A stretch of DNA of 64,000 bases from Halovenus salina. Lineage in GTDB: Archaea > Halobacteriota > Halobacteria > Halobacteriales > Haloarculaceae. The notes under the pieces are model-generated. The model was given only the letters and a program-made list of their open reading frames with translations, was not told the DNA's origin and did not search any database. Shown here piece after piece: positions 1-64,000 of the stretch (positions are counted from its first letter, which is position 1; every line of letters begins with the position of its first letter). The position numbers were made by a program, and so were the translations under genes. The stretch spans positions 3,224,001 to 3,288,000 of the forward strand of contig NZ_CP112972.1 in the NCBI RefSeq assembly GCF_026410925.1, written 5' to 3'.

Positions 1-327
1 GAAGTAGTCGACGAACCGCTGCTCGTCGGCCTCGACGAGCTCCTCGATGACGTAGTCGAGCTCCGAACTCGCGCCGCTTGGCAGGTCGTCGTAGTCGATG
101 CTGGTCTGTCGGGCGATATCTTCGCTCGCGTCGAGCTGGAATGAGTCTCCGATGGAGATGTTCGCATCCTGGTCCATCACGAGTTCGTAGAGGTGGAACT
201 CGCCTTTGTCGATAACGTATGCGAGTGGCTCTTTCTGGTACTGGGGCCGGTCGTCGTCACTCCGCCCATGTGCGAGAAAGTCCAGTACGACAACCTCCTC
301 GCTCTCGTCACGCTTGTCGTCAGTCAT
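1..327 (-). CDS. DUF655 family putative RNA-binding protein (partial)
   Basis: The gene starts at the ATG complementary to 325-327 and runs off the left edge, so only about 109 N-terminal codons are visible. The protein opens MTDDKRDESEEVVVLDFLAH and continues with GRSDDDRPQYQKEPLAYVID, the usual beginning of archaeal DUF655 (COG1491) proteins. These carry a nucleic-acid-binding fold and a helix-hairpin-helix further on. It lies downstream of rpo4 on the same strand, 82 bases away. The rpo4-DUF655 pair is common in archaea and is usually followed by the rRNA dimethylase ksgA, which would lie outside this window. The function is not established; a role in rRNA or tRNA metabolism is inferred from context only. 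Confidence 0.85.
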   Translation of the reverse strand, partial: MTDDKRDESEEVVVLDFLAHGRSDDDRPQYQKEPLAYVIDKGEFHLYELVMDQDANISIGDSFQLDASEDIARQTSIDYDDLPSGASSELDYVIEELVEADEQRFVDYF

Positions 328-408
328 ACCACGATGGTATGGCGACTGGCCACTTAAACGTACGCAGGTAAGGACGGGATAGCTGTCTCGATGCGGGGTC
401 CTCTCGAA

Positions 409-765
409 TCAGACGTACTGATTGACGATGTTGAGAATCTCGTCGAGTTCGTCACCGGACAGCGAGTATCGTTCCTGTGCGAACACCGCACGCAGTTCGT
501 CTCGGTCAAGGGGCTTGATGTCGACAATCTTGTTCGCGGTCTTCTCGTCGACCTTGTCGAGGTCGGCCAGCTTGTCGGCGAACTCGCGGGCGTCGTCGGG
601 GTCGAGCTCTGCGAAGCGGTTTGTGTGCTCGATGGCTCGGGCGAGTTCGTATCGCATCTCGCGGTCGTCGTCGGTCGCGCGCTCGACTTCGAGACGCTCC
701 AGAATCTCTTTTGTCTCGGCGACTGTCAGATACTCCTCGTCGACTTTCTCTTTGAATATTGTCAT
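409..765 (-). CDS. rpo4: DNA-directed RNA polymerase subunit Rpo4 (RpoF)
   Basis: 118 aa starting MTIFKEKVDEEYLTVAETKE. It matches the archaeal Rpb4/RpoF family in length and in its C-terminal HRDC-like helical segment (DIKPLDRDELRAVFAQER around residues 80-98). With Rpo7 (45735-46313 here) it forms the stalk of RNA polymerase, which binds emerging RNA and helps open-complex formation. The frame stays open 26 codons further upstream, but the ATG at 765 gives the family's normal N-terminus. The usual upstream partner, ribosomal protein L21e, is absent; the next gene upstream is mutY. A perfect inverted repeat lies in the presumed leader at 790-813. Confidence 0.95.
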   Translation of the reverse strand: MTIFKEKVDEEYLTVAETKEILERLEVERATDDDREMRYELARAIEHTNRFAELDPDDAREFADKLADLDKVDEKTANKIVDIKPLDRDELRAVFAQERYSLSGDELDEILNIVNQYV

Positions 766-789
766 GATTGGGTCCTGTCGAAGATATTC

Positions 790-813
790 GCTCGTCCGGG
801 CGGACGGACGAGC
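790..813 (-). promoter_or_regulatory. Perfect 9-bp hairpin in the rpo4 leader
   Basis: Bases 790-798 (gctcgtccg) and 805-813 (cggacgagc) are perfect reverse complements around a 6-base loop. The hairpin ends 24 bases before the rpo4 start codon, on the side from which rpo4 is transcribed. An AT-rich stretch further upstream (about 833-855) could hold the promoter, which would put the hairpin near the 5' end of the transcript. It could be a leader structure or the terminator of an older upstream gene. The sequence shows only the structure. Confidence 0.45.
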
Positions 814-955
814 CTCGCTGTTCGTGCCGGTATAGATAATCAAGCGAAAAATACCTGCCGAATCTGGGTTGCCCTAATTTGTCTCTTCTCGCGAGTGGAC
901 TGCGGTTCAGGAACCTCCTCACGTGCGCGGGTACGCTCCCGCTTTGTCGTCAACG

Positions 956-1879
956 CTACTCCTGTAGTCTGGCGACCGTCGACCCTTCTCGCTCGCGCAG
1001 TTGGACCATCCCCTCCTCAGACAGGTCCTCCAGAAGGCCACGGAGCCAGTCTCTGCCGTGGTCACCGTCGGGCGTGTAGTCGACCCGGATTCGCGGGCCG
1101 AGGTTGTCGAGCTCCAGTTCGCCGTGTTCGCTCAAGGCACGGACGACCCTGCCACGAAACTGCCGGCGACTCCCCTCGAAACTCGGCTGTGTCGGAACGT
1201 CCGGCGCGGTGAAATCGCCCGTCTGGTAGGCATGACACCACTCTCGCCACGGACAGCCCGCCTCGTCACAGCTTGGGGTCTGCTCGCAGGCCGTGCCGCC
1301 CAGTTCCATAATCGCGTTGTTCCAGAGCCGAGACTCTCCGTCTGGCATGAGGTCGCTCGCACGCTGTTCGAAGGCATCGTCGTCGTCGGGAACACCGAAC
1401 GCCCGATAGAGGACACGTTTGACGTTCGTATCGACCACGGCGTCGCCGTTGTTGAACGCGAAGCTGGCAACGGCGTTTGCGGTGTAGGGGCCGACACCCA
1501 TTAGCTCCTGCAGGCTCTCCGGCGTCTGTGGGAACTCGCCGTCAAACTCTGTACAGACCTGCCCCGCGGCCTCGTGGAGGTACTTCGCGCGGTTGTTGTA
1601 GCCAAGGCTGTGGTCGGTCCAGAAGCCGACGACCGCCGCGCGGTCGGCATCGGCAAGCGCCTCGACGGTCGGCCACCGGTCCAGAAACCCCTCCCAGGCG
1701 TCGACGACTCGGCCGAGCTGGGTCTGTTGGCTCATCACCTCGGAGACGAGAATCTCGTAGGGGTCGGTCGTCTCCCGCCAGGGGAACTCCCGATGGTCTG
1801 TTTCGTACCACCCGCGGAGACCGTCCCTGACGGCGACGAGATCGAGGTCGTCGAACCGCCCGCTGTCGGCGTCGCTCAT
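956..1879 (-). CDS. mutY: A/G-specific adenine glycosylase MutY
   Basis: 307 aa from the ATG at 1879. This base-excision repair enzyme removes adenine opposite 8-oxoguanine. The catalytic Glu is in VSEVMSQQTQL (residue 47). A helix-hairpin-helix follows (LMGVGPYTANAVASFAF) with the catalytic Asp in VVDTNVKRVL. A C-terminal [4Fe-4S] cysteine cluster is present as C-x5-C-x4-C-x5-C, a spacing different from the classical C-x6-C-x2-C-x5-C. I recall this spacing as usual in haloarchaeal MutY but could not check it. The C-terminal 80 residues look like a winged-helix segment rather than a full MutT-like recognition domain. It is divergent from the methyltransferase at 1964, with 84 bases between the two starts. 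Confidence 0.93.
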   Translation of the reverse strand: MSDADSGRFDDLDLVAVRDGLRGWYETDHREFPWRETTDPYEILVSEVMSQQTQLGRVVDAWEGFLDRWPTVEALADADRAAVVGFWTDHSLGYNNRAKYLHEAAGQVCTEFDGEFPQTPESLQELMGVGPYTANAVASFAFNNGDAVVDTNVKRVLYRAFGVPDDDDAFEQRASDLMPDGESRLWNNAIMELGGTACEQTPSCDEAGCPWREWCHAYQTGDFTAPDVPTQPSFEGSRRQFRGRVVRALSEHGELELDNLGPRIRVDYTPDGDHGRDWLRGLLEDLSEEGMVQLREREGSTVARLQE

Positions 1880-1963
1880 CACCGGGTCTGAGACAGCCAC
1901 GGGTTTGTGCCTACCGATACGTGCCACCGGTGACCACAAGTGCGACGACCATCTACGATAGAT

Positions 1964-2638
1964 ATGAGCGACAATCCGTTGGTTGCCGGGCTGTACGACC
2001 CCGTGATGGCGATACCGGAGCGGACCGTCCTCCGCCCACACCGGGAGGCGCTCGTTGCAGACCTCGATGGCGACGTACTCGACCTCGGTGCCGGCACCGG
2101 AGCGATGTTTCCGTACTTCGAGTCGCTCGATTCGGTCTGTGTCGAGGCGGTCGAACCCGACCCTGGAATGCGACGACAGGCAGTCGAGCAAGCCGAGGAG
2201 TCTTCAGCTGATATCACGGTTGTCGCCGGCGACGCACAGGACCTACCGTACGACGACGGGACGTTCGACGCGGTCGTCGCCTCGTTCGCGCTCTGTACTA
2301 TCCCAGACCACGAGCGTGCGCTCGACGAGGTCACGCGCGTGCTGCGCGACGGCGGCGAGTTTCGGTTCCTAGAACACGTCCGCGGTGACGGAGTGGGCGG
2401 CCGAGTCCACGACCTGTTGGCCCCTGCATGGCACGCCGTCGCCGGCGGCTGTCACCTGAACCGCGAGACAGACCGACTGTTGCTTGGCGACGACCGCTTC
2501 CGGGCCGTCTCTTTCGAGCGAAACGAGGGTCTCGCTGGCGCAGTTCTCCCCGTCGTTCGCGGCCGACTCGAACGGCGGCGCCGACCAGGACTCAAGCGGA
2601 TGCTCGGCGAGGTCGTTTCAGCGAGGCACACAGACTGA
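1964..2638 (+). CDS. Class I SAM-dependent methyltransferase (UbiE/COQ5-like)
   Basis: 224 aa from ATG 1964. The Rossmann SAM-binding motif I is VLDLGAGTG (about residues 38-46), followed by an acidic motif II loop (AVEPDPGMRRQA) and a motif around DAQDLPYDDGTFDAVV. The fold and the C-terminal pattern (EHVRGDG, then HLNRETDRLL) resemble small methyltransferases of the UbiE/MenG/phosphatidylethanolamine N-methyltransferase type. The substrate cannot be read from the sequence. The gene stands alone; its stop codon is directly followed by the TA target site of the IS630 element. Confidence 0.8.
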   Translation: MSDNPLVAGLYDPVMAIPERTVLRPHREALVADLDGDVLDLGAGTGAMFPYFESLDSVCVEAVEPDPGMRRQAVEQAEESSADITVVAGDAQDLPYDDGTFDAVVASFALCTIPDHERALDEVTRVLRDGGEFRFLEHVRGDGVGGRVHDLLAPAWHAVAGGCHLNRETDRLLLGDDRFRAVSFERNEGLAGAVLPVVRGRLERRRRPGLKRMLGEVVSARHTD

Positions 2639-2640
2639 TA

Positions 2641-2662
2641 GTGATTAGGCAAGTGATTTGCT
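2641..2662 (+). repeat. IS630 left terminal inverted repeat
   Basis: It begins gtgattagg and ends gatttgct. It matches the reverse complement of 3737-3758 at 16 of 22 positions, with the mismatches concentrated in the middle. Confidence 0.8.
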
Positions 2663-2684
2663 TATCGAGATCTTAGAGCCTGTA

Positions 2685-3754
2685 ATGGGTCGGCTTGACG
2701 ATGTCACGCTCGAAGAACTCTACAAGCTCAAGGACCAGATCGACGAAGGAAAGCCGCGAGAACGTGTTCTCGCGGCGATCGGCCGCAAGCAAGGCGATCA
2801 AATAGACACGCTGGCTGAGCGCCACGGTGTTGTTACGCGAACGATTCAAAATTGGCTCAATCGGTTCAAGGAACAACCGATTGAGCAAGCTCCTTACGAC
2901 GCTCCCCGACCAGGTGGTCCGGCTAAGATCGATGGAGCAGAGCGCGAGCAACTCTTCGAACAACTACAACAGCCACCGACTGAACTCGGCTACGACCAAC
3001 AAGCTTGGTCAGCGAAACTTCTGCTTCACCACGTCAAAGAGGAGTATGGCGTCGAATACCACGAAACATACGCGTATGACTTATTGAGAGAGGCCGGGCT
3101 GTCCTGTCGGACAGCACGGCCTCGCCACCACGAGGCCGACCCCCAAGACAAAGCCGAGTTCGAAGACACAGTCGAAAAAAACGCCCCGAACTGAGCGAGA
3201 AAACTGTCGTTGTCGTCGATCAATTCACCAAACACGTTGGCACTGTCTTGCGGCGTGGCTGGTTCCCGATCGGCTCGAATCCAACTGTCGAGACTTCGAC
3301 TTCGTGGGAGTCGGTGACAGTGCTGGGCGCTGTCACCGACGATGGCGACAGCTTCTATTGCTGGACGGACGAGAACCTGACCCGGTTCCACGGAATCCGA
3401 CTGTTAGAAGCGCTACAAGAGCGCTTCGGTGACGAGTTGGTGGTGTTTCTTGACCGGGCAGGCTACTTCTGGGCACGGGATCTCTGGGAGCACGTCAGCG
3501 GCACCCGAGCGACCGAAACTGTCGGAGACAGTTCGGTCGCGTGCGTACGTGGTGACGATCTCGAGGTCTGGTACTTCCCGTCGAAGCTTCCCGAATTAAA
3601 CGCCGTCGAAGGCTGCTGGGACCAGCTTCAGGAGTGGTTCAAGCATCGACTCGTTCCTGATCTCTCGACGCTGGAAGAGTATCTTCGACAAGGGCTGAGC
3701 ACGATCAACGAACCAGATATTTGGCCATATCTCACCAGCAAATATTTGTCCTAG
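2685..3754 (+). CDS. IS630-family transposase, two frames joined by a -1 frameshift
   Basis: The first frame (ATG 2685, stop 3192-3194) encodes the N-terminal helix-turn-helix part, with LAERHGVVTRTIQNWLNRF as a recognition-helix region. The second frame, in -1 phase, is open from the slippery run to the stop at 3752. It carries the catalytic DDE-type domain, with the first Asp in VVVVDQFTKH and the region VVFLDRAGYFWARDLW before the C-terminal ELNAVEGCWDQLQEWF. Shifting by -1 at 3176-3182 gives a continuous protein of about 356 aa, normal for the family, reading E-K-N or E-K-K followed by RPELSEKT. I prefer programmed frameshifting, but a one-A deletion in the run of seven A is possible. Confidence 0.82.
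3176..3182 (+). promoter_or_regulatory. Slippery heptamer A AAA AAC at the transposase frame change
   Basis: In the zero frame the codons are GAA AAA AAC, so the bases read A AAA AAC. This is an X XXY YYZ heptamer of the type used for -1 ribosomal frameshifting in many insertion sequences. The -1 frame is open at once and leads into the DDE domain, while the zero frame stops 9 bases later. Confidence 0.7.
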
Positions 3755-3758
3755 TCAC
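3737..3758 (-). repeat. IS630 right terminal inverted repeat
   Basis: Read on the minus strand it begins gtgactagg and ends atttgct, mirroring the left end. It overlaps the transposase stop codon (3752-3754) and is followed by the duplicated TA. Confidence 0.8.
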
Positions 3759-3818
3759 TATGAGCGGTGAGACACAGACGCAAGCCTTATGAACATCTTT
3801 GTCCAACAATGACCAAGA

Positions 3819-4583
3819 ATGGATATTGAATCGCTCGCTCCGGTCGTCGACTCGATACTAGAGGCGGCCGAGACGAGGGGCGGCGGAGGTGACCGCCTCT
3901 CGGTGTCCCCGCACTCGTTCCCCGACGCGGTCGAGGCTGCGGCTGCCGACGGTCGAGTGCCGGTTATCGCCGAGATTAAACCTACCTCGCCCACGACGAC
4001 AGGAGAGCGAACCGAGGACTCGGTCGTGCTGGCCGAACAGATGGTCGAGGGCGGTGCAACGGCGCTGTCGGTCCTGACGGAGCCGAGCCACTTCGGCGGC
4101 TCGCCCGAGGCGCTCGACCGCGTCCGGGAGGCAGTCGAGGTCCCGGTTCTGCGGAAGGACTTCATCCTCCGGGAGGAACAGCTCGACACCGTCGCGGCGG
4201 ATATGGTCCTGCTCATCGCCCGGTTCCTCAACGACCTCGACCGGATGGTCGATGCCGCCCGAGAGCGAGGCTTTCAGGTCCTCGTCGAGACCCACACCGC
4301 CACGGAGGTTGAGGCGGCAATCGAGGCCGGTGCGGACATTGTCGGCGTCAACAATCGCGACCTGACCAAACTGGAGGTCGACCTCGAGACGTTCGAGGAG
4401 GTCGCGCCGACGGTCCCCGAGGACGTTCTTCTGGTCGCAGAGAGCGGCATCGGGAGCCAGCGAGACGTCGAACGGATGCAAGCGGCCGGCGCGGACGCGC
4501 TACTCGTCGGCTCGGCAATTATGGACGGCGACGTGACTGCGAACACGCGTCGACTCGTCACTACGGAGGGACACGACACATGA
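3819..4583 (+). CDS. trpC: Indole-3-glycerol-phosphate synthase TrpC
   Basis: 254 aa TIM-barrel enzyme that closes the indole ring from carboxyphenylamino-deoxyribulose phosphate in tryptophan synthesis. Visible family motifs are [13 protein letters not shown]-like near residue 50 (catalytic Lys in AEIKP), [30 protein letters not shown] and ESGIGSQRD. The distal gene overlaps its end by ATGA at 4580. An AT-rich stretch around 3784-3795 lies upstream of the ATG and could be the promoter. The IS630 right end is only 58 bases upstream of the start, so the element may have replaced part of the upstream control region. Confidence 0.95.
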
Positions 4584-5854
4584 GTTCAATCGGAGAGTTC
4601 GGCGACTACGGCGGACAGTATGTGCCGGAGGCGTTGATGCCGGCAATCGAAGAGCTAACAGACGCCTACGAGCGGTACGTCCTGCACAACGAGGACGGCT
4701 TCATGGACGAGTTCCGGGAGCGGCTACGTGACTTCGGCGGGCGGCCGACGCCGCTGCAGTACGCCAACCAGCTCTCGGAGCGCTACGAGAAGGAGATCTA
4801 TCTTAAGCGCGAGGACCTCCTTCACGGTGGCGCACACAAGCTGAACAACGCCCTCGGACAGGTGTTGTTGGCGAAGTACATGGGCAAAGAGCGCATCATC
4901 GCCGAGACCGGCGCGGGACAACACGGCACCGCGACGGCGATGGCCGCGGCACACCTGGATATGCCCTGCGAGATATACATGGGTGAGACAGATATCGCCC
5001 GCCAGCGGCCGAACGTTTTCAGGATGCGGCTCAACGGCGCGGCGGTCAACCCCGTGACCACCGGCCGCGGAACGCTCAAAGAGGCTATCAGCGAGACGAT
5101 GCGAGACTGGGCCGCGACGGTCGAGCGCACCCACTACGTCATCGGGAGTATCGTCGGCCCCGCCCCGTTCCCTTCGATGGTGCGCGACTTCCACGCGGTC
5201 ATCTCCGAAGAGGCCCGTGAACAGATACTCGACGCGACCGGTGACCTGCCCGACTCCGTGATGGCCTGTGCCGGCGGTGGGTCGAACACGATGGGCATGT
5301 TTGCTGAGTTCATCGACGACCCCGAGGTCGACCTCGTCGCCGTCGAGGCCGGTGGCTCCTCGCTCCAGGTCGACGAAGAGGAGGGTGTCGCACCGAACTC
5401 CGCGACCCTTTCGACCGGTGAGGAGGGCGTCCTCCACGGTGCGCGAACGAAGCTCCTCCAGGACTCGGACGGGCAGATAATGGAGTCTCACTCCGTGTCT
5501 GCGGGGCTCGACTACGCCGGTGTCGGCCCGGAGCTCGCCCATCTCGTCGACGAAGACCGTGTTATTCCGGCCAACGTCGACGACGACGCCGCGCTAGAGG
5601 CGTTTCACCGGCTCTCGCAGGACGAGGGTATCATCCCCGCACTGGAAACGGCCCACGCCTTCGGCTATCTCCACGCCGCCTCCGTGGGCGACTGCGAGGA
5701 CGACCTCGGCGACGTGGTCATCATAAACGTCTCCGGTCGGGGCGACAAGGACCTCGAAACCGTCGTGGAGGAGACGACGGCGCGAGATATCGACGCCGGC
5801 CCGGAGATGGACCTGTTCCGCCAGATTGGCCGCTCGGGGGGTGACTCGGCGTGA
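4580..5854 (+). CDS. trpB: Tryptophan synthase beta subunit
   Basis: 424 aa. This PLP enzyme condenses indole with serine. The PLP lysine is in [13 protein letters not shown] (near residue 87) and the phosphate-binding glycine loop is in [13 protein letters not shown]. Other family blocks are [12 protein letters not shown] at the N-terminus and [12 protein letters not shown]. It is the TrpB1 type that pairs with TrpA, judged by the adjacent trpA. Both junctions overlap by four bases (ATGA with trpC, GTGA with trpA), which indicates tight translational coupling. Confidence 0.96.
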
Positions 5855-6675
5855 GTCTCGACCGGATTTTCGCCGACGAGCCCGCGTTCATCCCGTATCT
5901 GGTAGCCGGCGACCCCACATACGAAGAGTCGCTCGAATACGTCGAGGCACTGGCTCGTGGGGGAGCTGATATCATCGAACTCGGGTTGCCCTTCTCCGAG
6001 CCGATTGCAGAGGGGTCGACAATTCAGCAGGCAATCGTCCGCGCGCTTGACGGCGGTATGACACCCGACCGCTACTTCGCGTTCGTCGAGGACCTCGCTG
6101 TCGACGTGCCGCTTGCCTGTATGACCTACTACAACCTAGTCTACCAGTACGGCCCGTCGGACGGGCCGGCGTCGTTCGTCGAACGGGCCGCGGAGGTCGG
6201 TATCGAGGGGCTAGTGATACCGGACCTGCCCGCCGAGGAGGCAGACCAGCTCCGGGAGGCCTGTGACGAGCACGGACTAGACCTCGTGTTCATCGTCGCG
6301 CCGACGACAACTGACGAACGCCTGGAACGCATCCGCGAGCAGGTGTCGGGCTACGTCTACGTCCAGGCCCGCCTCGGTACGACCGGGGCTCGCGAGGATC
6401 TCTCTGACCACACCGCCGAGACGCTCGCCCAAATCGAGGACTGGACTGTCCCCAAGGCGGTCGGGTTCGGCATCAAGACGGGCGAACACGCACAGCGTAT
6501 CGTGGGAGCGGGTGCCGACGGTATCATTGTCGGATCGGCGCTGGTGAGCCTCGTCGCCGAGGGCGACGACGAGGATATAAGTACCGGGGAGACCGCCACA
6601 CGACTAGAGAACACGGCGAGCGAGCTGAAGGCTGGCGCGCTGGCCGGACGCGAACACCCACCTGAGCAACAATGA
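5851..6675 (+). CDS. trpA: Tryptophan synthase alpha subunit
   Basis: 274 aa with a GTG start at 5851 overlapping the trpB stop. It cleaves indole-3-glycerol phosphate to indole and glyceraldehyde-3-phosphate and passes indole to TrpB. Family motifs are [17 protein letters not shown] (catalytic Glu in IELGLPFS), [14 protein letters not shown] (catalytic Asp in PDLP) and [13 protein letters not shown] with GIIVGSALV. The acidic tail before EHPPEQQ is typical of halophile proteins. The tail of the gene is followed by a Shine-Dalgarno-like ggaggt ahead of the aroA' gene. Confidence 0.95.
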
Positions 6676-6712
6676 CAGAGACACGCACACACGCTGGAGG
6701 TCGGCAGACAGC

Positions 6713-7522
6713 ATGAACACAGGCGTACAGGCACGACTCGACAGAATCAGCGAAGACGGCCGCTATCTGGTCATCCCGATGGACCATGGCATCACAATGG
6801 GTGCCGTCGACGGACTCGCCGATATCGAGTCTACAATCGACGGCGTCACGAGCGGCGGCGCGACGGCCGTTCTCACACAGAAAGGGATTGCACCGCGGGT
6901 CCACGACAATAAAAACGGCGCGGGCTACGTCGTCCACCTCAACGGGTCGACGACGCTCGGCCCCGACGAGAACGACAAGCGCATCACCGGCACCGTCGAG
7001 GACGCAATTCGGGTCGGGGCCGATGCTGTTTCCTTGCACATCAACGTCGGCAGCGAGTACGAGCGCGAACAGATAGCCCATCTCGGCGAGGTGACGACGA
7101 CAGCCGCGGAGTACGGGATGCCGGTGCTGGCGATGACATACGCCCGCGGCCCGGATGTCGCCGACAAGAGCAATCCGGAAGCCTACGCCGAAGATGTGGC
7201 ACACGCTGTCAGGCTGGGCGAAGAACTCGGCGCGGACGTGGTCAAGACCTCCTACACCGGCACACCAGAAAGCTTCGAGCGGGTCGTCGAGGCGACGCAG
7301 TTGCCGGTCGTCATCGCCGGCGGCAGCAAAGGCACCGACCGGGAGACACTGGAGACCGTCGCCGGTGCGATGGACGCAGGAGCGGCAGGTGTCTCGACTG
7401 GTCGGTCGGTCTTCCAGCACGAGACCCCCCGCGCGATTACCGAGGGCATTGCCGCGGTCGTCCGAGATGGCGTAGACGCGGAGACGGCCGCTCACGAGGC
7501 CGGTCTGACCGTCGAGGCATAA
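6713..7522 (+). CDS. aroA': 2-amino-3,7-dideoxy-D-threo-hept-6-ulosonate synthase (AroA')
   Basis: 269 aa class I aldolase-type protein. The Schiff-base Lys is in DVVKTSYTG (about residue 184). The start (DGRYLVIPMDHGITMG) and the phosphate loop (VVIAGGSKG) match archaeal enzymes of the alternative shikimate pathway, which make 3-dehydroquinate from aspartate semialdehyde and a 6-deoxy-ketohexose phosphate. The family is often mislabelled fructose-bisphosphate aldolase. It is preceded by ggaggt about 21 bases before the ATG and lies 37 bases after trpA. Feeding the shikimate pathway from within the trp operon makes metabolic sense. The partner 3-dehydroquinate synthase II does not follow here. 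Confidence 0.88.
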   Translation: MNTGVQARLDRISEDGRYLVIPMDHGITMGAVDGLADIESTIDGVTSGGATAVLTQKGIAPRVHDNKNGAGYVVHLNGSTTLGPDENDKRITGTVEDAIRVGADAVSLHINVGSEYEREQIAHLGEVTTTAAEYGMPVLAMTYARGPDVADKSNPEAYAEDVAHAVRLGEELGADVVKTSYTGTPESFERVVEATQLPVVIAGGSKGTDRETLETVAGAMDAGAAGVSTGRSVFQHETPRAITEGIAAVVRDGVDAETAAHEAGLTVEA

Positions 7523-7643
7523 GCCCTGTTCGGAGGAAGGTCTGGCCGATAAGCGGGCTTGTTACTTCTTTGTTCACGTGGACCGGTTACCTAACAGGCA
7601 AGAGTATAAACAGCTACTCTACATACAATACTGATAACTTTCC

Positions 7644-9119
7644 GTGAGCGAACAAATCAAAGCTGCCTTCCTCGACGTGTTGGAATCCCCGTTTTTCGGG
7701 TTCGACCAGTCGGGGGCAATCATCGACTGGAACCAGGCGGCGCTGGAGACAACCGGCTACACTGAATCCGAGCTGGCAGAGCTGTCGTTCGCCGATTTCT
7801 TCGAGGGCTTGGACCGTGATACCGACGTGACAGACGTGCGAAGCGAGTCCCTCTTCGAGGGAGAGTTGGTGACTGCGACGGACGACCGGATCCCCTACGA
7901 GTTCAAGTTCCACCCGTTGTCCGGCGAGACGGATGCCGCCCTTGGTGCGATTGGCCACGATATCACCCATCGGAGGAGCCAGCGCGAGACTATCGAAACC
8001 CGCGAGCGGGTTCTCCGCGAGATGTACGGTATCATCTCCGACCAGGAACTGTCCTTTACCGCTCAGGTCGAAGCGCTCCTCGAACTGGGGCGCGAAGAGC
8101 TGGGAACCAAATACGGGACACTGTCACGAATCGAGGGGACGGAGTACGTATTCGAGGTCGTCGCTACGGAGGACAACAGTATCCAGGCGGGTGATGTCGC
8201 GCCGGTGTCGGCGACGAACTGCGAGATAGCAGCGAGCACGAGAGAGACACTCGTTCTCGGTGACGTCGCACGAGATGCTCCGGATGAGACAGACCGGGCC
8301 GGCTACACAGAGTGGGGAATTGCGTGTTATATCGGTGCACCCGTCGTCATTGACGACGAGGTCTACGGCACCTTCTGTTTTTACGGGACGACACCGCGTG
8401 ACGGCCAGTTCTCGGGGTGGGAGGTAACACTCGTCGATCTTATGAGTCGGTGGGTGAGCCACGAACTGCAACACGAACAGACAGAGTCACAACTGCAACA
8501 GCAAAACGAGCGACTGGAGCGGTTCGCATCGATCGTCTCACACGATTTGCGGAATCCTCTCGGCGTCGCACAGATGTCGCTCAAAAGTGCACGAGAGAGT
8601 GGCGACGAAGACGATTTTGAGAGTGTTGAAGATGCCCACGACCGCATCGAGAAGATGATCGAAGAGATGTTGACTGTCGCCTGTGCGGGCGGAAACATCG
8701 ACGATACCGAGTCCGTGAAACTCGAACAACTCGCAATCGAGGCGTGGGACGTTGTTGATGCCGAGGGTGCCACACTCGAAAACGACTTCGACTGGTCGGC
8801 GACCGTCGACGCCGACCCGAATCTCCTGCAGCATGTCTTCGAGAACACCTTCCGGAACGCGACCGACCACAACGACCGGCCGCTTACGGTTTCGGTAGGG
8901 ATGCTTGCCGATGACAATGGGTTCTACATCAAGGATGACGGCGACGGAATTCCCGAAGACGAACGAGAGGATATCTTCGAGCACGGCTACACCACGAGCA
9001 ATGAGGGGACCGGTATCGGACTCTACATTGTCACTGACATCATCGACGGCCATGGCTGGGACATCGCGGCGACCGACAGCAGCAACGGCGGAGCCCGGTT
9101 CGAAATAACGACCGAGTAA
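7644..9119 (+). CDS. PAS-GAF sensor histidine kinase (soluble)
   Basis: 491 aa with a GTG start at 7644. Domains in order are PAS (about 5-110, opening FLDVLESPFFGFDQSG), GAF (about 135-280, ending in a VYGTFCFYG strand), HisKA with the phosphoacceptor His in FASIVSHDLRNPLGVA (about 300), and HATPase with the N box FRNATDH and G boxes DDGDGIPED and EGTGIGLYIV. No membrane segment is present, so it probably senses a cytoplasmic signal. No response regulator is next to it. The catalytic core closely resembles the kinase at 20295-21359, which suggests a paralogous pair. Confidence 0.9.
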   Translation: MSEQIKAAFLDVLESPFFGFDQSGAIIDWNQAALETTGYTESELAELSFADFFEGLDRDTDVTDVRSESLFEGELVTATDDRIPYEFKFHPLSGETDAALGAIGHDITHRRSQRETIETRERVLREMYGIISDQELSFTAQVEALLELGREELGTKYGTLSRIEGTEYVFEVVATEDNSIQAGDVAPVSATNCEIAASTRETLVLGDVARDAPDETDRAGYTEWGIACYIGAPVVIDDEVYGTFCFYGTTPRDGQFSGWEVTLVDLMSRWVSHELQHEQTESQLQQQNERLERFASIVSHDLRNPLGVAQMSLKSARESGDEDDFESVEDAHDRIEKMIEEMLTVACAGGNIDDTESVKLEQLAIEAWDVVDAEGATLENDFDWSATVDADPNLLQHVFENTFRNATDHNDRPLTVSVGMLADDNGFYIKDDGDGIPEDEREDIFEHGYTTSNEGTGIGLYIVTDIIDGHGWDIAATDSSNGGARFEITTE

Positions 9120-9258
9120 GTCCGCGAGACGACAGCGGTGACACTCTCTGTGAGGCCAACGGTTCGACCGGTGCCGGGCTGTCGGCCAATCCGATTACAG
9201 AACCCTTTTTACGACCGTGGACCGTCAAATTTTCAACGATGAACCGGAGGCCCGACAC

Positions 9259-10809
9259 ATGACAATGGAGGATCGCATCGACGAGCTCCGCGAACTCCGC
9301 GAGGAAGCACGCAAGGGCGGCGGCGAAGACCGCATCGAGAAACAACACGAGCGCGGAAAGATGACCGCCCGCGAGCGCATCGAGTACTTCCTCGATGACG
9401 ACACGTTCACCGAGTTCGACCAGCTCCGGACCCACCGGTCACAGGCCTTCGAGATGGAAGATCGGGAGTTTCTCGGTGACGGCGTGGTCACCGGATACGG
9501 CACGGTCGACGGCCGGACTGTCTTCGTGTTCGCTCATGACTTCACGGTCTTCGGTGGCTCTCTCGGTGAGGTGTTCGCCGAGAAGGTGACGAAAGTGATG
9601 GACCAGGCTATGGAGACCGGCGCACCGGTAATCGGCCTCAACGACTCGGCCGGCGCCCGCATTCAGGAGGGAATCGACTCGCTTGCGGGGTACGCCGAGA
9701 TATTCCACCGCAATCAACAGGCGAGCGGCGTCATCCCACAGATTTCGGCTATCATGGGCCCCTGTGCCGGCGGCGCGGTCTACTCGCCGGCCATCACTGA
9801 CTTCATCATGATGGTCGAGGAGACCAGCCATATGTTCATCACTGGGCCGGACGTCATCGAGACGGTCACCGGCGAGGAGGTTGGATTCGACGAACTCGGT
9901 GGTGCGAACACGCACGCTTCGGAGTCCGGTGTCGCCGACCTTACGGTGGCCGACGAGGAGGCCGCGCTCGACGACCTCCGGCATCTCCTCTCGTATCTCC
10001 CCCAGAACAACGTCGAGGACCCGCCACGCGTCGAGCCATGGGACGACCCCGAGCGCACTGATGATGAACTCCGCTCTATCGTCCCTGACGCGCCACGAAA
10101 GCCCTACGACATGACGGATGTCATCGGCCGTGTCACCGACGAGGGGTCGTTCTTCGAGGTCGGCGACGCGTTCGCTCGAAACCTCGTCATCGGCTTCGCG
10201 CGGTTGGACGGCCACGCAATCGGCGTCGTCGCAAACCAGCCCCGGGTCAACGCTGGGACGCTCGACATCAACTCCTCGAAGAAAGGTGCACGGTTCGTCC
10301 GGTTCTGTGACGCTTTCAACATCCCTATCCTGACCTTTGTCGACGTGCCCGGCTTCATGCCCGGAACCGACCAGGAACACAACGGCATCATCATGGAGGG
10401 GGCGAAACTGCTGTACGCCTTTTCGGAGGCGACTGTTCCGCTGATGACCGTCATCACACGGAAGGCCTACGGCGGGGCCTACGACGTGATGGCCTCGAAG
10501 CATATTGGGGCAGACGTGAACTACGCCTGGCCGACGGCAGAGATCGCCGTCATGGGGCCGAAAGGCGCGGTCAACGTCCTCTACGACGAGGAACTGGAGG
10601 CGGCCGAAGATCCCGAACAGCGCCGTCAGGAACTCATCGACGAGTACCGCGAGCAGTTCGCCAACCCTTACATCGCGGCCGACCGCGGCTTCGTCGACGA
10701 CGTGCTCGAACCACAGGAGACCCGCCCACGGCTCATCAGCGACCTCGAAATGCTACGCTCGAAACGAAAATCCCAGCCCGAGAAGAAACATGGAAACATC
10801 CCGCTCTGA
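9259..10809 (+). CDS. pccB: Acyl-CoA (propionyl/acetyl-CoA) carboxylase carboxyltransferase subunit PccB
   Basis: 516 aa. It transfers carboxyl from biotin to propionyl-CoA or acetyl-CoA. Two crotonase-like halves are visible, with oxyanion-hole glycines in [13 protein letters not shown] and [13 protein letters not shown]. The frame is open from a GTG at 9217, but the ATG at 9259 has ggagg 8 bases upstream and gives the family's usual start ([12 protein letters not shown]), so I chose it. An AT-rich stretch (ccctttttac) near 9203-9212 fits a promoter with a short leader. It overlaps pccX by 20 bases. Confidence 0.93.
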
Positions 10810-11092
10810 GGAGGACCGGACGGTATCGACGCCGGCCGGCGACCTCAGCGTTCCGGAGAACGCGTCGCCGGCACAGGCCGCGGCAATCGCGGCGGCTGTC
10901 GGCGCACACCTTAGAGACCAGCGGGTCGCGGCAGCGGCGGCAGCCGACACCGACGACGAGGAGAGCTGGGACGGCGAGCGGTTCGCCTTCGCCGGCCGTC
11001 TGGAGGCGACGACCGGCCGCGGCGACCGGGTCCCGCGAGACGCACCGACAGACAGGTGGACAGCAGCAGGCAGACGCGACAGGTTTAAATAA
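10790..11092 (+). CDS. pccX: PccX-like small third subunit of the carboxylase
   Basis: 100 aa, alanine- and acid-rich, encoded between the carboxyltransferase and biotin carboxylase genes and overlapping both. The middle ([19 protein letters not shown]) resembles the short helical module of acyl-CoA carboxylase epsilon-like or OadG-like subunits, and [13 protein letters not shown] follows. In Haloferax mediterranei a small protein in this position, PccX, is needed for propionyl-CoA carboxylase activity and supplies the PHBV pathway. Equivalence here rests on position, size and composition. Confidence 0.75.
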
Positions 11093-12939
11093 TGATAGGT
11101 GACGAATTCGACAAGATACTGGTAGCGAACCGTGGCGAGATTGCCGTGCGGGTCATGCGGGCCTGCCGGGACCTCGGCATCGAGACAGTCGCGGTCTACA
11201 GCGAGGCCGACAAAGACGGCGGACACGTCCGATATGCCGACGAGGCGTACAACGTCGGCCCGGCGCGTGCCGCCGACTCGTATCTCGACCACGAGGAGAT
11301 CATCGAGACCGCCCAGCGGGCGGGTGCCGACGCCATCCACCCCGGATACGGCTTCCTCGCGGAGAACGCCGAGTTCGCCGGGAAGGTCGAGGCCACAGAC
11401 GGCGTCACGTGGATTGGTCCCGCCAGCGATGCGATGGAACGGCTGGGTGAGAAGACCAACGCCCGGAGCATCATGCAGGAGGCAGACGTACCGATTGTGC
11501 CGGGCACCACCGAGCCCGTCGACGACCCCGAGGAGGTCGTCGCGTTCGGCGAGGAGTACGGCTTTCCGGTCGCTATCAAGGCAGAGGGCGGCGGCGGCGG
11601 TCGCGGGATGAAGGTTGTTCGCTCCGCTGAGGAGGCCGCCGACAAACTCGACAGCGCGAAACGCGAGGGCGAGGCCTACTTCGACAACGCCTCGGTCTAT
11701 CTCGAGCGGTTCCTCGAAACGCCGCGCCACGTCGAGGTCCAGATTCTGGGCGACGAAAGCGGCGAGGTCCGCCATCTCGGCGAGCGGGACTGCTCACTCC
11801 AGCGTCGCCACCAGAAAGTCATCGAGGAGGGCCCCTCGCCGGCACTCTCTGAAGAGCTTCGGGAGGAAATCGGCGCTGCCGCACGTCGGGGCGTCCGCGC
11901 GGCGGATTACACGAACGCCGGAACAGTCGAGTTCCTCGTTGAGGAAGACCCCGACAGAGACCCCGACGAGGAACTCGGCCCGGAGACGGACTTCTATTTC
12001 CTCGAAGTAAACACCCGGATTCAGGTCGAACACACCGTCACCGAGGAGATTACCGACATCGACATCGTCAAATGGCAGATTCGCATCGCTCAGGGCGAGG
12101 ACCTCACCTTCGAGCAAGCGGATGTCGATATCGAGGGCCACGCCTTCGAGTTCCGCATCAACGCCGAGAACGCCGCTGCAGAGTTCGCGCCGGCGACCGG
12201 CGGCAGACTCGATACCTATGATCCGCCAGGCGGCGTCGGTGTCAGGATGGACGACGCGCTCCGGCAGGGTGACGACCTTGTGACCGACTACGACTCGATG
12301 ATTGCCAAACTCGTCGTCGCTGGCGCGGACCGGGAAGAGGCAATCGCCCGCTCGAAGCGCGCCCTCGCCGAGTTCGATATCGAGGGTATCGTGACGGTCA
12401 TCCCCTTCCACCGGCTGATGCTCGACGACGAGCGGTTCGTTGAGGGCAAACACACGACCAAGTATCTCGACGAACACATCGACCGCTCGCGCATCGACGA
12501 GGCACAACAGCGGTGGGGAACCACGACTGCCGACTCCGAGGACGACGAGGAGACCACCACGCGGGAGTTCACCGTCGAAGTCGACGGCCAGCGCTTCGAG
12601 GTCGAACTGGAGGAACACGGCGCACCCGCAATCCAGGTCGACGAGACGGCAACCGAGACCGGCGGCGGACGGCCGGGGCGTGCGGGTCCCGGCGAGACTG
12701 AGGACGAACCCGAGGTCAGCGGCGACGGAGAGACGGTCGTCGCCGAGATGCAGGGGACGATCCTCGACATCAACGTCGCCGAGGGCGACGAAGTCAGCCA
12801 GGGCGACATCCTCTGTGTGCTCGAAGCCATGAAGATGGAAAACGACATTGTCGCCGAGTACGGCGGCACCGTTCAGGAGAGACGCATCGCCGAGGACGAG
12901 AGCGTCGACATGGGCGACGTGATGTTCGTTATCGAATAG
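11092..12939 (+). CDS. pccA: Biotin carboxylase / biotin carboxyl carrier protein PccA
   Basis: 615 aa. The N-terminal biotin carboxylase (about 1-450) shows [17 protein letters not shown], the glycine-rich ATP lid [12 protein letters not shown] and the catalytic block [16 protein letters not shown] linker rich in acid and glycine leads to the C-terminal BCCP domain with the biotinylation site EAMKMEND (target Lys between the Mets). It shares TAATG with pccX. The biotin ligase gene lies 0.5 kb downstream. It may serve acetyl-CoA and propionyl-CoA alike, as haloarchaea usually have few such enzymes. Confidence 0.95.
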
Positions 12940-13148
12940 TCCGATACCGCCACCGCGTCGGTGAGCCCGTCATACCGCCACGAGAACCTCAAAAGAAACA
13001 GTCTGTCACAGCCGGACCGCTCTGTCGTCATCGGCTACTCTGTCAAGGCTCAAATGCACTATCTGAATGAAAGAAGACTGCTATCTATCGAGCCCCGTCT
13101 AGTCGAGTAATAACGGAGCTCGAACAGACCAGCTCTCACGCCTCCGAC

Positions 13149-13355
13149 TCACTCTACGGAACCGAAGTCGACTTCCACACCGTCGACCGCCCCGTTGAGG
13201 CCGTCTTCGACGACTGTAGAGACCGTCTCTTCGAGCTCTGTCTCACTCTCCCCAATCGGGTCGTGAGAGTGCTCCTCGCGCTGCTGTTCGGTAATCGTCT
13301 CCTCCTCAGCGACATCCATGTAGAGCTCTCTGAGCGATTCTGTGTTCGTCGACAT
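13149..13355 (-). CDS. Small acidic conserved haloarchaeal protein
   Basis: 68 aa from ATG 13355, starting MSTNTESLRELYMDVAEEET. About a third of the residues are Asp or Glu and no hydrophobic segment is present. I have seen similar short proteins with this opening in other haloarchaea but know no function. It lies between pccA and birA on the opposite strand and shares the upstream region with birA. A TATA-like element at 13381-13392 is 26-37 bases from its start and could serve either gene. A GTG two codons upstream is an alternative start. Confidence 0.6.
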   Translation of the reverse strand: MSTNTESLRELYMDVAEEETITEQQREEHSHDPIGESETELEETVSTVVEDGLNGAVDGVEVDFGSVE

Positions 13356-13380
13356 GGCCACCTAGTTCTATGTTTGAACT

Positions 13381-13392
13381 ACTATATAAAAG
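13381..13392. promoter_or_regulatory. TATA element between the small acidic gene and birA
   Basis: The sequence actatataaaag is readable as a TATA box in both directions. It is 26 bases from the minus-strand start at 13355 and about 70 bases ahead of the birA ATG at 13461, so it fits the leftward gene best. Confidence 0.45.
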
Positions 13393-13460
13393 TTACTCAG
13401 GTTCCGGGGAACAGTGTCCGACCCAAATCCACATCACTCCGGGTGTTCAACCTGGGGCAT

Positions 13461-14384
13461 ATGCAAGCCACGCGAGCGCAGATTCTCGACGCGCTGTCGG
13501 ACGGGCCACGGACCGGCCCGAAACTGGCCGAGGAACTCGATATCACGCGTGCGGCGGTCTGGAAACACATTGAGGCACTCAGGGAGGACGGGTTCGAGGT
13601 CGTAAGCAACGCTGCCGGATACGAGCTAGAGGCCGTCCCCGACTACGGGGCATCGGCAGTCGAGTTCGGGCTCGACGCGCCGTACGAGGTCGAATACCAC
13701 GACTCGATAGACAGCACGAACCGACGCGGACGGGAGCTTGCAGGCGACGGCCGCGAGGATATCGTCGTCCTCGCGGACGAACAGACCGGCGGGCGCGGAC
13801 GGCTCAAGCGTGAGTGGAGTTCTCCGAGCGGCGGCATCTGGCTCTCGCTGTTGCTCCGTCCGACGATGCCGACGACACACGCGCCACTCGTCACGATGGC
13901 CGCCGCCGTCGCAACCGCAGAGGCCGTCGCATCGACCGGCGTGGAACCGGAGATAAAGTGGCCAAACGACGTGCTCGTCGACGGCAAGAAGGTGTCGGGT
14001 ATCCTGACCGAGATGGAGGGCGAAGCGGACCGAATCTCCTGGCTTGTCGTGGGTATCGGTATCAACGCCAACGTCGACATTGAGAGCCTCCCCGAGGACC
14101 GGGCGACGAGTCTACGGGAGCTGTGTGGCGATGTTGACCGCCGGGAGGTCGTCCAGACGCTGCTCGAATCGATGTCGGAACTGGTTGCCGACCGCGACCG
14201 GATTCTCTCCGCGTGGCGCGCTCGCTCGGGAACGCTCGGGAGACGGGTCAGTGTCGAAACACCAAACGGTGAGATAGTCGGCGAGGCCGTCGATGTCGAG
14301 TCACCCGGCGCGTTGCTCGTCGACACGGCCGACGGGAGAGAGCGTGTCACCGTCGGCGACTGCGAACACCTGCGCCCCGAGTGA
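13461..14384 (+). CDS. birA: Biotin--protein ligase BirA with N-terminal HTH
   Basis: 307 aa. The N-terminal winged helix (about 1-60, KLAEELDITRAAVWKHIEAL) is the bifunctional BirA type. The ligase domain holds the biotin-AMP loop GGRGRLKREW and the block IKWPNDVLVDGKKVSGIL, followed by a small C-terminal barrel. It attaches biotin to the lysine in the PccA EAMKM site encoded 0.5 kb upstream. The HTH suggests it may also repress biotin genes (bioB at 41780-42898), which is inference from bacterial BirA. The ATG at 13461 was chosen because upstream codons do not look coding. Confidence 0.93.
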   Translation: MQATRAQILDALSDGPRTGPKLAEELDITRAAVWKHIEALREDGFEVVSNAAGYELEAVPDYGASAVEFGLDAPYEVEYHDSIDSTNRRGRELAGDGREDIVVLADEQTGGRGRLKREWSSPSGGIWLSLLLRPTMPTTHAPLVTMAAAVATAEAVASTGVEPEIKWPNDVLVDGKKVSGILTEMEGEADRISWLVVGIGINANVDIESLPEDRATSLRELCGDVDRREVVQTLLESMSELVADRDRILSAWRARSGTLGRRVSVETPNGEIVGEAVDVESPGALLVDTADGRERVTVGDCEHLRPE

Positions 14385-15401
14385 CTACGGGAGAATCACT
14401 TCCTTCACGTCTTGGACAGTGGCGCGCCGGACGACTGTACGCACCGGGTCGACCGCCCCCGAGAGGTTTCGCGAGTCGCCGTCTAACACCAGCAGCGCCG
14501 CGGGTCGGCCGGTCTCGATACAGCCACAGTCGAGTCCTGCAATCTCAGCGCCGTGTCTCGTCGCCATCGAGAGCACTTCCTGGCTGGAGACGTCTGCAGT
14601 CTTCTCGACGAAGGCCATCTCGCGGAACATCGAGGGGCTGTTGAGAAAGACGTTGTCGGTTCCGAGAGCGACAGTAGTTCTGTCGAGTAGGTCCCGGACC
14701 GGCGGCAGGCCAACGCCAGTCGTTGCGTTCGAGCGGGGACAGACGACGACCGGGGTGTCGCTGTCCTCGATGCGTTCGAGGTGGAGGTCCTCGGCGTGAA
14801 CCATATGGACCAAAAAGTCCGGGCTGAGGTCGAGAGCGGGGTTGATGTCACTGCTGTCGACCTCGCCGGCGTGGATGCCAAACAGCTTCTCGGCCTCTCT
14901 CGTGGCGTTGCGTTCCCGCGAGAACTCGCCGTCACCCGCGCCGCTCGCTCCGAAACCGTCGCTTCCTTCCATCGCCGCTGTCGACCCCCGCCCAAGAACG
15001 ACGCCGGTCAGGTCGCGCTTGACAAGCAGGTCTGCCAGAAGTTCGACACCGTCGACACCGCCCTCCCGGAATTCGATAAACGCGGCGGTTCCGGCTTGTT
15101 GCATGTACTCGAGTGTGTCGGCCATCGCTGTCTGTTTCTCTTCGGCGGTTGCCTGCCTGAGTAGTCGGTGTTTGAGCCCGTCCGGTGGTGCGACCAGTTC
15201 CTCCAGGGATAGCCCCTCGCCGGCACCTTTTGCGATAGAGTCGCCGATGTGCGTGTGTGCGTTGACGAACGCGGGGAGGATGATATCCGAACTCCGGGCG
15301 GTCGTCTCCTCGATTCCAGTGATGGTACCGTCCTCGACGACGACTTGACCCTCGACGGGCTCGAAGTGGTCCCCACGGAGGATAGTCCCCTCGAAAAGCA
15401 T
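14385..15401 (-). CDS. Amidohydrolase-superfamily protein
   Basis: 338 aa from ATG 15401. A small N-terminal beta domain is followed by a TIM barrel with metal ligands in NAHTHIGD, a later His in HMVHAEDLHLERI and the Asp in VALGTDNVFLN. This is the cytosine deaminase/chlorohydrolase-like pattern of metal-dependent deaminases and hydrolases. The substrate cannot be deduced. The protein is shorter than the SAH deaminase at 53516-54814 and differs from it in sequence. It is convergent with birA, whose stop directly precedes its own. Confidence 0.8.
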   Translation of the reverse strand: MLFEGTILRGDHFEPVEGQVVVEDGTITGIEETTARSSDIILPAFVNAHTHIGDSIAKGAGEGLSLEELVAPPDGLKHRLLRQATAEEKQTAMADTLEYMQQAGTAAFIEFREGGVDGVELLADLLVKRDLTGVVLGRGSTAAMEGSDGFGASGAGDGEFSRERNATREAEKLFGIHAGEVDSSDINPALDLSPDFLVHMVHAEDLHLERIEDSDTPVVVCPRSNATTGVGLPPVRDLLDRTTVALGTDNVFLNSPSMFREMAFVEKTADVSSQEVLSMATRHGAEIAGLDCGCIETGRPAALLVLDGDSRNLSGAVDPVRTVVRRATVQDVKEVILP

Positions 15402-15493
15402 AGTTGAAGCTGGGAGGCCCTCGGGCTTAGTCCCACCGGACGATACGACAATTGCACCAACGAGGCTTAGTACGGCCACACGCAAGCGATAGC

Positions 15494-16291
15494 ATGCTCT
15501 CGTCGGTACTGTCAGTGGACGTGGCGCTCTTTCTCGCTATCGGTCTCCTCGGGGGAGCACACTGTATCGGCATGTGTGGCCCACTCGTCACCATCTACGC
15601 GGGTCACATGGATTCGACACGCGCTGACGGCGGCACACAGACCATGAGCCGACGCGGTGCACACCTCACGCTCTATGAGGTTCGCCAGCACACCCTGTTC
15701 AATATTGGCCGCGCCGTGAGCTACACCCTTCTCGGCGCGACGATGGGCGCGCTCGGTGGTCTCCTCTACGTGAGTGTCGACGAGGTGACGGCGATCGCAA
15801 GCCTCGTCCGTGGCGTTGTCGGCGTCGGCATCGGCGCGGCTGTCCTCGTGATGGGCCTGTACTACGTGGCTGGGCGTACGACGTTCGGGCTCACGCTGCC
15901 GGGGACCGAACGCGTCAGCGCCTGGTTGACCGGCTGGGTCGAGCGACTGGCCGGTGGCCCAGGAATCATGGGCCTCGGTGCGTTGCACGGTCTCCTTCCG
16001 TGTCCGATTCTGTACCCGGCGTATCTCTATGCCTTCGCGAGTGGGTCGCCGCTGGCCGGCGGTGTTGCCCTGGCTGCACTCGGCATCGGCACCATTCCGG
16101 CGGTCTTCATCTACGGCACGCTCATCGACAGCGTTGACGCCGTCCACCGCCGACGGCTACACCGGGTGCTCGGCGTCGCGTTCGTCGCGCTGGGGTACGT
16201 CCTCTTCGCCCACGGCCTGATGAGCCTCGGCTACCACATTCCCCATCCGATGTTCCCGTTCTGGAATCCCCTGGAGATGGGCGGCCACTAG
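15494..16291 (+). CDS. SafE/UreH-type six-helix membrane protein (COG2836-like)
   Basis: 265 aa, strongly hydrophobic with about six membrane segments. The first helix ends in GGAHCIGMCGPLVTIY, the H-C-x3-C-G signature of the TauE/SafE-like COG2836 group that recurs beside copper- and haem-handling genes. A second half-repeat shows GALHGLLPCPILYPAYLYA, again with a conserved H-G-x2-P-C-P. The paired motifs suggest an internal duplication and thiol or metal chemistry in the membrane. It is 57 bases ahead of three Tat lipoprotein genes with metal-protein features, so metal transport is a reasonable inference. ATG 15494 was chosen over upstream in-frame codons. Confidence 0.8.
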   Translation: MLSSVLSVDVALFLAIGLLGGAHCIGMCGPLVTIYAGHMDSTRADGGTQTMSRRGAHLTLYEVRQHTLFNIGRAVSYTLLGATMGALGGLLYVSVDEVTAIASLVRGVVGVGIGAAVLVMGLYYVAGRTTFGLTLPGTERVSAWLTGWVERLAGGPGIMGLGALHGLLPCPILYPAYLYAFASGSPLAGGVALAALGIGTIPAVFIYGTLIDSVDAVHRRRLHRVLGVAFVALGYVLFAHGLMSLGYHIPHPMFPFWNPLEMGGH

Positions 16292-16348
16292 AAGCGTTCG
16301 ACTGTCACACCACAACCTGAAAACCACTGGGGGCCTTACACCGCCGGT

Positions 16349-17599
16349 ATGGACTTGCCTGACTCGTCAGACCTCTCTCGGCGAGACTACCTCCGGGCAC
16401 TGGTTGCCGCTGGTGGGACGGCCGCCTTGTCTGCCTGTCTGGACAGCTCCGGCGAATCGACCGTCCCGACGGGAGACCCTAACGCGCGCCCACAGCGCCA
16501 GCATGCGTGGACGGACGTCCTGGCGACCGACGAGGACGGGAATCCGCTGAACCCGGAGCATCATGTCCTCCTCTCGCTTGAGTTGGCGACAGATGTCGAC
16601 GACGACAGCAGAGAGCAGGTCGAAACCGCGCTGCGCTCGCTCGAATCGGCATACGCCTACGACAACCAAGGTCTGCTGTTCACGATGGGATACACGCCCT
16701 CGTATTTCGACGCCCTCGGCGTCGACTCCCCGATTCCAGAGCCAGAGGCGCTGACCACAATCGAGTCGCCGGAGTTCGACGACTTCGACGCGCTCGTCCA
16801 CCTGGCAAGCGATACCCCCGATGTCGTCCTCGAAGCCGAGGAGGCGCTGTTCGGCGACGTCTCGCCGAACAACACCGAGATGGAGGCGACATTCGAGGGA
16901 GTGTTCGACCGCGGGTCGCCCCGCCGGACCGGATTCGTCGGTGCGGGGCTGCCGGCACAGCACACTGATATGTCCGGTGTTCCCGAATCGGTGCCCGAGG
17001 ATGCGCCGTTTTTTATGGGATTTCGCTCGGGGTTTGCAGAGAGTCAGGCTCCCGAATCCCGTGTGACCATCGAAGAGGGGCCGTACGCCGGCGGGACAAC
17101 TACCCACGTCGAGTCACTGACGCTCCAACTGCGCACCTGGTTCGAGCAGGATAATCACTTCCAGCGGGTCGCCAAGCTGTTCAGCCCGGACCACGCAGAG
17201 AATGAACAGGTTGGCTCGGTCGGCGAGAACCTCAGTACGTCGACCGGCGTCGCCGGTGAGATAACCGAGGACACGGCGACGGATGCTCGCGAGTTCGGTA
17301 CCGTCGGGCACGCACAGAAGGCAGCCCGGGCACGGGACGAGGACGGCACGCCTCCGCTTCTCCGGCGAGACTTCAACACCGTCGACGGCGACCGGCCGGG
17401 CGTCCACTTCCTGGCACACCAGCGCCAGATTGAGGACTTCGTCCGCGCCAGGCAGGCGATGGCCGGCGAAGACCTCGCCGGCGACGGCGTCGGACAGCGC
17501 CTGAACAACGGCATCCTCCAGTATATCTTCGTCCGCCGCCGGGGAAACTTCCTCGTTCCACCCCGGGAGAAGCGGGCACTACCCACGGCCAGAGTATGA
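16349..17599 (+). CDS. Tat-exported lipoprotein with DyP-type peroxidase fold
   Basis: 416 aa. A twin-arginine signal (SRRDYLRALVAAGG) ends in a lipobox (LSAC). The body matches dye-decolourising peroxidases, as in FTMGYTPSYFDALG near residue 115. The C-terminal haem-side block has a His in FGTVGHAQKAARARD, followed by PLLRRDFN and VHFLAHQRQIEDF, as in the AHxRRAxP, RRGYN and FQRDLE run of DyPs. The normal distal motif GxxDG reads GFRSG here, so the catalytic Asp is missing. It may bind haem or iron without classical peroxidase activity. Its stop overlaps the next gene by ATGA. Confidence 0.78.
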   Translation: MDLPDSSDLSRRDYLRALVAAGGTAALSACLDSSGESTVPTGDPNARPQRQHAWTDVLATDEDGNPLNPEHHVLLSLELATDVDDDSREQVETALRSLESAYAYDNQGLLFTMGYTPSYFDALGVDSPIPEPEALTTIESPEFDDFDALVHLASDTPDVVLEAEEALFGDVSPNNTEMEATFEGVFDRGSPRRTGFVGAGLPAQHTDMSGVPESVPEDAPFFMGFRSGFAESQAPESRVTIEEGPYAGGTTTHVESLTLQLRTWFEQDNHFQRVAKLFSPDHAENEQVGSVGENLSTSTGVAGEITEDTATDAREFGTVGHAQKAARARDEDGTPPLLRRDFNTVDGDRPGVHFLAHQRQIEDFVRARQAMAGEDLAGDGVGQRLNNGILQYIFVRRRGNFLVPPREKRALPTARV

Positions 17600-18747
17600 C
17601 AGGAGACGATACACCAGTCGACCTAACGCATAGCCCGTCGCGGCGACGACTCCTCGCAGCCACCGTCGGCACGATGACGACCGGCCTCGCAGGCTGTCTC
17701 GGCGGCGACGAATCGACCGACGACGAACCGACAGCTACACCGGAACCTCCCGAGGTGACAGACGCCGAGAACGTCCCCCAGCGGCCGCGGGTGAGCGACC
17801 CACCCGAAGCGGTCTATCTGCCGACACACCGGGCGTCGATGACTGGTCTCGATACGGTCGAGTCGGGGCCGTACACCGTCTCGCCGATGCTCAGCTACCC
17901 GCATCGGTTCTGGCTCATCTCCGGCTCCGAGACCGAACTCGTCCGGCCAAACGTCCAAGGCCTACATCTGATGTTCTCGGTCCAGGACAGCGAGACGGGG
18001 ACCGTTCTTCCGGTGGATGTCGGCTCGCAGGTACGGATTCTCCGGGATGGCGAGGTCAGCGAAACACTCTCGCCGTGGCCGATGATTTCACAGACGATGG
18101 GGTTTCACTTCGGCGACAACATCCCGATTCGCGAGCAGGGGAGTTACACCGTCGAAATCGACCTCTCTCCGATGACGGTCCGTCGAACCGGCGACTTTGA
18201 CGGCCGGTTCGAGAGTCGACAGACAGTCTCTTTCGAGTTCGAGTTCGACAGCGAGTTCCAGCGCGACATCGTCGACGGCGTCGACTTTCTCGACGAGAGT
18301 CGATGGGGCGAGCCTGGGGCACTGGAGCCGATGATGATGGGCCACGGTAACGGCTCCGAGATGAACGGCGGGACCGCGGTTCAGCGTCCGGAGGCGTATC
18401 CGGGTCGCTCACTCGGCGACCCCACCAGCGGCGACGCGAGGTTTGTCGCTCGGTACCTGACTGACAGCCGCCTGGGCGAGGACGGATACCTGCTCGTCTC
18501 GCCGCGGACGCCGTACAACCGAATTCCACTCGCCGATATGGCGCTCTCCGTCTCGGGGGCGATAGAGGGCGAGTTGGTCCAAACACTCGACAGCGAGGTC
18601 GGACACCACTACGGGCTGGCCGACAGCCTCTCGCCGGAAGATAGTCTCGAACTCACCGTCGAGGGACCGCCACAGGTCGCCAGACACCAGGGGTACGAGA
18701 CTGCCTTCCTCGATATGCCCTCGATGACCCTGGAGGTGTCAGAATGA
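17596..18747 (+). CDS. Tat lipoprotein with P19-like (Fe2+/Cu-binding) domains
   Basis: 383 aa. The Tat signal (SRRRLLAATVG) ends in a lipobox (LAGC), followed by an acidic linker. Residues about 90-200 resemble the periplasmic P19/Tp34 iron-uptake family, with WPMISQTMGFHFGDN and QGSYTVEIDLSP aligning to the MPMVASDGPHYGxN and GKYxVTxxIxPP blocks. A Met and a His sit at the metal-ligand positions. The C-terminal part again shows HHYG and then VARHQGYETAF, which suggests a second copy of the fold. MMMGHGNGSEMNGG between them is Met/His-rich. It is translationally coupled to both neighbours. Confidence 0.75.
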   Translation: MTGDDTPVDLTHSPSRRRLLAATVGTMTTGLAGCLGGDESTDDEPTATPEPPEVTDAENVPQRPRVSDPPEAVYLPTHRASMTGLDTVESGPYTVSPMLSYPHRFWLISGSETELVRPNVQGLHLMFSVQDSETGTVLPVDVGSQVRILRDGEVSETLSPWPMISQTMGFHFGDNIPIREQGSYTVEIDLSPMTVRRTGDFDGRFESRQTVSFEFEFDSEFQRDIVDGVDFLDESRWGEPGALEPMMMGHGNGSEMNGGTAVQRPEAYPGRSLGDPTSGDARFVARYLTDSRLGEDGYLLVSPRTPYNRIPLADMALSVSGAIEGELVQTLDSEVGHHYGLADSLSPEDSLELTVEGPPQVARHQGYETAFLDMPSMTLEVSE

Positions 18748-19286
18748 ACGAACAGAGCAGGCGGGCGTTTCTCGCCGGTATCGGCGGCGCTGGAACCGTG
18801 GCGGTAGCGGGCTGTATCGGGGGCGGAGGCGACGGCTCCGACGAGGAGCCGACCGAAACCCCCGAAGTCGAGGAGGCAAGACAGCTTGGCGGCGAGACCC
18901 TTCGCTCGTATTTCCCGGTCAAGCTGTTCGAGCCTGATACCGACAACCGCGTCGCTGAGGTCCACTATCATACGGACTTCAGCCACTGGCATTTCGTTGC
19001 CTTCGAGGTGCCACTCGATGGCTACCGCGCGGTCGAGGCCCGTGTCTATAACGACGACGACGAGGTGATACCGCTCGGCGAAGACGAACAGTTCCACCTC
19101 GAAATTACACGAACCGAGGGGACGCCGGCAGACATGCTCGAAGTCGAGGTGCTGGGATCGACGCTGAACTTCCACGGAACGAATGCCGACAAGGGCGAAC
19201 TGCTCTTTCACCTCTCGAACGGCGACGAGCGTGTCTGGACGACGCCGCCGCTGACAACCGTGGTCGGCGACCCCCCAGAGGAGTAA
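18744..19286 (+). CDS. His-rich Tat lipoprotein
   Basis: 180 aa. A Tat signal (SRRAFLAGIGG) with lipobox (AVAGC) and a short acidic linker lead to a globular domain of about 130 residues. The cluster VHYHTDFSHWHF (about residues 73-84) holds four His, and further His occur in FHLEI, NFHG and LFHL, so metal binding is likely. I do not recognise the family with confidence. Its start overlaps the P19-like gene by ATGA, so the two are probably made in fixed ratio as lipid-anchored surface proteins. Confidence 0.72.
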   Translation: MNEQSRRAFLAGIGGAGTVAVAGCIGGGGDGSDEEPTETPEVEEARQLGGETLRSYFPVKLFEPDTDNRVAEVHYHTDFSHWHFVAFEVPLDGYRAVEARVYNDDDEVIPLGEDEQFHLEITRTEGTPADMLEVEVLGSTLNFHGTNADKGELLFHLSNGDERVWTTPPLTTVVGDPPEE

Positions 19287-19323
19287 CCGACATATCCAAA
19301 CCGCCACCCGCGTAACTCGACGT

Positions 19324-19902
19324 ATGATTCAGAACCTTGCCGCCACAGCCGCGGGATTCACGAGCAACACCTTCCTCGTCACGGGAGAGCGAACTGTCCT
19401 GGTCGATGTCGGCAACGAGTTCGACATCGTCGACCAGGTGAGCCAGTACGCCGACGATGTTGACGCAGTCGTGCTGACACACACCCATCCCGACCACGTC
19501 GGCAACCTCGGTGCGGTCGTCGATACCTTCGACGTCGATGTCTGGGGGTACGACACCGACCAGCCGGGCGTCGACCACGAACTCGGCGACAGTGAAACAG
19601 CCCAGCTCGGTGACCACGCGTACGAGGCACTGCACACCCCTGGCCACAAGAACGACCATCTCTGTCTCTACAGCCCCGATGCCGGCGTTCTGTTTGCGGG
19701 TGACCTCGTCTTCGCAAACGGCGGGTTCGGTCGGACCGACCTCGAAGAAGGAGACCGGGCGACACTTATCGACAGTATCGGGCGCGTCCTCGACAGAATC
19801 GACGAAGACCTCGCCGAGCTACACACTGGCCACGGTCCAAGCGTCACTGCCACCCCCTACACTGACGTAGAGCTCGCGCTCCAGGCAGCGAAGATGGGAT
19901 AG
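19324..19902 (+). CDS. Metallo-beta-lactamase-fold hydrolase
   Basis: 192 aa with the binuclear zinc motif LTHTHPDHVG (HxHxDH), a later His in LHTPGHKNDHLCLY, the bridging Asp in LFAGDLVF and the final His in ELHTGHGPSV. It is glyoxalase II-like in length and layout. It lies 37 bases after the His-rich lipoprotein, so it may be part of the same transcript, though it lacks a signal peptide and would act in the cytoplasm. The substrate is unknown. Confidence 0.87.
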   Translation: MIQNLAATAAGFTSNTFLVTGERTVLVDVGNEFDIVDQVSQYADDVDAVVLTHTHPDHVGNLGAVVDTFDVDVWGYDTDQPGVDHELGDSETAQLGDHAYEALHTPGHKNDHLCLYSPDAGVLFAGDLVFANGGFGRTDLEEGDRATLIDSIGRVLDRIDEDLAELHTGHGPSVTATPYTDVELALQAAKMG

Positions 19903-19903
19903 C

Positions 19904-20173
19904 TCACTCCGTCGCGAGGCCGTAGTACCCTGGCTCGTCGTCGTCGCGTGGCTCGGCGAAGACGAACGCCTCGGTGTGAGTCATCATCCACGGAATCGCC
20001 CAGTCCAACAGGACGTTCTCGGTCTCGACATCGAGTTCTGCGTCGACCTCTAACCCCTGCAGGAGGCGTGCAATCTCGTAGATTGTGTACAGTTTGTCTG
20101 CGTTCAGTACCTCTTTCGGTTCCCGAAATTCGAGCGGACGGAGGTCCTCGACCTCCTCTCGGTGAATCGGCAT
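19904..20173 (-). CDS. DUF5827 family protein
   Basis: 89 aa from ATG 20173, starting MPIHREEVEDLRPLEFREPK. The core NADKLYTIYEIARLLQGL and DWAIPWMMTH is the pattern of a small soluble family I know only from haloarchaea (DUF5827). No function is known. The sequence shows an amphipathic helical protein without metal ligands or membrane segments. It is convergent with the metallo-hydrolase, with one base between the stops. Confidence 0.75.
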   Translation of the reverse strand: MPIHREEVEDLRPLEFREPKEVLNADKLYTIYEIARLLQGLEVDAELDVETENVLLDWAIPWMMTHTEAFVFAEPRDDDEPGYYGLATE

Positions 20174-20294
20174 ACCGACCGTAGTTTCGACCGCTGTGTA
20201 AACACATCGGTCCCGATATTTCTGCCGTTCTATATCCGGACACCTTACTAAGTTGGCTCGGAACATAACAGGTAGAAAGTCTAAACCATTTCCC

Positions 20295-21359
20295 ATGGAT
20301 GGTGCAGTCTGGGCGTCACTCGGCGTATTCGTTGGGGTCTGTGCCGCGTTTGGTGCGTTGTCGGTACGGACAGCGTTAGAGACATCGCCCGACGAAAGCG
20401 CTGACTTCGAGGCGCTTCTGGCTGCAGCAGAGGAGCCGATTGTCTGCTGTGACGACGAGGGAGTCATCGATTACTCGAACCAGGCGTTTCAGCGGTTGGT
20501 CGGTGTTGATCCCCGTGGAGACAACATCGAGCATGCACTCTCGGGGCTTCCAGAACTCCACACCTGCGTGAGTGAGGGCGGCGGAACCGCAGACCTCTCG
20601 TCCGGAGACTGTTATGATGTTTCAGTTGTCGACGCTACCGAGACAGACCGGTCACTAATCCTGTTTCACGAAGTGACCGATGCTGGCGACGACCACATGT
20701 CTGAAGAAAAGAAACTAGACCAGTTTGCAAGTCTCGTCTCTCACGACCTCCGAAACCCGCTCGATGTCGCTATCGGGCGTACGAACGCCGTGAGCGAACT
20801 GAACGACGACCCAGGACTGGAGCCACATCTCGAAAGCACCCAACAGGCCCTTCACCGGATGCAAGATATCATCACAGGCGTGCTCGTCGTCGCAAGCCAG
20901 GGAGACGCCGTGGGCGATCTCTCGGCGGTCAGGCTCGATGATCTCGCCGAAGAGTGCTGGGAACACGTCGACACCGAATCGGCGACTCTTGATGTCGAAA
21001 CAAGCGCCGAAATCGAGGCGAATCCTGAGGCGCTCTTACATGTCTTCGAAAATCTCTTTCGGAATGCTATCGAACACGGCGGCACGGACGTGCATGTCAG
21101 AATCGGCGAACTCTCTAATGGCTTTTTTATCGAAGACGACGGTCCCGGGATTCCAGACGCAGAACGGGGGCGGTTCCGCGAGCCGGGAGAGACCGGTAAC
21201 GACCACGGGACCGGACTCGGTCTCGCAATTGTCGACAATATCACCGGCGCTCACGACTGGAATCTTGTCGTCACAGAGAGTGAAAACGGTGGCGCGCGCT
21301 TCGAGTTCTCCAACGTTACCGTCGCGAACGACGCCTGTGCGGTGACGAACTGCGAGTGA
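20295..21359 (+). CDS. Membrane-anchored PAS histidine kinase
   Basis: 354 aa. One N-terminal helix (about 3-24, VWASLGVFVGVCAAFGAL) anchors a degenerate PAS domain (about 35-125, EEPIVCCDDEGVIDYSNQAF). HisKA has the phosphoacceptor His in FASLVSHDLRNPLDVA (about 165). HATPase follows with FRNAIEHG, EDDGPGIPD and HGTGLGLAIV. A TTG at 20253 is an alternative start, but ATG 20295 puts the membrane helix at the very beginning. No response regulator is adjacent. The kinase core is close to that of 7644-9119. Confidence 0.87.
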   Translation: MDGAVWASLGVFVGVCAAFGALSVRTALETSPDESADFEALLAAAEEPIVCCDDEGVIDYSNQAFQRLVGVDPRGDNIEHALSGLPELHTCVSEGGGTADLSSGDCYDVSVVDATETDRSLILFHEVTDAGDDHMSEEKKLDQFASLVSHDLRNPLDVAIGRTNAVSELNDDPGLEPHLESTQQALHRMQDIITGVLVVASQGDAVGDLSAVRLDDLAEECWEHVDTESATLDVETSAEIEANPEALLHVFENLFRNAIEHGGTDVHVRIGELSNGFFIEDDGPGIPDAERGRFREPGETGNDHGTGLGLAIVDNITGAHDWNLVVTESENGGARFEFSNVTVANDACAVTNCE

Positions 21360-21363
21360 AGCG

Positions 21364-21975
21364 TTACTCGAAGTGTGCGAGACTGGTCTCGTACTCTTCG
21401 GCTGCTTTCTCCCAGTTGACGACCTCGAAGAAGTTGTCAATGAACTCGCCGCGGTCCGGCCCGTAGTCGTAGTAGTATGAGTGCTCCCATACGTCGAGGG
21501 CGAGAACCGGGTGTGCGCCCCAGAGCGCGCCCTGGTCGTGTTTATCGACGACAACGTTCCGAAGCTGTTTCGCAACGGGGTCGTAGACCAGAAGCGCCCA
21601 GCCGCCAGCGGCACCGGCAGCGGCCTTGAATTCGCCTTTCCAGCCTTCGTAGGAGCCGAAGTCCTCTTCGATCCGGTCGCGGAGGTCGCCCTCGGGCTCG
21701 CCGCCACCGTCGGGATGCATGTTCTCCCAGAACAGCGTGTGCAGATAGTGGCCACAGCCGTTGTGGGTCACGTTGCGCATCGCAGCGCCGCTGGAGCCGA
21801 AGTCACCGTCCTCACGGTTCTCGGCGAGTGTCTCCTCTGCGGAGTCGAGACCGTTCACGTACCCTTGATGATGGGTATCGTGATGCCAGGTGACGACCTG
21901 CTCGGAGATGTGTGGCTCCAGTGCGTCGTATTCGTAGGGCAGTTCGGGCAGTTCGGGATTGGAATGTTCTGACAT
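21364..21975 (-). CDS. sod: Superoxide dismutase (Mn/Fe family)
   Basis: 203 aa starting MSEHSNPELPELPYEYDALE. The metal ligands are the His in EPHISEQ, the second His in NGCGHYLHTLFWENMHP, and Asp and His in LALDVWEHSYYYDY. The QGALWGAHPVLALD context and the halophile lineage favour manganese. It acts in the cytoplasm. A Shine-Dalgarno ggaggt lies 5 bases before the ATG (21981-21986 on the plus strand), unusual in a region where most genes look leaderless, so the transcript has a short 5' leader. It is convergent with the kinase upstream. Confidence 0.95.
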   Translation of the reverse strand: MSEHSNPELPELPYEYDALEPHISEQVVTWHHDTHHQGYVNGLDSAEETLAENREDGDFGSSGAAMRNVTHNGCGHYLHTLFWENMHPDGGGEPEGDLRDRIEEDFGSYEGWKGEFKAAAGAAGGWALLVYDPVAKQLRNVVVDKHDQGALWGAHPVLALDVWEHSYYYDYGPDRGEFIDNFFEVVNWEKAAEEYETSLAHFE

Positions 21976-21980
21976 AGTTT

Positions 21981-21986
21981 ACCTCC
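21981..21986 (-). promoter_or_regulatory. Shine-Dalgarno sequence of sod
   Basis: Read on the minus strand it is ggaggt, spaced 5 bases from the start codon. An AT-rich element (ccttttagtag) lies further upstream around 22009-22020 and could be the promoter. Confidence 0.6.
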
Positions 21987-22223
21987 AGATTATACAGTTG
22001 GTTGGTATCTACTAAAAGGTTGAGAACCCGGAACAAAACTCGCTGAAATTCATTTACGTAGACTCTCTTATGCGAACTTTCGGGCGTTTCAGTGTCTGGC
22101 AGGGTGGGCCTGACACCAAACCAGGGTCCCTGCCGTACCGTCCTGTCCCGGTACTGGAAAGCCGGGAGAGGAACTCGGCGAGACCGGTACAGTGAAATAT
22201 CCGACAGGAGTAGGCCGGCATTG

Positions 22224-23321
22224 ATGGAACTGAACCGAGAACTCGCGTGGCGGGGTGCGGTCGGGCTGGCGGTCCTCTTTCTTTTGAGTGTCCTCGCGCT
22301 CGTTGGTGTCGCGTTCATCTCGACGTTCGTCTTCGCTGTCTTCCTCTATTACGCCGTCCGCCCAATATACCGCTCGTTCGACCGATTTGGGCTCTCGAAC
22401 TCGGTTCGGGCTCTCCTCTCGCTGGTCACGTTTGGCGTCCCGTTTCTCGTCCTTATCGGCTACACGGCCGCTATCGTCGTGTTAGAGGCCCGGGACTATC
22501 TGGCGGCAAACGGGATTCTCGAGGACGTCCAAAACGTCGAAGCCGACCTGGGTATCGGGTCGTTCGATTTGAGTTCGTTCGAAGACGCCCTCGCGGAGGT
22601 GACGGCGCTTCCGTCGCTTGACGTCGTCGCGGACCTGCTGTTCGATGTGACGGGTACCGTCAGCGGCCTCTTCTTGCAGTTGATTCTTATCGTTATCGCT
22701 GTCTACTACATGCTCGTCGACGGCGGGCGTATCAAGCAGTGGTTTCTCGACACCTACGACCGCGACGGGGTTCTTCAAGCGTACGTTGAGGAAGTCGACA
22801 GCGAGCTCTCCAGCACGATGTTCGGCAACATCGCGAATATCTTCGTGACTGCCATCCTCGCAATCGTCTCCTTTCTGGTCTATAACCTCCTCGTTCCTGA
22901 CGTGGTCGCCGTTCCGTTTCCGGCGCTCATGGGGACGCTCATCGGCGTCGGAACGCTGATTCCGGTCATCGGAATCAAGCTCGTCTACGTCCCGTTGACA
23001 GTCGGAATGGCGGCCAACGCCTGGCTCGCGGGCGAGCCGACGCTGATCTGGCCAATCGGGGTTCTGTTCGTCTACAGTGCGATTGCGCTCGATTTTATCC
23101 CTGATCTGTTCATCCGGGCACAGTTCAGCGGGGAGAGCACGCATAACGGCCTTTTGATGATTGCCTACGTTGTCGGACCGGTCCTGTTTGGCTTCTACGG
23201 TCTCTTTCTCATGCCGATTCTCCTCATCCTCACAATCAACGCCATCACCATCCTCCTGCCGTACGTTCTCTCGGGGGATGCTGAAGCCGCCAGCCAGACC
23301 GAGTTGTCGGAGTTTCAGTAA
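22224..23321 (+). CDS. AI-2E family (PerM/YdiK-type) membrane permease
   Basis: 365 aa from ATG 22224 with about eight membrane helices. The layout is that of the AI-2E/UPF0118 family: an N-terminal helix pair (AVGLAVLFLLSVLALVGVAF), a soluble middle segment with acidic helices (about 100-140), then the C-terminal bundle with GTLIGVGTLIPVIG and ALDFIPDLFIRAQFSG. Family members export small molecules or act as Na+/H+-linked transporters; the substrate here is open. The preceding 200 bases contain one modest hairpin (22092-22116) and no gene. Confidence 0.85.
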   Translation: MELNRELAWRGAVGLAVLFLLSVLALVGVAFISTFVFAVFLYYAVRPIYRSFDRFGLSNSVRALLSLVTFGVPFLVLIGYTAAIVVLEARDYLAANGILEDVQNVEADLGIGSFDLSSFEDALAEVTALPSLDVVADLLFDVTGTVSGLFLQLILIVIAVYYMLVDGGRIKQWFLDTYDRDGVLQAYVEEVDSELSSTMFGNIANIFVTAILAIVSFLVYNLLVPDVVAVPFPALMGTLIGVGTLIPVIGIKLVYVPLTVGMAANAWLAGEPTLIWPIGVLFVYSAIALDFIPDLFIRAQFSGESTHNGLLMIAYVVGPVLFGFYGLFLMPILLILTINAITILLPYVLSGDAEAASQTELSEFQ

Positions 23322-23354
23322 CAAGCTTCACCTTCCGACCACACGTTGGCCCCG

Positions 23355-24560
23355 ATGGTAATGTTCCGGGGTCGCTCTCTGTTGGGCAGGTACGACGTGC
23401 TGGCGCTCGTTGCCGGCATCTGGCTTCTCGCCAAGGGCGTCCGGTACGCGTTCCCCCCGCTGTTCGACCAACTGAAGCTCACCTATTCGGTGTCGAACAC
23501 CGCAGTCGGGGCCGCGTTTACCGGCTTCATGCTCGTCTACGCCCTCATGCAGTTCCCCTCTGGCCTGCTCGCAGACCGGCTAGGGGCCGCTCGCGTCATC
23601 ATCGCCGGCGTCGTGATGACTGCCTTCGGTGCAGGCGTCGTCACCCTCGGCGGCCCATTCGCCGTATTAGTCGCGGCAATGGCCCTCATGGGCGCGGGAA
23701 CCGGCGCGCACAAGACCGTCGCAATCACGCTTCTGGCGAAGACATACCCAGAGCGGACGGGACGAACACTGGGGATTTTCGACACGCTGGGCACCTTTGG
23801 GGGTGTCGTCGCGCCCGTCGCGGTCGCTGGCATCCTCGCCCTCGGTCTGAGTTGGCGAACCATCTTCGGGTCGGCCGCACTCGCAGGGTTTGTCCTCGGC
23901 GTTGCTGTCTTTTTCCGGGTACAACGGACACAGGGAGCCACCTCCAGACAGGCTACACATGGGATTCGTGACTACACGGAGCCGTTCACCGACGGTCGGT
24001 TTGTCGCCTTCGTCGTCGTCACGCTCGGCTTCTCGTTCACCTACAACGGCGTCGCGGCCTTCCTCCCGCTGTATCTCACCGAGACCGCGGATGTTGGTGG
24101 AGCCGTCGCAAGCCTGCTTTACAGCGTGCTCTTTGTCGTCAGTGTTGTCCAGATCGCGACAGGAGAACTCGCCGACAGAGCCGGTCGACTGTCCGTGATT
24201 ACGGCCACGCTCACCCTGGCGACAGCCTCACTCGGTCTTCTCGTGGCAGCCGCCACCATCGACGCGAGGGTCGCGGGAATTCCAGTGCTCGGAGCGGTCG
24301 GTGTCGTCGGATTCGGTCTCGGCAGCCACGGCTTCCGGCCCGTTCGTGGTCTCTATCTCGAAGCCTTGCTCCCTGACTCGCTGGCGGGCGGCGGTCTCGG
24401 TGCGGTCCGGTCGGCACTGATGGGTGCGGGAGCGGTCGCCCCGGCGGCAGTCGGATTTATCGCAGACAGGGGCGGCTTCGGAGCAGCCTTTGTCCTGCTT
24501 TTGATCTCGCTCGGGGCGGCGACGCTGGTGGCTGTCGGGCTCTGGCTCACTGAAGACTGA
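23355..24560 (+). CDS. MFS transporter
   Basis: 401 aa with about 12 membrane segments. The motif A-like loop after helix 2 is LLADRLGAARVIIAG. The second half shows GELADRAGRLSVITA, the same loop repeated after helix 8. The ATG at 23355 was chosen; another Met lies two codons on. The substrate is unknown. It follows the AI-2E permease by 33 bases on the same strand, so the two could be co-transcribed. Confidence 0.85.
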   Translation: MVMFRGRSLLGRYDVLALVAGIWLLAKGVRYAFPPLFDQLKLTYSVSNTAVGAAFTGFMLVYALMQFPSGLLADRLGAARVIIAGVVMTAFGAGVVTLGGPFAVLVAAMALMGAGTGAHKTVAITLLAKTYPERTGRTLGIFDTLGTFGGVVAPVAVAGILALGLSWRTIFGSAALAGFVLGVAVFFRVQRTQGATSRQATHGIRDYTEPFTDGRFVAFVVVTLGFSFTYNGVAAFLPLYLTETADVGGAVASLLYSVLFVVSVVQIATGELADRAGRLSVITATLTLATASLGLLVAAATIDARVAGIPVLGAVGVVGFGLGSHGFRPVRGLYLEALLPDSLAGGGLGAVRSALMGAGAVAPAAVGFIADRGGFGAAFVLLLISLGAATLVAVGLWLTED

Positions 24561-24575
24561 GAGTCGGCCCCTGGG

Positions 24576-25937
24576 TTACTGAATCCAGACGGTCTTGCGG
24601 TTGACGAACTCCTTGATGCCTGCTTCGGAGAGTTCGCGACCGTAGCCGGCGTCGTTGATACCACCAAATGGGACGCGGGGGTCGGATTTCGTCATCTCAT
24701 TGACGTAGACACAGCCGGCCTCGACCCGTCTGGCGAGTCGCTGGCCACGGTGGCGGTCCTCTGTCCAAAGGCTCGCACCCAGCCCGTACTGGGTCTCGTT
24801 TGCCTTCTCGATTGCTTCGTCCTCATCGGCGACTTTATAGACCGCTGCGACCGGACCAAAGGTCTCCTCGCTGTCGGCCGGACACCCCTCTGGCACGTCG
24901 GTCAGCACTGTCGGCGGGTAGAAGGCTCCCTCCCGGTCGAGGGGCTCGCCGCCCGTGAGAAGAGTCGCACCGGCGTCGACGCTCGCCTGGACTTGGTCGT
25001 GGAGTTCGGCCATCAGGTCGGGGTCGGCCTGTGCGCCAACCTCGGTAGCCTCGTCCATTGGGTCGCCGATGGTCAGCGACTCGAAGGCAGATACCAGGCG
25101 GTCGACGTACTCGTCGTAGACATCTTCGTGGACGATGAAGCGCTTGGCGGCGATACAGGACTGGCCGCCGTTCTGGGTGCGTGCAAGCACGCCGGTCTCC
25201 ACTGCCGACTCGATGTCTGCGTCGTCGAGGACGATGAACGGGTCGCTTCCGCCCAGTTCGAGGACCGTCTTTTTGAGGTGTCTGCCGGCGGTCTCGGCGA
25301 CCGCACGGCCTGCGGGACCGCTGCCGGTCAGTGTCGCCGCTTTGACGCGGTCGTCAGCGAGCACGTCGTCGACCGTCTCTGACCCCACGAGGAGGGTCTG
25401 GAAGACACCCTCCGGATAGCCCGCCTTCTCGAAGACCTCCTGCAGCGCAACAGCACAGCCTGGGACGTTCGAGGCGTGTTTGAGGAGGCCGACGTTGCCC
25501 GCCGTCAGGTAGGGCGCGGCAAAGCGGATGACCTGCCAGAAGGGGAAGTTCCAGGGCATCACCGCGAGCACCGGCCCAAGCGGATCATGGACGGTTTCAA
25601 CTGCCGTTCCGGGCGGTGAGGGGAACTGCTCGCTGTCGAGGTATGCGCCTGCGTACTCGGCGTAGTGGTCACACCCCCAGGCACACTTCTCGACCTCCGC
25701 GACGGCCTCGGAGATTGGCTTGCCCATCTCCTTTGTCATTATCTCGGCGTATCGTTCCTTGTTCTCTCGGAGCACGTCAGCTGCGTTTGCGAGCAACTCC
25801 TCGCGGTCGCGAATCGAGCGCTCGCGCCAGCCCTCGTAAGCCTCCTGGGCCATCGTGAGCCGCTGCTCGACCTCCTCGGCACCGTGTTCCTGGTAGGTCG
25901 CCACGGTTTCGCCGGTCGCTGGGTTGACTGCTTTCAT
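24576..25937 (-). CDS. NAD(P)-dependent succinate-semialdehyde dehydrogenase family enzyme
   Basis: 453 aa aldehyde dehydrogenase. The catalytic Glu is in LELGGSDPFIVL, the catalytic Cys in NGGQSCIAAKRF, and the N-terminal Asn block is VMPWNFPFWQVIR. The short N-terminus and the sequence KSDPRVPFGGINDAGYGREL near the end are typical of the succinate-semialdehyde dehydrogenase group that archaea and actinobacteria share. It oxidises an aldehyde, probably succinate semialdehyde, to the acid. It is convergent with the MFS gene and preceded by 239 bases with no gene. Confidence 0.85.
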   Translation of the reverse strand: MKAVNPATGETVATYQEHGAEEVEQRLTMAQEAYEGWRERSIRDREELLANAADVLRENKERYAEIMTKEMGKPISEAVAEVEKCAWGCDHYAEYAGAYLDSEQFPSPPGTAVETVHDPLGPVLAVMPWNFPFWQVIRFAAPYLTAGNVGLLKHASNVPGCAVALQEVFEKAGYPEGVFQTLLVGSETVDDVLADDRVKAATLTGSGPAGRAVAETAGRHLKKTVLELGGSDPFIVLDDADIESAVETGVLARTQNGGQSCIAAKRFIVHEDVYDEYVDRLVSAFESLTIGDPMDEATEVGAQADPDLMAELHDQVQASVDAGATLLTGGEPLDREGAFYPPTVLTDVPEGCPADSEETFGPVAAVYKVADEDEAIEKANETQYGLGASLWTEDRHRGQRLARRVEAGCVYVNEMTKSDPRVPFGGINDAGYGRELSEAGIKEFVNRKTVWIQ

Positions 25938-26176
25938 TCTCTCGGATACTCCGACACCGACGGGCTTAGTAATTGTGCCATTTGATAGTGATTATTGCGA
26001 GTCTTTACTGCCATGCCTTCGCTTCTCTCCTGTATCGGTCCGTGAAGCGAGCGAGTCACTAAAACAGGTCTGAAAAGTACCGCACTGATCAGTATGAGTG
26101 TCGTCGGATATCTCGCTTCTGGAGGGTGCTCCGGACAACCACGAACGTTAATGTAGTATTACACAAAAGGTAGGGC

Positions 26177-27859
26177 ATGCGCCTCAGGACGAGATATGCG
26201 CTGGTGCTTGTCGGCATTTTGCTCGTTCTGGGGACCGTCGTCGTCGGCAGCGGAGAGCTGTTCAAACAGCAGGCAATCGAACAAGAACAGGAGGAGCTGG
26301 ACAACACGACTCGTCTCGCTGCCGCCCAGATAGACGAAGCAATCGCCGACGAGGAAGACGTCATCCGCCAGGCCGCGCTCTCGCTCGACAGAGACTCCAC
26401 GGAGGTTCGGGCCGAGCAGCTGGAACAGCTCCTCGACAATCATGTCTTCAGCTCGGCGATTGTCGCGAACATCAACGGGACGATAACAGGCATGTACGGC
26501 CTCCAGGAGGACCAGGAGGCGGTAGGAATCGGCGATTCGGTCACCGAGGTCGGATTCCTCAACCAGGGTACATTCGAGCGCATCCTCGGAGGAAGCACCC
26601 GCGTCGAGCGCGTTCACAGCTTCGCGCAGTTCGACGACTTCGCGCTGACCATCGGCGCACCCGTTCTCTCTCCGGACGGCCAAGACGTCGAGGAGGTTGT
26701 TGTCGGCTCGATGTTTCTCGATTCGACGCGGCTGTTCAGTCCGCTGACGCCACTGGAGACCAGCCAGCGGACGGCGAAGGTAACCGGGACGACCTTCGAA
26801 GGGGAACAGGTGACCATTCTCCCAGCCGACAACGAGTTTGACGATTCCTTGACAAGCAAGGCGACGATTTCGAAGACTGGATGGACACTCACGGCCGAGC
26901 GCGACGAGGGAGCGTTGACCAACCGGCTGCAGTTCCTCCAGCTTATCCAGTTCGGGAGCCTGGTTGTCGTCTTGCTGACGGTTTTGGGACTCGGGTTCTA
27001 CCAGTACCGGACGACCCTCCAGCAGACGAACCGGCTTCTGGACGGGTTCTCCGAGCTGACCGAGGGGAACTTCGAGTACAACCTCGAGCTCGAAGCCGCC
27101 GAGGAGTGGGACCAGATCGGCGAAGGGTTCAACACGATGACTGACGGCCTGATGACGCGAGAGCGACAGATACTCGAACGCGAGCGCCGCCTCAGCGTCT
27201 TGAACCGTGTTCTCCGGCACAACCTCCAGAATGATATGACTGTCATCCAGGGCTTTGCGGAGGTCATTCCTGCGATGGACGACGAGGAACAGCGCCAGGA
27301 AGCGGCCGACAAAATAATCGAGAAATCCCGCGGGTTGGTCGAACACGGAAAGAAAGCCCGCCGTCTAGAAACGGTCATGGAGAACGCCGAAGAGGGGACG
27401 ACGGAGGTGGATATCGTCGCGCAGGTCCGAGACAGCCTCGACGCCAACCGGACGGACCATCCCGAGGTCGATGTCTCCTTCGAGTCGACAGATGACGGCC
27501 GGGTAGACGCCGTCGCCGGAGTCGAGTTCGGCGTCGAGCAACTCATCGAAAACGCGTTCGTCCACAACACCAGCGACAACCCCCGCGTCGAGGTCACGGT
27601 AGACCGTGACGGCGACGACGTGGTCGTGACCGTCGAGGACAACGGCCCAGGAATCCCCGAGCACGAACGCGACGTGCTCGTCCACGACGAGGAGACATCT
27701 CTTGAACACGGAAGCGGCATCGGGCTCTGGCTGGCATACTGGTCGATTCTCAAATCGAATGGCGAACTCGCCTTCGGCGACCAGGACGAGGGTGGACATG
27801 CCGCGGTGAGACTGCGCGGCTGTGAGCCATCCGAATACAACGGCGGTCACGACGCGTAA
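26177..27859 (+). CDS. Transmembrane sensor histidine kinase with extracellular domain and HAMP
   Basis: 560 aa. The first membrane helix is about residues 7-27 and the second about 258-276. The roughly 230-residue domain between them is predicted outside the cell and resembles a double-Cache sensor. HAMP (about 277-330, LLDGFSELTEGNFEYNLELE) follows, then a kinase core of the halobacterial type with the His in RVLRHNLQNDMTVIQGFAE and HATPase motifs IENAFVHN, EDNGPGIPE and HGSGIGLWLA. The architecture matches the kinase at 47105-48727. No response regulator is nearby, so its output partner is unknown. Confidence 0.88.
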   Translation: MRLRTRYALVLVGILLVLGTVVVGSGELFKQQAIEQEQEELDNTTRLAAAQIDEAIADEEDVIRQAALSLDRDSTEVRAEQLEQLLDNHVFSSAIVANINGTITGMYGLQEDQEAVGIGDSVTEVGFLNQGTFERILGGSTRVERVHSFAQFDDFALTIGAPVLSPDGQDVEEVVVGSMFLDSTRLFSPLTPLETSQRTAKVTGTTFEGEQVTILPADNEFDDSLTSKATISKTGWTLTAERDEGALTNRLQFLQLIQFGSLVVVLLTVLGLGFYQYRTTLQQTNRLLDGFSELTEGNFEYNLELEAAEEWDQIGEGFNTMTDGLMTRERQILERERRLSVLNRVLRHNLQNDMTVIQGFAEVIPAMDDEEQRQEAADKIIEKSRGLVEHGKKARRLETVMENAEEGTTEVDIVAQVRDSLDANRTDHPEVDVSFESTDDGRVDAVAGVEFGVEQLIENAFVHNTSDNPRVEVTVDRDGDDVVVTVEDNGPGIPEHERDVLVHDEETSLEHGSGIGLWLAYWSILKSNGELAFGDQDEGGHAAVRLRGCEPSEYNGGHDA

Positions 27860-27900
27860 CTTTTGCTTATATTTATGCCTGTCCCGTCCGACTATTGGGT

Positions 27901-28782
27901 ATGAACGTACTCGTGACCGGCGGCACCGGCTTTATCGGTCGTCACCTCTGTGAGCGACTCGCTGACAGCGGACACGAGGTCACAGCCCTCGCACGTGACC
28001 CTGAAGCCAGTCCTCTCCCCGACGTGGTCGAGACGGTACGTGGTGACGTAACCGCCTACGACTCAGTTGTAGATTCCTTCGCGGGGCAGGATGTTGTCTA
28101 CAATCTGGTCGCACTGTCTCCGCTGTTCGAGCCAAAGGGAGGCAACGAGATGCACGAACAGGTCCATCTCGGCGGCACCGAGAACTGTGTCCGTGCCGCT
28201 AGGGAACACGACATCGACCACTTCGTCCAGATGAGCGCACTGGGTGCAGACCCCGACGGCCAGACACACTACATCCGGTCGAAAGGCCGCGCCGAGAATA
28301 TCGTCACGGAGTCCTCCTTCGACTGGACGATTTTCCGTCCCTCGGTCGTCTTCGGCGACGGGGGACAGTTCCTCAGCTTCACGAAGAAGGTGACGCCGCC
28401 GGTCGTCGCGCCGCTTCCGGGTGGCGGACGCACGCGCTTTCAGCCAATCCACGTCGACGATATGGCGACGATGCTCGCCGACACAATCGAGGACGACCGG
28501 CACCGAAACGAGACCTACGAAATCGGCGGCCCAGAGCAGCTGACACTCGCCGACCTGGCCGAACTCGTCCGCGGCGAGTCGGTCACCGTCATCCCGGTGC
28601 CGATGGAGCTCGCTGGCGTCGGCTTGAGCATCGCTGGCGCAATCCCCGGGTTCCCGATGGGCCGCGACCAGTACCGGTCGTTGCAGTTCGACAACACAAC
28701 CGCCGACAACGACATCGACGCCTTCGGATACGACCCGACGGACCTTCTCACAGTCGGCGAATACCTCGGTGTCGAAAACTGA
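27901..28782 (+). CDS. NDUFA9-like NAD(P)-binding atypical SDR protein
   Basis: 293 aa from ATG 27901. The N-terminal nucleotide-binding motif is VTGGTGFIGRHLCERL. The region YIRSKGRAENIV keeps the Y-x3-K pair in shifted form, as in complex I NDUFA9-like and related atypical short-chain dehydrogenases. WTIFRPSVVFGDG and QPIHVDDMA are further family blocks. Haloarchaeal members are of unknown substrate; a role in redox or quinone metabolism is conjecture. An AT-rich element (ttgcttatatttat) about 25-40 bases upstream of the ATG fits a promoter. Confidence 0.82.
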   Translation: MNVLVTGGTGFIGRHLCERLADSGHEVTALARDPEASPLPDVVETVRGDVTAYDSVVDSFAGQDVVYNLVALSPLFEPKGGNEMHEQVHLGGTENCVRAAREHDIDHFVQMSALGADPDGQTHYIRSKGRAENIVTESSFDWTIFRPSVVFGDGGQFLSFTKKVTPPVVAPLPGGGRTRFQPIHVDDMATMLADTIEDDRHRNETYEIGGPEQLTLADLAELVRGESVTVIPVPMELAGVGLSIAGAIPGFPMGRDQYRSLQFDNTTADNDIDAFGYDPTDLLTVGEYLGVEN

Positions 28783-28804
28783 GATAGTACCAACCAGTGA
28801 ACTA

Positions 28805-28848
28805 CCCCTGCCTACTCACTCGCTTTCGCTCGTTCCTTGAGGCAGGGG
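28805..28848 (-). ncRNA. Predicted 3' end of the TnpB guide RNA (omegaRNA/sotRNA) scaffold
   Basis: Bases 28805-28813 (cccctgcct) pair perfectly with 28840-28848 (aggcagggg). On the minus strand this hairpin covers the last codons and stop of tnpB. Halobacterium salinarum makes sense-overlapping RNAs from exactly this part of IS1341-type genes, now understood as TnpB guide RNAs. The guide would be read just beyond the hairpin, about 28781-28800 on the minus strand, beginning ttcactgg. Confidence 0.65.
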
Positions 28849-30110
28849 CTTCCTGGTTCAACGACGCGCTTTGCAGGAACAACCGCAGTTCCCGTAGGGA
28901 GCGCAGTCTCCACAGGCGTTTCTTCGGAGTGACCCACTCCTAGTTGCGAGAGTCCGCGAGAAAGAATGTTCCACGCCGTCGCAAACGCTCCGCGTTTGCT
29001 GCCCGTCAGACGCAGTCTGACGACCGCGTTTGCGTCTCTGTCCGCTTCGAAGCCACACGCCGGACAGGAATGCCCACGCACCCACAGCGGTTTGTCTGTT
29101 TCCACACCACAGTTCGCGCATTCTTTGGTGGTGCCTGCTGGCTCAACTTCCACGAAGTGCGTGCCTTCGCGTTTGCACTTGTATTCGAGCAGATCGGTGA
29201 AGGTGTTCCATGCTGCCGACACTGTGTTGCGGCTGTTGCGCGGCGATTCCAGCATCTCTTTCACGTCCAGGTTTTCGACGGCCACCAACTCGTACTCCCG
29301 AGCGTAGTAGTTCGAGAGCTTGTGCAGGAAGTCACGCCGCTTGCGCTTGATTTGTTGATGACACTCAGCAACACGCTGGCGTTTCTTCTCCCAGTTGTTC
29401 GACCCATGCTCTTTGCGCGAGAGGTTCCGTTGCTCCCGTTCGAGCTTGTCACGTTCTTCCGAGAGATCGAGTGATTCGACCGCCGCCCCATCTGTGTCGT
29501 GGGCGTACTTCAGAATACCCACGTCGATGCCAACCATGTCGTCGTCGTCGATCTCCTCCAGCGACGGTTTGGGCGGTTCTACTTTGTCGTCAACGGCAAA
29601 AGAAGCGTACCACTCTCCAGTGGGCTCTTTTTTGAGCGTGACTTCTTTGACAGTTTCCTCATCTGGAATGTCTCGGTGGCACTCAATGGGAATCTCCGTG
29701 AGTTTCGACAGCGAGAGCACAGTCTGACCGTTCTTCTTGTCGAACTCGAAGCCAGACTGGACGTAGGTGAAACTCCGGAAGTCTGTGGGTGCTTTCCAGT
29801 TGAGACTCCCGACGTTGTAGCCCTTCCCTTTCAGTTCAGACAGTGCCTTGATACTGTCTTCGATCCGCATGACAGCGGCCTGTGCAACTGTCGAGTACAG
29901 GTCGTTCAACTCGTCCCACCAGTCTTTGAGGTCGGTGAGTTGATCGCGGACCTGTCGCACTCGTTGGTTGATTGTTCCTACTGATTCGGGAATTTGTTCA
30001 AACTCAGTTAGCGCGTGGTTGTAGAGTTGCCTACAGGTGTCCCGGTGGTAATCCAACAGCTCACGTTGTTCGGCGGTTGGCTTGAGTCGGAACCTGTAGG
30101 CGTAGTGCAT
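28812..30110 (-). CDS. tnpB: RNA-guided endonuclease TnpB
   Basis: 432 aa. After an N-terminal helical and wedge region (MHYAYRFRLKPTAEQRELLD) the RuvC domain shows its three acidic sites: Asp in MVGIDVGILKYA (about 195), Glu in LVAVENLDV (about 278) and Asp in ADRDANAVVRLRL (about 360). A zinc ribbon (CANC and CPAC) lies between the last two. All catalytic residues are present, so it is probably active. TnpB proteins use a guide RNA made from the 3' end of their own gene; the stop codon here lies inside the terminal hairpin. Confidence 0.93.
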   Translation of the reverse strand: MHYAYRFRLKPTAEQRELLDYHRDTCRQLYNHALTEFEQIPESVGTINQRVRQVRDQLTDLKDWWDELNDLYSTVAQAAVMRIEDSIKALSELKGKGYNVGSLNWKAPTDFRSFTYVQSGFEFDKKNGQTVLSLSKLTEIPIECHRDIPDEETVKEVTLKKEPTGEWYASFAVDDKVEPPKPSLEEIDDDDMVGIDVGILKYAHDTDGAAVESLDLSEERDKLEREQRNLSRKEHGSNNWEKKRQRVAECHQQIKRKRRDFLHKLSNYYAREYELVAVENLDVKEMLESPRNSRNTVSAAWNTFTDLLEYKCKREGTHFVEVEPAGTTKECANCGVETDKPLWVRGHSCPACGFEADRDANAVVRLRLTGSKRGAFATAWNILSRGLSQLGVGHSEETPVETALPTGTAVVPAKRVVEPGSPCLKERAKASE

Positions 30111-30113
30111 TGG

Positions 30114-30254
30114 TTACTCGGTTGGTTCTGATGTTCGGACGACTTTCACGTCTGCACCACGCCAGTCTTTCGGGACCAAGACGTGTGCGCCGTTGCCGGT
30201 AGCTTTCGCCTCGCCCTCAATGACTTCGTGGCCTTCGATTTCGTGTCTATCCAT
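30114..30254 (-). CDS. DUF2080 family transposase-associated protein
   Basis: 46 aa, starting MDRHEIEGHEVIEGEAKATG and ending VVRTSEPTE. Short proteins of this type precede tnpB genes in many archaeal elements (DUF2080). The block GNGAHVLVPKDWRG resembles an AbrB-like swapped-hairpin DNA-binding fold, so it may regulate the element; that is inference. It ends 3 bases before the tnpB start, so the two are surely co-transcribed. A TATA-like tttaaa is 7-12 bases upstream of the start codon and a second AT-rich stretch lies further out. Confidence 0.8.
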   Translation of the reverse strand: MDRHEIEGHEVIEGEAKATGNGAHVLVPKDWRGADVKVVRTSEPTE

Positions 30255-30339
30255 CACTAGTGTTTAAATATTGTTTCAACATAAACGTACCGGTTCGTGG
30301 GCCTGTGGGCCAGCAACAAGCAGGCGTATGAAAGATGAT

Positions 30340-30470
30340 GACGGCGTGGACGAATCGCTCGCGATTCGTTCGCACACCAGAAATCTCCGATTTCTGGGGA
30401 CGCTGTATCCCCTCCCTACTGTGCTACTCGGTCGCTCCGCTCCCTGCGTTGCTCCTTGAGGAAGGGGGCT
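30340..30470 (-). repeat. Solitary second right-end/omegaRNA-like module with two perfect palindromes
   Basis: Bases 30409-30417 (cccctccct) pair with 30459-30467 (aggaagggg). The surroundings (cttgagg next to the right arm, gcttag after it) mirror the tnpB right end at 28805-28855. On its downstream side lie two perfect short palindromes: 30350-30369 (8-bp arms, loop ctcg) and 30377-30397 (9-bp arms, loop tcc). No tnpB reading frame is attached. It is probably a remnant of another IS1341-type element in the same orientation, or a mobile structure related to it. Confidence 0.6.
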
Positions 30471-30487
30471 TAGCGCCTGAAATCAGC

Positions 30488-30497
30488 TAAATATATA
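30488..30497 (+). promoter_or_regulatory. TATA box of the GT87 gene
   Basis: The sequence taaatatata lies 26-35 bases before the ATG at 30523. That spacing predicts a leaderless or nearly leaderless transcript. Confidence 0.55.
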
Positions 30498-30522
30498 CCG
30501 CAGTCGGTCGTCCCCCGCTGTA

Positions 30523-31866
30523 ATGTCGCTGTCACGAGAGCTCTGGAAACGGAGACACGAGCAACCACTGTTCGTCGCCCTCTGTGTCCTGACCGTCGCT
30601 GTCGTCGTGGTCTGGCCGGTCGTTGACGCGCTGCTCGCGCGGTACGATGTCGTCCACGTCGCCGACTACGGATTCAACGATTTCGGCGCGTACTCCGGTG
30701 CGGTCGACAACTGGCTCAGTGGTGACGGGCCAATCTATACCCGTGCCGAGGATGGCGGGTTCCACGGAAGTTATCTCTATCCACCGTACGCGCTGCCGCT
30801 GTTCTATCCGTTCGCCAAGCTCGGATTCGAGGCCGGGCCGGTGTTGTTCGGTGTCTTCTCGCTGTTTCTGCTGTATGTTGGTGTCGAAGCTGTCGTCGAA
30901 GAGCTCGGATACGGACTCACTGTCCCCGAACGTGTCGTGCTCCTGTTTGGCCTGTTTGGCTTCCATCCGGCGCTCTGGGACTTCAAATGGGGGCAAGTGT
31001 CGACGCTGCTTGCGGCGTTTCTGTGTTTTGCCTTCTATACACACGAACGCGGACAGCGCGGCCACGCCGGGAGCGCGTACCTGAGTGGACTGTTTACGGC
31101 TCTGGCAGGCGGTGTCAAGCTGTTCTATGCGACTGCTGGGGCCCACATGCTCCGGAACAGCCGTCGCTTTGTGGGTGGCGTCCTGACAGGAGTCGGATTG
31201 CTCGCTTCCTCGGTTGTCGTCTTTGGACTCGATACCCACGAGCTGTATCTGGAGGTGCTGACCTGGGGAAAAGGGTGGGGGACAGACCAATTACCTCCCG
31301 CAGAGTGGCAGACAGCCTACTATCGGCCGCTGTATCTCGTCGACCAGACCGTCGACGGTATTGGACTCTCGCTGCCGAATCAGTGGATACCGCTCGCCAT
31401 TGCGGGCGGCGTTCTCGGCGTCATCGGGCTGACGCTCCGCCACCGCCACAACCCTGGTGCCTCTGTCCTCACGTTTGCGCTTGGGGTCGCCGTGATACCG
31501 CTGTTTGCGCCACGGGCGTACACACACGACCTCGTCGTGTTACTCTTACCCGCGATTTTACTGCTGTCGGGCGAACTCGACCGCGCGGATGGCCTCCCGT
31601 GGATTCCAGTCCTCGCAGTGTTGTTGGTTCACTTCCAGACCTACGGCACCCGTGCGGCGATTCATCTGTCCGATAGCTCGCAGGCGGTGATGCTCCAGCC
31701 GGGAGTGTATGGGACCTTCCTGCTGGTCGGCCTGGCAGCAGGTCGGCTCTACGGGCTGGACCAGAGCGCGCCGAGCAACGACACCGAAGACGGACAGCCC
31801 GAAACGGGTGACGCTGAGGGTGACACTACCGAGATGGCGGATTCTGCCGAGGAAGGCGACGAGTGA
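30523..31866 (+). CDS. GT87-type (DUF2029) membrane glycosyltransferase
   Basis: 447 aa with about ten membrane helices and a strongly acidic C-terminal tail of about 45 residues. The N-terminal outside loop after helix 1 carries DFGAYSGAVDNWLSGDGPIY and the block LYPPYALPLFYPFAKLG. The D-x-x-x-Y and YPP patterns are those of polyprenol-phosphate-mannose-dependent GT-C enzymes of family GT87. It would add a sugar to a glycolipid or S-layer glycan on the outer face of the membrane. It stands alone between the IS1341-type region and cetZ. Confidence 0.8.
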   Translation: MSLSRELWKRRHEQPLFVALCVLTVAVVVVWPVVDALLARYDVVHVADYGFNDFGAYSGAVDNWLSGDGPIYTRAEDGGFHGSYLYPPYALPLFYPFAKLGFEAGPVLFGVFSLFLLYVGVEAVVEELGYGLTVPERVVLLFGLFGFHPALWDFKWGQVSTLLAAFLCFAFYTHERGQRGHAGSAYLSGLFTALAGGVKLFYATAGAHMLRNSRRFVGGVLTGVGLLASSVVVFGLDTHELYLEVLTWGKGWGTDQLPPAEWQTAYYRPLYLVDQTVDGIGLSLPNQWIPLAIAGGVLGVIGLTLRHRHNPGASVLTFALGVAVIPLFAPRAYTHDLVVLLLPAILLLSGELDRADGLPWIPVLAVLLVHFQTYGTRAAIHLSDSSQAVMLQPGVYGTFLLVGLAAGRLYGLDQSAPSNDTEDGQPETGDAEGDTTEMADSAEEGDE

Positions 31867-31997
31867 TACCACTCTTGGCGACATCACCGGAACCCGGACA
31901 ACCCTGACGCGAGCTTTCCGCTCTGTGATACAAGAGGCGACGATAGATGGGCAAAACACTTATTGGCGCGTTGGTACAGAATCTTTTAAAGAGAACT

Positions 31998-33170
31998 ATG
32001 AAATTGGCGATGATCGGTTTCGGACAGGCGGGCGGGAAAATTGTCGACAAGTTCCTGGAGTACGATGCCCGTACTGGAAGCGGCATCGTCCAGTCTGCAG
32101 TCGCCGTAAACACGGCGGAGGCGGACCTCATGGGCCTCGAAAACATTCCCAAGAGTAATAGAGTCCTCATTGGCAGAGCACGAGTCAAGGGTCACGGTGT
32201 CGGTGCTGACAACGAACTCGGCGCAGAGATTGCCGAGGAGGACATTGGCGAGATACAGGGCGCTATAGATAGTATTCCGGTCCACGAGATCGACGCCTTC
32301 CTTGTTGTCGCTGGTCTGGGTGGCGGCACTGGGTCGGGTGGTTCGCCGGTGTTAGCGAAACACCTCAAACGCATCTACACCGAACCGGTGTACGGACTCG
32401 GTATCCTCCCCGGGGGAGACGAGGGTGGTATCTATACGCTCAACGCCGCCCGGTCGTTCCAGACGTTCGTCCGGGAGGTAGACAATCTCCTGGTGTTCGA
32501 CAACGACGCTTGGCGAAAGACCGGGGAGTCGGTTGAGGGCGGCTACGAGGAGATTAACGACGAAATCGTCCGCCGATTCGGCGTACTCTTTGGCGCGGGC
32601 GAGATATCGGCTGACGACGATGTTGCAGAGAGCGTCGTCGACTCTTCGGAAATCATCAATACGCTCGAAGGCGGCGGTGTTTCGACCGTCGGCTACGACG
32701 CCGAAGCGGTCGAAGAGTACGATTCGGGCGGTCTCCTCTCGCGGTTCAAAGGCGGCAACAAAGACGATATGGAGACGACAAACACGACCAACCGTATCAA
32801 CTCTATCGTACGCAAGGCCGCACTTGGTCGGCTCACGCTGCCCTGTGAGATTGAAGGAACCGAGCGCGCGCTGCTGGTCGTCTCCGGGCCGCCGGAACAC
32901 CTCAACCGGAAAGGAATTGAGAAGGGTCGAGGGTGGCTCGAAGACGAGACTGGCAGCATGGAAGTTCGTGGCGGTGACTATCCGCTCGATGAACCGAGCG
33001 TCGCAGCTGCCGTTTTGCTGTCTGGTGTCCACGACGTCCCCCGCATCAAAGAGCTCCAGCAGGTGGCCATCGAGGCCCAGGAGAACATCGATGAGATACA
33101 ACAAGAGAGCGAAGAAAATTTAGAGGCCCTCGTCGAAGATGACGAAGATGAGTTGGATCCGCTCTTCTAA
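31998..33170 (+). CDS. cetZ: Tubulin-superfamily cytoskeletal protein CetZ
   Basis: 390 aa from ATG 31998. It opens KLAMIGFGQAGGKIVDKFLE and carries the tubulin signature GLGGGTGSGGSP (about residue 107), with later GTPase-domain blocks typical of CetZ rather than FtsZ. The long acidic C-terminal tail (EDDEDELDPLF) is also typical. CetZ proteins control cell shape and motility in Haloferax. The closing 32 bases overlap the start of the next gene. The frame is open 17 codons upstream, but the chosen Met gives the usual N-terminus. Confidence 0.93.
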   Translation: MKLAMIGFGQAGGKIVDKFLEYDARTGSGIVQSAVAVNTAEADLMGLENIPKSNRVLIGRARVKGHGVGADNELGAEIAEEDIGEIQGAIDSIPVHEIDAFLVVAGLGGGTGSGGSPVLAKHLKRIYTEPVYGLGILPGGDEGGIYTLNAARSFQTFVREVDNLLVFDNDAWRKTGESVEGGYEEINDEIVRRFGVLFGAGEISADDDVAESVVDSSEIINTLEGGGVSTVGYDAEAVEEYDSGGLLSRFKGGNKDDMETTNTTNRINSIVRKAALGRLTLPCEIEGTERALLVVSGPPEHLNRKGIEKGRGWLEDETGSMEVRGGDYPLDEPSVAAAVLLSGVHDVPRIKELQQVAIEAQENIDEIQQESEENLEALVEDDEDELDPLF

Positions 33171-33876
33171 GGCGGTTGCAGCAGTGGTATTGCTCGTCGT
33201 CGCGCTCGGCGCGGTCGGAACAGCCGCGGCGGTGTCGTTCTCGGCAGACGACCCCGAGGCGGCAGAGGTTGGCGAGACTGTCAGCTTCCAGGTCGAGATG
33301 ACCGATGTGTTCGAAGACCAGCCCAACGAATGGACTGTCGGCGCGAACACCGACTTGGAGGACGCTGATTGGCAGATAATCGCCACCGATGTCTCTGGCG
33401 AGGAGGTCTCCCGGTCCGATTCGAGCGAACTGCAGGTGAGCAGTGAAGACGGCGTCAATGCCGTGACTGTCGAGGTTGAAGGTACGGTCCCCGACATCTC
33501 GTCGTACAGCTACGAGAACAGGGAAAACGAGGAGTATCAGGTCCTCGAGATCGAACAGGCAGACGGCCCGTCACTCGAAGAGTGGCGTGCACACCGTTAC
33601 ACTGCAGAGAGCCAGGAGGCCCGGAACACCATCGACGAGGCGAGTGAGGCCGTTGACTCACAGAGTACTCTCGACAACGCGATCAGCGCATACAACTCCG
33701 AGAACTTCGAGAACGCAATCGACCTGGCTGAGCAGGCACAGAACGACGCGGAAGGCGAACAGCAGCTCCAGCAGTACCTCCTGTTCGGCGGCGCGGCGCT
33801 CGTCGTGCTCCTAGTTGCTGGCGGTGGCTACTACTTCTACCAGCAGCGCCAGCAGGACAATAGTAAGCTCCGGTAG
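33139..33876 (+). CDS. CetZ-linked secreted or membrane protein with C-terminal anchor
   Basis: 245 aa. An N-terminal hydrophobic segment (VAAVVLLVVALGAVGTAAAV) acts as signal or anchor. An acidic domain of beta character follows (about 32-125). Then comes a helical stretch rich in Glu, Ala and Asn (about 150-212, TIDEASEAVDSQSTLDNAI) like a short coiled coil, and a C-terminal membrane helix (LLFGGAALVVLLVAGGGYYF) ends in a basic QRQQDNSKLR. The large part would sit outside the cell. No known family is recognised. It starts inside the cetZ coding sequence, so it is co-expressed with cetZ; a second Met at 33148 is an alternative start. Confidence 0.7.
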   Translation: MTKMSWIRSSKAVAAVVLLVVALGAVGTAAAVSFSADDPEAAEVGETVSFQVEMTDVFEDQPNEWTVGANTDLEDADWQIIATDVSGEEVSRSDSSELQVSSEDGVNAVTVEVEGTVPDISSYSYENRENEEYQVLEIEQADGPSLEEWRAHRYTAESQEARNTIDEASEAVDSQSTLDNAISAYNSENFENAIDLAEQAQNDAEGEQQLQQYLLFGGAALVVLLVAGGGYYFYQQRQQDNSKLR

Positions 33877-33879
33877 TGG

Positions 33880-34503
33880 ATGCAGGCTCTTGTTCCGTTC
33901 GACGCACGACATCCGAAATCACGTCTCTCGGACGTTCTTGACGATGACGAGAGACAGGGGTTTGCCCGTGCCATGCTCGCAGATGTCCTCGACGCACTCG
34001 ACCAGGCCGGCCATTCTGCGACGGTGCTGTCGACGGCACCAGTCGAGTGCGACGCTCCGGTGGTTGTCGACGACCGACCGCTCACGACGGCGGTCAACGA
34101 CGCACTCGACGACCGACCGCTGCCTGTCAGCATCGTGATGGCCGACCTGGCGCTGGTGACGCCAGATGCACTAGATTCGCTGTTTGAAACGGCGGGCGAT
34201 GTTGTGCTCGCCCCAGGTCTGGGTGGCGGAACGAACGCACTCGCCGTCAGACATCACGAGTTCCAGGTCGATTATCACGGGACATCGGTCCACGACCACC
34301 GGGAGAACGCGAAGGCAGTCGATGCAGACCTCGGTGTGGTGGATTCGTACCGCTTAGGAATCGACATCGATGACCCGATGGACCTCATCGAGGTATTACT
34401 TCACAACAACCGCCGGGCAAGAGCATGGCTCGTTGACGCAGGATTCCGGGCCGAGGCCCACGACGGCCGGGCAACGGTAACGCGACCCGACGGCAAGGGG
34501 TAA
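33880..34503 (+). CDS. cofC: 2-phospho-L-lactate guanylyltransferase CofC
   Basis: 207 aa nucleotidyltransferase. It activates 2-phospholactate (or phosphoenolpyruvate) with GTP in coenzyme F420 synthesis. The start MQALVPFDARHPKSRLSDVL replaces the usual P-x-K-P-x2-x-K-x-R-L run. Conserved Asp residues in SIVMADLALVTPD and GIDIDDPMDL bind metal and sugar. It begins three bases after the CetZ-linked gene ends. The F420 genes cofG and cofH follow after 250 non-coding bases. Confidence 0.9.
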   Translation: MQALVPFDARHPKSRLSDVLDDDERQGFARAMLADVLDALDQAGHSATVLSTAPVECDAPVVVDDRPLTTAVNDALDDRPLPVSIVMADLALVTPDALDSLFETAGDVVLAPGLGGGTNALAVRHHEFQVDYHGTSVHDHRENAKAVDADLGVVDSYRLGIDIDDPMDLIEVLLHNNRRARAWLVDAGFRAEAHDGRATVTRPDGKG

Positions 34504-34548
34504 CAGAAACTGAGTCGGCCAGTGTCTGCTCGAAGACAGGTCGACAAG

Positions 34549-34700
34549 GATTTTTATGCTGGAACGTTGTACGTTTGTACGCACGGGCCGACCCGTGCGA
34601 CTGGGTACGTGACTCGCGCCGCGCACCCGCTACTGTGCCAACTCCACCGCTCTTGGTACGGAAGCCGGCCCTGACCCATGGCTGGCTTCCCCGTTTTGAC
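34549..34700 (+). ncRNA. Candidate structured RNA between cofC and cofG
   Basis: A TATA-like gatttttatg (34549-34558) is followed about 22 bases on by a perfect hairpin (34580-34597, gcacggg and cccgtgc around a 4-base loop). A second one lies at 34660-34690, with an 11-bp stem of ggaagccggcc and ggctggcttcc that has one wobble pair and a 9-base loop. A short T-run (ccgtttt) comes right after it. No reading frame of coding character covers the stretch. It could be a small RNA, a cofG leader or a relic of an IS200/IS605 end. Confidence 0.4.
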
Positions 34701-34753
34701 ATCCTGGAGAGACATCTGAACGCTTTTGACCGCCCGTATCCTCCTTTGTCACA

Positions 34754-35941
34754 GTGACCAGTCCGGACAGCAACGCGACGGGAGCAATCCTCCAGGTCGA
34801 CGGCGGCGACCAGCTCGTCATCGAGGGCGAGGCAATCGAGCGAGTGCTGGCCGTCGAACCGGCCGATGTCGAACCGGCCGACCACCTCTCGTTTGCCCGG
34901 AACGTCTTCATCCCGCTGACGACGGCGTGTCGGTACACCTGTACCTACTGTACGTACTTCGACCCGCCGGGGGAGGCAACACTCCTTACCCCGGCGGAGG
35001 TTCGCGATATCGTCGCCACGGGAGCTGAGGCCGGCTGTACGGAGGCACTCTTTACGTTCGGCGACGACCCGGATGACCGGTATACCGGGATATACGACCA
35101 ACTCGAATCACTGGGGCACGATTCGATACACAGCTATCTCCGCGAGGCGTGTGACATCGCGCTGGAGGAAGGGCTTCTTCCGCATGCCAATCCCGGCGAC
35201 CAGACCCGCGAGCAGATGGCTGCTGTCGCCGACGTGAACGCGAGTATGGGCGTCATGCTGGAGACGACCGCAGACGTTGGCGTCCACAGCGGTCTGCGGG
35301 CCAAATCGCCGGCACAGCGCCTCGGAACCCTTCGAACGGCCGGCGAACTCGGTGTCCCGTTCACCACTGGCATCCTGGTCGGCATTGGCGAGACCTGGCG
35401 TGATAGGGCCATCAGCCTGCTCGCAATCGCGGCGCTTCACGAGGAGTACGACCACATCCAGGAGGTCATCGTCCAGCCGGTCGCCGAGAACGACCGCTGG
35501 CAGGGCGGGTCTCCGGAGACAGCGACGCTCCGGCGGACTGTCGCGATGGCGCGGGCCACTCTCCCCCCGGAGGTCTCGTTGCAGGTCCCGCCGAACCTCG
35601 CGCCGGCCGAAGCGGTCGTCGACTGCGGTATCGACGACCTGGGTGGTGTCTCTCCGGTGACAGACGACCATATCAACCCCGACTACGCGTGGCCGGCACT
35701 CGACGAACTCGAACAGATTGCGGATGCGGCGGGCGTCCCACTTCAGGAGCGACTCCCTGTCTACGACCGGTACCTCCCTGACGACCTCAGTACCGGGGCA
35801 CAGAGTGACGAGCAATCAGAGACGACACGGTCCGAGTGGCTGTCGCCACGCATCAAGGAGGCACTGGCTGCGGAGACGCCAGCAGGCCGGCGTTATCGCG
35901 GCGTTCTCGACGAAGAACCAGTCCACGCCCCACAGCCGTAA
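34754..35941 (+). CDS. cofG: 7,8-didemethyl-8-hydroxy-5-deazariboflavin synthase subunit CofG
   Basis: 395 aa with a GTG start. This radical-SAM enzyme has its cluster motif C-x3-C-x2-C in ACRYTCTYCTY (about residues 57-65). With CofH it builds the deazaflavin ring (Fo) of F420 from tyrosine and the flavin precursor. Other blocks are FTFGDDPDD, NPGDQTREQM and QEVIVQPVAENDRW. It is convergent with cofH, whose stop lies 6 bases away. Confidence 0.94.
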   Translation: MTSPDSNATGAILQVDGGDQLVIEGEAIERVLAVEPADVEPADHLSFARNVFIPLTTACRYTCTYCTYFDPPGEATLLTPAEVRDIVATGAEAGCTEALFTFGDDPDDRYTGIYDQLESLGHDSIHSYLREACDIALEEGLLPHANPGDQTREQMAAVADVNASMGVMLETTADVGVHSGLRAKSPAQRLGTLRTAGELGVPFTTGILVGIGETWRDRAISLLAIAALHEEYDHIQEVIVQPVAENDRWQGGSPETATLRRTVAMARATLPPEVSLQVPPNLAPAEAVVDCGIDDLGGVSPVTDDHINPDYAWPALDELEQIADAAGVPLQERLPVYDRYLPDDLSTGAQSDEQSETTRSEWLSPRIKEALAAETPAGRRYRGVLDEEPVHAPQP

Positions 35942-35947
35942 CCGCTA

Positions 35948-37303
35948 TCACTCGACCAGCGGCGACCCGTCGGCTCGGGGGCCAAGCCGTGGCCCAAACG
36001 GCGGCTCCTCCGGGTCGATTCGGCGGCGCTGTTCGTAATCTGTCGACCGCTCGACCGGCGTCCGTCCAATCGCCGAAATCATCTCGACGTACTCCTCGAA
36101 CGAGCGAGCCTCGCCGAAGGTCCCGCCGGCACGCTTCGTGATTTCCTCGGAGAGAATCGTCCCCATGAAGTCATCCGCCCCACACGAGAGCATCTTCAAC
36201 CCCTGTTCGTCGCCGTATTTCACCCACGAGGACTGGATGTGCTCGATGTTGTCGAGAAAGAGCCGTGAGACGGCAATCATCAGCTCGTCTTCGTCGCGGC
36301 TCGCGCCGCCGTCGACCATGCCGCGGTCGTGCAACGGCGTGTCGTGATGGACGAACGAGAGCGGGACGAACTCGGTGATTGCGCCGGTCCGCTCCTGGAG
36401 GTCTCTGATGGTGTCCAGGTGGTGAATCCGGTGGGCCTCGTTCTCGACGTGTCCGTACATGATTGTCGCGGTGGTCGGGAGGCCAACGGCCGCCGCGGCT
36501 TCCATTGCCTCGACCCACTCGTCGCTTCGAATCTTTCCCGGACAGATAACCTCGCGGACCTCGTCGACCAGAATCTCGGCCGCGGTTCCGGGCGCGCTGT
36601 CGAGGCCGGCTGCAGCGAGTCGGCCGTACACCGTCTCGTAGCTCCAGTCGGTCCCGCGCCGGGCGTGGTAGGCCTCCTCGGGCGTCATCGAGTGAAGGTG
36701 GATATCCTCGACGCTCATCGCCCGCATCTGCTCGCAGTAGGTGCCCGGGTCCGTCTCGTACCGGGCTGGTGACTTGTAGTTCAGATCGCCGCGGTCGCTC
36801 GTTTCCAGGAGTTCGCGGTGCTCTTCGTCGAGGGCCAAGGCCGGATGGAGTCCGCTGACGGACGTCACCTCATAGATGCCGGTCTCGATTGCGTCGGCGA
36901 CGATTTCGCGTGATTCCGCGGGGGTCTTGGTGAATCCTGGGTTGTCGGCCTCGTTCTCTGTGAGGAACTGGTCCGAGCGGTCCTTGAAGTTACAGAAGAG
37001 ACACCCTGTATTACACGCCGTCGTGACGTTGTTGTTGAGGTTAGCGACGAAGGTAACCTCGTCGCCGACGACCTCGGCGCGGCGGCGGTCGGCGGCCTCC
37101 AGTACCAGCTCCTTGCGCTCGCGGTCGATACCTGGCGTATCGGTTCCGGTTGTGAGTAACTCGATACCGTCGTCGACGGTGAGTCGGTCGCCCGAGCGTG
37201 CCTTGGTGAGTGCGTTCTCGAAAGACTGGCCGGTCTCCGGACGCAGCTCCCAGTCGTAGCGCTCGCGGGGAACGTTCGGTCCCCCGCGGGAGGCGTCTGC
37301 CAT
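35948..37303 (-). CDS. cofH: Radical SAM subunit CofH of Fo synthase
   Basis: 451 aa. The radical-SAM cysteines are in NTGCLFCNFKDR, preceded by TACN (C-x3-C-x2-C near residue 97). SGLHPALALDEE and TTATIMYGHVENEA are family blocks. It condenses the tyrosine-derived radical with the ribitylaminouracil, working with CofG. It is about 60-70 residues longer than many CofH proteins because of the N-terminal stretch MADASRGGPNVPRERYDWEL and following. Parts of this 5' region are duplicated in the chimeric gene at 38562-38924. Confidence 0.93.
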   Translation of the reverse strand: MADASRGGPNVPRERYDWELRPETGQSFENALTKARSGDRLTVDDGIELLTTGTDTPGIDRERKELVLEAADRRRAEVVGDEVTFVANLNNNVTTACNTGCLFCNFKDRSDQFLTENEADNPGFTKTPAESREIVADAIETGIYEVTSVSGLHPALALDEEHRELLETSDRGDLNYKSPARYETDPGTYCEQMRAMSVEDIHLHSMTPEEAYHARRGTDWSYETVYGRLAAAGLDSAPGTAAEILVDEVREVICPGKIRSDEWVEAMEAAAAVGLPTTATIMYGHVENEAHRIHHLDTIRDLQERTGAITEFVPLSFVHHDTPLHDRGMVDGGASRDEDELMIAVSRLFLDNIEHIQSSWVKYGDEQGLKMLSCGADDFMGTILSEEITKRAGGTFGEARSFEEYVEMISAIGRTPVERSTDYEQRRRIDPEEPPFGPRLGPRADGSPLVE

Positions 37304-37409
37304 TGTCCATTATCCAGGACCGGCGACCTAAACACTGACGGGTGCGGTGAGACCTGCCACCATCGCTGGGAGCCGTTGTATTTTTACTCCGGGCTGTGAA
37401 TCTCTAGCT

Positions 37410-38561
37410 ATGTCTGGCTCCCGCCGCGCTGTTGTCGCCCTCCTCTGTCTGACTGCTGTCTGTACCCTTGGTGGGTGTACGTCGATACTTTCAGACGACA
37501 TCACCCAGGAAGAACTCATTGAAAAGGCAGAGAGCGCCGAACCACCCGAGGAGATGAGTGCGACCGTCGAAGTGAACGCGACTGTCGATGACGAACAGAT
37601 TGGATACAGCTACGATGTCTGGTACCGCCAAGGGGGACTGAGCCGAGTCGAGGGAACCTACAGGGGGAGTCGAACGGTCCAGGTCAACGACGGCGACAAG
37701 ATATGGGCCTACAACGCTGACGAGGAGACTGTTAGCATACGTGAGGACCAGACAGATATCTCACCGCTTCGGGACGCGGTTAATATCACCGAGGAGCTGC
37801 TCCGGTCGAAAAACGCCACCGACATAACAAAAACGGAGTACGAAGGCCGCGAGGTCTATCACGTCGTCTTCGACGAGAGTGCAACGCAAAAGGAGAAGAA
37901 TCAGAACAGCGTTCTCACGCCACTCGTCCCCAGCGTAGGGGGTATTCTCCCCGGGGGACAGACTGACCAGGCCGAAAACGAGACCGCTGACGGCGTTGAG
38001 CGGGTCGAACTCTGGATAGACGCAGAGTACATGTACGTCCTCCGACAAACCGTCGAAGGCGAAGACCCGTCCGAACAGCGGTACACCGATGTTGAGTTCG
38101 AGCCAGGCATCGACGACGACCGCTTCGAGCTCGACGTTCCGGAGAACGCGACAGTCAACGAGATCGAAACCCCCGAGTATCGAGAGTTCGACTCCCTCGG
38201 AGAGTTTCTGGCACAGTCACCGGTCGAAATCGAGCGCCCGACTTTTGAGACACTCGACGCCGAGTTCGAAAGGGGATTCTTCCTGTCCGAAAATAACTCC
38301 GAGGGCATTCGAGTTGGTATCCGGTACGATGTCGGCCAGCCGTCCTGGCTAACGGTAAACAAATACAACGACACGACCGAGACCACTGTCGAGGGAGAGC
38401 CAATCCAGGTCGACGGTGTCGACGGCGTCTACGAGGAGGTCTCACAGAACTCCCACAAAATTAGCTGGACCGCCAATGGCTTCCGATATCAGATTCTGGC
38501 CAGTGTTCAAACAGATCGTGAGACGCTAATTCGGCTCGCAGAGTCGATGGAGACGACCTAA
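37410..38561 (+). CDS. LolA-like lipoprotein, copy A
   Basis: 383 aa. A Sec-type signal with lipobox (TLGGC) ends at about Cys 23. The mature part has alternating strands that begin MSATVEVNATVDDEQIGYSY and include VWYRQGGLSRVEG, RTVQVNDGDKIWAYNADE and EVYHVVFDES. These are the concave-sheet elements of LolA/LppX-like lipoprotein-carrier domains. It ends LASVQTDRETLIRLAESMET. The ligand is unknown. The start ATG 37410 gives the signal peptide directly. The protein has a close paralogue (39024-40175). It is divergent from cofH with 106 bases between starts. Confidence 0.8.
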   Translation: MSGSRRAVVALLCLTAVCTLGGCTSILSDDITQEELIEKAESAEPPEEMSATVEVNATVDDEQIGYSYDVWYRQGGLSRVEGTYRGSRTVQVNDGDKIWAYNADEETVSIREDQTDISPLRDAVNITEELLRSKNATDITKTEYEGREVYHVVFDESATQKEKNQNSVLTPLVPSVGGILPGGQTDQAENETADGVERVELWIDAEYMYVLRQTVEGEDPSEQRYTDVEFEPGIDDDRFELDVPENATVNEIETPEYREFDSLGEFLAQSPVEIERPTFETLDAEFERGFFLSENNSEGIRVGIRYDVGQPSWLTVNKYNDTTETTVEGEPIQVDGVDGVYEEVSQNSHKISWTANGFRYQILASVQTDRETLIRLAESMETT

Positions 38562-38924
38562 TCAGGACGGGAGTAGATTGACGACCGACAGCGCCTCTGC
38601 CATGACCCAGGCGACGAGCACTGCGTAGGCAACTAACAACAGATACGCCTCGTGAAGTGTCAGGGCAAGTCGCGTGCGGAGTGTCACGAACAACAGTGCG
38701 GTCGCGGCCACGAGACAGCTCATCAGCGTCGCAGTCGCCGAGAAATCGATAACTGCAGACTCAGTCAACAGAACGCCTATTGGAATAACCACCAGCAAAT
38801 CGAAGATGGTCGAGCCAAGCACGTTGGCGACGCTCGCCACGTCGTGCTCGCGGTTGGCGGCCTCCAATACCAACTCCTTGCGCTCGCGGGGAATGCTCGG
38901 TCCCCCGCGGGAGGCGTCTCCCAT
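38562..38924 (-). CDS. Chimeric ORF: CofH N-terminus fused to exchanger C-terminus
   Basis: 120 aa. Residues 1-15 (MGDASRGGPSIPRER) copy the CofH start. The next residues (KELVLEAAN) copy CofH about 63-71. From REHDVASVANVLGS on, the protein is the last three membrane segments of the cation exchanger encoded at 40176-41198. The ATG and upstream region are duplicates of those of cofH. The frame stays open through both junctions. The ion-binding Asn of the second alpha repeat (GSNTFD in the parent) reads GSTIFD here, so exchange activity is unlikely. It may be a pseudogene or a new small membrane protein. Confidence 0.75.
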   Translation of the reverse strand: MGDASRGGPSIPRERKELVLEAANREHDVASVANVLGSTIFDLLVVIPIGVLLTESAVIDFSATATLMSCLVAATALLFVTLRTRLALTLHEAYLLLVAYAVLVAWVMAEALSVVNLLPS

Positions 38925-39023
38925 TATCCAGGACCGGCGATCTAAACACTGACGGGTGCGGTGAGACCTGCCACCATCGCCGGGAGCCGTTGTATTTTTA
39001 CTCTGTGCTGTGAACCTCTAGCT

Positions 39024-40175
39024 ATGTCTGGTTCCCGACACGCTGTTGTCGCCCTCCTCTGTCTGACTGTTGTCTGTACGCTTGGCGGGTGTACGTCGAT
39101 ACTTTCAGACGACATCACCCAGGAAGACCTCCTCGAAAAGGCAGAGAGCGCCGAGCCACCCGAGGGGATGAGTGCGACCGTCGAAGTGAACGCGAGTCTC
39201 GATGACGAACAGATTGGATACAGCTACGATGTCTGGTACCGTCAAGGGGGAATGAGTCGGTTCGAGGGAATTAATAGGGGAAGTCGAACGGTCCAGGTCG
39301 ACGACGGCGACAAGATATGGTTCTACAACGCTGACGAGGAGACCGTCAGCGTACGTGAGGATCAGACAGATACCTCACCGCTCCGGGACGCGGCTAATGT
39401 GACCGAAGAGCTACTCCAGTCGAAAAACGCCACGGAAATAACGAAAACGGAGTACGAAGGCCGCGAGGTCTATCACGTCGTCTTCGACGAGAGTGCAACG
39501 CAAACAGACAAGGATCAGAACAGCGTTCTCACGCCACTCGTTCCCAGCGTGGGCGGCATTCTCACTGGTGAACAGACCGACAAAGCCGAGAATGAGACCG
39601 CTGACGGTGTCGGGCGGGTCGAAATCTGGATAGACGCAGAGTACATGTACATCCTCCGGCAAACCGTTGAGGGCGAAGACCCGTTCGAACAGCGGTACAC
39701 CGATGTCGAGTTCGAGCCAGGCATCGACGACGACCGTTTCGAGTTCGATATTCCAGAAAACGCGACAGTCGAGGAGGTTGAAACGCCCGACTATCGCGAG
39801 TTTGACTCCCTCGGAGAGTTTCTGGCACAGTCACCAGTCGAAGTTGAGCGCCCGACCTTCGAGACACTCGACGCTGAGTTCGACAGGGGATTCTTCGTGT
39901 CGGAAAACACCTCCGAGAGTGTTCGCGTCGGTATCCTGTACGATGTCGGCCAGCCGTCCTCGCTAACGGTGAACAAATACAACGACACGACCGAGACCAC
40001 CGTCGAGGGAGAGTCAATCCAGGTCGACGGTGTCGACGGCGTCTACGAGGAGGTCTCACAGAACGTCCACCGAATTAGCTGGACCGCCAATGGCTTCCGA
40101 TATCAGATTCTGGCCAGTGTTGAAACAGACCGGGAGACGCTGATACGGCTCGCTGAGTCGATGGGGACGACCTAA
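39024..40175 (+). CDS. LolA-like lipoprotein, copy B
   Basis: 383 aa with the same length, signal peptide, lipobox (TLGGC) and fold as copy A. By hand alignment 47 of 383 residues differ and there are no gaps. The changes are mostly conservative and spread evenly, so both copies appear to be kept by selection. It sits next to the full exchanger gene, and its upstream region repeats that of copy A, including the cofH start region. Its stop directly abuts the exchanger stop, so the genes are convergent with no spacer, the same as at copy A. Confidence 0.8.
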   Translation: MSGSRHAVVALLCLTVVCTLGGCTSILSDDITQEDLLEKAESAEPPEGMSATVEVNASLDDEQIGYSYDVWYRQGGMSRFEGINRGSRTVQVDDGDKIWFYNADEETVSVREDQTDTSPLRDAANVTEELLQSKNATEITKTEYEGREVYHVVFDESATQTDKDQNSVLTPLVPSVGGILTGEQTDKAENETADGVGRVEIWIDAEYMYILRQTVEGEDPFEQRYTDVEFEPGIDDDRFEFDIPENATVEEVETPDYREFDSLGEFLAQSPVEVERPTFETLDAEFDRGFFVSENTSESVRVGILYDVGQPSSLTVNKYNDTTETTVEGESIQVDGVDGVYEEVSQNVHRISWTANGFRYQILASVETDRETLIRLAESMGTT

Positions 40176-41198
40176 TCAGGACGGGAGTAGATTGATAACT
40201 GACAGCGCCTCTGCCATGACCCAGGCGACGAACACTGCGTAGGCAATCAACAACAGATACGCCTCGTAAAGTGTCAGGGCAAGTCGCGTGCGGAGTGTCA
40301 CAAACAACAGCGCGGTCGCGGCCACGAGACAGCCCATCAGCGGCGCAGTCACAGAGAAGTCGATGACCGCAGACCCCGTCAGCAGGACGCCTATTGGAAT
40401 GACTACCAGCAGATCGAACGTGTTCGATCCGAGGACGTTGGCGATGCTCGCCACGTCGTGCTCGCGGTCGGCGGCCTGGATACTCACGAGCGCGTCAGGG
40501 AGACTGGTGGCGGCGGCGACGACGACGGCACCCCACAGGAACTCCGGTGTTCCGACCAGATCGCCGATGACGATGACAGCGTGGACAAGTCGCTCGACCG
40601 CCACGAGAATAATCAACAGCCCCGCACCCAACAGTCCCCACTGTTTCAGCGGTGAAATCGAGTTAGACTCGACCTCGCCGGTGTACTCTGTCGTGTCCTG
40701 CCACTGCATAAACAGATAGAGCAGGTAGACGCCAAGCGGGAACAACACCATCGGCCGGGTCAACTCTCCGCTCAGCGAATCGTTCAGCGAGCCGTTCATC
40801 GGGTTATAAATAAGCGACATGGAGAATGTCAGGAACAGTACGAGAATCGATATCATATAAAACAGCGTCTCCTTGTGGACGAGAGTCCGAGACGCACTGA
40901 TACTTGACCCGCTGAAGACGACCGCAAGTGCTGGAATAACGAGGATATTGAAAATCGCCGAGCCGACGATACCGCCGGCACCCAGCCCGAACGAGCCCGC
41001 AAGCGCCGCGAAGATAACGCTTGCGAGCTCCGGGAAACTCGACCCAATCGCCGCGATAATGCCACCCTGTACAACCGGGGGGAGGTCGTAATGGATTGCG
41101 AGCTTAGAGCTTGCACCCTCGAGCCAGTTGCTTCCGACCCAGATTGCACCTGTTGTAACGATGATGATTGCTATCTCGACGAGCGGCCACTCAGACAT
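40176..41198 (-). CDS. Sodium/calcium exchanger family (CaCA) antiporter
   Basis: 340 aa with about ten membrane helices and the two inverted alpha repeats of the cation/Ca2+ exchanger family. Alpha-1 is AIGSSFPELASVIFAAL with GIVGSAIFN, and alpha-2 is AAATSLPDALVSIQAADR with ANVLGSNTFDLL. The acidic residues in S-x-P-E and S-x-P-D are the expected ion ligands. It probably extrudes Ca2+ or another divalent cation with Na+ influx, important in salt-rich cells. Its 3' third was copied into the chimeric ORF at 38562-38924. Confidence 0.9.
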   Translation of the reverse strand: MSEWPLVEIAIIIVTTGAIWVGSNWLEGASSKLAIHYDLPPVVQGGIIAAIGSSFPELASVIFAALAGSFGLGAGGIVGSAIFNILVIPALAVVFSGSSISASRTLVHKETLFYMISILVLFLTFSMSLIYNPMNGSLNDSLSGELTRPMVLFPLGVYLLYLFMQWQDTTEYTGEVESNSISPLKQWGLLGAGLLIILVAVERLVHAVIVIGDLVGTPEFLWGAVVVAAATSLPDALVSIQAADREHDVASIANVLGSNTFDLLVVIPIGVLLTGSAVIDFSVTAPLMGCLVAATALLFVTLRTRLALTLYEAYLLLIAYAVFVAWVMAEALSVINLLPS

Positions 41199-41300
41199 CT
41201 GTCGTCGTGTACACTGGGAGCTGTAGTAAGCAGTTCGATACCGGCTGGTCCACGGGCCGGACCACGCAGCTTTTGTCTGCTACACTGGTAGTATCGATCG

Positions 41301-41543
41301 ATGTCGTGGAGTATTCTGGAGATGCTCGGCTCCGTGACGGTCCTCATGGTCGCGATTCCGCCGGTGCTCGCGGGTGTTGGGCTGTTGTTCGGTGGTGAGC
41401 TGGCCGTCGGGGCCGTCTTGGTGGCCGCTGGGTTCGGAATGGTCGCTGCCGACCAGTACATCACGACACCTGGCGACATCCCGGTTGCCGTCGCCAGCAG
41501 AGTCGTCGGCGTCATCGTCAATCAGCCCGACGACGAACAGTGA
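41301..41543 (+). CDS. DUF7533-like small membrane protein
   Basis: 80 aa with two membrane helices (about 8-30, LGSVTVLMVAIPPVLAGVGL, and 33-52). A conserved tail VAADQYITTPGDIPVAVASR follows. Proteins of this size with the QYxTTPGD tail are widespread in haloarchaea (DUF7533). Function unknown. It is divergent from the exchanger, 102 bases between starts. Confidence 0.7.
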   Translation: MSWSILEMLGSVTVLMVAIPPVLAGVGLLFGGELAVGAVLVAAGFGMVAADQYITTPGDIPVAVASRVVGVIVNQPDDEQ

Positions 41544-41779
41544 CCATCTTGTCGCTCTCTGGATACGCGAAGAGAATACCTTCCCTGCGGATACGTCGAC
41601 TTCGGCATCACGAGCGAGGGCGGTCCCCTCGGGTACACGGTCGTATGCCTCGTTCTCGGGAGATTCTGTTCGTCAGACGACACCGTGTCGTTCGGTCAAT
41701 CGCACAGATGATCGTCATCACGGCCAGGGCGGCGATGGATCGCGAGACCGAACAGCCTGCTGACTGACACCGCTGTCTG
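41544..41779. other. Spacer without a convincing gene
   Basis: 236 bases between the DUF7533 gene and bioB. An open frame of 75 codons begins with a GTG overlapping the DUF7533 stop. Its product is very rich in Arg and poor in Asp and Glu, the opposite of the real proteins here, so I do not call it. No strong hairpin or TATA element stands out. Confidence 0.5.
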
Positions 41780-42898
41780 TCACTCTTCGATTGCGTTGCT
41801 AGTAGCCGTGCCGGCGGCCGTTTCGACCGTTCCCTCGTCGGCCTCGCGCGACTTGACAGCCACAGGGTCGAACTCGTTTGCCTCCTGATTTGGCTCCAGT
41901 CCGGCCTGCTGGATTGTTTCGATGTCGTCGCCGGGGGACTGCCCCTCCGTGGTGAGGTAGTCGCCCGTCAGGATGCCGTCGGCACCTGCCTCGAAGGGGA
42001 GATGCTGCTCGTCGGCGTCGAGATTCGCCTCCCGCCCGCCGGTCAGGCGGACCCGGGCCTCTGGATGGAGGAGCCGGTAAACGGCAATCGTCTCGATTAT
42101 CTCCTCGGTCGTAATGTCGGCAGATTCCCCCAGCTCGTCGCCGAGTGGGGTCCCAGCTACTGGGTTGAGGATGTTCACCGGAAGCGAGGAGATGCCAATA
42201 TCCTGGAGAGCGATGGCGGCGTCGACGCGGTCTGTGGGCGACTCGCCCATGCCGAGAATGACGCCGGCACAGAGATCCATCCCGGCCTCCTTGGCTACTT
42301 CGAGCGTGTGAACGCGGTCTTCGAAGCTGTGTGTCTCGACGATTTCGGGGAAAAAGCGCGGCGAGGTTTCGATGTTGTGATTGTAGTGGTTGAGTCCCTC
42401 TTCGGCGAGGATTTCGGCCTCCTCGTCGGTGAGGATGCCCAGGCTGGCGTCGACTTCGACTGCCGTCTCGTCACGAACCAGCCGGATTGCTTCGAGTACC
42501 TCCTCCCACTCTTCGGGGCGGTGTTCCTTCGAGACGCCCTTCTCGGCGACGACGATACCGAACCGCTGTGCGCCGTCTCGCTCGGCTCGTTTGGCCGCTT
42601 CGAGTACCTTCTCCGGGCCGAGAAAGCCGTAGTTGTCGATTCCCGTCTCAAAGTGGACCGACTGGGCACAGAACCCACAGTCCTCGGCACAGTTGCCGGC
42701 CTTCGCGTTGACAATCGAACAGGCGTCGACTGTTCCGTCACCGAACTCACGGCGCACCGCGTCGGCCGCGAGCGCGAGCTCGTCGACGGGCTGGGCCATC
42801 AGGGCAATTCCGTCCCGCCTGTCGAGGCGTTCACCCTCGAACAGCCGGGCGAGTGCATCGTCTATCGTCTTGTTTCCTGTTTTGTAAACCACGGTCAC
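41780..42898 (-). CDS. bioB: Biotin synthase BioB
   Basis: 372 aa with a GTG start. It has the radical-SAM motif GNCAEDCGFCAQS (C-x3-C-x2-C). Further blocks are EVDASLGILTDEEA, LNHYNHNIETSP, AGVILGMGES, LPVNILNPVAGTPLG and TGGREANL. It inserts sulphur into dethiobiotin. No bioA, bioD or bioF is in the window apart from a BioD-like domain protein of other type (56298-57362), so the cell may salvage precursors or encode them elsewhere. A TATA-like cttttataac lies about 12-21 bases upstream on the minus strand. The product serves PccA through BirA. Confidence 0.93.
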   Translation of the reverse strand: MTVVYKTGNKTIDDALARLFEGERLDRRDGIALMAQPVDELALAADAVRREFGDGTVDACSIVNAKAGNCAEDCGFCAQSVHFETGIDNYGFLGPEKVLEAAKRAERDGAQRFGIVVAEKGVSKEHRPEEWEEVLEAIRLVRDETAVEVDASLGILTDEEAEILAEEGLNHYNHNIETSPRFFPEIVETHSFEDRVHTLEVAKEAGMDLCAGVILGMGESPTDRVDAAIALQDIGISSLPVNILNPVAGTPLGDELGESADITTEEIIETIAVYRLLHPEARVRLTGGREANLDADEQHLPFEAGADGILTGDYLTTEGQSPGDDIETIQQAGLEPNQEANEFDPVAVKSREADEGTVETAAGTATSNAIEE

Positions 42899-42980
42899 TG
42901 TGTCGGTTGTCGGTTATAAAAGCGTTCGGGTGGCATGCAAAAGGTCAGTATCTTAACCGCGGGGGTAGAAGCCGTCGCCA

Positions 42981-44009
42981 ATGACGAGCGTCAAGAACTT
43001 CCGGGTGAGTGAGCAGGCAACACAGTCCTCGCTCGGGCGCGGGGTTTTCGAGTTCACGGACGACTACTCGGTGTTCGACTGGGGGAAGATGCCCGACACG
43101 ATTCCGGACAAGGGTGCGTCGCTCTGTACGATGGGTGCGTTCAACTTCGACCTGCTGGAGACAGCGGGGATTCCCACCCACTACGAGGGCGTGGTCGTCG
43201 ACGGCGAGACCGTCTCGCTCGGCGAGGCACTCGACCGGGAGACCCCACCCCGCGAGATGGCCATCGAACTGACGCAGGTGCCAGACCTGCCCTTCGAGGA
43301 TGGAGCATACGACTACGAGGCGTATCACGCCGAGGCGGGAACGAACTATCTGGTCCCGCTGGAGATTGTCTTTCGGAACCGCGTTCCCGTCGGCTCCTCG
43401 CTTCGCAAGCGCACGGACCCGGCGGACCACGGCCTCGATTTCGACGGGTGGCCCGACCGCGCCGTCGACCTTCCCGAGGCAGTTGTCGAACTCTCGACCA
43501 AATACGAGGAGCAGGACCGCTACCTGAGCCGCGACGAGGCCGACGAGATTGCGGGGAAGGCAAGCGTCGACGACCTCGAATCGGTCGCCCGAGAGGTGAA
43601 CCGAATCGTCACAGAGCAGGCAGACAGCGCCGGACTGCGACACGAGGACGGCAAAATCGAGTGTCTCTATCTCGACGGCGAGATTCGCGTCGCGGACGTG
43701 GTCGGCACCTTCGACGAGAATCGCTTTTCCTACGACGGCAGACAGGTGTCCAAAGAGGTCATCCGGCAGTACCACAAACGCACCCAATCCGGATGGGTCG
43801 AGGCCGTGGCCAAGGCCAAAGACCAGGCGGACGCCGAGGGCGTCGACGACTGGAAAGCGCTGTGTGAGACGGCTCCAGAGCCTCTCGACGGCGCAGTCAT
43901 CGAGGCGGCCCGGGACATGTACTGTGCCGGGACAAACGCCTACCTTGAGCGAGCGGTCTTCGATACACAGCCTCTCGAAGAGGCGCTTTCCCGGTTCGAG
44001 CGCCTCTAA
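42981..44009 (+). CDS. purC: Phosphoribosylaminoimidazole-succinocarboxamide synthase PurC
   Basis: 342 aa, the long haloarchaeal form of SAICAR synthetase in de novo purine synthesis. The N-terminal block is [20 protein letters not shown] and [20 protein letters not shown] is the substrate region. [24 protein letters not shown] holds the metal-binding acidic run, and [12 protein letters not shown] lies near the substrate. About 100 residues are added compared with bacterial PurC, mostly acidic insertions and the C-terminal extension. It is monocistronic, divergent from bioB. Confidence 0.9.
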
Positions 44010-44121
44010 GCGAACGGTCACCCGATATCGATACGAGCACGTGTCTGTGTGTCACTCCTCAGACTCGAAACAGTAGGTTTATCAGTATCACAGAGCGAAA
44101 TTCAGGCATATTACTCCCGAG

Positions 44122-45354
44122 ATGACAGCGAACAAGCAACCGGAGGTAAACATCGGACTCGTTGGACACGTCGACCACGGCAAGACGACGCTGGTCCAGG
44201 CATTGAGCGGAGAGTGGACAGACCAGCACTCTGAGGAGATGAAGCGCGGTATCTCTATTCGGCTGGGATACGCCGACGCGACGTTCCGGCAGTGTCCGGA
44301 ACTGGACGAACCCCAGCGGTATACCGTCGACGAGGAGTGCCCCGACGGGACCGAAAGCGAGGTACTGCGCACGGTATCCTTTGTCGACGCCCCAGGCCAC
44401 GAGACGCTGATGGCGACGATGCTCTCGGGTGCGTCGATTATGGACGGCGCGGTGCTGGTGATTTCTGCGAGCGAAGACGTGCCACAGGCACAGACCGAAG
44501 AGCACCTGATGGCGCTTGATATCATCGGTATCGAGAACATCGTCATCGCCCAGAACAAGATCGACCTGGTCGACCGCGAGGGCGCAGAAGAGAACTACCA
44601 GCAGATTCAGGAGTTTGTCGAGGGAACTGTCGCCGAGGACGCGCCCATCGTCCCGGTCAGCGCCCAGCAGGAGGTCAACCTCGACTTGCTCATCCAGACT
44701 ATCGAGGAAGAGATTCCGACCCCCGAGCGCGACCCCGACGCAGACCCCGAGCTCCTCGTCGCCAGGAGCTTCGATATCAACCGTCCAGGGACCGAGTGGG
44801 ATGGTCTCACGGGCGGCGTTCTCGGCGGGACGCTCTCGCAGGGCGAACTCGAAGCCGGCCAGACGCTCGAACTCCGTCCTGGCCGTGAGGTCGAGGAAGG
44901 CGGCCAGACCGAGTGGCGTCCCGTCGAGACGGAGGTCCGCACACTCCAGGCTGGCGGCGACAGTGTCGAGGAGGTGACTCCTGGCGGACTGCTCGGCGTC
45001 GGAACAGGTCTGGACCCGGCAATCACCAAAGGTGACGCACTCGCCGGTCGCGTTGCCGGCCCCCCCGGGACGCTGCCGGAGGTCCACGACGCGTTCACGA
45101 TGGACGTGACGCTGCTCGAACGCATCGTCGGCAGTGAGGAAGGCGAGGGCGAAATCGAGGAGATTTCGACCGGCGAGCCGCTGATGCTGACAGTCGGGAC
45201 CGCGACGACGGTCGGTTCGGTCACCAGTGCCCGCGGCGACGAGTGTGACGTGAAGCTCAAGCGGCCGGTCTGTGCCGAGCCGGGCGTCAAAATTGCAATC
45301 AATCGACGCGTCGGCGCACGCTGGCGACTCATCGGCTTCGGAACGCTACAGTGA
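44122..45354 (+). CDS. eif2g: Translation initiation factor aIF2 subunit gamma
   Basis: 410 aa GTPase that carries initiator Met-tRNA to the small ribosomal subunit. G-domain motifs are [13 protein letters not shown] (P loop), [11 protein letters not shown] (switch 1), [11 protein letters not shown] (switch 2) and [12 protein letters not shown]. In place of a cysteine knuckle, the region after switch 1 keeps only C-P-E and E-C-P-D. Two beta-barrel domains follow with [12 protein letters not shown] and [12 protein letters not shown]. It heads an operon with GTGA overlap to the PIN gene. Confidence 0.95.
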
Positions 45355-45731
45355 CTGTCGTACTCGATACAAACGCACTCATGATGCCCGTCGAATGCGA
45401 TATCAGGCTGTTTGACGAACTCGGCCGCCTACTCGATGGGCCAGCGTGTGTCGTTCCCCAGGCCGTCCTCGCCGAACTCGACTCTCTTGCCGCCGGGAGT
45501 GGTGAGGAGGCGGTGGCCGCAGACGTCGGGAGCGACCTCGCGGACGAACACTGTCAGACTCGGGAAGCGACCGAATCGTACGCGGACGACGCGGTTTTCG
45601 AACTTGCACAGGCAGACGACGTGACACACGTCGTGACGAACGACGGGCCGCTCCGTACGCGCCTGCTCGATGCGGGCATACCAGTAATTAGTTTACGGGG
45701 GCGGAATAAACTAGCTATCACTCAACCATAA
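45351..45731 (+). CDS. PIN-domain nuclease (FCF1/VapC9-like)
   Basis: 126 aa with a GTG start overlapping the aIF2-gamma stop. Acidic catalytic residues are in [13 protein letters not shown] (Asp 5), VLAELDSLA (Glu) and [13 protein letters not shown] (Asp). The family is placed with this operon throughout archaea, together with the core translation and transcription genes, which argues for a housekeeping role such as rRNA processing rather than a toxin. No antitoxin gene precedes it. Confidence 0.87.
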
Positions 45732-45734
45732 TCT

Positions 45735-46313
45735 ATGTACAAGAGGGTTACACTACGCGACACGGTCGAGGTACCACCGGAGCATCTGGCGGATGTCACG
45801 CCGGACCTCGTGAAGAAACTGCTACAGGACAAACTCGAGGGACGAGTCGACGAGGATGTCGGTTCGGTCGTCTCGGTCATCGATGTTCACGACATCGGAG
45901 CGGGCGCTGTCTTGCACAACGAGCCAGGCGTCTACTACGAGGCCGAGTTCGACGCGCTCACGTTCGACCCCCAGATGCAGGAAGTTGTCGACGGCGAAAT
46001 TGTCGAGGTAGTCAGCTTCGGCGCGTTCGTCGGTATCGGCCCCGTCGACGGGCTGTTGCACGTCTCCCAGATTTCCGAGGAGTATCTCGCCTACGACGAG
46101 GAGAACCAGCAACTGGCCTCGCGGGAGTCGAATGAAACGCTGGGGACTGGCGACTCGGTCCGCGCCCGTATCGTGACAAAGAGCATCGACGAGCGGAATC
46201 CACGCGACTCCAAGATTGGGCTGACGGCGAAACAGGTCGGCCTCGGCAAACACGGCTGGCTCCAGGAACAGCGGGAGAGCCGCCAGACGCAGGCCGAAGC
46301 GGGTGATAACTGA
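45735..46313 (+). CDS. rpo7: DNA-directed RNA polymerase subunit Rpo7 (RpoE')
   Basis: 192 aa. The N-terminal SHS2-type tip domain (MYKRVTLRDTVEVPPEHLAD) is followed by an S1/OB domain (about 82-150, GEIVEVVSFGAFVGIGPVDG with LLHVSQI). It pairs with Rpo4 (409-765) to make the polymerase stalk. The tail VGLGKHGWLQEQRESRQTQ is basic and acidic as in other haloarchaeal forms. Its stop shares TGATGG with the spt4 start. Confidence 0.95.
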   Translation: MYKRVTLRDTVEVPPEHLADVTPDLVKKLLQDKLEGRVDEDVGSVVSVIDVHDIGAGAVLHNEPGVYYEAEFDALTFDPQMQEVVDGEIVEVVSFGAFVGIGPVDGLLHVSQISEEYLAYDEENQQLASRESNETLGTGDSVRARIVTKSIDERNPRDSKIGLTAKQVGLGKHGWLQEQRESRQTQAEAGDN

Positions 46314-46510
46314 TGGCCGACCGACTGGTCTGTCGGGACTGTCATCGCGTCCAGGAGACCGAGGAGGTCGAGGCCTGTATCGCCTGTGGCTCGACCTCGC
46401 TGACCGAGGACTGGGCTGGCTACGTCGTCATCGGCCATCCCGAAGAGAGTATCATCGCAGAGGAGATGGAAGTTGAAGAGCCCGGAACGTACGCGCTGAA
46501 GGTCAGATAA
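46313..46510 (+). CDS. spt4: Transcription elongation factor Spt4 (RpoE'')
   Basis: 65 aa zinc protein with CRDC and CIAC metal ligands. It opens RLVCRDCHRVQETEEVEACI and closes with EWEEVEEPGTYALKV-like residues (EEMEVEEPGTYALKVR). With Spt5 it binds the polymerase clamp and promotes elongation. Coupled to rpo7 (one-base overlap) and followed one base later by the dephospho-CoA kinase gene. Confidence 0.93.
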   Translation: MADRLVCRDCHRVQETEEVEACIACGSTSLTEDWAGYVVIGHPEESIIAEEMEVEEPGTYALKVR

Positions 46511-46511
46511 C

Positions 46512-47063
46512 GTGACAGACGTCGTGCTCGAACTGCCGGAGTCGCTTCGCTCGGAGCTCAAAGAGCCGCTCGGATCCATATACACCGACGGTGACGCTCT
46601 TCTCGAGGCGGCCGGCGAACCGATTATCAGCGTCGGCGATGTGGTCACCTACCACCTCATCGAAGCAGGCTACACGCCCGCAGTCGCGCTCGTCGACGAG
46701 CGGACCGAGCGCAACCAGGTGGCACCAGAGATTTCCCAGCGAGTCGAAAACGAGCGCTTCGACCGGGAGATATCGGTTCACAATCCGGCTGCGACAGTGA
46801 CCGCGGAGTTAGTTGATACACTCTCGGCCGCGATGAGCAGGTCGGAGTCGACGCTCATCGAGGTCGACGGTGAGGAGGACCTCGCCGCCCTGCCCGCTGT
46901 GATGCTTGCCCCAGCCGGTGCAAGTATCGTGTACGGACAGCCCGGAGAAGGGATGGTCCTCGGAACGGTCGACGAGGACCTCAAGCTGGGTGTCCGGAAC
47001 ATTATTTCGCAGATGGACGGCGATACAGAACGCTTTTTCGACCAAATCAGAGAGTCTCACTAA
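46512..47063 (+). CDS. GTP-dependent dephospho-CoA kinase (DUF359)
   Basis: 183 aa with a GTG start. The final step of coenzyme A synthesis in archaea is carried out by this DUF359 family, which uses GTP and is unrelated to bacterial CoaE. Visible blocks are KEPLGSIYTDGDALLE, ISVGDVVTYHLIEAGYTPAVALVDERTER, VHNPAATVTAEL and VDGEEDLAALPAVMLAPAGASIVYGQPGEG (only partly quoted). It is the last gene of the aIF2-gamma operon, a placement shared by many archaea. Confidence 0.88.
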   Translation: MTDVVLELPESLRSELKEPLGSIYTDGDALLEAAGEPIISVGDVVTYHLIEAGYTPAVALVDERTERNQVAPEISQRVENERFDREISVHNPAATVTAELVDTLSAAMSRSESTLIEVDGEEDLAALPAVMLAPAGASIVYGQPGEGMVLGTVDEDLKLGVRNIISQMDGDTERFFDQIRESH

Positions 47064-47104
47064 CGACCACCACAGATATACACGACGCCAGTATACAGGT
47101 AGGC

Positions 47105-48727
47105 ATGAAGCTCTCTTACCGGTATACGATATTTTTTCTTGTCGTTGTTCTCGTGTCTTGTGGGGTTCTGTTCGCAACGTTCTCTGCACACCGCTCCGAT
47201 GTGACCGACGACGCAGAGACAGACCTCAGAGATCGATCAGAGCGTCTATCCTCCTTTCTTGACACGGAACTCCGCAAACAACAGCAGGTTGTTGAATTCG
47301 CCGCCACTGACCGGCGGGCACTCAACCACGGTACTGCGACACAGCGCTCGATGCTCGAATCGTTCGTCGATACCACCGCGTTCAACGGCGTCTCAGTAGT
47401 CAACACGACGGGGAAGATACAGGCACTCGTGACCGACGAGGGGTACCAGCCCGAGATAGTAGACAGCGATATCAGCAACCGAACCTACGTCCAGCGCGCC
47501 CTTGGCGGCGAACCGTACATCAGTCGCCCCCTCCGCGCGAAAACTGGCAATCGTATCGTCGTGATGAGCGGACCCGTGACTGTTGACGGCGAGGTGCGCG
47601 GAAGCATCAACGCCGCCTACCACCTCAACAGCACGGAGATGTTTGCTGGGCTGGCAAGCGAAAACGAGGCTGGCTCGGTGACCGTCGAGTCGAACGGTCT
47701 GGTGCTGTACAGCACTCTTAAAGACGAGGAGACGCTCACCAAGAGCGCTGACCTCGATGCAGTTGACTGGACGGTGACCGCACACTATGATAAAAACGCA
47801 GTCAACGCCTCGGCAAAGCAACTCGCTGTCTTCCAGGGGCTGATGGGACTGGTTCTCCTGGGAACGCTCGCGGCTTTCGGTTGGTGGGTGTATCGGGCCC
47901 AGATTCTCCAGATAAATCAACTCCTGGGTCAGTTGAACGCACTTGAACAACGCCAGTATGACCAGCGCATCGAGCTGGATGGCGGCCACGAGTGGGAGCA
48001 GATTGGACAGGCACTCGGTGAGCTGCGCGAATCTCTCACACAGCGCGAGCAAATGCTCCTCGTCCACAACCGTATCCTCCGGCATAACCTTCGGAACAAG
48101 CTGAACGTGATACGGAGCCGGGCTGAAATCCTCGACAACAAGAATGGGTCCTCTTCGGAGACAGCGGAAATTCAACAAGCGACGGACACACTTCTCGGGC
48201 TTGCCGACAGAGCACGGACTACCGAACGCCTACTCGACCCGCCGGACGAAGACGCTCAGACGGACATTGCAGACGTAGTCAGAGAGCGCACAGACACGAT
48301 AGCTACCTCACACCCGGAGCTGTCGGTCAACGTTTCGGCCCCAGAGACCGAATATGTCGCCTGTGGCACTGAAATCGGTACGGCAATCGAGGAACTCCTC
48401 CAGAACGTCGTCGACCACGCAGGACCGGAACCAACCGCACACGTCACCGTTGCCGAAGCCGGAGACTGTACCGTTGTTCGTATCGAGGACGACGGTGACG
48501 GTATCCCCGACTCTGAGGCAAAACTCGTCTCTGGAGACCACGATATCACACAGCTTCAACATACTGTGGGAATTGGACTCAGGCTTGTCGACTGGATTGT
48601 CTCTCGGTACGACGGGACATTTCGAGTGCCACAGACCGACGAGAACGGATGTCTCGTCGAGATGGAACTGCCCCGAGCCCCCTCGGAGACACCATCACAA
48701 CCTCACTCGACGAGAACGAGCACGTAG
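47105..48727 (+). CDS. Transmembrane sensor histidine kinase (Cache-like, HAMP)
   Basis: 540 aa. Helix 1 is about 8-26, an extracellular domain of about 210 residues follows (including SNRTYVQRALGGEPYISRP, a Cache-type strand pattern), and helix 2 is about 240-258. A HAMP-like linker leads to the kinase core with His in NRILRHNLRNKLNVI (about 325). HATPase shows IEELLQNVVDHAG, EDDGDGIPD and HTVGIGLRLVDW, where the G2 box is weak (V in place of G). It resembles 26177-27859. Its 3' end overlaps the tRNA methyltransferase gene on the other strand by 25 bases. Confidence 0.87.
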   Translation: MKLSYRYTIFFLVVVLVSCGVLFATFSAHRSDVTDDAETDLRDRSERLSSFLDTELRKQQQVVEFAATDRRALNHGTATQRSMLESFVDTTAFNGVSVVNTTGKIQALVTDEGYQPEIVDSDISNRTYVQRALGGEPYISRPLRAKTGNRIVVMSGPVTVDGEVRGSINAAYHLNSTEMFAGLASENEAGSVTVESNGLVLYSTLKDEETLTKSADLDAVDWTVTAHYDKNAVNASAKQLAVFQGLMGLVLLGTLAAFGWWVYRAQILQINQLLGQLNALEQRQYDQRIELDGGHEWEQIGQALGELRESLTQREQMLLVHNRILRHNLRNKLNVIRSRAEILDNKNGSSSETAEIQQATDTLLGLADRARTTERLLDPPDEDAQTDIADVVRERTDTIATSHPELSVNVSAPETEYVACGTEIGTAIEELLQNVVDHAGPEPTAHVTVAEAGDCTVVRIEDDGDGIPDSEAKLVSGDHDITQLQHTVGIGLRLVDWIVSRYDGTFRVPQTDENGCLVEMELPRAPSETPSQPHSTRTST

Positions 48728-49731
48728 CGCGTGAGCGACCGATGGACCCGTCTCTCGAACGTTGCGTCGACCGACCAGCCGACAGACCGTGCCTGGGTAG
48801 CCCAGGAGCGGTCGCCGACGACGACACACCGCGAAGCGACTCGTCTGGATTCTGCGAGCGCGTCGGCGACAAGCGTTTCGAGTTCGCCTTCGATTTTCGA
48901 CTGGCGACCGTAGGGGGTGTCGAAGACGACGCCGTCGACCGAATCGTCGGCAAGGGCAAGCGCGTCCGCCGACCCTCTGAGCAGTTCCCAGTCCCCGCCG
49001 AGAAAGGCCGCGAGGTTCTCGCTGGTGCCCCGGAGCATCTTCGCCTGTACATCCGAGCCGAGGACAGTTGAGCCAACTAGTCCTGCCTCGATGAGCAACC
49101 CGCCGGTCCCGCACATTGGGTCGAGGATTCTCGTGTCCGGGCCGGCTCCGGCGATGTTGACGAGCGCGCGGGCGAGCATCGGGTCCATGCTGCCGGGCTG
49201 GAAGAAGGGACGGTCGCTCGGCTTGCGCGTGGTGAAGTCGCGGGTACTCGCGGCCGCAAGCCAGCCCAGCGCACAGACCTCGCCGGTCGGTCCCGCCGAG
49301 AACAGCGCGCGAAGCTCGTGGTCGGGGTCGTCGAGGTCGACGGTGAATCCGCGCTCGACGAGAATATCGCCCAGTGCGCGCTCTGTGGCCTGTGTGTCGA
49401 TGCCGGTCGTGCTTCGTACGTCGACCGCCCGGACGGCCACAGAGCCGTCGCGGGCGAGATTTGTGGCCTCCAGTATCGCCGTCGCGCCGTCGAGCGTCGG
49501 CTCGCTCCGCCCGAGAAGCCGGCTAGCCCGGTGGGTAAACGCCAGCTGTTCTACGCCGTCGATACCGCGTGCAACCGCCAGCCCCGGAGCGAGTATCGAC
49601 ACGTCGGTTGCTCCCGAGCGTGCCTCGTACGCCCCAAATTCGTCGTCCTGGCCCGCCAGTTCGAGAACGTACACGGTGGTACTGACCCTCCCAGCGAGTT
49701 GAGCGTAACGGTTGCTGGCCTCCCGACTCAC
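48703..49731 (-). CDS. tRNA (guanine-10-N2)-methyltransferase (Trm-G10 type)
   Basis: 342 aa with a GTG start. The N-terminal THUMP-like domain (about 30-160) and the C-terminal methyltransferase domain (motif I LDPMCGTGGLLIEAG, motif IV VFDTPYGRQSK in place of D-P-P-Y) are those of the archaeal family that makes m2G or m2,2G at position 10 of tRNA (TIGR01177). The preceding block FFQPGSMDPMLARALVNIAG is diagnostic. It starts close to tbp (41 bases between divergent starts), so both promoters share one small region. Confidence 0.88.
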   Translation of the reverse strand: MSREASNRYAQLAGRVSTTVYVLELAGQDDEFGAYEARSGATDVSILAPGLAVARGIDGVEQLAFTHRASRLLGRSEPTLDGATAILEATNLARDGSVAVRAVDVRSTTGIDTQATERALGDILVERGFTVDLDDPDHELRALFSAGPTGEVCALGWLAAASTRDFTTRKPSDRPFFQPGSMDPMLARALVNIAGAGPDTRILDPMCGTGGLLIEAGLVGSTVLGSDVQAKMLRGTSENLAAFLGGDWELLRGSADALALADDSVDGVVFDTPYGRQSKIEGELETLVADALAESRRVASRCVVVGDRSWATQARSVGWSVDATFERRVHRSLTRYVLVLVE

Positions 49732-49745
49732 GAACCTTTATAAGG

Positions 49746-49754
49746 TTTAAATAC
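49746..49754 (+). promoter_or_regulatory. TATA element of tbp
   Basis: The sequence tttaaatac is 18-26 bases from the ATG at 49772, so the transcript is probably leaderless. A second TATA-like cctttataagg (49735-49745) sits just upstream, almost at the start of the divergent methyltransferase gene. Confidence 0.55.
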
Positions 49755-49771
49755 GACGTTTAAGTCGAGAT

Positions 49772-50332
49772 ATGGTTGACCCAAAGGAGACAATCAATAT
49801 CGAAAACGTCGTCGCCTCGACGGGTATCGGGCAGGAACTCGACTTGCAGAGTGTCGCCATGGACCTCGAGGGCGCGGACTACGACCCCGAGCAGTTCCCC
49901 GGGCTGGTCTACCGGACCCAGGAGCCAAAGTCGGCGGCACTGATCTTCCGGTCGGGCAAAATCGTCTGTACGGGTGCCAAGAGCACCGATGACGTCCACC
50001 AGAGCCTGCGTATCGTCTTTGACAAGCTGCGCGAGCTCAACATCCAGGTAGAGGACGACCCCGAGATTATCGTCCAGAACATCGTCACCTCAGCGGATCT
50101 GGGTCGGAACCTCAACCTCAACGCTATCGCCATCGGCCTCGGACTGGAGAAAATCGAGTACGAGCCCGAGCAGTTCCCCGGACTCGTCTACCGCCTCGAC
50201 GAGCCGGATGTCGTCGCGTTGCTGTTCGGCTCTGGCAAGCTCGTCATCACGGGTGGGAAACAGCCCGACGACGCCAAGGAGGCCGTCGACAAGATCGTCT
50301 CGCGGCTCGAAGAACTCGGTCTGCTGGAGTAA
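49772..50332 (+). CDS. tbp: TATA-box-binding protein
   Basis: 186 aa saddle protein made of two direct repeats. Repeat 1 has NVVASTGIGQELDLQSVAMD and FPGLVYRTQEPKSAALIF. Repeat 2 has NIVTSADLGRNLNLNAIAIG and FPGLVYRLDEPDVVALLF. Each ends in the G-K-[IL]-V-[CI]-T-G motif (SGKIVCTGAKS, SGKLVITGGKQ) that lines the DNA-binding face. It is the general initiation factor that recognises the TATA elements found across the window. Haloarchaea often have several tbp genes; this one has a standard sequence. Confidence 0.97.
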   Translation: MVDPKETINIENVVASTGIGQELDLQSVAMDLEGADYDPEQFPGLVYRTQEPKSAALIFRSGKIVCTGAKSTDDVHQSLRIVFDKLRELNIQVEDDPEIIVQNIVTSADLGRNLNLNAIAIGLGLEKIEYEPEQFPGLVYRLDEPDVVALLFGSGKLVITGGKQPDDAKEAVDKIVSRLEELGLLE

Positions 50333-50383
50333 CGCTTCCGGACTAGTTGGCGGCTATTCTATCCAGACAGCTCTTGCAGGCGG

Positions 50384-51439
50384 TTACTCGGCCGGCTGAT
50401 ACGTGACGCGGTAGGAATCGCCGGTGGTCACGTCTTTGGCCTCGTAGAACCGGATGTTGCGCTCCTGGCTCGTCGTGACGGGAAAGTCGTAATGGACAGC
50501 CTCGTAGTCGGGTTTGTCGCCGCTTTCGGCCTGCTCGCGGACGAACTCCCGGTGGTCCGTGAGCCGGCGCTCGATGACCGTCTGTGAGATATCCGACAAC
50601 GACGCGAGACGCTCCTCGAAGTGATCGAGAAACTGCTCGTCCAGTTCGTAGCCAACGGAGTTGCGGCCCGCGACCATCGCCGCCAGCGTCGTGGTTCCGG
50701 TGCCCCAGAACGGGTCGAGCACCGTATCGCCGTAGACGGAGTACATATTACAGAGCCGATACGGAATCTCGAACGGAAAGGCTGCGGCACGCTCGCGCAG
50801 ACCATCGTCAGAGAGGTCCTGCAGGCGGCCGCGAACATCTGTCCACACGTCGGTGAACCAGCGGTTTCGCTCCTCCCAGAAGTAGGCAGCCTCGTAGCGC
50901 CGGTCGGCTCGGGGCTCGAATGAACGACGCGCTCCGTTGCGAAAGACGAGGATGTACTCGTGTTCGAGGGTGACGTAAGCGTTCGGTGGCACCATCCCCG
51001 ATCCCATGAACTTCGCAGCGCTGTTGGTTGGCTTGTGCCAGAGCACGTCGGGCAGTGGCTCGAAGCCCCGTCGCTTCATCGCCTCGATGAGCCGGGCGTG
51101 GTTTGGGAACACACTGAACCGACCGTCGACAGTTCGGGTCGCGTCGCCGATGTTCAGACAGACGATACCGCCCGGCGTGACTACCCGTTCGAGCGCGTCC
51201 CAGACGCCATCAAGGACGCCGTGCATCGCGTCGAAGGCGGCCTCTCCCTTCCCGGCGTCGAGGAAATCCCGCACCGACGGGTCGAGGTCGGCAAAGAGGT
51301 CGTCCCACATCTCGACCATCGGGTACGGCGGCGATGTGACGACGAGATCGACAGAGTTCTGATCGAGCGAATCGAGGCCGCGAGCATCCGCCGTGTGGAC
51401 GGTGTGTGTTGTCTCCAGGTCGGAAGTATCGTCTGTCAT
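50384..51439 (-). CDS. zim: Orphan DNA methyltransferase, probably the CTAG-specific N4-cytosine type
   Basis: 351 aa from ATG 51439. Motif IV (TSPPYPMVEMWDDL) precedes motif I (LDPFWGTGTTTLAAM), the order of beta-class amino-methyltransferases, and T-S-P-P-Y fits N4-cytosine enzymes. Haloarchaea carry a conserved solitary methyltransferase of this build (Zim) that modifies CTAG. No restriction gene is adjacent. CTAG appears scarce by eye in this window. The identification as Zim is by class and context. The frame is open upstream of 51439 but that part is the antisense of hisG. Confidence 0.68.
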   Translation of the reverse strand: MTDDTSDLETTHTVHTADARGLDSLDQNSVDLVVTSPPYPMVEMWDDLFADLDPSVRDFLDAGKGEAAFDAMHGVLDGVWDALERVVTPGGIVCLNIGDATRTVDGRFSVFPNHARLIEAMKRRGFEPLPDVLWHKPTNSAAKFMGSGMVPPNAYVTLEHEYILVFRNGARRSFEPRADRRYEAAYFWEERNRWFTDVWTDVRGRLQDLSDDGLRERAAAFPFEIPYRLCNMYSVYGDTVLDPFWGTGTTTLAAMVAGRNSVGYELDEQFLDHFEERLASLSDISQTVIERRLTDHREFVREQAESGDKPDYEAVHYDFPVTTSQERNIRFYEAKDVTTGDSYRVTYQPAE

Positions 51440-51449
51440 CAGACGACGC

Positions 51450-52295
51450 TCACTCGACGAGACGCTCGATTTCGGTGACGAGGATGTCCGTCGCGCCGAC
51501 CGACTTGAGGTCGGTAATCGCCTCGAAGACGTTATCCTCCTCAACGACAGCGTGAATCGCGACCTGGTCGGTGCCGGCGATATCCATGACCGTCGGTCCG
51601 CCCATTCCCGGGATGACGTCTTTGACCGCATCGAGGTTTTCCTTGGGGGCATTGAGCATGAGATACCGCTGATTGTCCGCTGCGATGACCGAGGACAGCG
51701 CCGTCGAGACATGTTCGACCTTCTCGTCGTCGACCACGTCCGGCCGGGCGAACAGGCGAACAGACGATTCGAGTACCTCGTCGATCACCTCCAGTCGATT
51801 CATTCGGAGCGTCGTTCCAGTCGAGGTGATGTCGACGATTGCGTCGGCCATGTCGACGTGTGGTGTGAGTTCGGTTGCACCCGACACCTCGGTGATGTCG
51901 ACATCGATACCGGCCTCTTCGAAGAAGTCACGGGTGACGCTCGGAAACTCCGTCGCCACGGTACCTCCCTCCAGGTCACTCGTCGCCGTGATATTGCTCT
52001 CCTCGGGGGCTGCCAGGACGATACGGCAGGTCCCGTATTCGAGGTCGAGCAGTTCGTCGAGGTCGACGGCGGATTCGCGGACCTGGTCGTAGCCGGTGAT
52101 TCCCAGATCGGCGGCCCCGTCGGCGACGTATTCGGGGATGTCGTTCGTCCGGGCAAAGAGAACGGTCACATCGGGGTCGACCGTGTTCGCATACAGCTTC
52201 CGGTCGGCACCGTCGACGAGATGGAGTCCTGCCCGCTCTAACAGGTCGACAGTAGGCTCGTGAAGACGCCCCTTGTTGGGTACGGCAATGCGCAT
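51450..52295 (-). CDS. hisG: ATP phosphoribosyltransferase HisG (long form)
   Basis: 281 aa. It catalyses the first step of histidine synthesis. The start is [20 protein letters not shown], with [13 protein letters not shown] in the PRPP-binding half and [20 protein letters not shown] in the second periplasmic-binding-like lobe. The C-terminal 75 residues ([15 protein letters not shown] and following) form the ACT-like regulatory domain of the long type, so it should be inhibited by histidine directly and not need HisZ. It sits 10 bases upstream of the DNA methyltransferase gene. Confidence 0.94.
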
Positions 52296-52391
52296 ACCCT
52301 CTGTACCGGCCGACGGTGCAATTGTTTTTCGAAGCCGGGGCGACCGAACCAATATAAACACTCATCTGTTTCTGCCCCTAATACTAACTGA

Positions 52392-53462
52392 ATGGGAAAC
52401 CCTGCGGGCCCCGGAAAACAGTACTGTACGTCCTGTGGTGAACTGATAGACCGGGACGCGGAGTACTGCACGTACTGTGGTGTCGAGACGAAAGACAGGG
52501 AGTTTCCGAACGACCGGTCGGGGCCGGCCACGGCCTCGGACGGGCGGTCGTTCCGAGAGAGTCGACACGACAGCACTGAGCCGACGACGGACCGGCGTAG
52601 CGGTCCCGTCAGCGAGCAGTCCACAGACCGCGACTACGGCTCGCCCAGAGTCGGCATCGAGGGCCAGATGGGGCCACCGTCGACAGATTCGACGCTGCGG
52701 ACTGTCGGGACTGCTGCCGGACTGGGGATTCTCGGCGTTGTGTTGCTCATCGTGTTCTCGGCACTTGGCAGTCTCGTGTTGTTCGCGCTCCAGCTGCCCG
52801 ACCTCGCAACACTCGCGGTCGGGACCGCCGTCGGCCAGTATCTCGGATTCATGGGACTGGGTGTTTGGTATCTCCAGCGACGCGGATACGACAGGAAAGG
52901 CATCCGCTCGTATCTGGGGATTCGACGCCCCTCGATTCGGGAGATTGGACTTGTCCTTTTAGGGTGGCTGGCGATTTTCGTCATGGTCATCGTGGTAAGT
53001 CTCGTCGTCCAGGCCTTCCTGCCAGAGCCCGCACAGAACGAGGGTGCCTCGCAGTTCGCCGAGGGCGCGACGAATCCGGCTATCCTCGCGGCCGGTGTCC
53101 TGTTTATGTTCGTCGTCGTCGGCCCCTGTGAGGAGTTCCTCTACCGCGGTATCGTCCAGAACCGGCTCCGCGAGCGTCTCTCGGCTGGGCCGGCGATTCT
53201 CATTGCCGCGGCGGTGTTCGCCTCGGTTCACGTCATCGCACTCTCTGGTGGCGACCCCGTGGCAATGGCGACGACCGTCGGTATCCTCTTCGTTCCGGCG
53301 CTCGTCCTCGGGTCGTTGTACGAGTACACCGGCAATCTCGTCGTCGTTTCGTTGCTGCACGGCCTGCATAACTCCGTTATTCTCAGTGTCGTCTTCCTGG
53401 GGCCGAGTGGCGGGGAGGCTGCGGAGTTCATTACGGCTCTTCTGAGCATCCTGCCGGTGTAG
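52392..53462 (+). CDS. CPBP-family membrane protease with N-terminal zinc ribbon
   Basis: 356 aa. Residues 11-30 make a zinc ribbon (YCTSCGELIDRDAEYCTYCG). A disordered hydrophilic linker follows (about 35-105, rich in Ser, Arg and Asp). Eight membrane helices carry the CPBP/CAAX motifs: EEFLYR in PCEEFLYRGIVQNRL, FASVHVI and LLHGLHNSV. These Glu, His and Asn residues form the intramembrane metal or proton site of Rce1-like proteases. The targets of haloarchaeal members are unknown. Start ATG 52392 opens MGNPAGPGKQY. Confidence 0.85.
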   Translation: MGNPAGPGKQYCTSCGELIDRDAEYCTYCGVETKDREFPNDRSGPATASDGRSFRESRHDSTEPTTDRRSGPVSEQSTDRDYGSPRVGIEGQMGPPSTDSTLRTVGTAAGLGILGVVLLIVFSALGSLVLFALQLPDLATLAVGTAVGQYLGFMGLGVWYLQRRGYDRKGIRSYLGIRRPSIREIGLVLLGWLAIFVMVIVVSLVVQAFLPEPAQNEGASQFAEGATNPAILAAGVLFMFVVVGPCEEFLYRGIVQNRLRERLSAGPAILIAAAVFASVHVIALSGGDPVAMATTVGILFVPALVLGSLYEYTGNLVVVSLLHGLHNSVILSVVFLGPSGGEAAEFITALLSILPV

Positions 53463-53515
53463 TCTCGACCCCAAAAGGACAGAAGCTATAGTCGTCGGGC
53501 CTGCCAGAGACATAC

Positions 53516-54814
53516 ATGACCACGCTCACAATCGGTGGCGGACAGGTACTTACTCCCGAGCTGGACGTGACGACGGCAGACGTACTCGTGGATACCGATT
53601 CCGGCGAGATTCTCGCAGTCGAAGACCCCGGCGAACTCGGCGGCGACGACTATCTCGACGCAAGCGGCGGGCTGGTGATTCCCGGCCTCGTCAACGCTCA
53701 CACCCACGTCGCGATGACGCTGTTCCGGGGCCACGCCGACGACAAGGAACTTGACGCCTGGCTCCAGGAGGATATCTGGCCTGTTGAGGCTGAACTCACC
53801 GCCGAGGATGTCCGGGCCGGCACCAGGCTGGGCATCGCGGAGATGATTCGGACCGGGACAACCGCCTTCGCTGATATGTACTTCTTCATGGAGGAGGTCG
53901 CCGACGTGGTGTCCGAGACGGGTATCCGGGCAATGCTCGGCAGCGGTTGTATCACCGTCGGCAAAGACGACGAGGAGGCCCACGAAGACTTCGAGCGCGG
54001 CCTCGAATTCGCCCGGGCGTACGACGGCCACAGTCAGGGCCGGATACAGACGATGTTCAACCCCCACAGCCTGACGACCGTCGGCCAGTCCTTCTACGAG
54101 GAGTACGTCCCCGTCGCCCGCGAGGAGGAGATTCCGATTCACATCCACGCCAACGAGACTGAAAACGAGGTCGATCCACTCGTCGAAGAGCACGGAGAGC
54201 GACCGCTCGAATACGCAGAGGACCTCGACGTACTCGGTGAGGACTCCTTTATCGCCCACGGCGTCCACGTCGACGAGCACGAACAGGAACTGCTCGCCGA
54301 CACGGGGACCGCAGTGATTCACTGTCCGGCCTCGAACATGAAACTCGCCAGCGGGATGGCTCCAATCCAGTCGATGCTGGACGCTGGCGTGACAGTCGGA
54401 CTCGGCACCGACGGCGCGGCCTCGAACAACGACCTGGACATGTTCGACGAGATGCGCGACGCGGCGATGGTCGGCAAGCTGGCGACGATGGACGCAAGCG
54501 CTGTCCCCGCCGAGGCGGTTGTCGAGATGGCGACACAGGGCAGTGCAGACGCACTCGGCTTCGACAGCGGACGGGTCGAGGCAGGCGCGAACGCCGACCT
54601 CGCTGTTGTCGACCTCGACGCAGAACACCTGAAACCGGCCCACGACCTCGTTAGTCACCTCACCTACGCCGTCAAGGGCAGCGACGTGTGTCACACCATC
54701 TGTGACGGCGAGGTGCTGATGGAAGACCGCGAACTCCAGACGATGGACCTCGACGCGGTCAAAGAAGCGGCCGGCGACCACGCCGAGGCGCTCGTCGACC
54801 GGGCGGCAAACTGA
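53516..54814 (+). CDS. dadD: S-adenosylhomocysteine / 5'-deoxyadenosine deaminase family
   Basis: 432 aa metal-dependent deaminase. The metal ligands are in VNAHTHVAMTLF, the His of IPIHIHANETENEV, HGVHVDEHEQ and the Asp in GLGTDGAASNNDLDMFDEM. The block TGTTAFADMYFF is also typical of MTA/SAH deaminases. The Methanocaldococcus enzyme DadD deaminates 5'-deoxyadenosine, SAH and methylthioadenosine. Here it lies 45 bases before the SAH hydrolase gene, so deamination of SAH to S-inosylhomocysteine is a likely first step of SAM recycling. The symbol is by similarity of function. Confidence 0.85.
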   Translation: MTTLTIGGGQVLTPELDVTTADVLVDTDSGEILAVEDPGELGGDDYLDASGGLVIPGLVNAHTHVAMTLFRGHADDKELDAWLQEDIWPVEAELTAEDVRAGTRLGIAEMIRTGTTAFADMYFFMEEVADVVSETGIRAMLGSGCITVGKDDEEAHEDFERGLEFARAYDGHSQGRIQTMFNPHSLTTVGQSFYEEYVPVAREEEIPIHIHANETENEVDPLVEEHGERPLEYAEDLDVLGEDSFIAHGVHVDEHEQELLADTGTAVIHCPASNMKLASGMAPIQSMLDAGVTVGLGTDGAASNNDLDMFDEMRDAAMVGKLATMDASAVPAEAVVEMATQGSADALGFDSGRVEAGANADLAVVDLDAEHLKPAHDLVSHLTYAVKGSDVCHTICDGEVLMEDRELQTMDLDAVKEAAGDHAEALVDRAAN

Positions 54815-54859
54815 GACTGGTTCGGTACTGTTTTGCGTCGTCCGTCCGTCCCTGAAGAC

Positions 54860-56134
54860 ATGACGGCACCTATCAGCGAGCAACTCAACGCCGACGAGCT
54901 ACTCGAAAGCGGGCAGCGGAAAATGGAGTGGGCGCGCCAGCATATGCCGATTATGGGTTCGCTCCGAGAATCCTTCGAGGCCGACCAGCCATTCGCGGGC
55001 GAGCGCATCGGGATGGCGATGCACGTCGAGGCCAAGACCGCAATCCTCGCCGAGGTTCTGGCCGCCGGCGGCGCGGAAGTCGCTATCACCGGCTGTAACC
55101 CGCTCTCGACACACGACGACGTGAGTGTTGCTCTCGACGCTGTCGACGGCGTCACCTCGTATGCGAAACGCGGGGTCGACGACAAGGAGTACTACGAGGC
55201 GATGGAAGCGGTCATCGACCACGAGCCGACGATTACGGTCGACGACGGGGGCGACCTCGTCTTCGCCATCCACGAGGACTACCCCGAGCTCATCGACACC
55301 ATCATCGGCGGCTGCGAGGAGACGACGACCGGGGTCCACCGCCTGCGGGCGATGGACGACGACGACGCTCTCGAGTACCCGATGTTCGCGGTCAACGACA
55401 CGCCGATGAAGCGGCTGTTCGACAACATCCACGGTACGGGCGAGTCCTCGCTCGCCTCGATTGCGATGACGACGAACCTCTCGTGGGCCGGCAAAGACGT
55501 CGTCGTCTCCGGATTCGGGTACTGTGGAAAAGGTGTGGCCCGGAAAGCCAGCGGCCAGAACGCGAACGTCATCGTCACGGAAGTCGACCCGCGGCGCGCG
55601 CTCGAAGCCCACATGGAAGGCTTCGACGTGATGCCCATGGACGAGGCGGCGGCCGAGGGTGACGTGTTCATCACCACGACCGGTAACCGTGACGTCATCG
55701 TCGAGAAACACTTCGAGGAGATGAGCGACGGTGTGTTGCTGGCAAACGCCGGCCACTTCGACGTCGAAATCGACCTCGAAGCCCTCGAGGCCAACGCCCA
55801 ACGGACCTACGAGGCCCGTGACGGACTCCAGGCCTACGAGATGCCGGACGGCCGGCGGCTGAACGTCCTCGCCGAGGGACGGCTGGTCAACCTCGCGGCG
55901 CCGGTCTCGATGGGCCACCCTGTCGAGGTGATGGACCAGAGCTTCGGCGTCCAGGCCGTCTGTGCCCGTGAAATCATCCAGAACGGCGACCAGTACGAGG
56001 CTGGCGTCCACAACGTGCCCGACGAGCTCGACCGCGAGGTCGCAGAGATCAAACTTGAGGCCGAAGGAATTGAGATGGACTCACTCACCGGCACGCAAGA
56101 AGAGTACATGGACAGCTGGCAGCACGGCACGTAG
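54860..56134 (+). CDS. ahcY: Adenosylhomocysteinase / S-inosylhomocysteine hydrolase
   Basis: 424 aa from ATG 54860. The NAD-binding Rossmann motif is [19 protein letters not shown]. Catalytic residues are in [17 protein letters not shown] (Lys and Asp of the V-N-D-x-x-x-K-x-x-F-D-N run) and GHFDVEID. The C-terminus lacks the K-P-x2-Y-R-Y tail that closes over NAD in eukaryotic and many bacterial enzymes. Methanogen relatives hydrolyse S-inosylhomocysteine rather than SAH. The deaminase next door suggests the same here, but the sequence cannot prove it. Confidence 0.9.
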
Positions 56135-56230
56135 CGTCGCCACTCCGAATCGTAGCACGTGGGGAACGTGGGGATGAGGGGAACCCACCCCACGGCGTGT
56201 GACACTACGGAGCCAGATGGCTCCAAATAA

Positions 56231-56240
56231 TACTTATATC
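56231..56240 (+). promoter_or_regulatory. Promoter-like TATA element in a convergent spacer
   Basis: The sequence tacttatatc lies in the 163-base gap between ahcY and the BioD-like gene, which end toward each other, so no known gene needs a promoter here. The bases acttat and ataagt around it (about 56232-56254) are an inverted repeat. Any transcript would run antisense into the BioD-like gene. Confidence 0.35.
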
Positions 56241-56297
56241 TCCGGAAAGATAAGTATGTCCGGCATTTTCAGGTCTGATTTCTCCGGGAACCCGCTC

Positions 56298-57362
56298 TCA
56301 GGCTAGCTCGAACAGCGTTTCGAGGTCGACACTCTCTGCGAGCAGGTCGGCCATGCGCTCGACCGTCTCGGGGCGCTGTGTTCGACCCGACCGGAGGCGT
56401 GCCTCGGTCCGGTCGATTGTCGCACGCGTGTCCGTCTCGACGAGCAAGACCGGGACCCCCTGGTCGGCAGCCTCGCCGAGGACCGCCTGGGAGGGACGGT
56501 AGCCGCCGGTGAGTATCAGACAGGAGACGCCAGAGGCCTGGAGCGCGGCGGTCTGAACGTCTGAACGGTCGCCGCCGGTGATGACCGCAGCGTTTCGCAG
56601 CCGCCGGAACTGTTTGAGAGCGGCGTCGCTCCCCATCGCACCCACGGAGAACCGTTCGATGCGAACGTCGGCGGACACCTCCGGCGTCAGATACTCTGCG
56701 CCGATCTGGTCCGCGAGTTCGTCGACGGTAACGCCGGCAAGCGCCTCGTCGTGTGGGACGACACCGACACTCTGGACGCCTCGGCTGTCGAGAAACGGCA
56801 TCACGTCCTCGGTGAGTTCGTCGAGGTCGCCGGGCGAGACGCCGTTGAACAGGACGCCGGCCAGCCGGTCGCCGATACGCTCTGTAGCGGCAAGTATTTC
56901 GTCGACATCTTCCGGCCGGTCGTAGCCGGTCACGAGCAACACCTCTGCGTCTAGGCGCTCAGCCATGTCGACGTCAGTGAGGTCAACGATGCCGCCGGTG
57001 GAAATCTGCCCACCGCCTTCAAGTACCATGTGGTCGACATCCGCCGAGAGTTCGTCGAACGCTTCTTCGACGCGTTCGCCGAGCGCGGCCGCGTCCTCTC
57101 GTCCGCGGATCGCCTCGTGGACGAAGGTTGGAGAGTACACCACCGGCTCCATCGTGTGCATCTGCGCGCCCAGACCCAGGAGTTCACGGGCGAGCATCGG
57201 GTCCTCGTCGCGAGTCTTGCCGACGGCACTTTCGAGTCTCGTGCCCTTTGGCTTCATGTAACCGACGCGCTCACCACGGTCCTGGAGGCGTTTCGCCAGT
57301 GCGACAGTGATTGCAGTCTTGCCTGTTCCGTCGTCCGTCGATGTGACCAGTAGCGTACTCAT
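56298..57362 (-). CDS. BioD-like / DRTGG-domain protein (phosphotransacetylase N-terminal type)
   Basis: 354 aa. The N-terminal half (1-210) is a dethiobiotin synthetase-like P-loop domain (TSTDDGTGKTAITVALAKRL and the block MVLEGGGQISTG). The second half is a DRTGG domain (about 215-330, with SVGAMGSDAALKQF, AAVITGGDRSDVQTAAL and SCLILTGGYRPS). The combination equals the N-terminal part of bacterial phosphotransacetylases without the catalytic domain. Overlapping the acetyl-CoA synthetase gene by ATGA, it may sense a metabolite to control acetate and CoA ester flux. The biochemical role is not known. Confidence 0.85.
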   Translation of the reverse strand: MSTLLVTSTDDGTGKTAITVALAKRLQDRGERVGYMKPKGTRLESAVGKTRDEDPMLARELLGLGAQMHTMEPVVYSPTFVHEAIRGREDAAALGERVEEAFDELSADVDHMVLEGGGQISTGGIVDLTDVDMAERLDAEVLLVTGYDRPEDVDEILAATERIGDRLAGVLFNGVSPGDLDELTEDVMPFLDSRGVQSVGVVPHDEALAGVTVDELADQIGAEYLTPEVSADVRIERFSVGAMGSDAALKQFRRLRNAAVITGGDRSDVQTAALQASGVSCLILTGGYRPSQAVLGEAADQGVPVLLVETDTRATIDRTEARLRSGRTQRPETVERMADLLAESVDLETLFELA

Positions 57363-59473
57363 GGCTGTTCCTGTGTCTGAAGTGCCTCAGCGTCGAGCGT
57401 GAGGCGGAGGTCGATTGCCGCTGCGCCGTCGGGGGTTGCCACGACGGGGTTGATATCCAGTTCTGTGATCGCCGGAAACTCGGTAACGAGCTGGGACACC
57501 CGTTGGATTACCTCGACCAGTGCAGGCACGTCGGCCGGCTCTCGGCCGCGTGCGCCGTACAGCAGTGGCGAGGAGGTGACCTCGTCTATCATCGCCTGTC
57601 CGTCAGATTCCGTCACGGGGGCGACCCGGAACGACGTATCCTCCATAATTTCGACGAAGATACCGCCGAGCCCGAACATCACGAGCGGCCCGAACTGCGG
57701 GTCGCGGTTGACGCCGACGATGGTTTCGGTACCGGCGTCGAGGTCGACCATCTCCTGAAGCTGGACGCCGACGATGTCCGCGTCGGGCTGGTAGTTGCGC
57801 GCCCGAACGACGAGGTCCTCGTAGGTGTCGGCGACAGCCTCAGTCGCGACACCGACCTCGACACCGCCGATGTCGGACTTGTGGGTGATATCCGGGCTGA
57901 CGATTTTCATCACCACGTCGCCCTCGATTGCGTCGGCGAGTGCTTCTGCCTCGCGGGGGCTGTCGACCACGTCGCCCTGTGGCGTTTCGATGCCGCAGGC
58001 GTCGAGCAGGTCCATCGACTCGACGCCGAGTTGGGTTCGGCCCTCCTCGACGGCCGAGGTGAGTATCTCGGAGACGCGCTCGCGGTCGATGTCGAAGGTC
58101 TCGGGCTCGCTGTACTCCTTGTCCTGTATTTCGGCGTATTCCGAGAGGGCTTCGAGGCTGCCGACCGCGCGCTCGGGGTCGAAATACGTCGGGATGCCGG
58201 CGTCGCTCAGCCGGTCGGCGGCCGCTTCGGTCGAGGTGCCACCCATCAGCGTGGCAGCAACCGGCGTCCCGTGTTCTGCCTGTAGCGAGACTGTCGCGTC
58301 GGCGAGGTCCTCGAACGAGAGCGTCGCCGTCGGACACGAGAGGACGATTGCCATCCCAACGTTGTCGTCGTCGAGTACGATGTCAATGGTCTCCTCGAAG
58401 CGCTCTATCGGTGCGTCACCGATGATGTCGACCGGATTGTAGATGTTCGCCTCTTCTGGGAGGTACTCTTGGAGCCGGTCGAGTGTCTCGTCTGTGAAAT
58501 CAGCGAGCGAGATGTCCGAATCACCGACAGCGTCGGTCGCCATCACGCCTGGACCGCCGGCGTTCGAGATGATCGCGACGCCGTCAGTCTCAGGCAGCGG
58601 TTGGCCGGCCAGAATCTCGGCGGAGTCGAACAGTTCCTGGACGGACTCGACACGCAAGACGCCGGCCTGGTCGAGGCCAGTCTCGTAGGCGGCGTCGCTG
58701 CCAGCGATTGCGCCGGTGTGAGAGGCTGCGGCCGACGCGCCGGCCTGTGTTCGGCCGGATTTGACGACCAGCATCGGCGTCTCCTGTGTGACCTCTCTGG
58801 CGGTTTCGATGAACGCCTGGCCGTCGGTGATGTCTTCGAGGTAGCCGAGGATAACGTCGGTATCCTCGTCGTCGCCCCACTCCTTTGCGAAGTCACTTTC
58901 GTCGAGAACGGCCTTATTCCCCAGCGAGACGACATCCTTGAAGCCGATGTTGCGCTCGGCAGCCCAGTCGAGCACCGCCGTGATGAACGCCCCGGACTGG
59001 CTCATAAACGAGATGTTCCCGGGCGAGGCGTTTCGCGGCCCGAAAGTTGCGTTCAGGTCGAGGGCTGTACTCATAATGCCAAGCGAGTTCGGTCCGACAA
59101 GGTTGAGATCGTACTCCTCGGCGAGTGCAACGAGGTCGCGCTCGCGGTCGGACCCCTCGCCACCGGACTCGCCGAAGCCGGCCGTAATGACGACCACGTC
59201 CTCGACGCCGGCCTCGGCGGCCTCGCGCACGACATCCAGAACGATGGTGGGTGGGACAACCACGACCGCGACATCAATATCACCAGCCTCACCGACACTC
59301 CCATAACAGTCCAACCCGAGCACGTCGTCCCTGTTGGGGTTAACCGGGACGACAGTTTCCGCAAAGTCATCGCGTAGATTCTTCGTTATCGCGTAGCCGA
59401 CGGTTCCCTCTTTCTCAGAGGCACCGACGACCGCAACGCGCTCGGGGGCAAACAGAGTCGATAGTTCACCCAT
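57359..59473 (-). CDS. acd: Acetate--CoA ligase (ADP-forming), alpha-beta fusion
   Basis: 704 aa. The N-terminal CoA-binding Rossmann part starts RVAVVGASEKEGTVGYAI. The ligase-CoA domain has the phosphorylated His in ASHTGAIAGSDAAY (about 254) and the block IISNAGGPGVMATDA. The C-terminal ATP-grasp domain runs from about 485 (VVMKIVSPDITHKSDIGGV, ELDINPVVATPDG). It makes acetate and ATP from acetyl-CoA, ADP and phosphate. Single-chain enzymes are the form seen in haloarchaea such as Haloarcula; thermophiles use separate subunits. Confidence 0.93.
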   Translation of the reverse strand: MGELSTLFAPERVAVVGASEKEGTVGYAITKNLRDDFAETVVPVNPNRDDVLGLDCYGSVGEAGDIDVAVVVVPPTIVLDVVREAAEAGVEDVVVITAGFGESGGEGSDRERDLVALAEEYDLNLVGPNSLGIMSTALDLNATFGPRNASPGNISFMSQSGAFITAVLDWAAERNIGFKDVVSLGNKAVLDESDFAKEWGDDEDTDVILGYLEDITDGQAFIETAREVTQETPMLVVKSGRTQAGASAAASHTGAIAGSDAAYETGLDQAGVLRVESVQELFDSAEILAGQPLPETDGVAIISNAGGPGVMATDAVGDSDISLADFTDETLDRLQEYLPEEANIYNPVDIIGDAPIERFEETIDIVLDDDNVGMAIVLSCPTATLSFEDLADATVSLQAEHGTPVAATLMGGTSTEAAADRLSDAGIPTYFDPERAVGSLEALSEYAEIQDKEYSEPETFDIDRERVSEILTSAVEEGRTQLGVESMDLLDACGIETPQGDVVDSPREAEALADAIEGDVVMKIVSPDITHKSDIGGVEVGVATEAVADTYEDLVVRARNYQPDADIVGVQLQEMVDLDAGTETIVGVNRDPQFGPLVMFGLGGIFVEIMEDTSFRVAPVTESDGQAMIDEVTSSPLLYGARGREPADVPALVEVIQRVSQLVTEFPAITELDINPVVATPDGAAAIDLRLTLDAEALQTQEQP

Positions 59474-59581
59474 CGCCGAACACTTCCAGCGGCGAGGTCA
59501 TATACTTGCTGGACACCCTCAGTGTGTGGGATCGGGGTCTCGATGCAACGATTTATTTGGGCGGGTGACCCACGGTATCCT

Positions 59582-60379
59582 ATGGCTATCCGACGGCTGC
59601 TTCGCGGCCAGATTCCCCAGGCAGACATCGAAGCAGTCGCCAGAGAGGCTGCGAACCGACAGGGTGAAGCCTTCGAGTCTGTCCGCCAGCTTGATTCGGA
59701 TAACTGGCTGTCGATCCCGTGTGTCGTCAACGAGCAGCTATTCGTGAAGATCGTCACCGACCAGAACGCGCTCGTCCACGCGCTGTTAACCGCCGGCCGG
59801 AACCTCGGTGCGCTCACAAGTAGAAGCGAAGGATTCTTCGAGCGGTTCGAGACGCCGGTCAGCATGGCGGAACACGACCTTGAAGCGACACGTCGGATCC
59901 GCGAGCTCGGCATCAACGCGCCCGAGCCGATCGAGGCCTTCGAATACGAGGAGTACGGCGTGCTCGTCCTGGAGTTCCTGCCGGAGTTCGAACCACTCGA
60001 CAGGCTCGACCCCACGACAGTCGAGGCGTTGTTGCCGGCGGTGTTCGAGTCGCTCTCGGTGATGCACGAGGCCGGAATCGCCCACGGCGACCTGCGCGGC
60101 GAGAACGTCCTCGTCATCGGCGACGAGATTTATTTCATCGACGCGACAAAAGTCAACGAGCAGGCTATCGAAGACGCAAGAGCCTACGATATCGCCTGTG
60201 CACTCGCTGCACTCCAGCCAATCGTCGGCGCGCGTACAGCGGTTCGAGCGGCCAGCGAGTTCTACACAGACGAACAATTACTCGACGCCGAAGCCTATCT
60301 GGATTTCGTGAATCTCCGTCCCGACCACGACTTCGATACACTCCAGACCAAGGGAGAACTCGAAACGGAACTGAGCTAA
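59582..60379 (+). CDS. RIO-type kinase-like protein
   Basis: 265 aa from ATG 59582 (a GTG at 59522 in the same frame is an alternative). Catalytic loop IAHGDLRGENVLVIGDE and metal-binding D-x-x pattern IYFIDATKVNEQ are those of RIO1-like atypical kinases. An N-terminal glycine loop is weak; the ATP lysine may be in LFVKIVTDQN. SMAEHDLEATRRIRELGI and APEPIEAFEYEEYGVLVLEF resemble the RIO core. It is smaller than true RIO1 and is of the haloarchaeal regulatory-kinase type. The substrate is unknown. Its start lies 108 bases from acd, transcribed the other way. Confidence 0.78.
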   Translation: MAIRRLLRGQIPQADIEAVAREAANRQGEAFESVRQLDSDNWLSIPCVVNEQLFVKIVTDQNALVHALLTAGRNLGALTSRSEGFFERFETPVSMAEHDLEATRRIRELGINAPEPIEAFEYEEYGVLVLEFLPEFEPLDRLDPTTVEALLPAVFESLSVMHEAGIAHGDLRGENVLVIGDEIYFIDATKVNEQAIEDARAYDIACALAALQPIVGARTAVRAASEFYTDEQLLDAEAYLDFVNLRPDHDFDTLQTKGELETELS

Positions 60380-60380
60380 C

Positions 60381-60998
60381 TCAGATCTCTTCTTCAGGTG
60401 TCGACGGAAGCTCCTTGTAGTTCTCACGGACCGTGCGTATGTGAACGCCGGTTGCCTCGCTCAGCGCGCGCTGTGTGATTTCTGTTCGGTCCGCTTCGGC
60501 GGCGGCGTACAACGCGGCGGCCGCGACACCAGCCGGCTTTCGGCCGATGTGATAGCCGTCTGCCTTGGCCCGCGCCAGCACGTCCAGTGCGTTCCCTTCG
60601 GTCTCCGGGGAGATATCGAAGTGGTCGGCCAGGCGGCCGACGTACAGCTCGGGTTCGGTCGGTGGAATCCCCTGTTGGAGCGTGTCACTCACCACCCGGG
60701 CAGTCCGGTAGAGGTGGCGAGCCGAGACGTCCGCCACCGCGGCCAGCTCATCTATCTGTCGGGGGACACCGTTCTGTCGGACAGCGATGTAGAGCACCGC
60801 AACCGGGAGCTCCTCCTCGTGGACGACCTCGGCGTCGCTTTCCCGAAACTGCTGGTAGAGCTCGACCGCATCGGCCAACACCTCCTCCGAGACGTCGAGT
60901 TGCTCCCCCAGACGCCGCTTTTGGGTCGGGCTTGTTCGGTCGGTCCCACTCTGTGGCTCTGTACTGGTGTCCTGCCGCTTGTCCGATGAGGCTGTCAT
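60381..60998 (-). CDS. TFB-like protein without zinc ribbon
   Basis: 205 aa from ATG 60998. Two cyclin-like repeats of transcription factor B are visible (about 40-110 with AVLYIAVRQNGVPRQIDELA, and 118-190 with RKPAGVAAAALYAAAEADRT and the recognition helix VHIRTVRENYKEL). A complete archaeal TFB has about 320 aa with an N-terminal C-x2-C zinc ribbon and B-finger; here a short disordered tail replaces them. It could bind TBP-DNA without recruiting polymerase and so act as a regulator or competitor, which is inference. Confidence 0.8.
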   Translation of the reverse strand: MTASSDKRQDTSTEPQSGTDRTSPTQKRRLGEQLDVSEEVLADAVELYQQFRESDAEVVHEEELPVAVLYIAVRQNGVPRQIDELAAVADVSARHLYRTARVVSDTLQQGIPPTEPELYVGRLADHFDISPETEGNALDVLARAKADGYHIGRKPAGVAAAALYAAAEADRTEITQRALSEATGVHIRTVRENYKELPSTPEEEI

Positions 60999-61026
60999 TG
61001 TCCTGAAAGAGAGCAGTCGGCGAGGG

Positions 61027-61224
61027 TCACCGCGCCTGTTCGAGGCAGACGCCAGCGTCACTGTCGACGGTAATCCATGCCGTCGCGATACGGCTGTCAC
61101 TTGGGTCAAACAGTGTGAGCGTCGTTGGCGAACATGTCTCGTCGTAGGCCCAGTCCAGACCCAGGTCTGGGTACTCGTGCAACTGCCCCGGATTTATCGA
61201 CGTTTCACAATCGTCCGCTTTCAT
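61027..61224 (-). CDS. DUF7511-like small haloarchaeal protein
   Basis: 65 aa from ATG 61224, starting MKADDCETSINPGQLHEYPD. The C-terminal pattern LTLFDPSDSRIATAWITVDS followed by CLEQAR is like other short haloarchaeal proteins with T-L-F and T-W-I-T blocks (DUF7511). Function unknown. An AT-rich element (aacaatatataattg on the minus strand) about 20-35 bases upstream would be its promoter. Confidence 0.6.
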   Translation of the reverse strand: MKADDCETSINPGQLHEYPDLGLDWAYDETCSPTTLTLFDPSDSRIATAWITVDSDAGVCLEQAR

Positions 61225-61436
61225 ATTACATCTGTACAATTATATATTGTTAAGCGTTCCGTACATATGGTGAGAACGTCCTAAAATACATTAATCATGC
61301 TTTTTGGACTCAAATATTGTGCCCGAGTCCTCGAAGTGTTTGCGAGACATCTCTCATGAGAGAACGCTACGATTCCGTTGATATCAATAGATGCCCGTGA
61401 CACACCCATGGCTGCTAGCTTGTATATAGAGCAAAG

Positions 61437-61450
61437 ATTTTATATATATT
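61437..61450 (+). promoter_or_regulatory. TATA element of the PhoU/AbrB gene
   Basis: The sequence ttttatatatattt lies 18-31 bases before the ATG at 61468, so the transcript is probably leaderless. The whole region 61240-61450 is unusually AT-rich for this chromosome. Confidence 0.6.
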
Positions 61451-61467
61451 TGAATCGCAGAGGTGGT

Positions 61468-62466
61468 ATGGAGACACGGAAAGTCCAGGTGACAGGTGGA
61501 TCTACGTATACAGTGTCGCTGCCCAAAGAGTGGGCCACCGAAAATGGCGTGAGTTCAGGCTCGACAGTTGAGTTTCACGCAGAGGGGGACTTGCTGTTGT
61601 TGACGCCGCAGACCGAGGAAGGGCGCACGAAAGGAGAACTGGATATCTCCGACCTGAGCGCCGAAGAGGAGCTCCGCCGGGGCGTGATGACGATGTACGT
61701 GAGTGGCTTCGACGTGATTACGCTGACGACAGACCGGATGACAGCCGACGAGCGACGGACGATTCGAGACGCCACACAGGGGCTCGTTGGCCTCGAGGTC
61801 ATCGAGGAGATGCCGACGAAAATGGTGTTACAGGACCTGCTCGACTCCTCGGAGCTGTCGATGCAAAACGCCGTCACGCGGATGCGGCTGGTGTCGCTGA
61901 CGATGCTCGACGATGCCGTGCAGGCACTTGTCGAGGATGACGACGAACTCGCACACGACGTGATGGAACGCGACGACGATGTCGACCGCCTCTGGTATAT
62001 GACCTCACGCGTGTTCCGGTCGGTGTTGCGGAATCCGACGGCCGCAAACGAGGTCGGCTTCTCGCGAGAGACCTGTTTCGACCTCCAGTCGAGTGCCCGC
62101 CAGCTCGAACGTATCGCCGACCACGCGACGAAGATTGCCGAACTCGCCCTCGAAGTCGGCGAGATTCCCGAGCCAGCGGCGGAGCCGCTCCAGGAGCTTC
62201 ACGACGAAGTCTCGGAGGTTCCGGAGACGGCGATGGAGGCACTGCTGAGCGAGGATTCCGATACCGCGCTCGAACTCGTCAGGCAGGCTCGACGCGATGT
62301 CGACGCTATTGAGTCACTGGTACGGGATGTCGATAGAGAGATTCACGAGTTCGACTCCCAGCTTGCACAGGTTTTGGGTCTCGTGGTCGACTCGCTGTCG
62401 CGGACCGCCGACTACGGGACAAACATCGCCGAAAGCGCACTCCAGAAAGCAGCGCCGGAACCCTGA
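61468..62466 (+). CDS. PhoU-domain regulator with N-terminal AbrB-type DNA-binding domain
   Basis: 332 aa from ATG 61468. The first 45 residues are an AbrB/SpoVT swapped hairpin (METRKVQVTGGSTYTVSLPK, EWATENGVSSGSTVEF). Two PhoU-like three-helix repeats follow (about 110-215 and 225-325, with SSARQLERIADHATKIAELA and SLSRTADYGTNIAESA carrying the E/D-x2-x-D metal motifs). Haloarchaeal proteins of this build are thought to regulate phosphate uptake genes. No pst genes are adjacent. It is convergent with rps8e, with one base between the stops. Confidence 0.87.
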   Translation: METRKVQVTGGSTYTVSLPKEWATENGVSSGSTVEFHAEGDLLLLTPQTEEGRTKGELDISDLSAEEELRRGVMTMYVSGFDVITLTTDRMTADERRTIRDATQGLVGLEVIEEMPTKMVLQDLLDSSELSMQNAVTRMRLVSLTMLDDAVQALVEDDDELAHDVMERDDDVDRLWYMTSRVFRSVLRNPTAANEVGFSRETCFDLQSSARQLERIADHATKIAELALEVGEIPEPAAEPLQELHDEVSEVPETAMEALLSEDSDTALELVRQARRDVDAIESLVRDVDREIHEFDSQLAQVLGLVVDSLSRTADYGTNIAESALQKAAPEP

Positions 62467-62467
62467 G

Positions 62468-62839
62468 TTACGCTTCGAGAACAGCGTTGACTTGGCCGTC
62501 CTGGCCGGGTCGGGAGGTGACCCGAGCGGTCCCCTCGCTCGTCTCAATGATGGCACCGCGGGTGATGATGTTCCGGCGTGCGTAGTTCGGGTCGGCCGGA
62601 TTCTCGACGACGTTCGTTATCTCGGCCGACGTGACACCGTCGTCGGTCGCGATGCTCGCAGTGTCGGTCGTGATGGCCCGAACCTTCGTCGTGCCGCCTC
62701 GGGCATTGACCGTCTTCAGCTTCATATCGCCGACCTGTGTCTCGGTCGGCTCCGAGCCCAGTTCGTGTTTGCGCTTGTCTCGTTTGGGTCGTTGTCGGCC
62801 ACCTGTACGACGCCGTGTCGAGCGTCCCTGGTCTTTCAT
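62468..62839 (-). CDS. rps8e: Small ribosomal subunit protein eS8 (S8e)
   Basis: 123 aa from ATG 62839. It is basic at the N-terminus (MKDQGRSTRRRTGGRQRPKR) and then acidic, as in halophilic ribosomal proteins. It has the blocks KLKTVNARGGTTKVRAI, NVVENPADPNYARRNIITRG and GTARVTSRPGQDGQVNAVL. The frame is open upstream of the start but that part is antisense of the DUF2240 gene. It is divergent from that gene with 96 bases between starts. Confidence 0.95.
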   Translation of the reverse strand: MKDQGRSTRRRTGGRQRPKRDKRKHELGSEPTETQVGDMKLKTVNARGGTTKVRAITTDTASIATDDGVTSAEITNVVENPADPNYARRNIITRGAIIETSEGTARVTSRPGQDGQVNAVLEA

Positions 62840-62935
62840 ATCGCAATCATCGGGAAGCCCGTACTTCAACCCCTCGAATCGAGCCGTGCCGGAAGTCCGA
62901 AGATTTAGGCGCGTCGGGCCCGCCGTTGTCGAGTG

Positions 62936-63385
62936 ATGAGTCTTCGTCGAGCGGTGGCCGCCCCCTTCCGTCATCGCGGGGTCGAGCGGATGTCCGAAAG
63001 CGAGTTCATCGTCGCGCTCTCGCTGGATAGAGACTGGTTTTCGCCGGACCAGGCCACCCGGCTGGTCGATGTTGCGGCAACCGAGGGACTGCTCGAACGA
63101 ACCGGCGACGACGTGCTCGCCGCCTTCGATGTCGGCTCGGTCGAACTCGACGAGAGCTTCGAACCAGATGAGAGTGTCCTCCAGCAACGGACGACCTTCG
63201 AGCGACTCCTCGACACCGTCGTCGATGCTGGCATCGAGAAACAGACCGCAGTCGCCGATATCAACGAACTCCAGGCAGAGCTTGCGGTGTCAGTCGAGGC
63301 CGCGGCCGTCCTCTATGCCCACAGAAATGGCCTCGATGTCTCGGAGCTGGCCGACCGCGCCAGGCGGGAGCTCGCTTCGGAGTGA
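62936..63385 (+). CDS. DUF2240 family protein
   Basis: 149 aa from ATG 62936. It opens MSLRRAVAAPFRHRGVERMS, then SEFIVALSLDRDWFSPDQAT, and ends in a helical C-terminus (ELADRARRELASE). This is the archaeal DUF2240 family; the helical pattern suggests a winged-helix-like nucleic-acid protein. Function unknown. It lies next to rps8e, divergently, and is followed by two small haloarchaeal genes on the same strand. Confidence 0.8.
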   Translation: MSLRRAVAAPFRHRGVERMSESEFIVALSLDRDWFSPDQATRLVDVAATEGLLERTGDDVLAAFDVGSVELDESFEPDESVLQQRTTFERLLDTVVDAGIEKQTAVADINELQAELAVSVEAAAVLYAHRNGLDVSELADRARRELASE

Positions 63386-63438
63386 CGGCCCCGAGACAGC
63401 AGCTTTGTATTCCCCGCCGAGATAGGAGAGATAACCGA

Positions 63439-63786
63439 ATGGTCGACGATACGATTACCGACGGCAAACGAATCGGACAGTTCCTCGCCTCCGAGCTGAC
63501 TGGACTGGAGCGTGGCCTTCTCTCACGGGTCGATGTCGTCGATGCGGACCCGGACGCAGAACCCTCTCCGACGGGGACCGAAGCCTACACTGTCACGCTC
63601 GACGGTGACGCGGTCGCTGTGGCGGTCCTCCTACCCGAGGCCGTCGAACTCCGCCGGACTGCTGACACGTGGGTACAGCCAGAGACGCTTCGTGACATTA
63701 CTGTCGAGGAGGACCGACTTACCGTCGAGAGCGCCGCGGCGGTGAAAGAGGCTGTCGACTGTCTCGTCGCGACCCTCGGAGAGTGA
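63439..63786 (+). CDS. Conserved haloarchaeal hypothetical protein
   Basis: 115 aa from ATG 63439, starting MVDDTITDGKRIGQFLASEL. It is strongly acidic, with no Cys and no hydrophobic helix. The pattern of short strands (AYTVTLDGDAVAVAVLLPEA) suggests a small alpha/beta domain. I know similar proteins only from haloarchaea and no function. It follows DUF2240 by 53 bases and precedes a DUF5787 gene by 21 bases. Confidence 0.7.
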   Translation: MVDDTITDGKRIGQFLASELTGLERGLLSRVDVVDADPDAEPSPTGTEAYTVTLDGDAVAVAVLLPEAVELRRTADTWVQPETLRDITVEEDRLTVESAAAVKEAVDCLVATLGE

Positions 63787-63807
63787 GGACTGGACACAAC
63801 GGCTATT

Positions 63808-64000
63808 GTGCCCGAAGCCGAACAGAGTATCGTGCAGGAGTTCGCCTTCGAGTTGGCGCTGTGTGCACACCTCGAAACAAGCGAACAGGCGGTCCTGGGT
63901 CGCCAGCTCGGCACACAGGTCCACGGCCGGCGGGTCATGGATGTCGTCCGCATCGAACCCGGGCCGGCGTTCGACGAACGGACCGCAATCACGCCGGAGT
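63808..64000 (+). CDS. DUF5787 family protein (partial)
   Basis: It starts with GTG at 63808 and runs off the right edge after about 64 codons. The visible sequence VQEFAFELALCAHLETSEQA, then VLGRQLGTQVHGRRVMDVVR and IEPGPAFDERTAITPE matches the start of a haloarchaeal family (DUF5787) that may have a nuclease-like fold; the function is not established. No stop codon is seen before the window ends. Confidence 0.75.
   Translation, partial: MPEAEQSIVQEFAFELALCAHLETSEQAVLGRQLGTQVHGRRVMDVVRIEPGPAFDERTAITPE

Follow-up and report, generated by a model that had tools for sequence, protein, structure and literature searches.

A tandem duplication with a chimeric open reading frame (ORF) at its joint was confirmed in the window, that is, the whole stretch of 64,000 nt analysed here, which belongs to a Halovenus genome of 3.77 Mb in 4 contigs. 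We consider it probable (about 0.75) that the duplication took place at a 14-nt word common to cofH and a neighbouring cation exchanger gene, that the resulting lipoprotein genes are under selection, and that the ORF formed at the seam is a by-product which probably yields no CofH-exchanger fusion protein, given its relaxed constraint and the loss of its start-codon spacing.

The features of the locus are listed in Table 1. The cofH product matched the NCBIfam CofH profile PRK07360.1 with 541 bits, exceeding the cut-off of 426, and both Pfam Radical_SAM and CofH_C above their cut-offs, and it reached 332 bits against the CofH profile TIGR03551, under the cut-off of 374. The exchanger displayed two stretches of Pfam Na_Ca_ex (144 bits, cut-off 24.9) and scored 121 bits against NCBIfam TIGR00367, under the cut-off of 180. 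The two lipoproteins, the first of which contains an LGGC motif that we take to be the lipobox, straddled the cut-off of Pfam DUF4367 (22.7 and 20.4 bits against 22.1). Beyond the exchanger, a DUF7533 gene and bioB were found.

Table 1. Coordinates of the genes, joints and promoter-like elements at the duplicated locus (positions in the window).
Feature	Position	Strand	Remarks
cofG	34754-35941		Neighbour of cofH
cofH, complete (FO synthase subunit CofH)	35948-37303	-	Donor of the 5' end of the chimera
14-nt word, cofH parent of the seam	37085-37098		Exact match to the exchanger word
GCGCTCGCGG copies	37115-37124 and 37259-37268		144 nt from start to start
Two AATGG copies around the native cofH ATG	37300-37311	-	7 nt absent here in the second unit
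TATA-like TTTAGG of cofH	37327-37332	-	Starts at -29
Lipoprotein gene, copy 1	37410-38561	+	TATA-like run at 37379-37386
Chimeric ORF	38562-38924	-	120 aa; about 20-24 CofH-derived and about 96 exchanger-derived residues
Seam of the tandem duplication	38850-38863		One mismatch to the parental 14-nt word
TATA-like TTTAGA upstream of the chimera	38941-38946	-	At -22 instead of about -29
Lipoprotein gene, copy 2	39024-40175	+	
CaCA-type cation exchanger gene, complete	40176-41198	-	Donor of the 3' part of the chimera
14-nt word, exchanger parent of the seam	40464-40477		Exact match to the cofH word

The duplicated unit spans 1.6 kb and comprises the 5' end of cofH, the whole lipoprotein gene and the 3' end of the exchanger gene. 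When the region was compared with itself by BLASTN, 37259-38863 aligned with 38880-40477 over 1605 columns at 90.1%, and 37085-37124 aligned with 38850-38889 over 40 nt at 92.5%; the two units are collinear direct copies that adjoin each other, as the initial annotation had proposed in postulating a tandem duplication at microhomology. The 14-base word that it had assigned to both parents proved exactly identical in the two, and it is the sole 14-mer common to the coding strands of cofH and the exchanger. Because the seam lies on this only shared 14-mer, and any shared 14-mer occurred in just 0.8% of 500 codon-shuffled cofH/exchanger pairs, its placement is not attributable to chance. With 150 mismatches over 1553 aligned sites, a recent duplication or an assembly copy was ruled out. 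The lipoprotein copies are separated by a dS of 0.287 and the chimera/exchanger pair by one of 0.265, versus 0.675 for cofH and 0.847 for the exchanger when each was compared with H. aranensis; the divergence is therefore middle-aged and similar in both parts, in keeping with the earlier statements that the event is not recent and that the lipoproteins have diverged by about 12 percent in protein (88% identity between copies).

Two further joints were recognized within the second unit. It contains GCGCTCGCGG as a single copy (38880-38889), and the 144-nt interval delimited by the two copies in cofH is absent from it, in frame, as had been anticipated from the removal of 144 bases between short repeats. 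The 48 codons of this interval are present in the cofH genes of H. aranensis and H. rubra, and therefore it was the second unit that lost them. The third joint, which had passed unmentioned, is a loss of 7 nt at the start codon of the chimera. Thus, the assertion that the ATG and upstream region of cofH are retained in the chimera is wrong in an important detail, since 7 nt are gone at the start codon and the ATG is shifted relative to the TATA-like box; the ORF itself is open, with no stop codon, as had been described.

The unduplicated arrangement was found in H. aranensis and H. rubra, in which cofG, cofH, one lipoprotein gene, the exchanger gene and bioB follow in that order. In genomes G006 and G014, cofH adjoins the exchanger gene with no lipoprotein match between them, and in G012 the exchanger and lipoprotein genes adjoin and the contig ends before any cofH. 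Of 146 family genomes, among them that of the window, 127 gave matches with the chimera as query. Among the matches listed, only the window's own starts at residue 1; the others start at residue 7 or later, most of them at residues 18-25, as ordinary exchanger genes would. No chimera was present among the matches listed in the 145 other family genomes, 19 of which had no match and some of which are incomplete assemblies, the matches not having been individually inspected; this includes the combination that the initial annotation had named as contrary to its account, a chimera accompanied by an unduplicated lipoprotein gene.

Regarding the lipoprotein genes, the pairwise dN/dS ratio (w) of 0.21, with 63 synonymous and 51 nonsynonymous differences, shows constraint on the two genes taken together. 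In codon models with a clock, w was 0.24 for copy 1 and 0.20 for copy 2, w=1 was rejected for each (p=8e-10 and p=5e-11, respectively), and neither differed from the background w (p 0.31 and 0.80); according to these models, both genes are maintained by selection. Without a clock, the test of w=1 was weak (2 delta lnL 4.0 for copy 1 and 3.0 for copy 2), as changes can shift between sister branches. Both copies are approximately equidistant from H. aranensis. Over 42 consecutive codons, at 38388-38513, the two copies agree at every third position (P=0.009); gene conversion is not a simple reading of this patch, because 6 other differences lie inside it. As a separate observation, among the 61 other family genomes that gave a lipoprotein match, a count by eye identified adjacent copies on the same strand, with frames of different length, in 7 (G071, G073, G074, G096, G097, G098 and G109, from three genera), and tandem copying of the family therefore seems to recur.

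The chimeric protein retains little of either parent. No match to Radical_SAM was obtained up to an E value of 1, and a single Na_Ca_ex stretch was recognized, covering positions 61-150 of the 151 in the profile. Neither alpha1 nor the alpha2 SLPD motif is present, and what is left is only the later part of one exchanger alpha-repeat, the N-terminal half being absent; three broad hydrophobic regions persist. In comparison with NCX_Mj, the Na+/Ca2+ exchanger of Methanocaldococcus jannaschii, whose coordinating positions we take to be E54, N81, E213 and D240, the chimera begins past the SLPE/SLPD of alpha2 and has no alpha1, so that presumably only the equivalent of D240 is left. The parent exchanger, on the other hand, resembles this structural relative (PDB 3v5s, 5hxc) over residues 18-325, and its alpha2 SLPD aligns with the SLPE of NCX_Mj.

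Selection on the chimera was assessed with codon tests joining both of its parts and by simulation, in each case omitting codons 23-25 at the junction. With a clock, the chimera branch had a w of 0.46-0.53 versus a background of 0.061-0.066, and equal w was rejected (p 2e-4 and 1e-5); without a clock the values were 0.32-0.36 versus 0.05-0.07 (p 0.0045; 2 delta lnL 10.1 in other fits). The dN/dS comparison suggested by the initial annotation thus yielded a constrained lipoprotein pair, with w near 0.2, and a relaxed chimera, with w near 0.5 versus 0.066. For the chimera on its own data, the test of w=1 gave p 0.054 and 0.079 with a clock and 0.10 without, and 2 delta lnL was 0.8 in another no-clock fit. 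Leaving out 3 sites without branch assignment, 13 nonsynonymous and 10 synonymous substitutions were counted on the chimera branch versus 1 and 8 on the parents' branch (Fisher p=0.044); under neutral simulation 67-71% nonsynonymous changes are expected, and 13 or fewer among 23 has a P of 0.09-0.21. Within the exchanger part, 5 of 12 replacements fell on columns invariant in 8 Halovenus exchangers, where chance expects 4.8 (40 of 99 columns being invariant), including an N to T change in GSN; GSNTFD has become GSTIFD. The replacements in the chimera ignore exchanger conservation.

Furthermore, the age assumed for the chimera was found to matter. At 0.45 neutral substitutions per codon per branch, w=1 was rejected (2 delta lnL 14.9, w 0.39), the lipoprotein pair's own age being 0.44-0.46 in the same units; neutrality was also rejected at an age of 0.35 (2 delta lnL 7.3, w 0.50) and was not at 0.25 (2 delta lnL 1.6, w 0.71). 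Since neutrality is rejected at the age of the lipoprotein pair, a weak or early constraint on the chimera is possible. The frame remained open in 51-78% of neutral chimera simulations with 19-30 substitutions, and openness was consequently discarded as a sign of function. By chance alone, the joint and the deletion would each fall in frame roughly one time in three.

The position of the start codon also sets the chimera apart from its cofH parent. Of 17 Halovenus cofH genes from 15 genomes, including that of the window, 16 have a TATA-like word starting at -28 to -32 before the ATG, the exception being the gene of G009, which showed no such word; when the upstream regions were shuffled in 2000 trials, on average 0.45 and at most 3 of the 17 had this placement. 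The set comprises 17 of the 18 cofH matches reaching the N-terminus, one piece from G010 without a locus being omitted, and the TATA-like pattern was of our own choice, with extra matches at -36 or -10 in 2 of the 16 positive genes. Because 7 nt are missing, the ATG of the chimera is displaced from the TATA-like box and lies outside the distances observed in cofH promoters. In Haloferax volcanii, leaderless transcripts account for 72% of coding transcripts and about 80% of them begin on the start codon itself, and 78% of positives have their promoter match no more than 1 base away from the main position (PMC4983044). A transcript of the chimera would accordingly be predicted to have its 5' end roughly 7 nt within the ORF and, if leaderless, to have no AUG. 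The next in-frame start candidates are TTG 18, TTG 20 and GTG 29, the latter already past the CofH part. A recognisable basal promoter is absent at over half of all transcription start sites of Hfx. volcanii, according to the same study (PMC4983044), and another start is therefore possible for the chimera.

These traits bear on whether the chimera may be a young functional gene, i.e., one encoding a small three-helix membrane protein, driven by the cofH promoter and under weak purifying selection. Its open frame, the fact that both the joint and the 144-nt deletion are in frame, and a freely fitted w of 0.32-0.53, significantly below 1 at the age of the lipoprotein pair, speak for such a gene; we nonetheless regard it as unlikely, as replacements at genus-invariant columns are not depleted relative to chance, the ATG stands 7 nt off a conserved spacing, an open frame is expected by chance, and the chimera has neither the alpha2 SLPD motif nor the N-terminal half. 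Slightly more doubtful still is a version in which the fusion ORF continues to be made from a re-tuned start, as a three-helix membrane protein with w of about 0.4, and represents a gene between birth and fixation. The birth of a fusion gene, as the initial annotation had it, was not sustained by a relaxed ORF that keeps only the later part of one alpha-repeat, and the chimera is best read as a by-product of the seam in decay.

The age of the seam depends in turn on whether both units descend from one sequence. Should they have been joined from diverged strains, through unequal exchange between incoming and resident DNA, the dS of 0.28 would partly reflect strain divergence and the seam would be younger; the seam itself is undated, and the near equidistance of the copies from H. 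aranensis is compatible with either history. However, none of the 17 other Halovenus genomes, several of them incomplete, yielded a single-copy relative closer than H. aranensis, and the 13 replacements on the chimera branch versus 1 on the parents' branch point to relaxation over much of the interval, so that we consider this origin improbable. An estimated genome contamination of 6.84% might raise the suspicion of an assembly artefact, which we judge extremely improbable, given that the sites differing between the copies are far too many for a misjoin of one sequence and that both flanks consist of syntenic genes on one contig.

For the duplication at the 14-nt word with a by-product at its seam, the joints suggest the following course. 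Recombination or end joining at the word common to cofH and the exchanger gene would have generated the tandem duplication, in which a single lipoprotein gene was copied in full along with its upstream region, and the genes on either side of it in part. Both lipoprotein genes would then have been retained by selection, as the codon models indicate, and the seam ORF would have arisen as a by-product subsequently altered by two short-repeat deletions, one of 144 nt in frame and one of 7 nt at the start codon. This ORF evolves under strongly relaxed constraint and no longer has the usual start spacing, so that translation as a fusion is improbable.

Tandem duplications with breakpoints inside two genes are described in Drosophila as giving rise to chimeric genes (PMC4503668). 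As in the case outlined in that source, two partly copied neighbours are fused here at the seam with a whole gene copied between them; unlike it, as far as the part cited goes, the present case concerns a prokaryote, three short-repeat joints can be read, and no clear sign of selection for the chimera was obtained. Among the best matches retrieved from the open-access literature, no archaeal case of a tandem duplication with a chimeric gene was found. In Hfx. volcanii, microhomology-mediated end joining has been linked to deletions and rearrangements, in the section of the review used here (PMC7776575). Our joints likewise lie at repeats of 5-14 nt in a haloarchaeon, although they are old joints from which the process is deduced, and recombination or replication slippage at short repeats would leave the same marks. 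The route, consisting of a duplication at a 14-nt word, a 144-nt deletion and a 7-nt deletion, is legible and agrees with the short-repeat joining described for Haloferax in that section (PMC7776575).

Taken together, the locus constitutes a clean natural record, from a haloarchaeon, of a chimeric ORF being assembled and later degraded through joints at short repeats, the intact gene carried between being the one on which selection acts. An open chimeric frame of such age is no evidence of function, because frames evolving neutrally in our simulations stay open more often than they close.

The lipoprotein family represented by the two copies in the window displays a weak match to DUF4367/LolA-like. 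Within this pair, third positions are identical over 42 consecutive codons (P=0.009); simple gene conversion does not readily account for this run, since differences occur at 6 other positions inside it.

Coordinates of the lipoprotein pair and the 42-codon run
Feature	Copy 1	Copy 2
Lipoprotein gene (+)	37410-38561	39024-40175
42-codon run	38388-38513	40002-40127

Tandem duplication of this family seems recurrent, because adjacent same-strand copies were found in three other genera of the same taxonomic family (genomes G071, G073, G074, G096, G097, G098 and G109). Among Halovenus assemblies, G005 and G014 each displayed two near-full-length matches to the FO synthase subunit gene cofH. The interval between cofH and the cation exchanger gene contains the lipoprotein gene in some genomes of the genus (loci L091 and L092), whereas others lack it (L095 and L096, from G006 and G014), and therefore gain or loss has occurred at this site within Halovenus.
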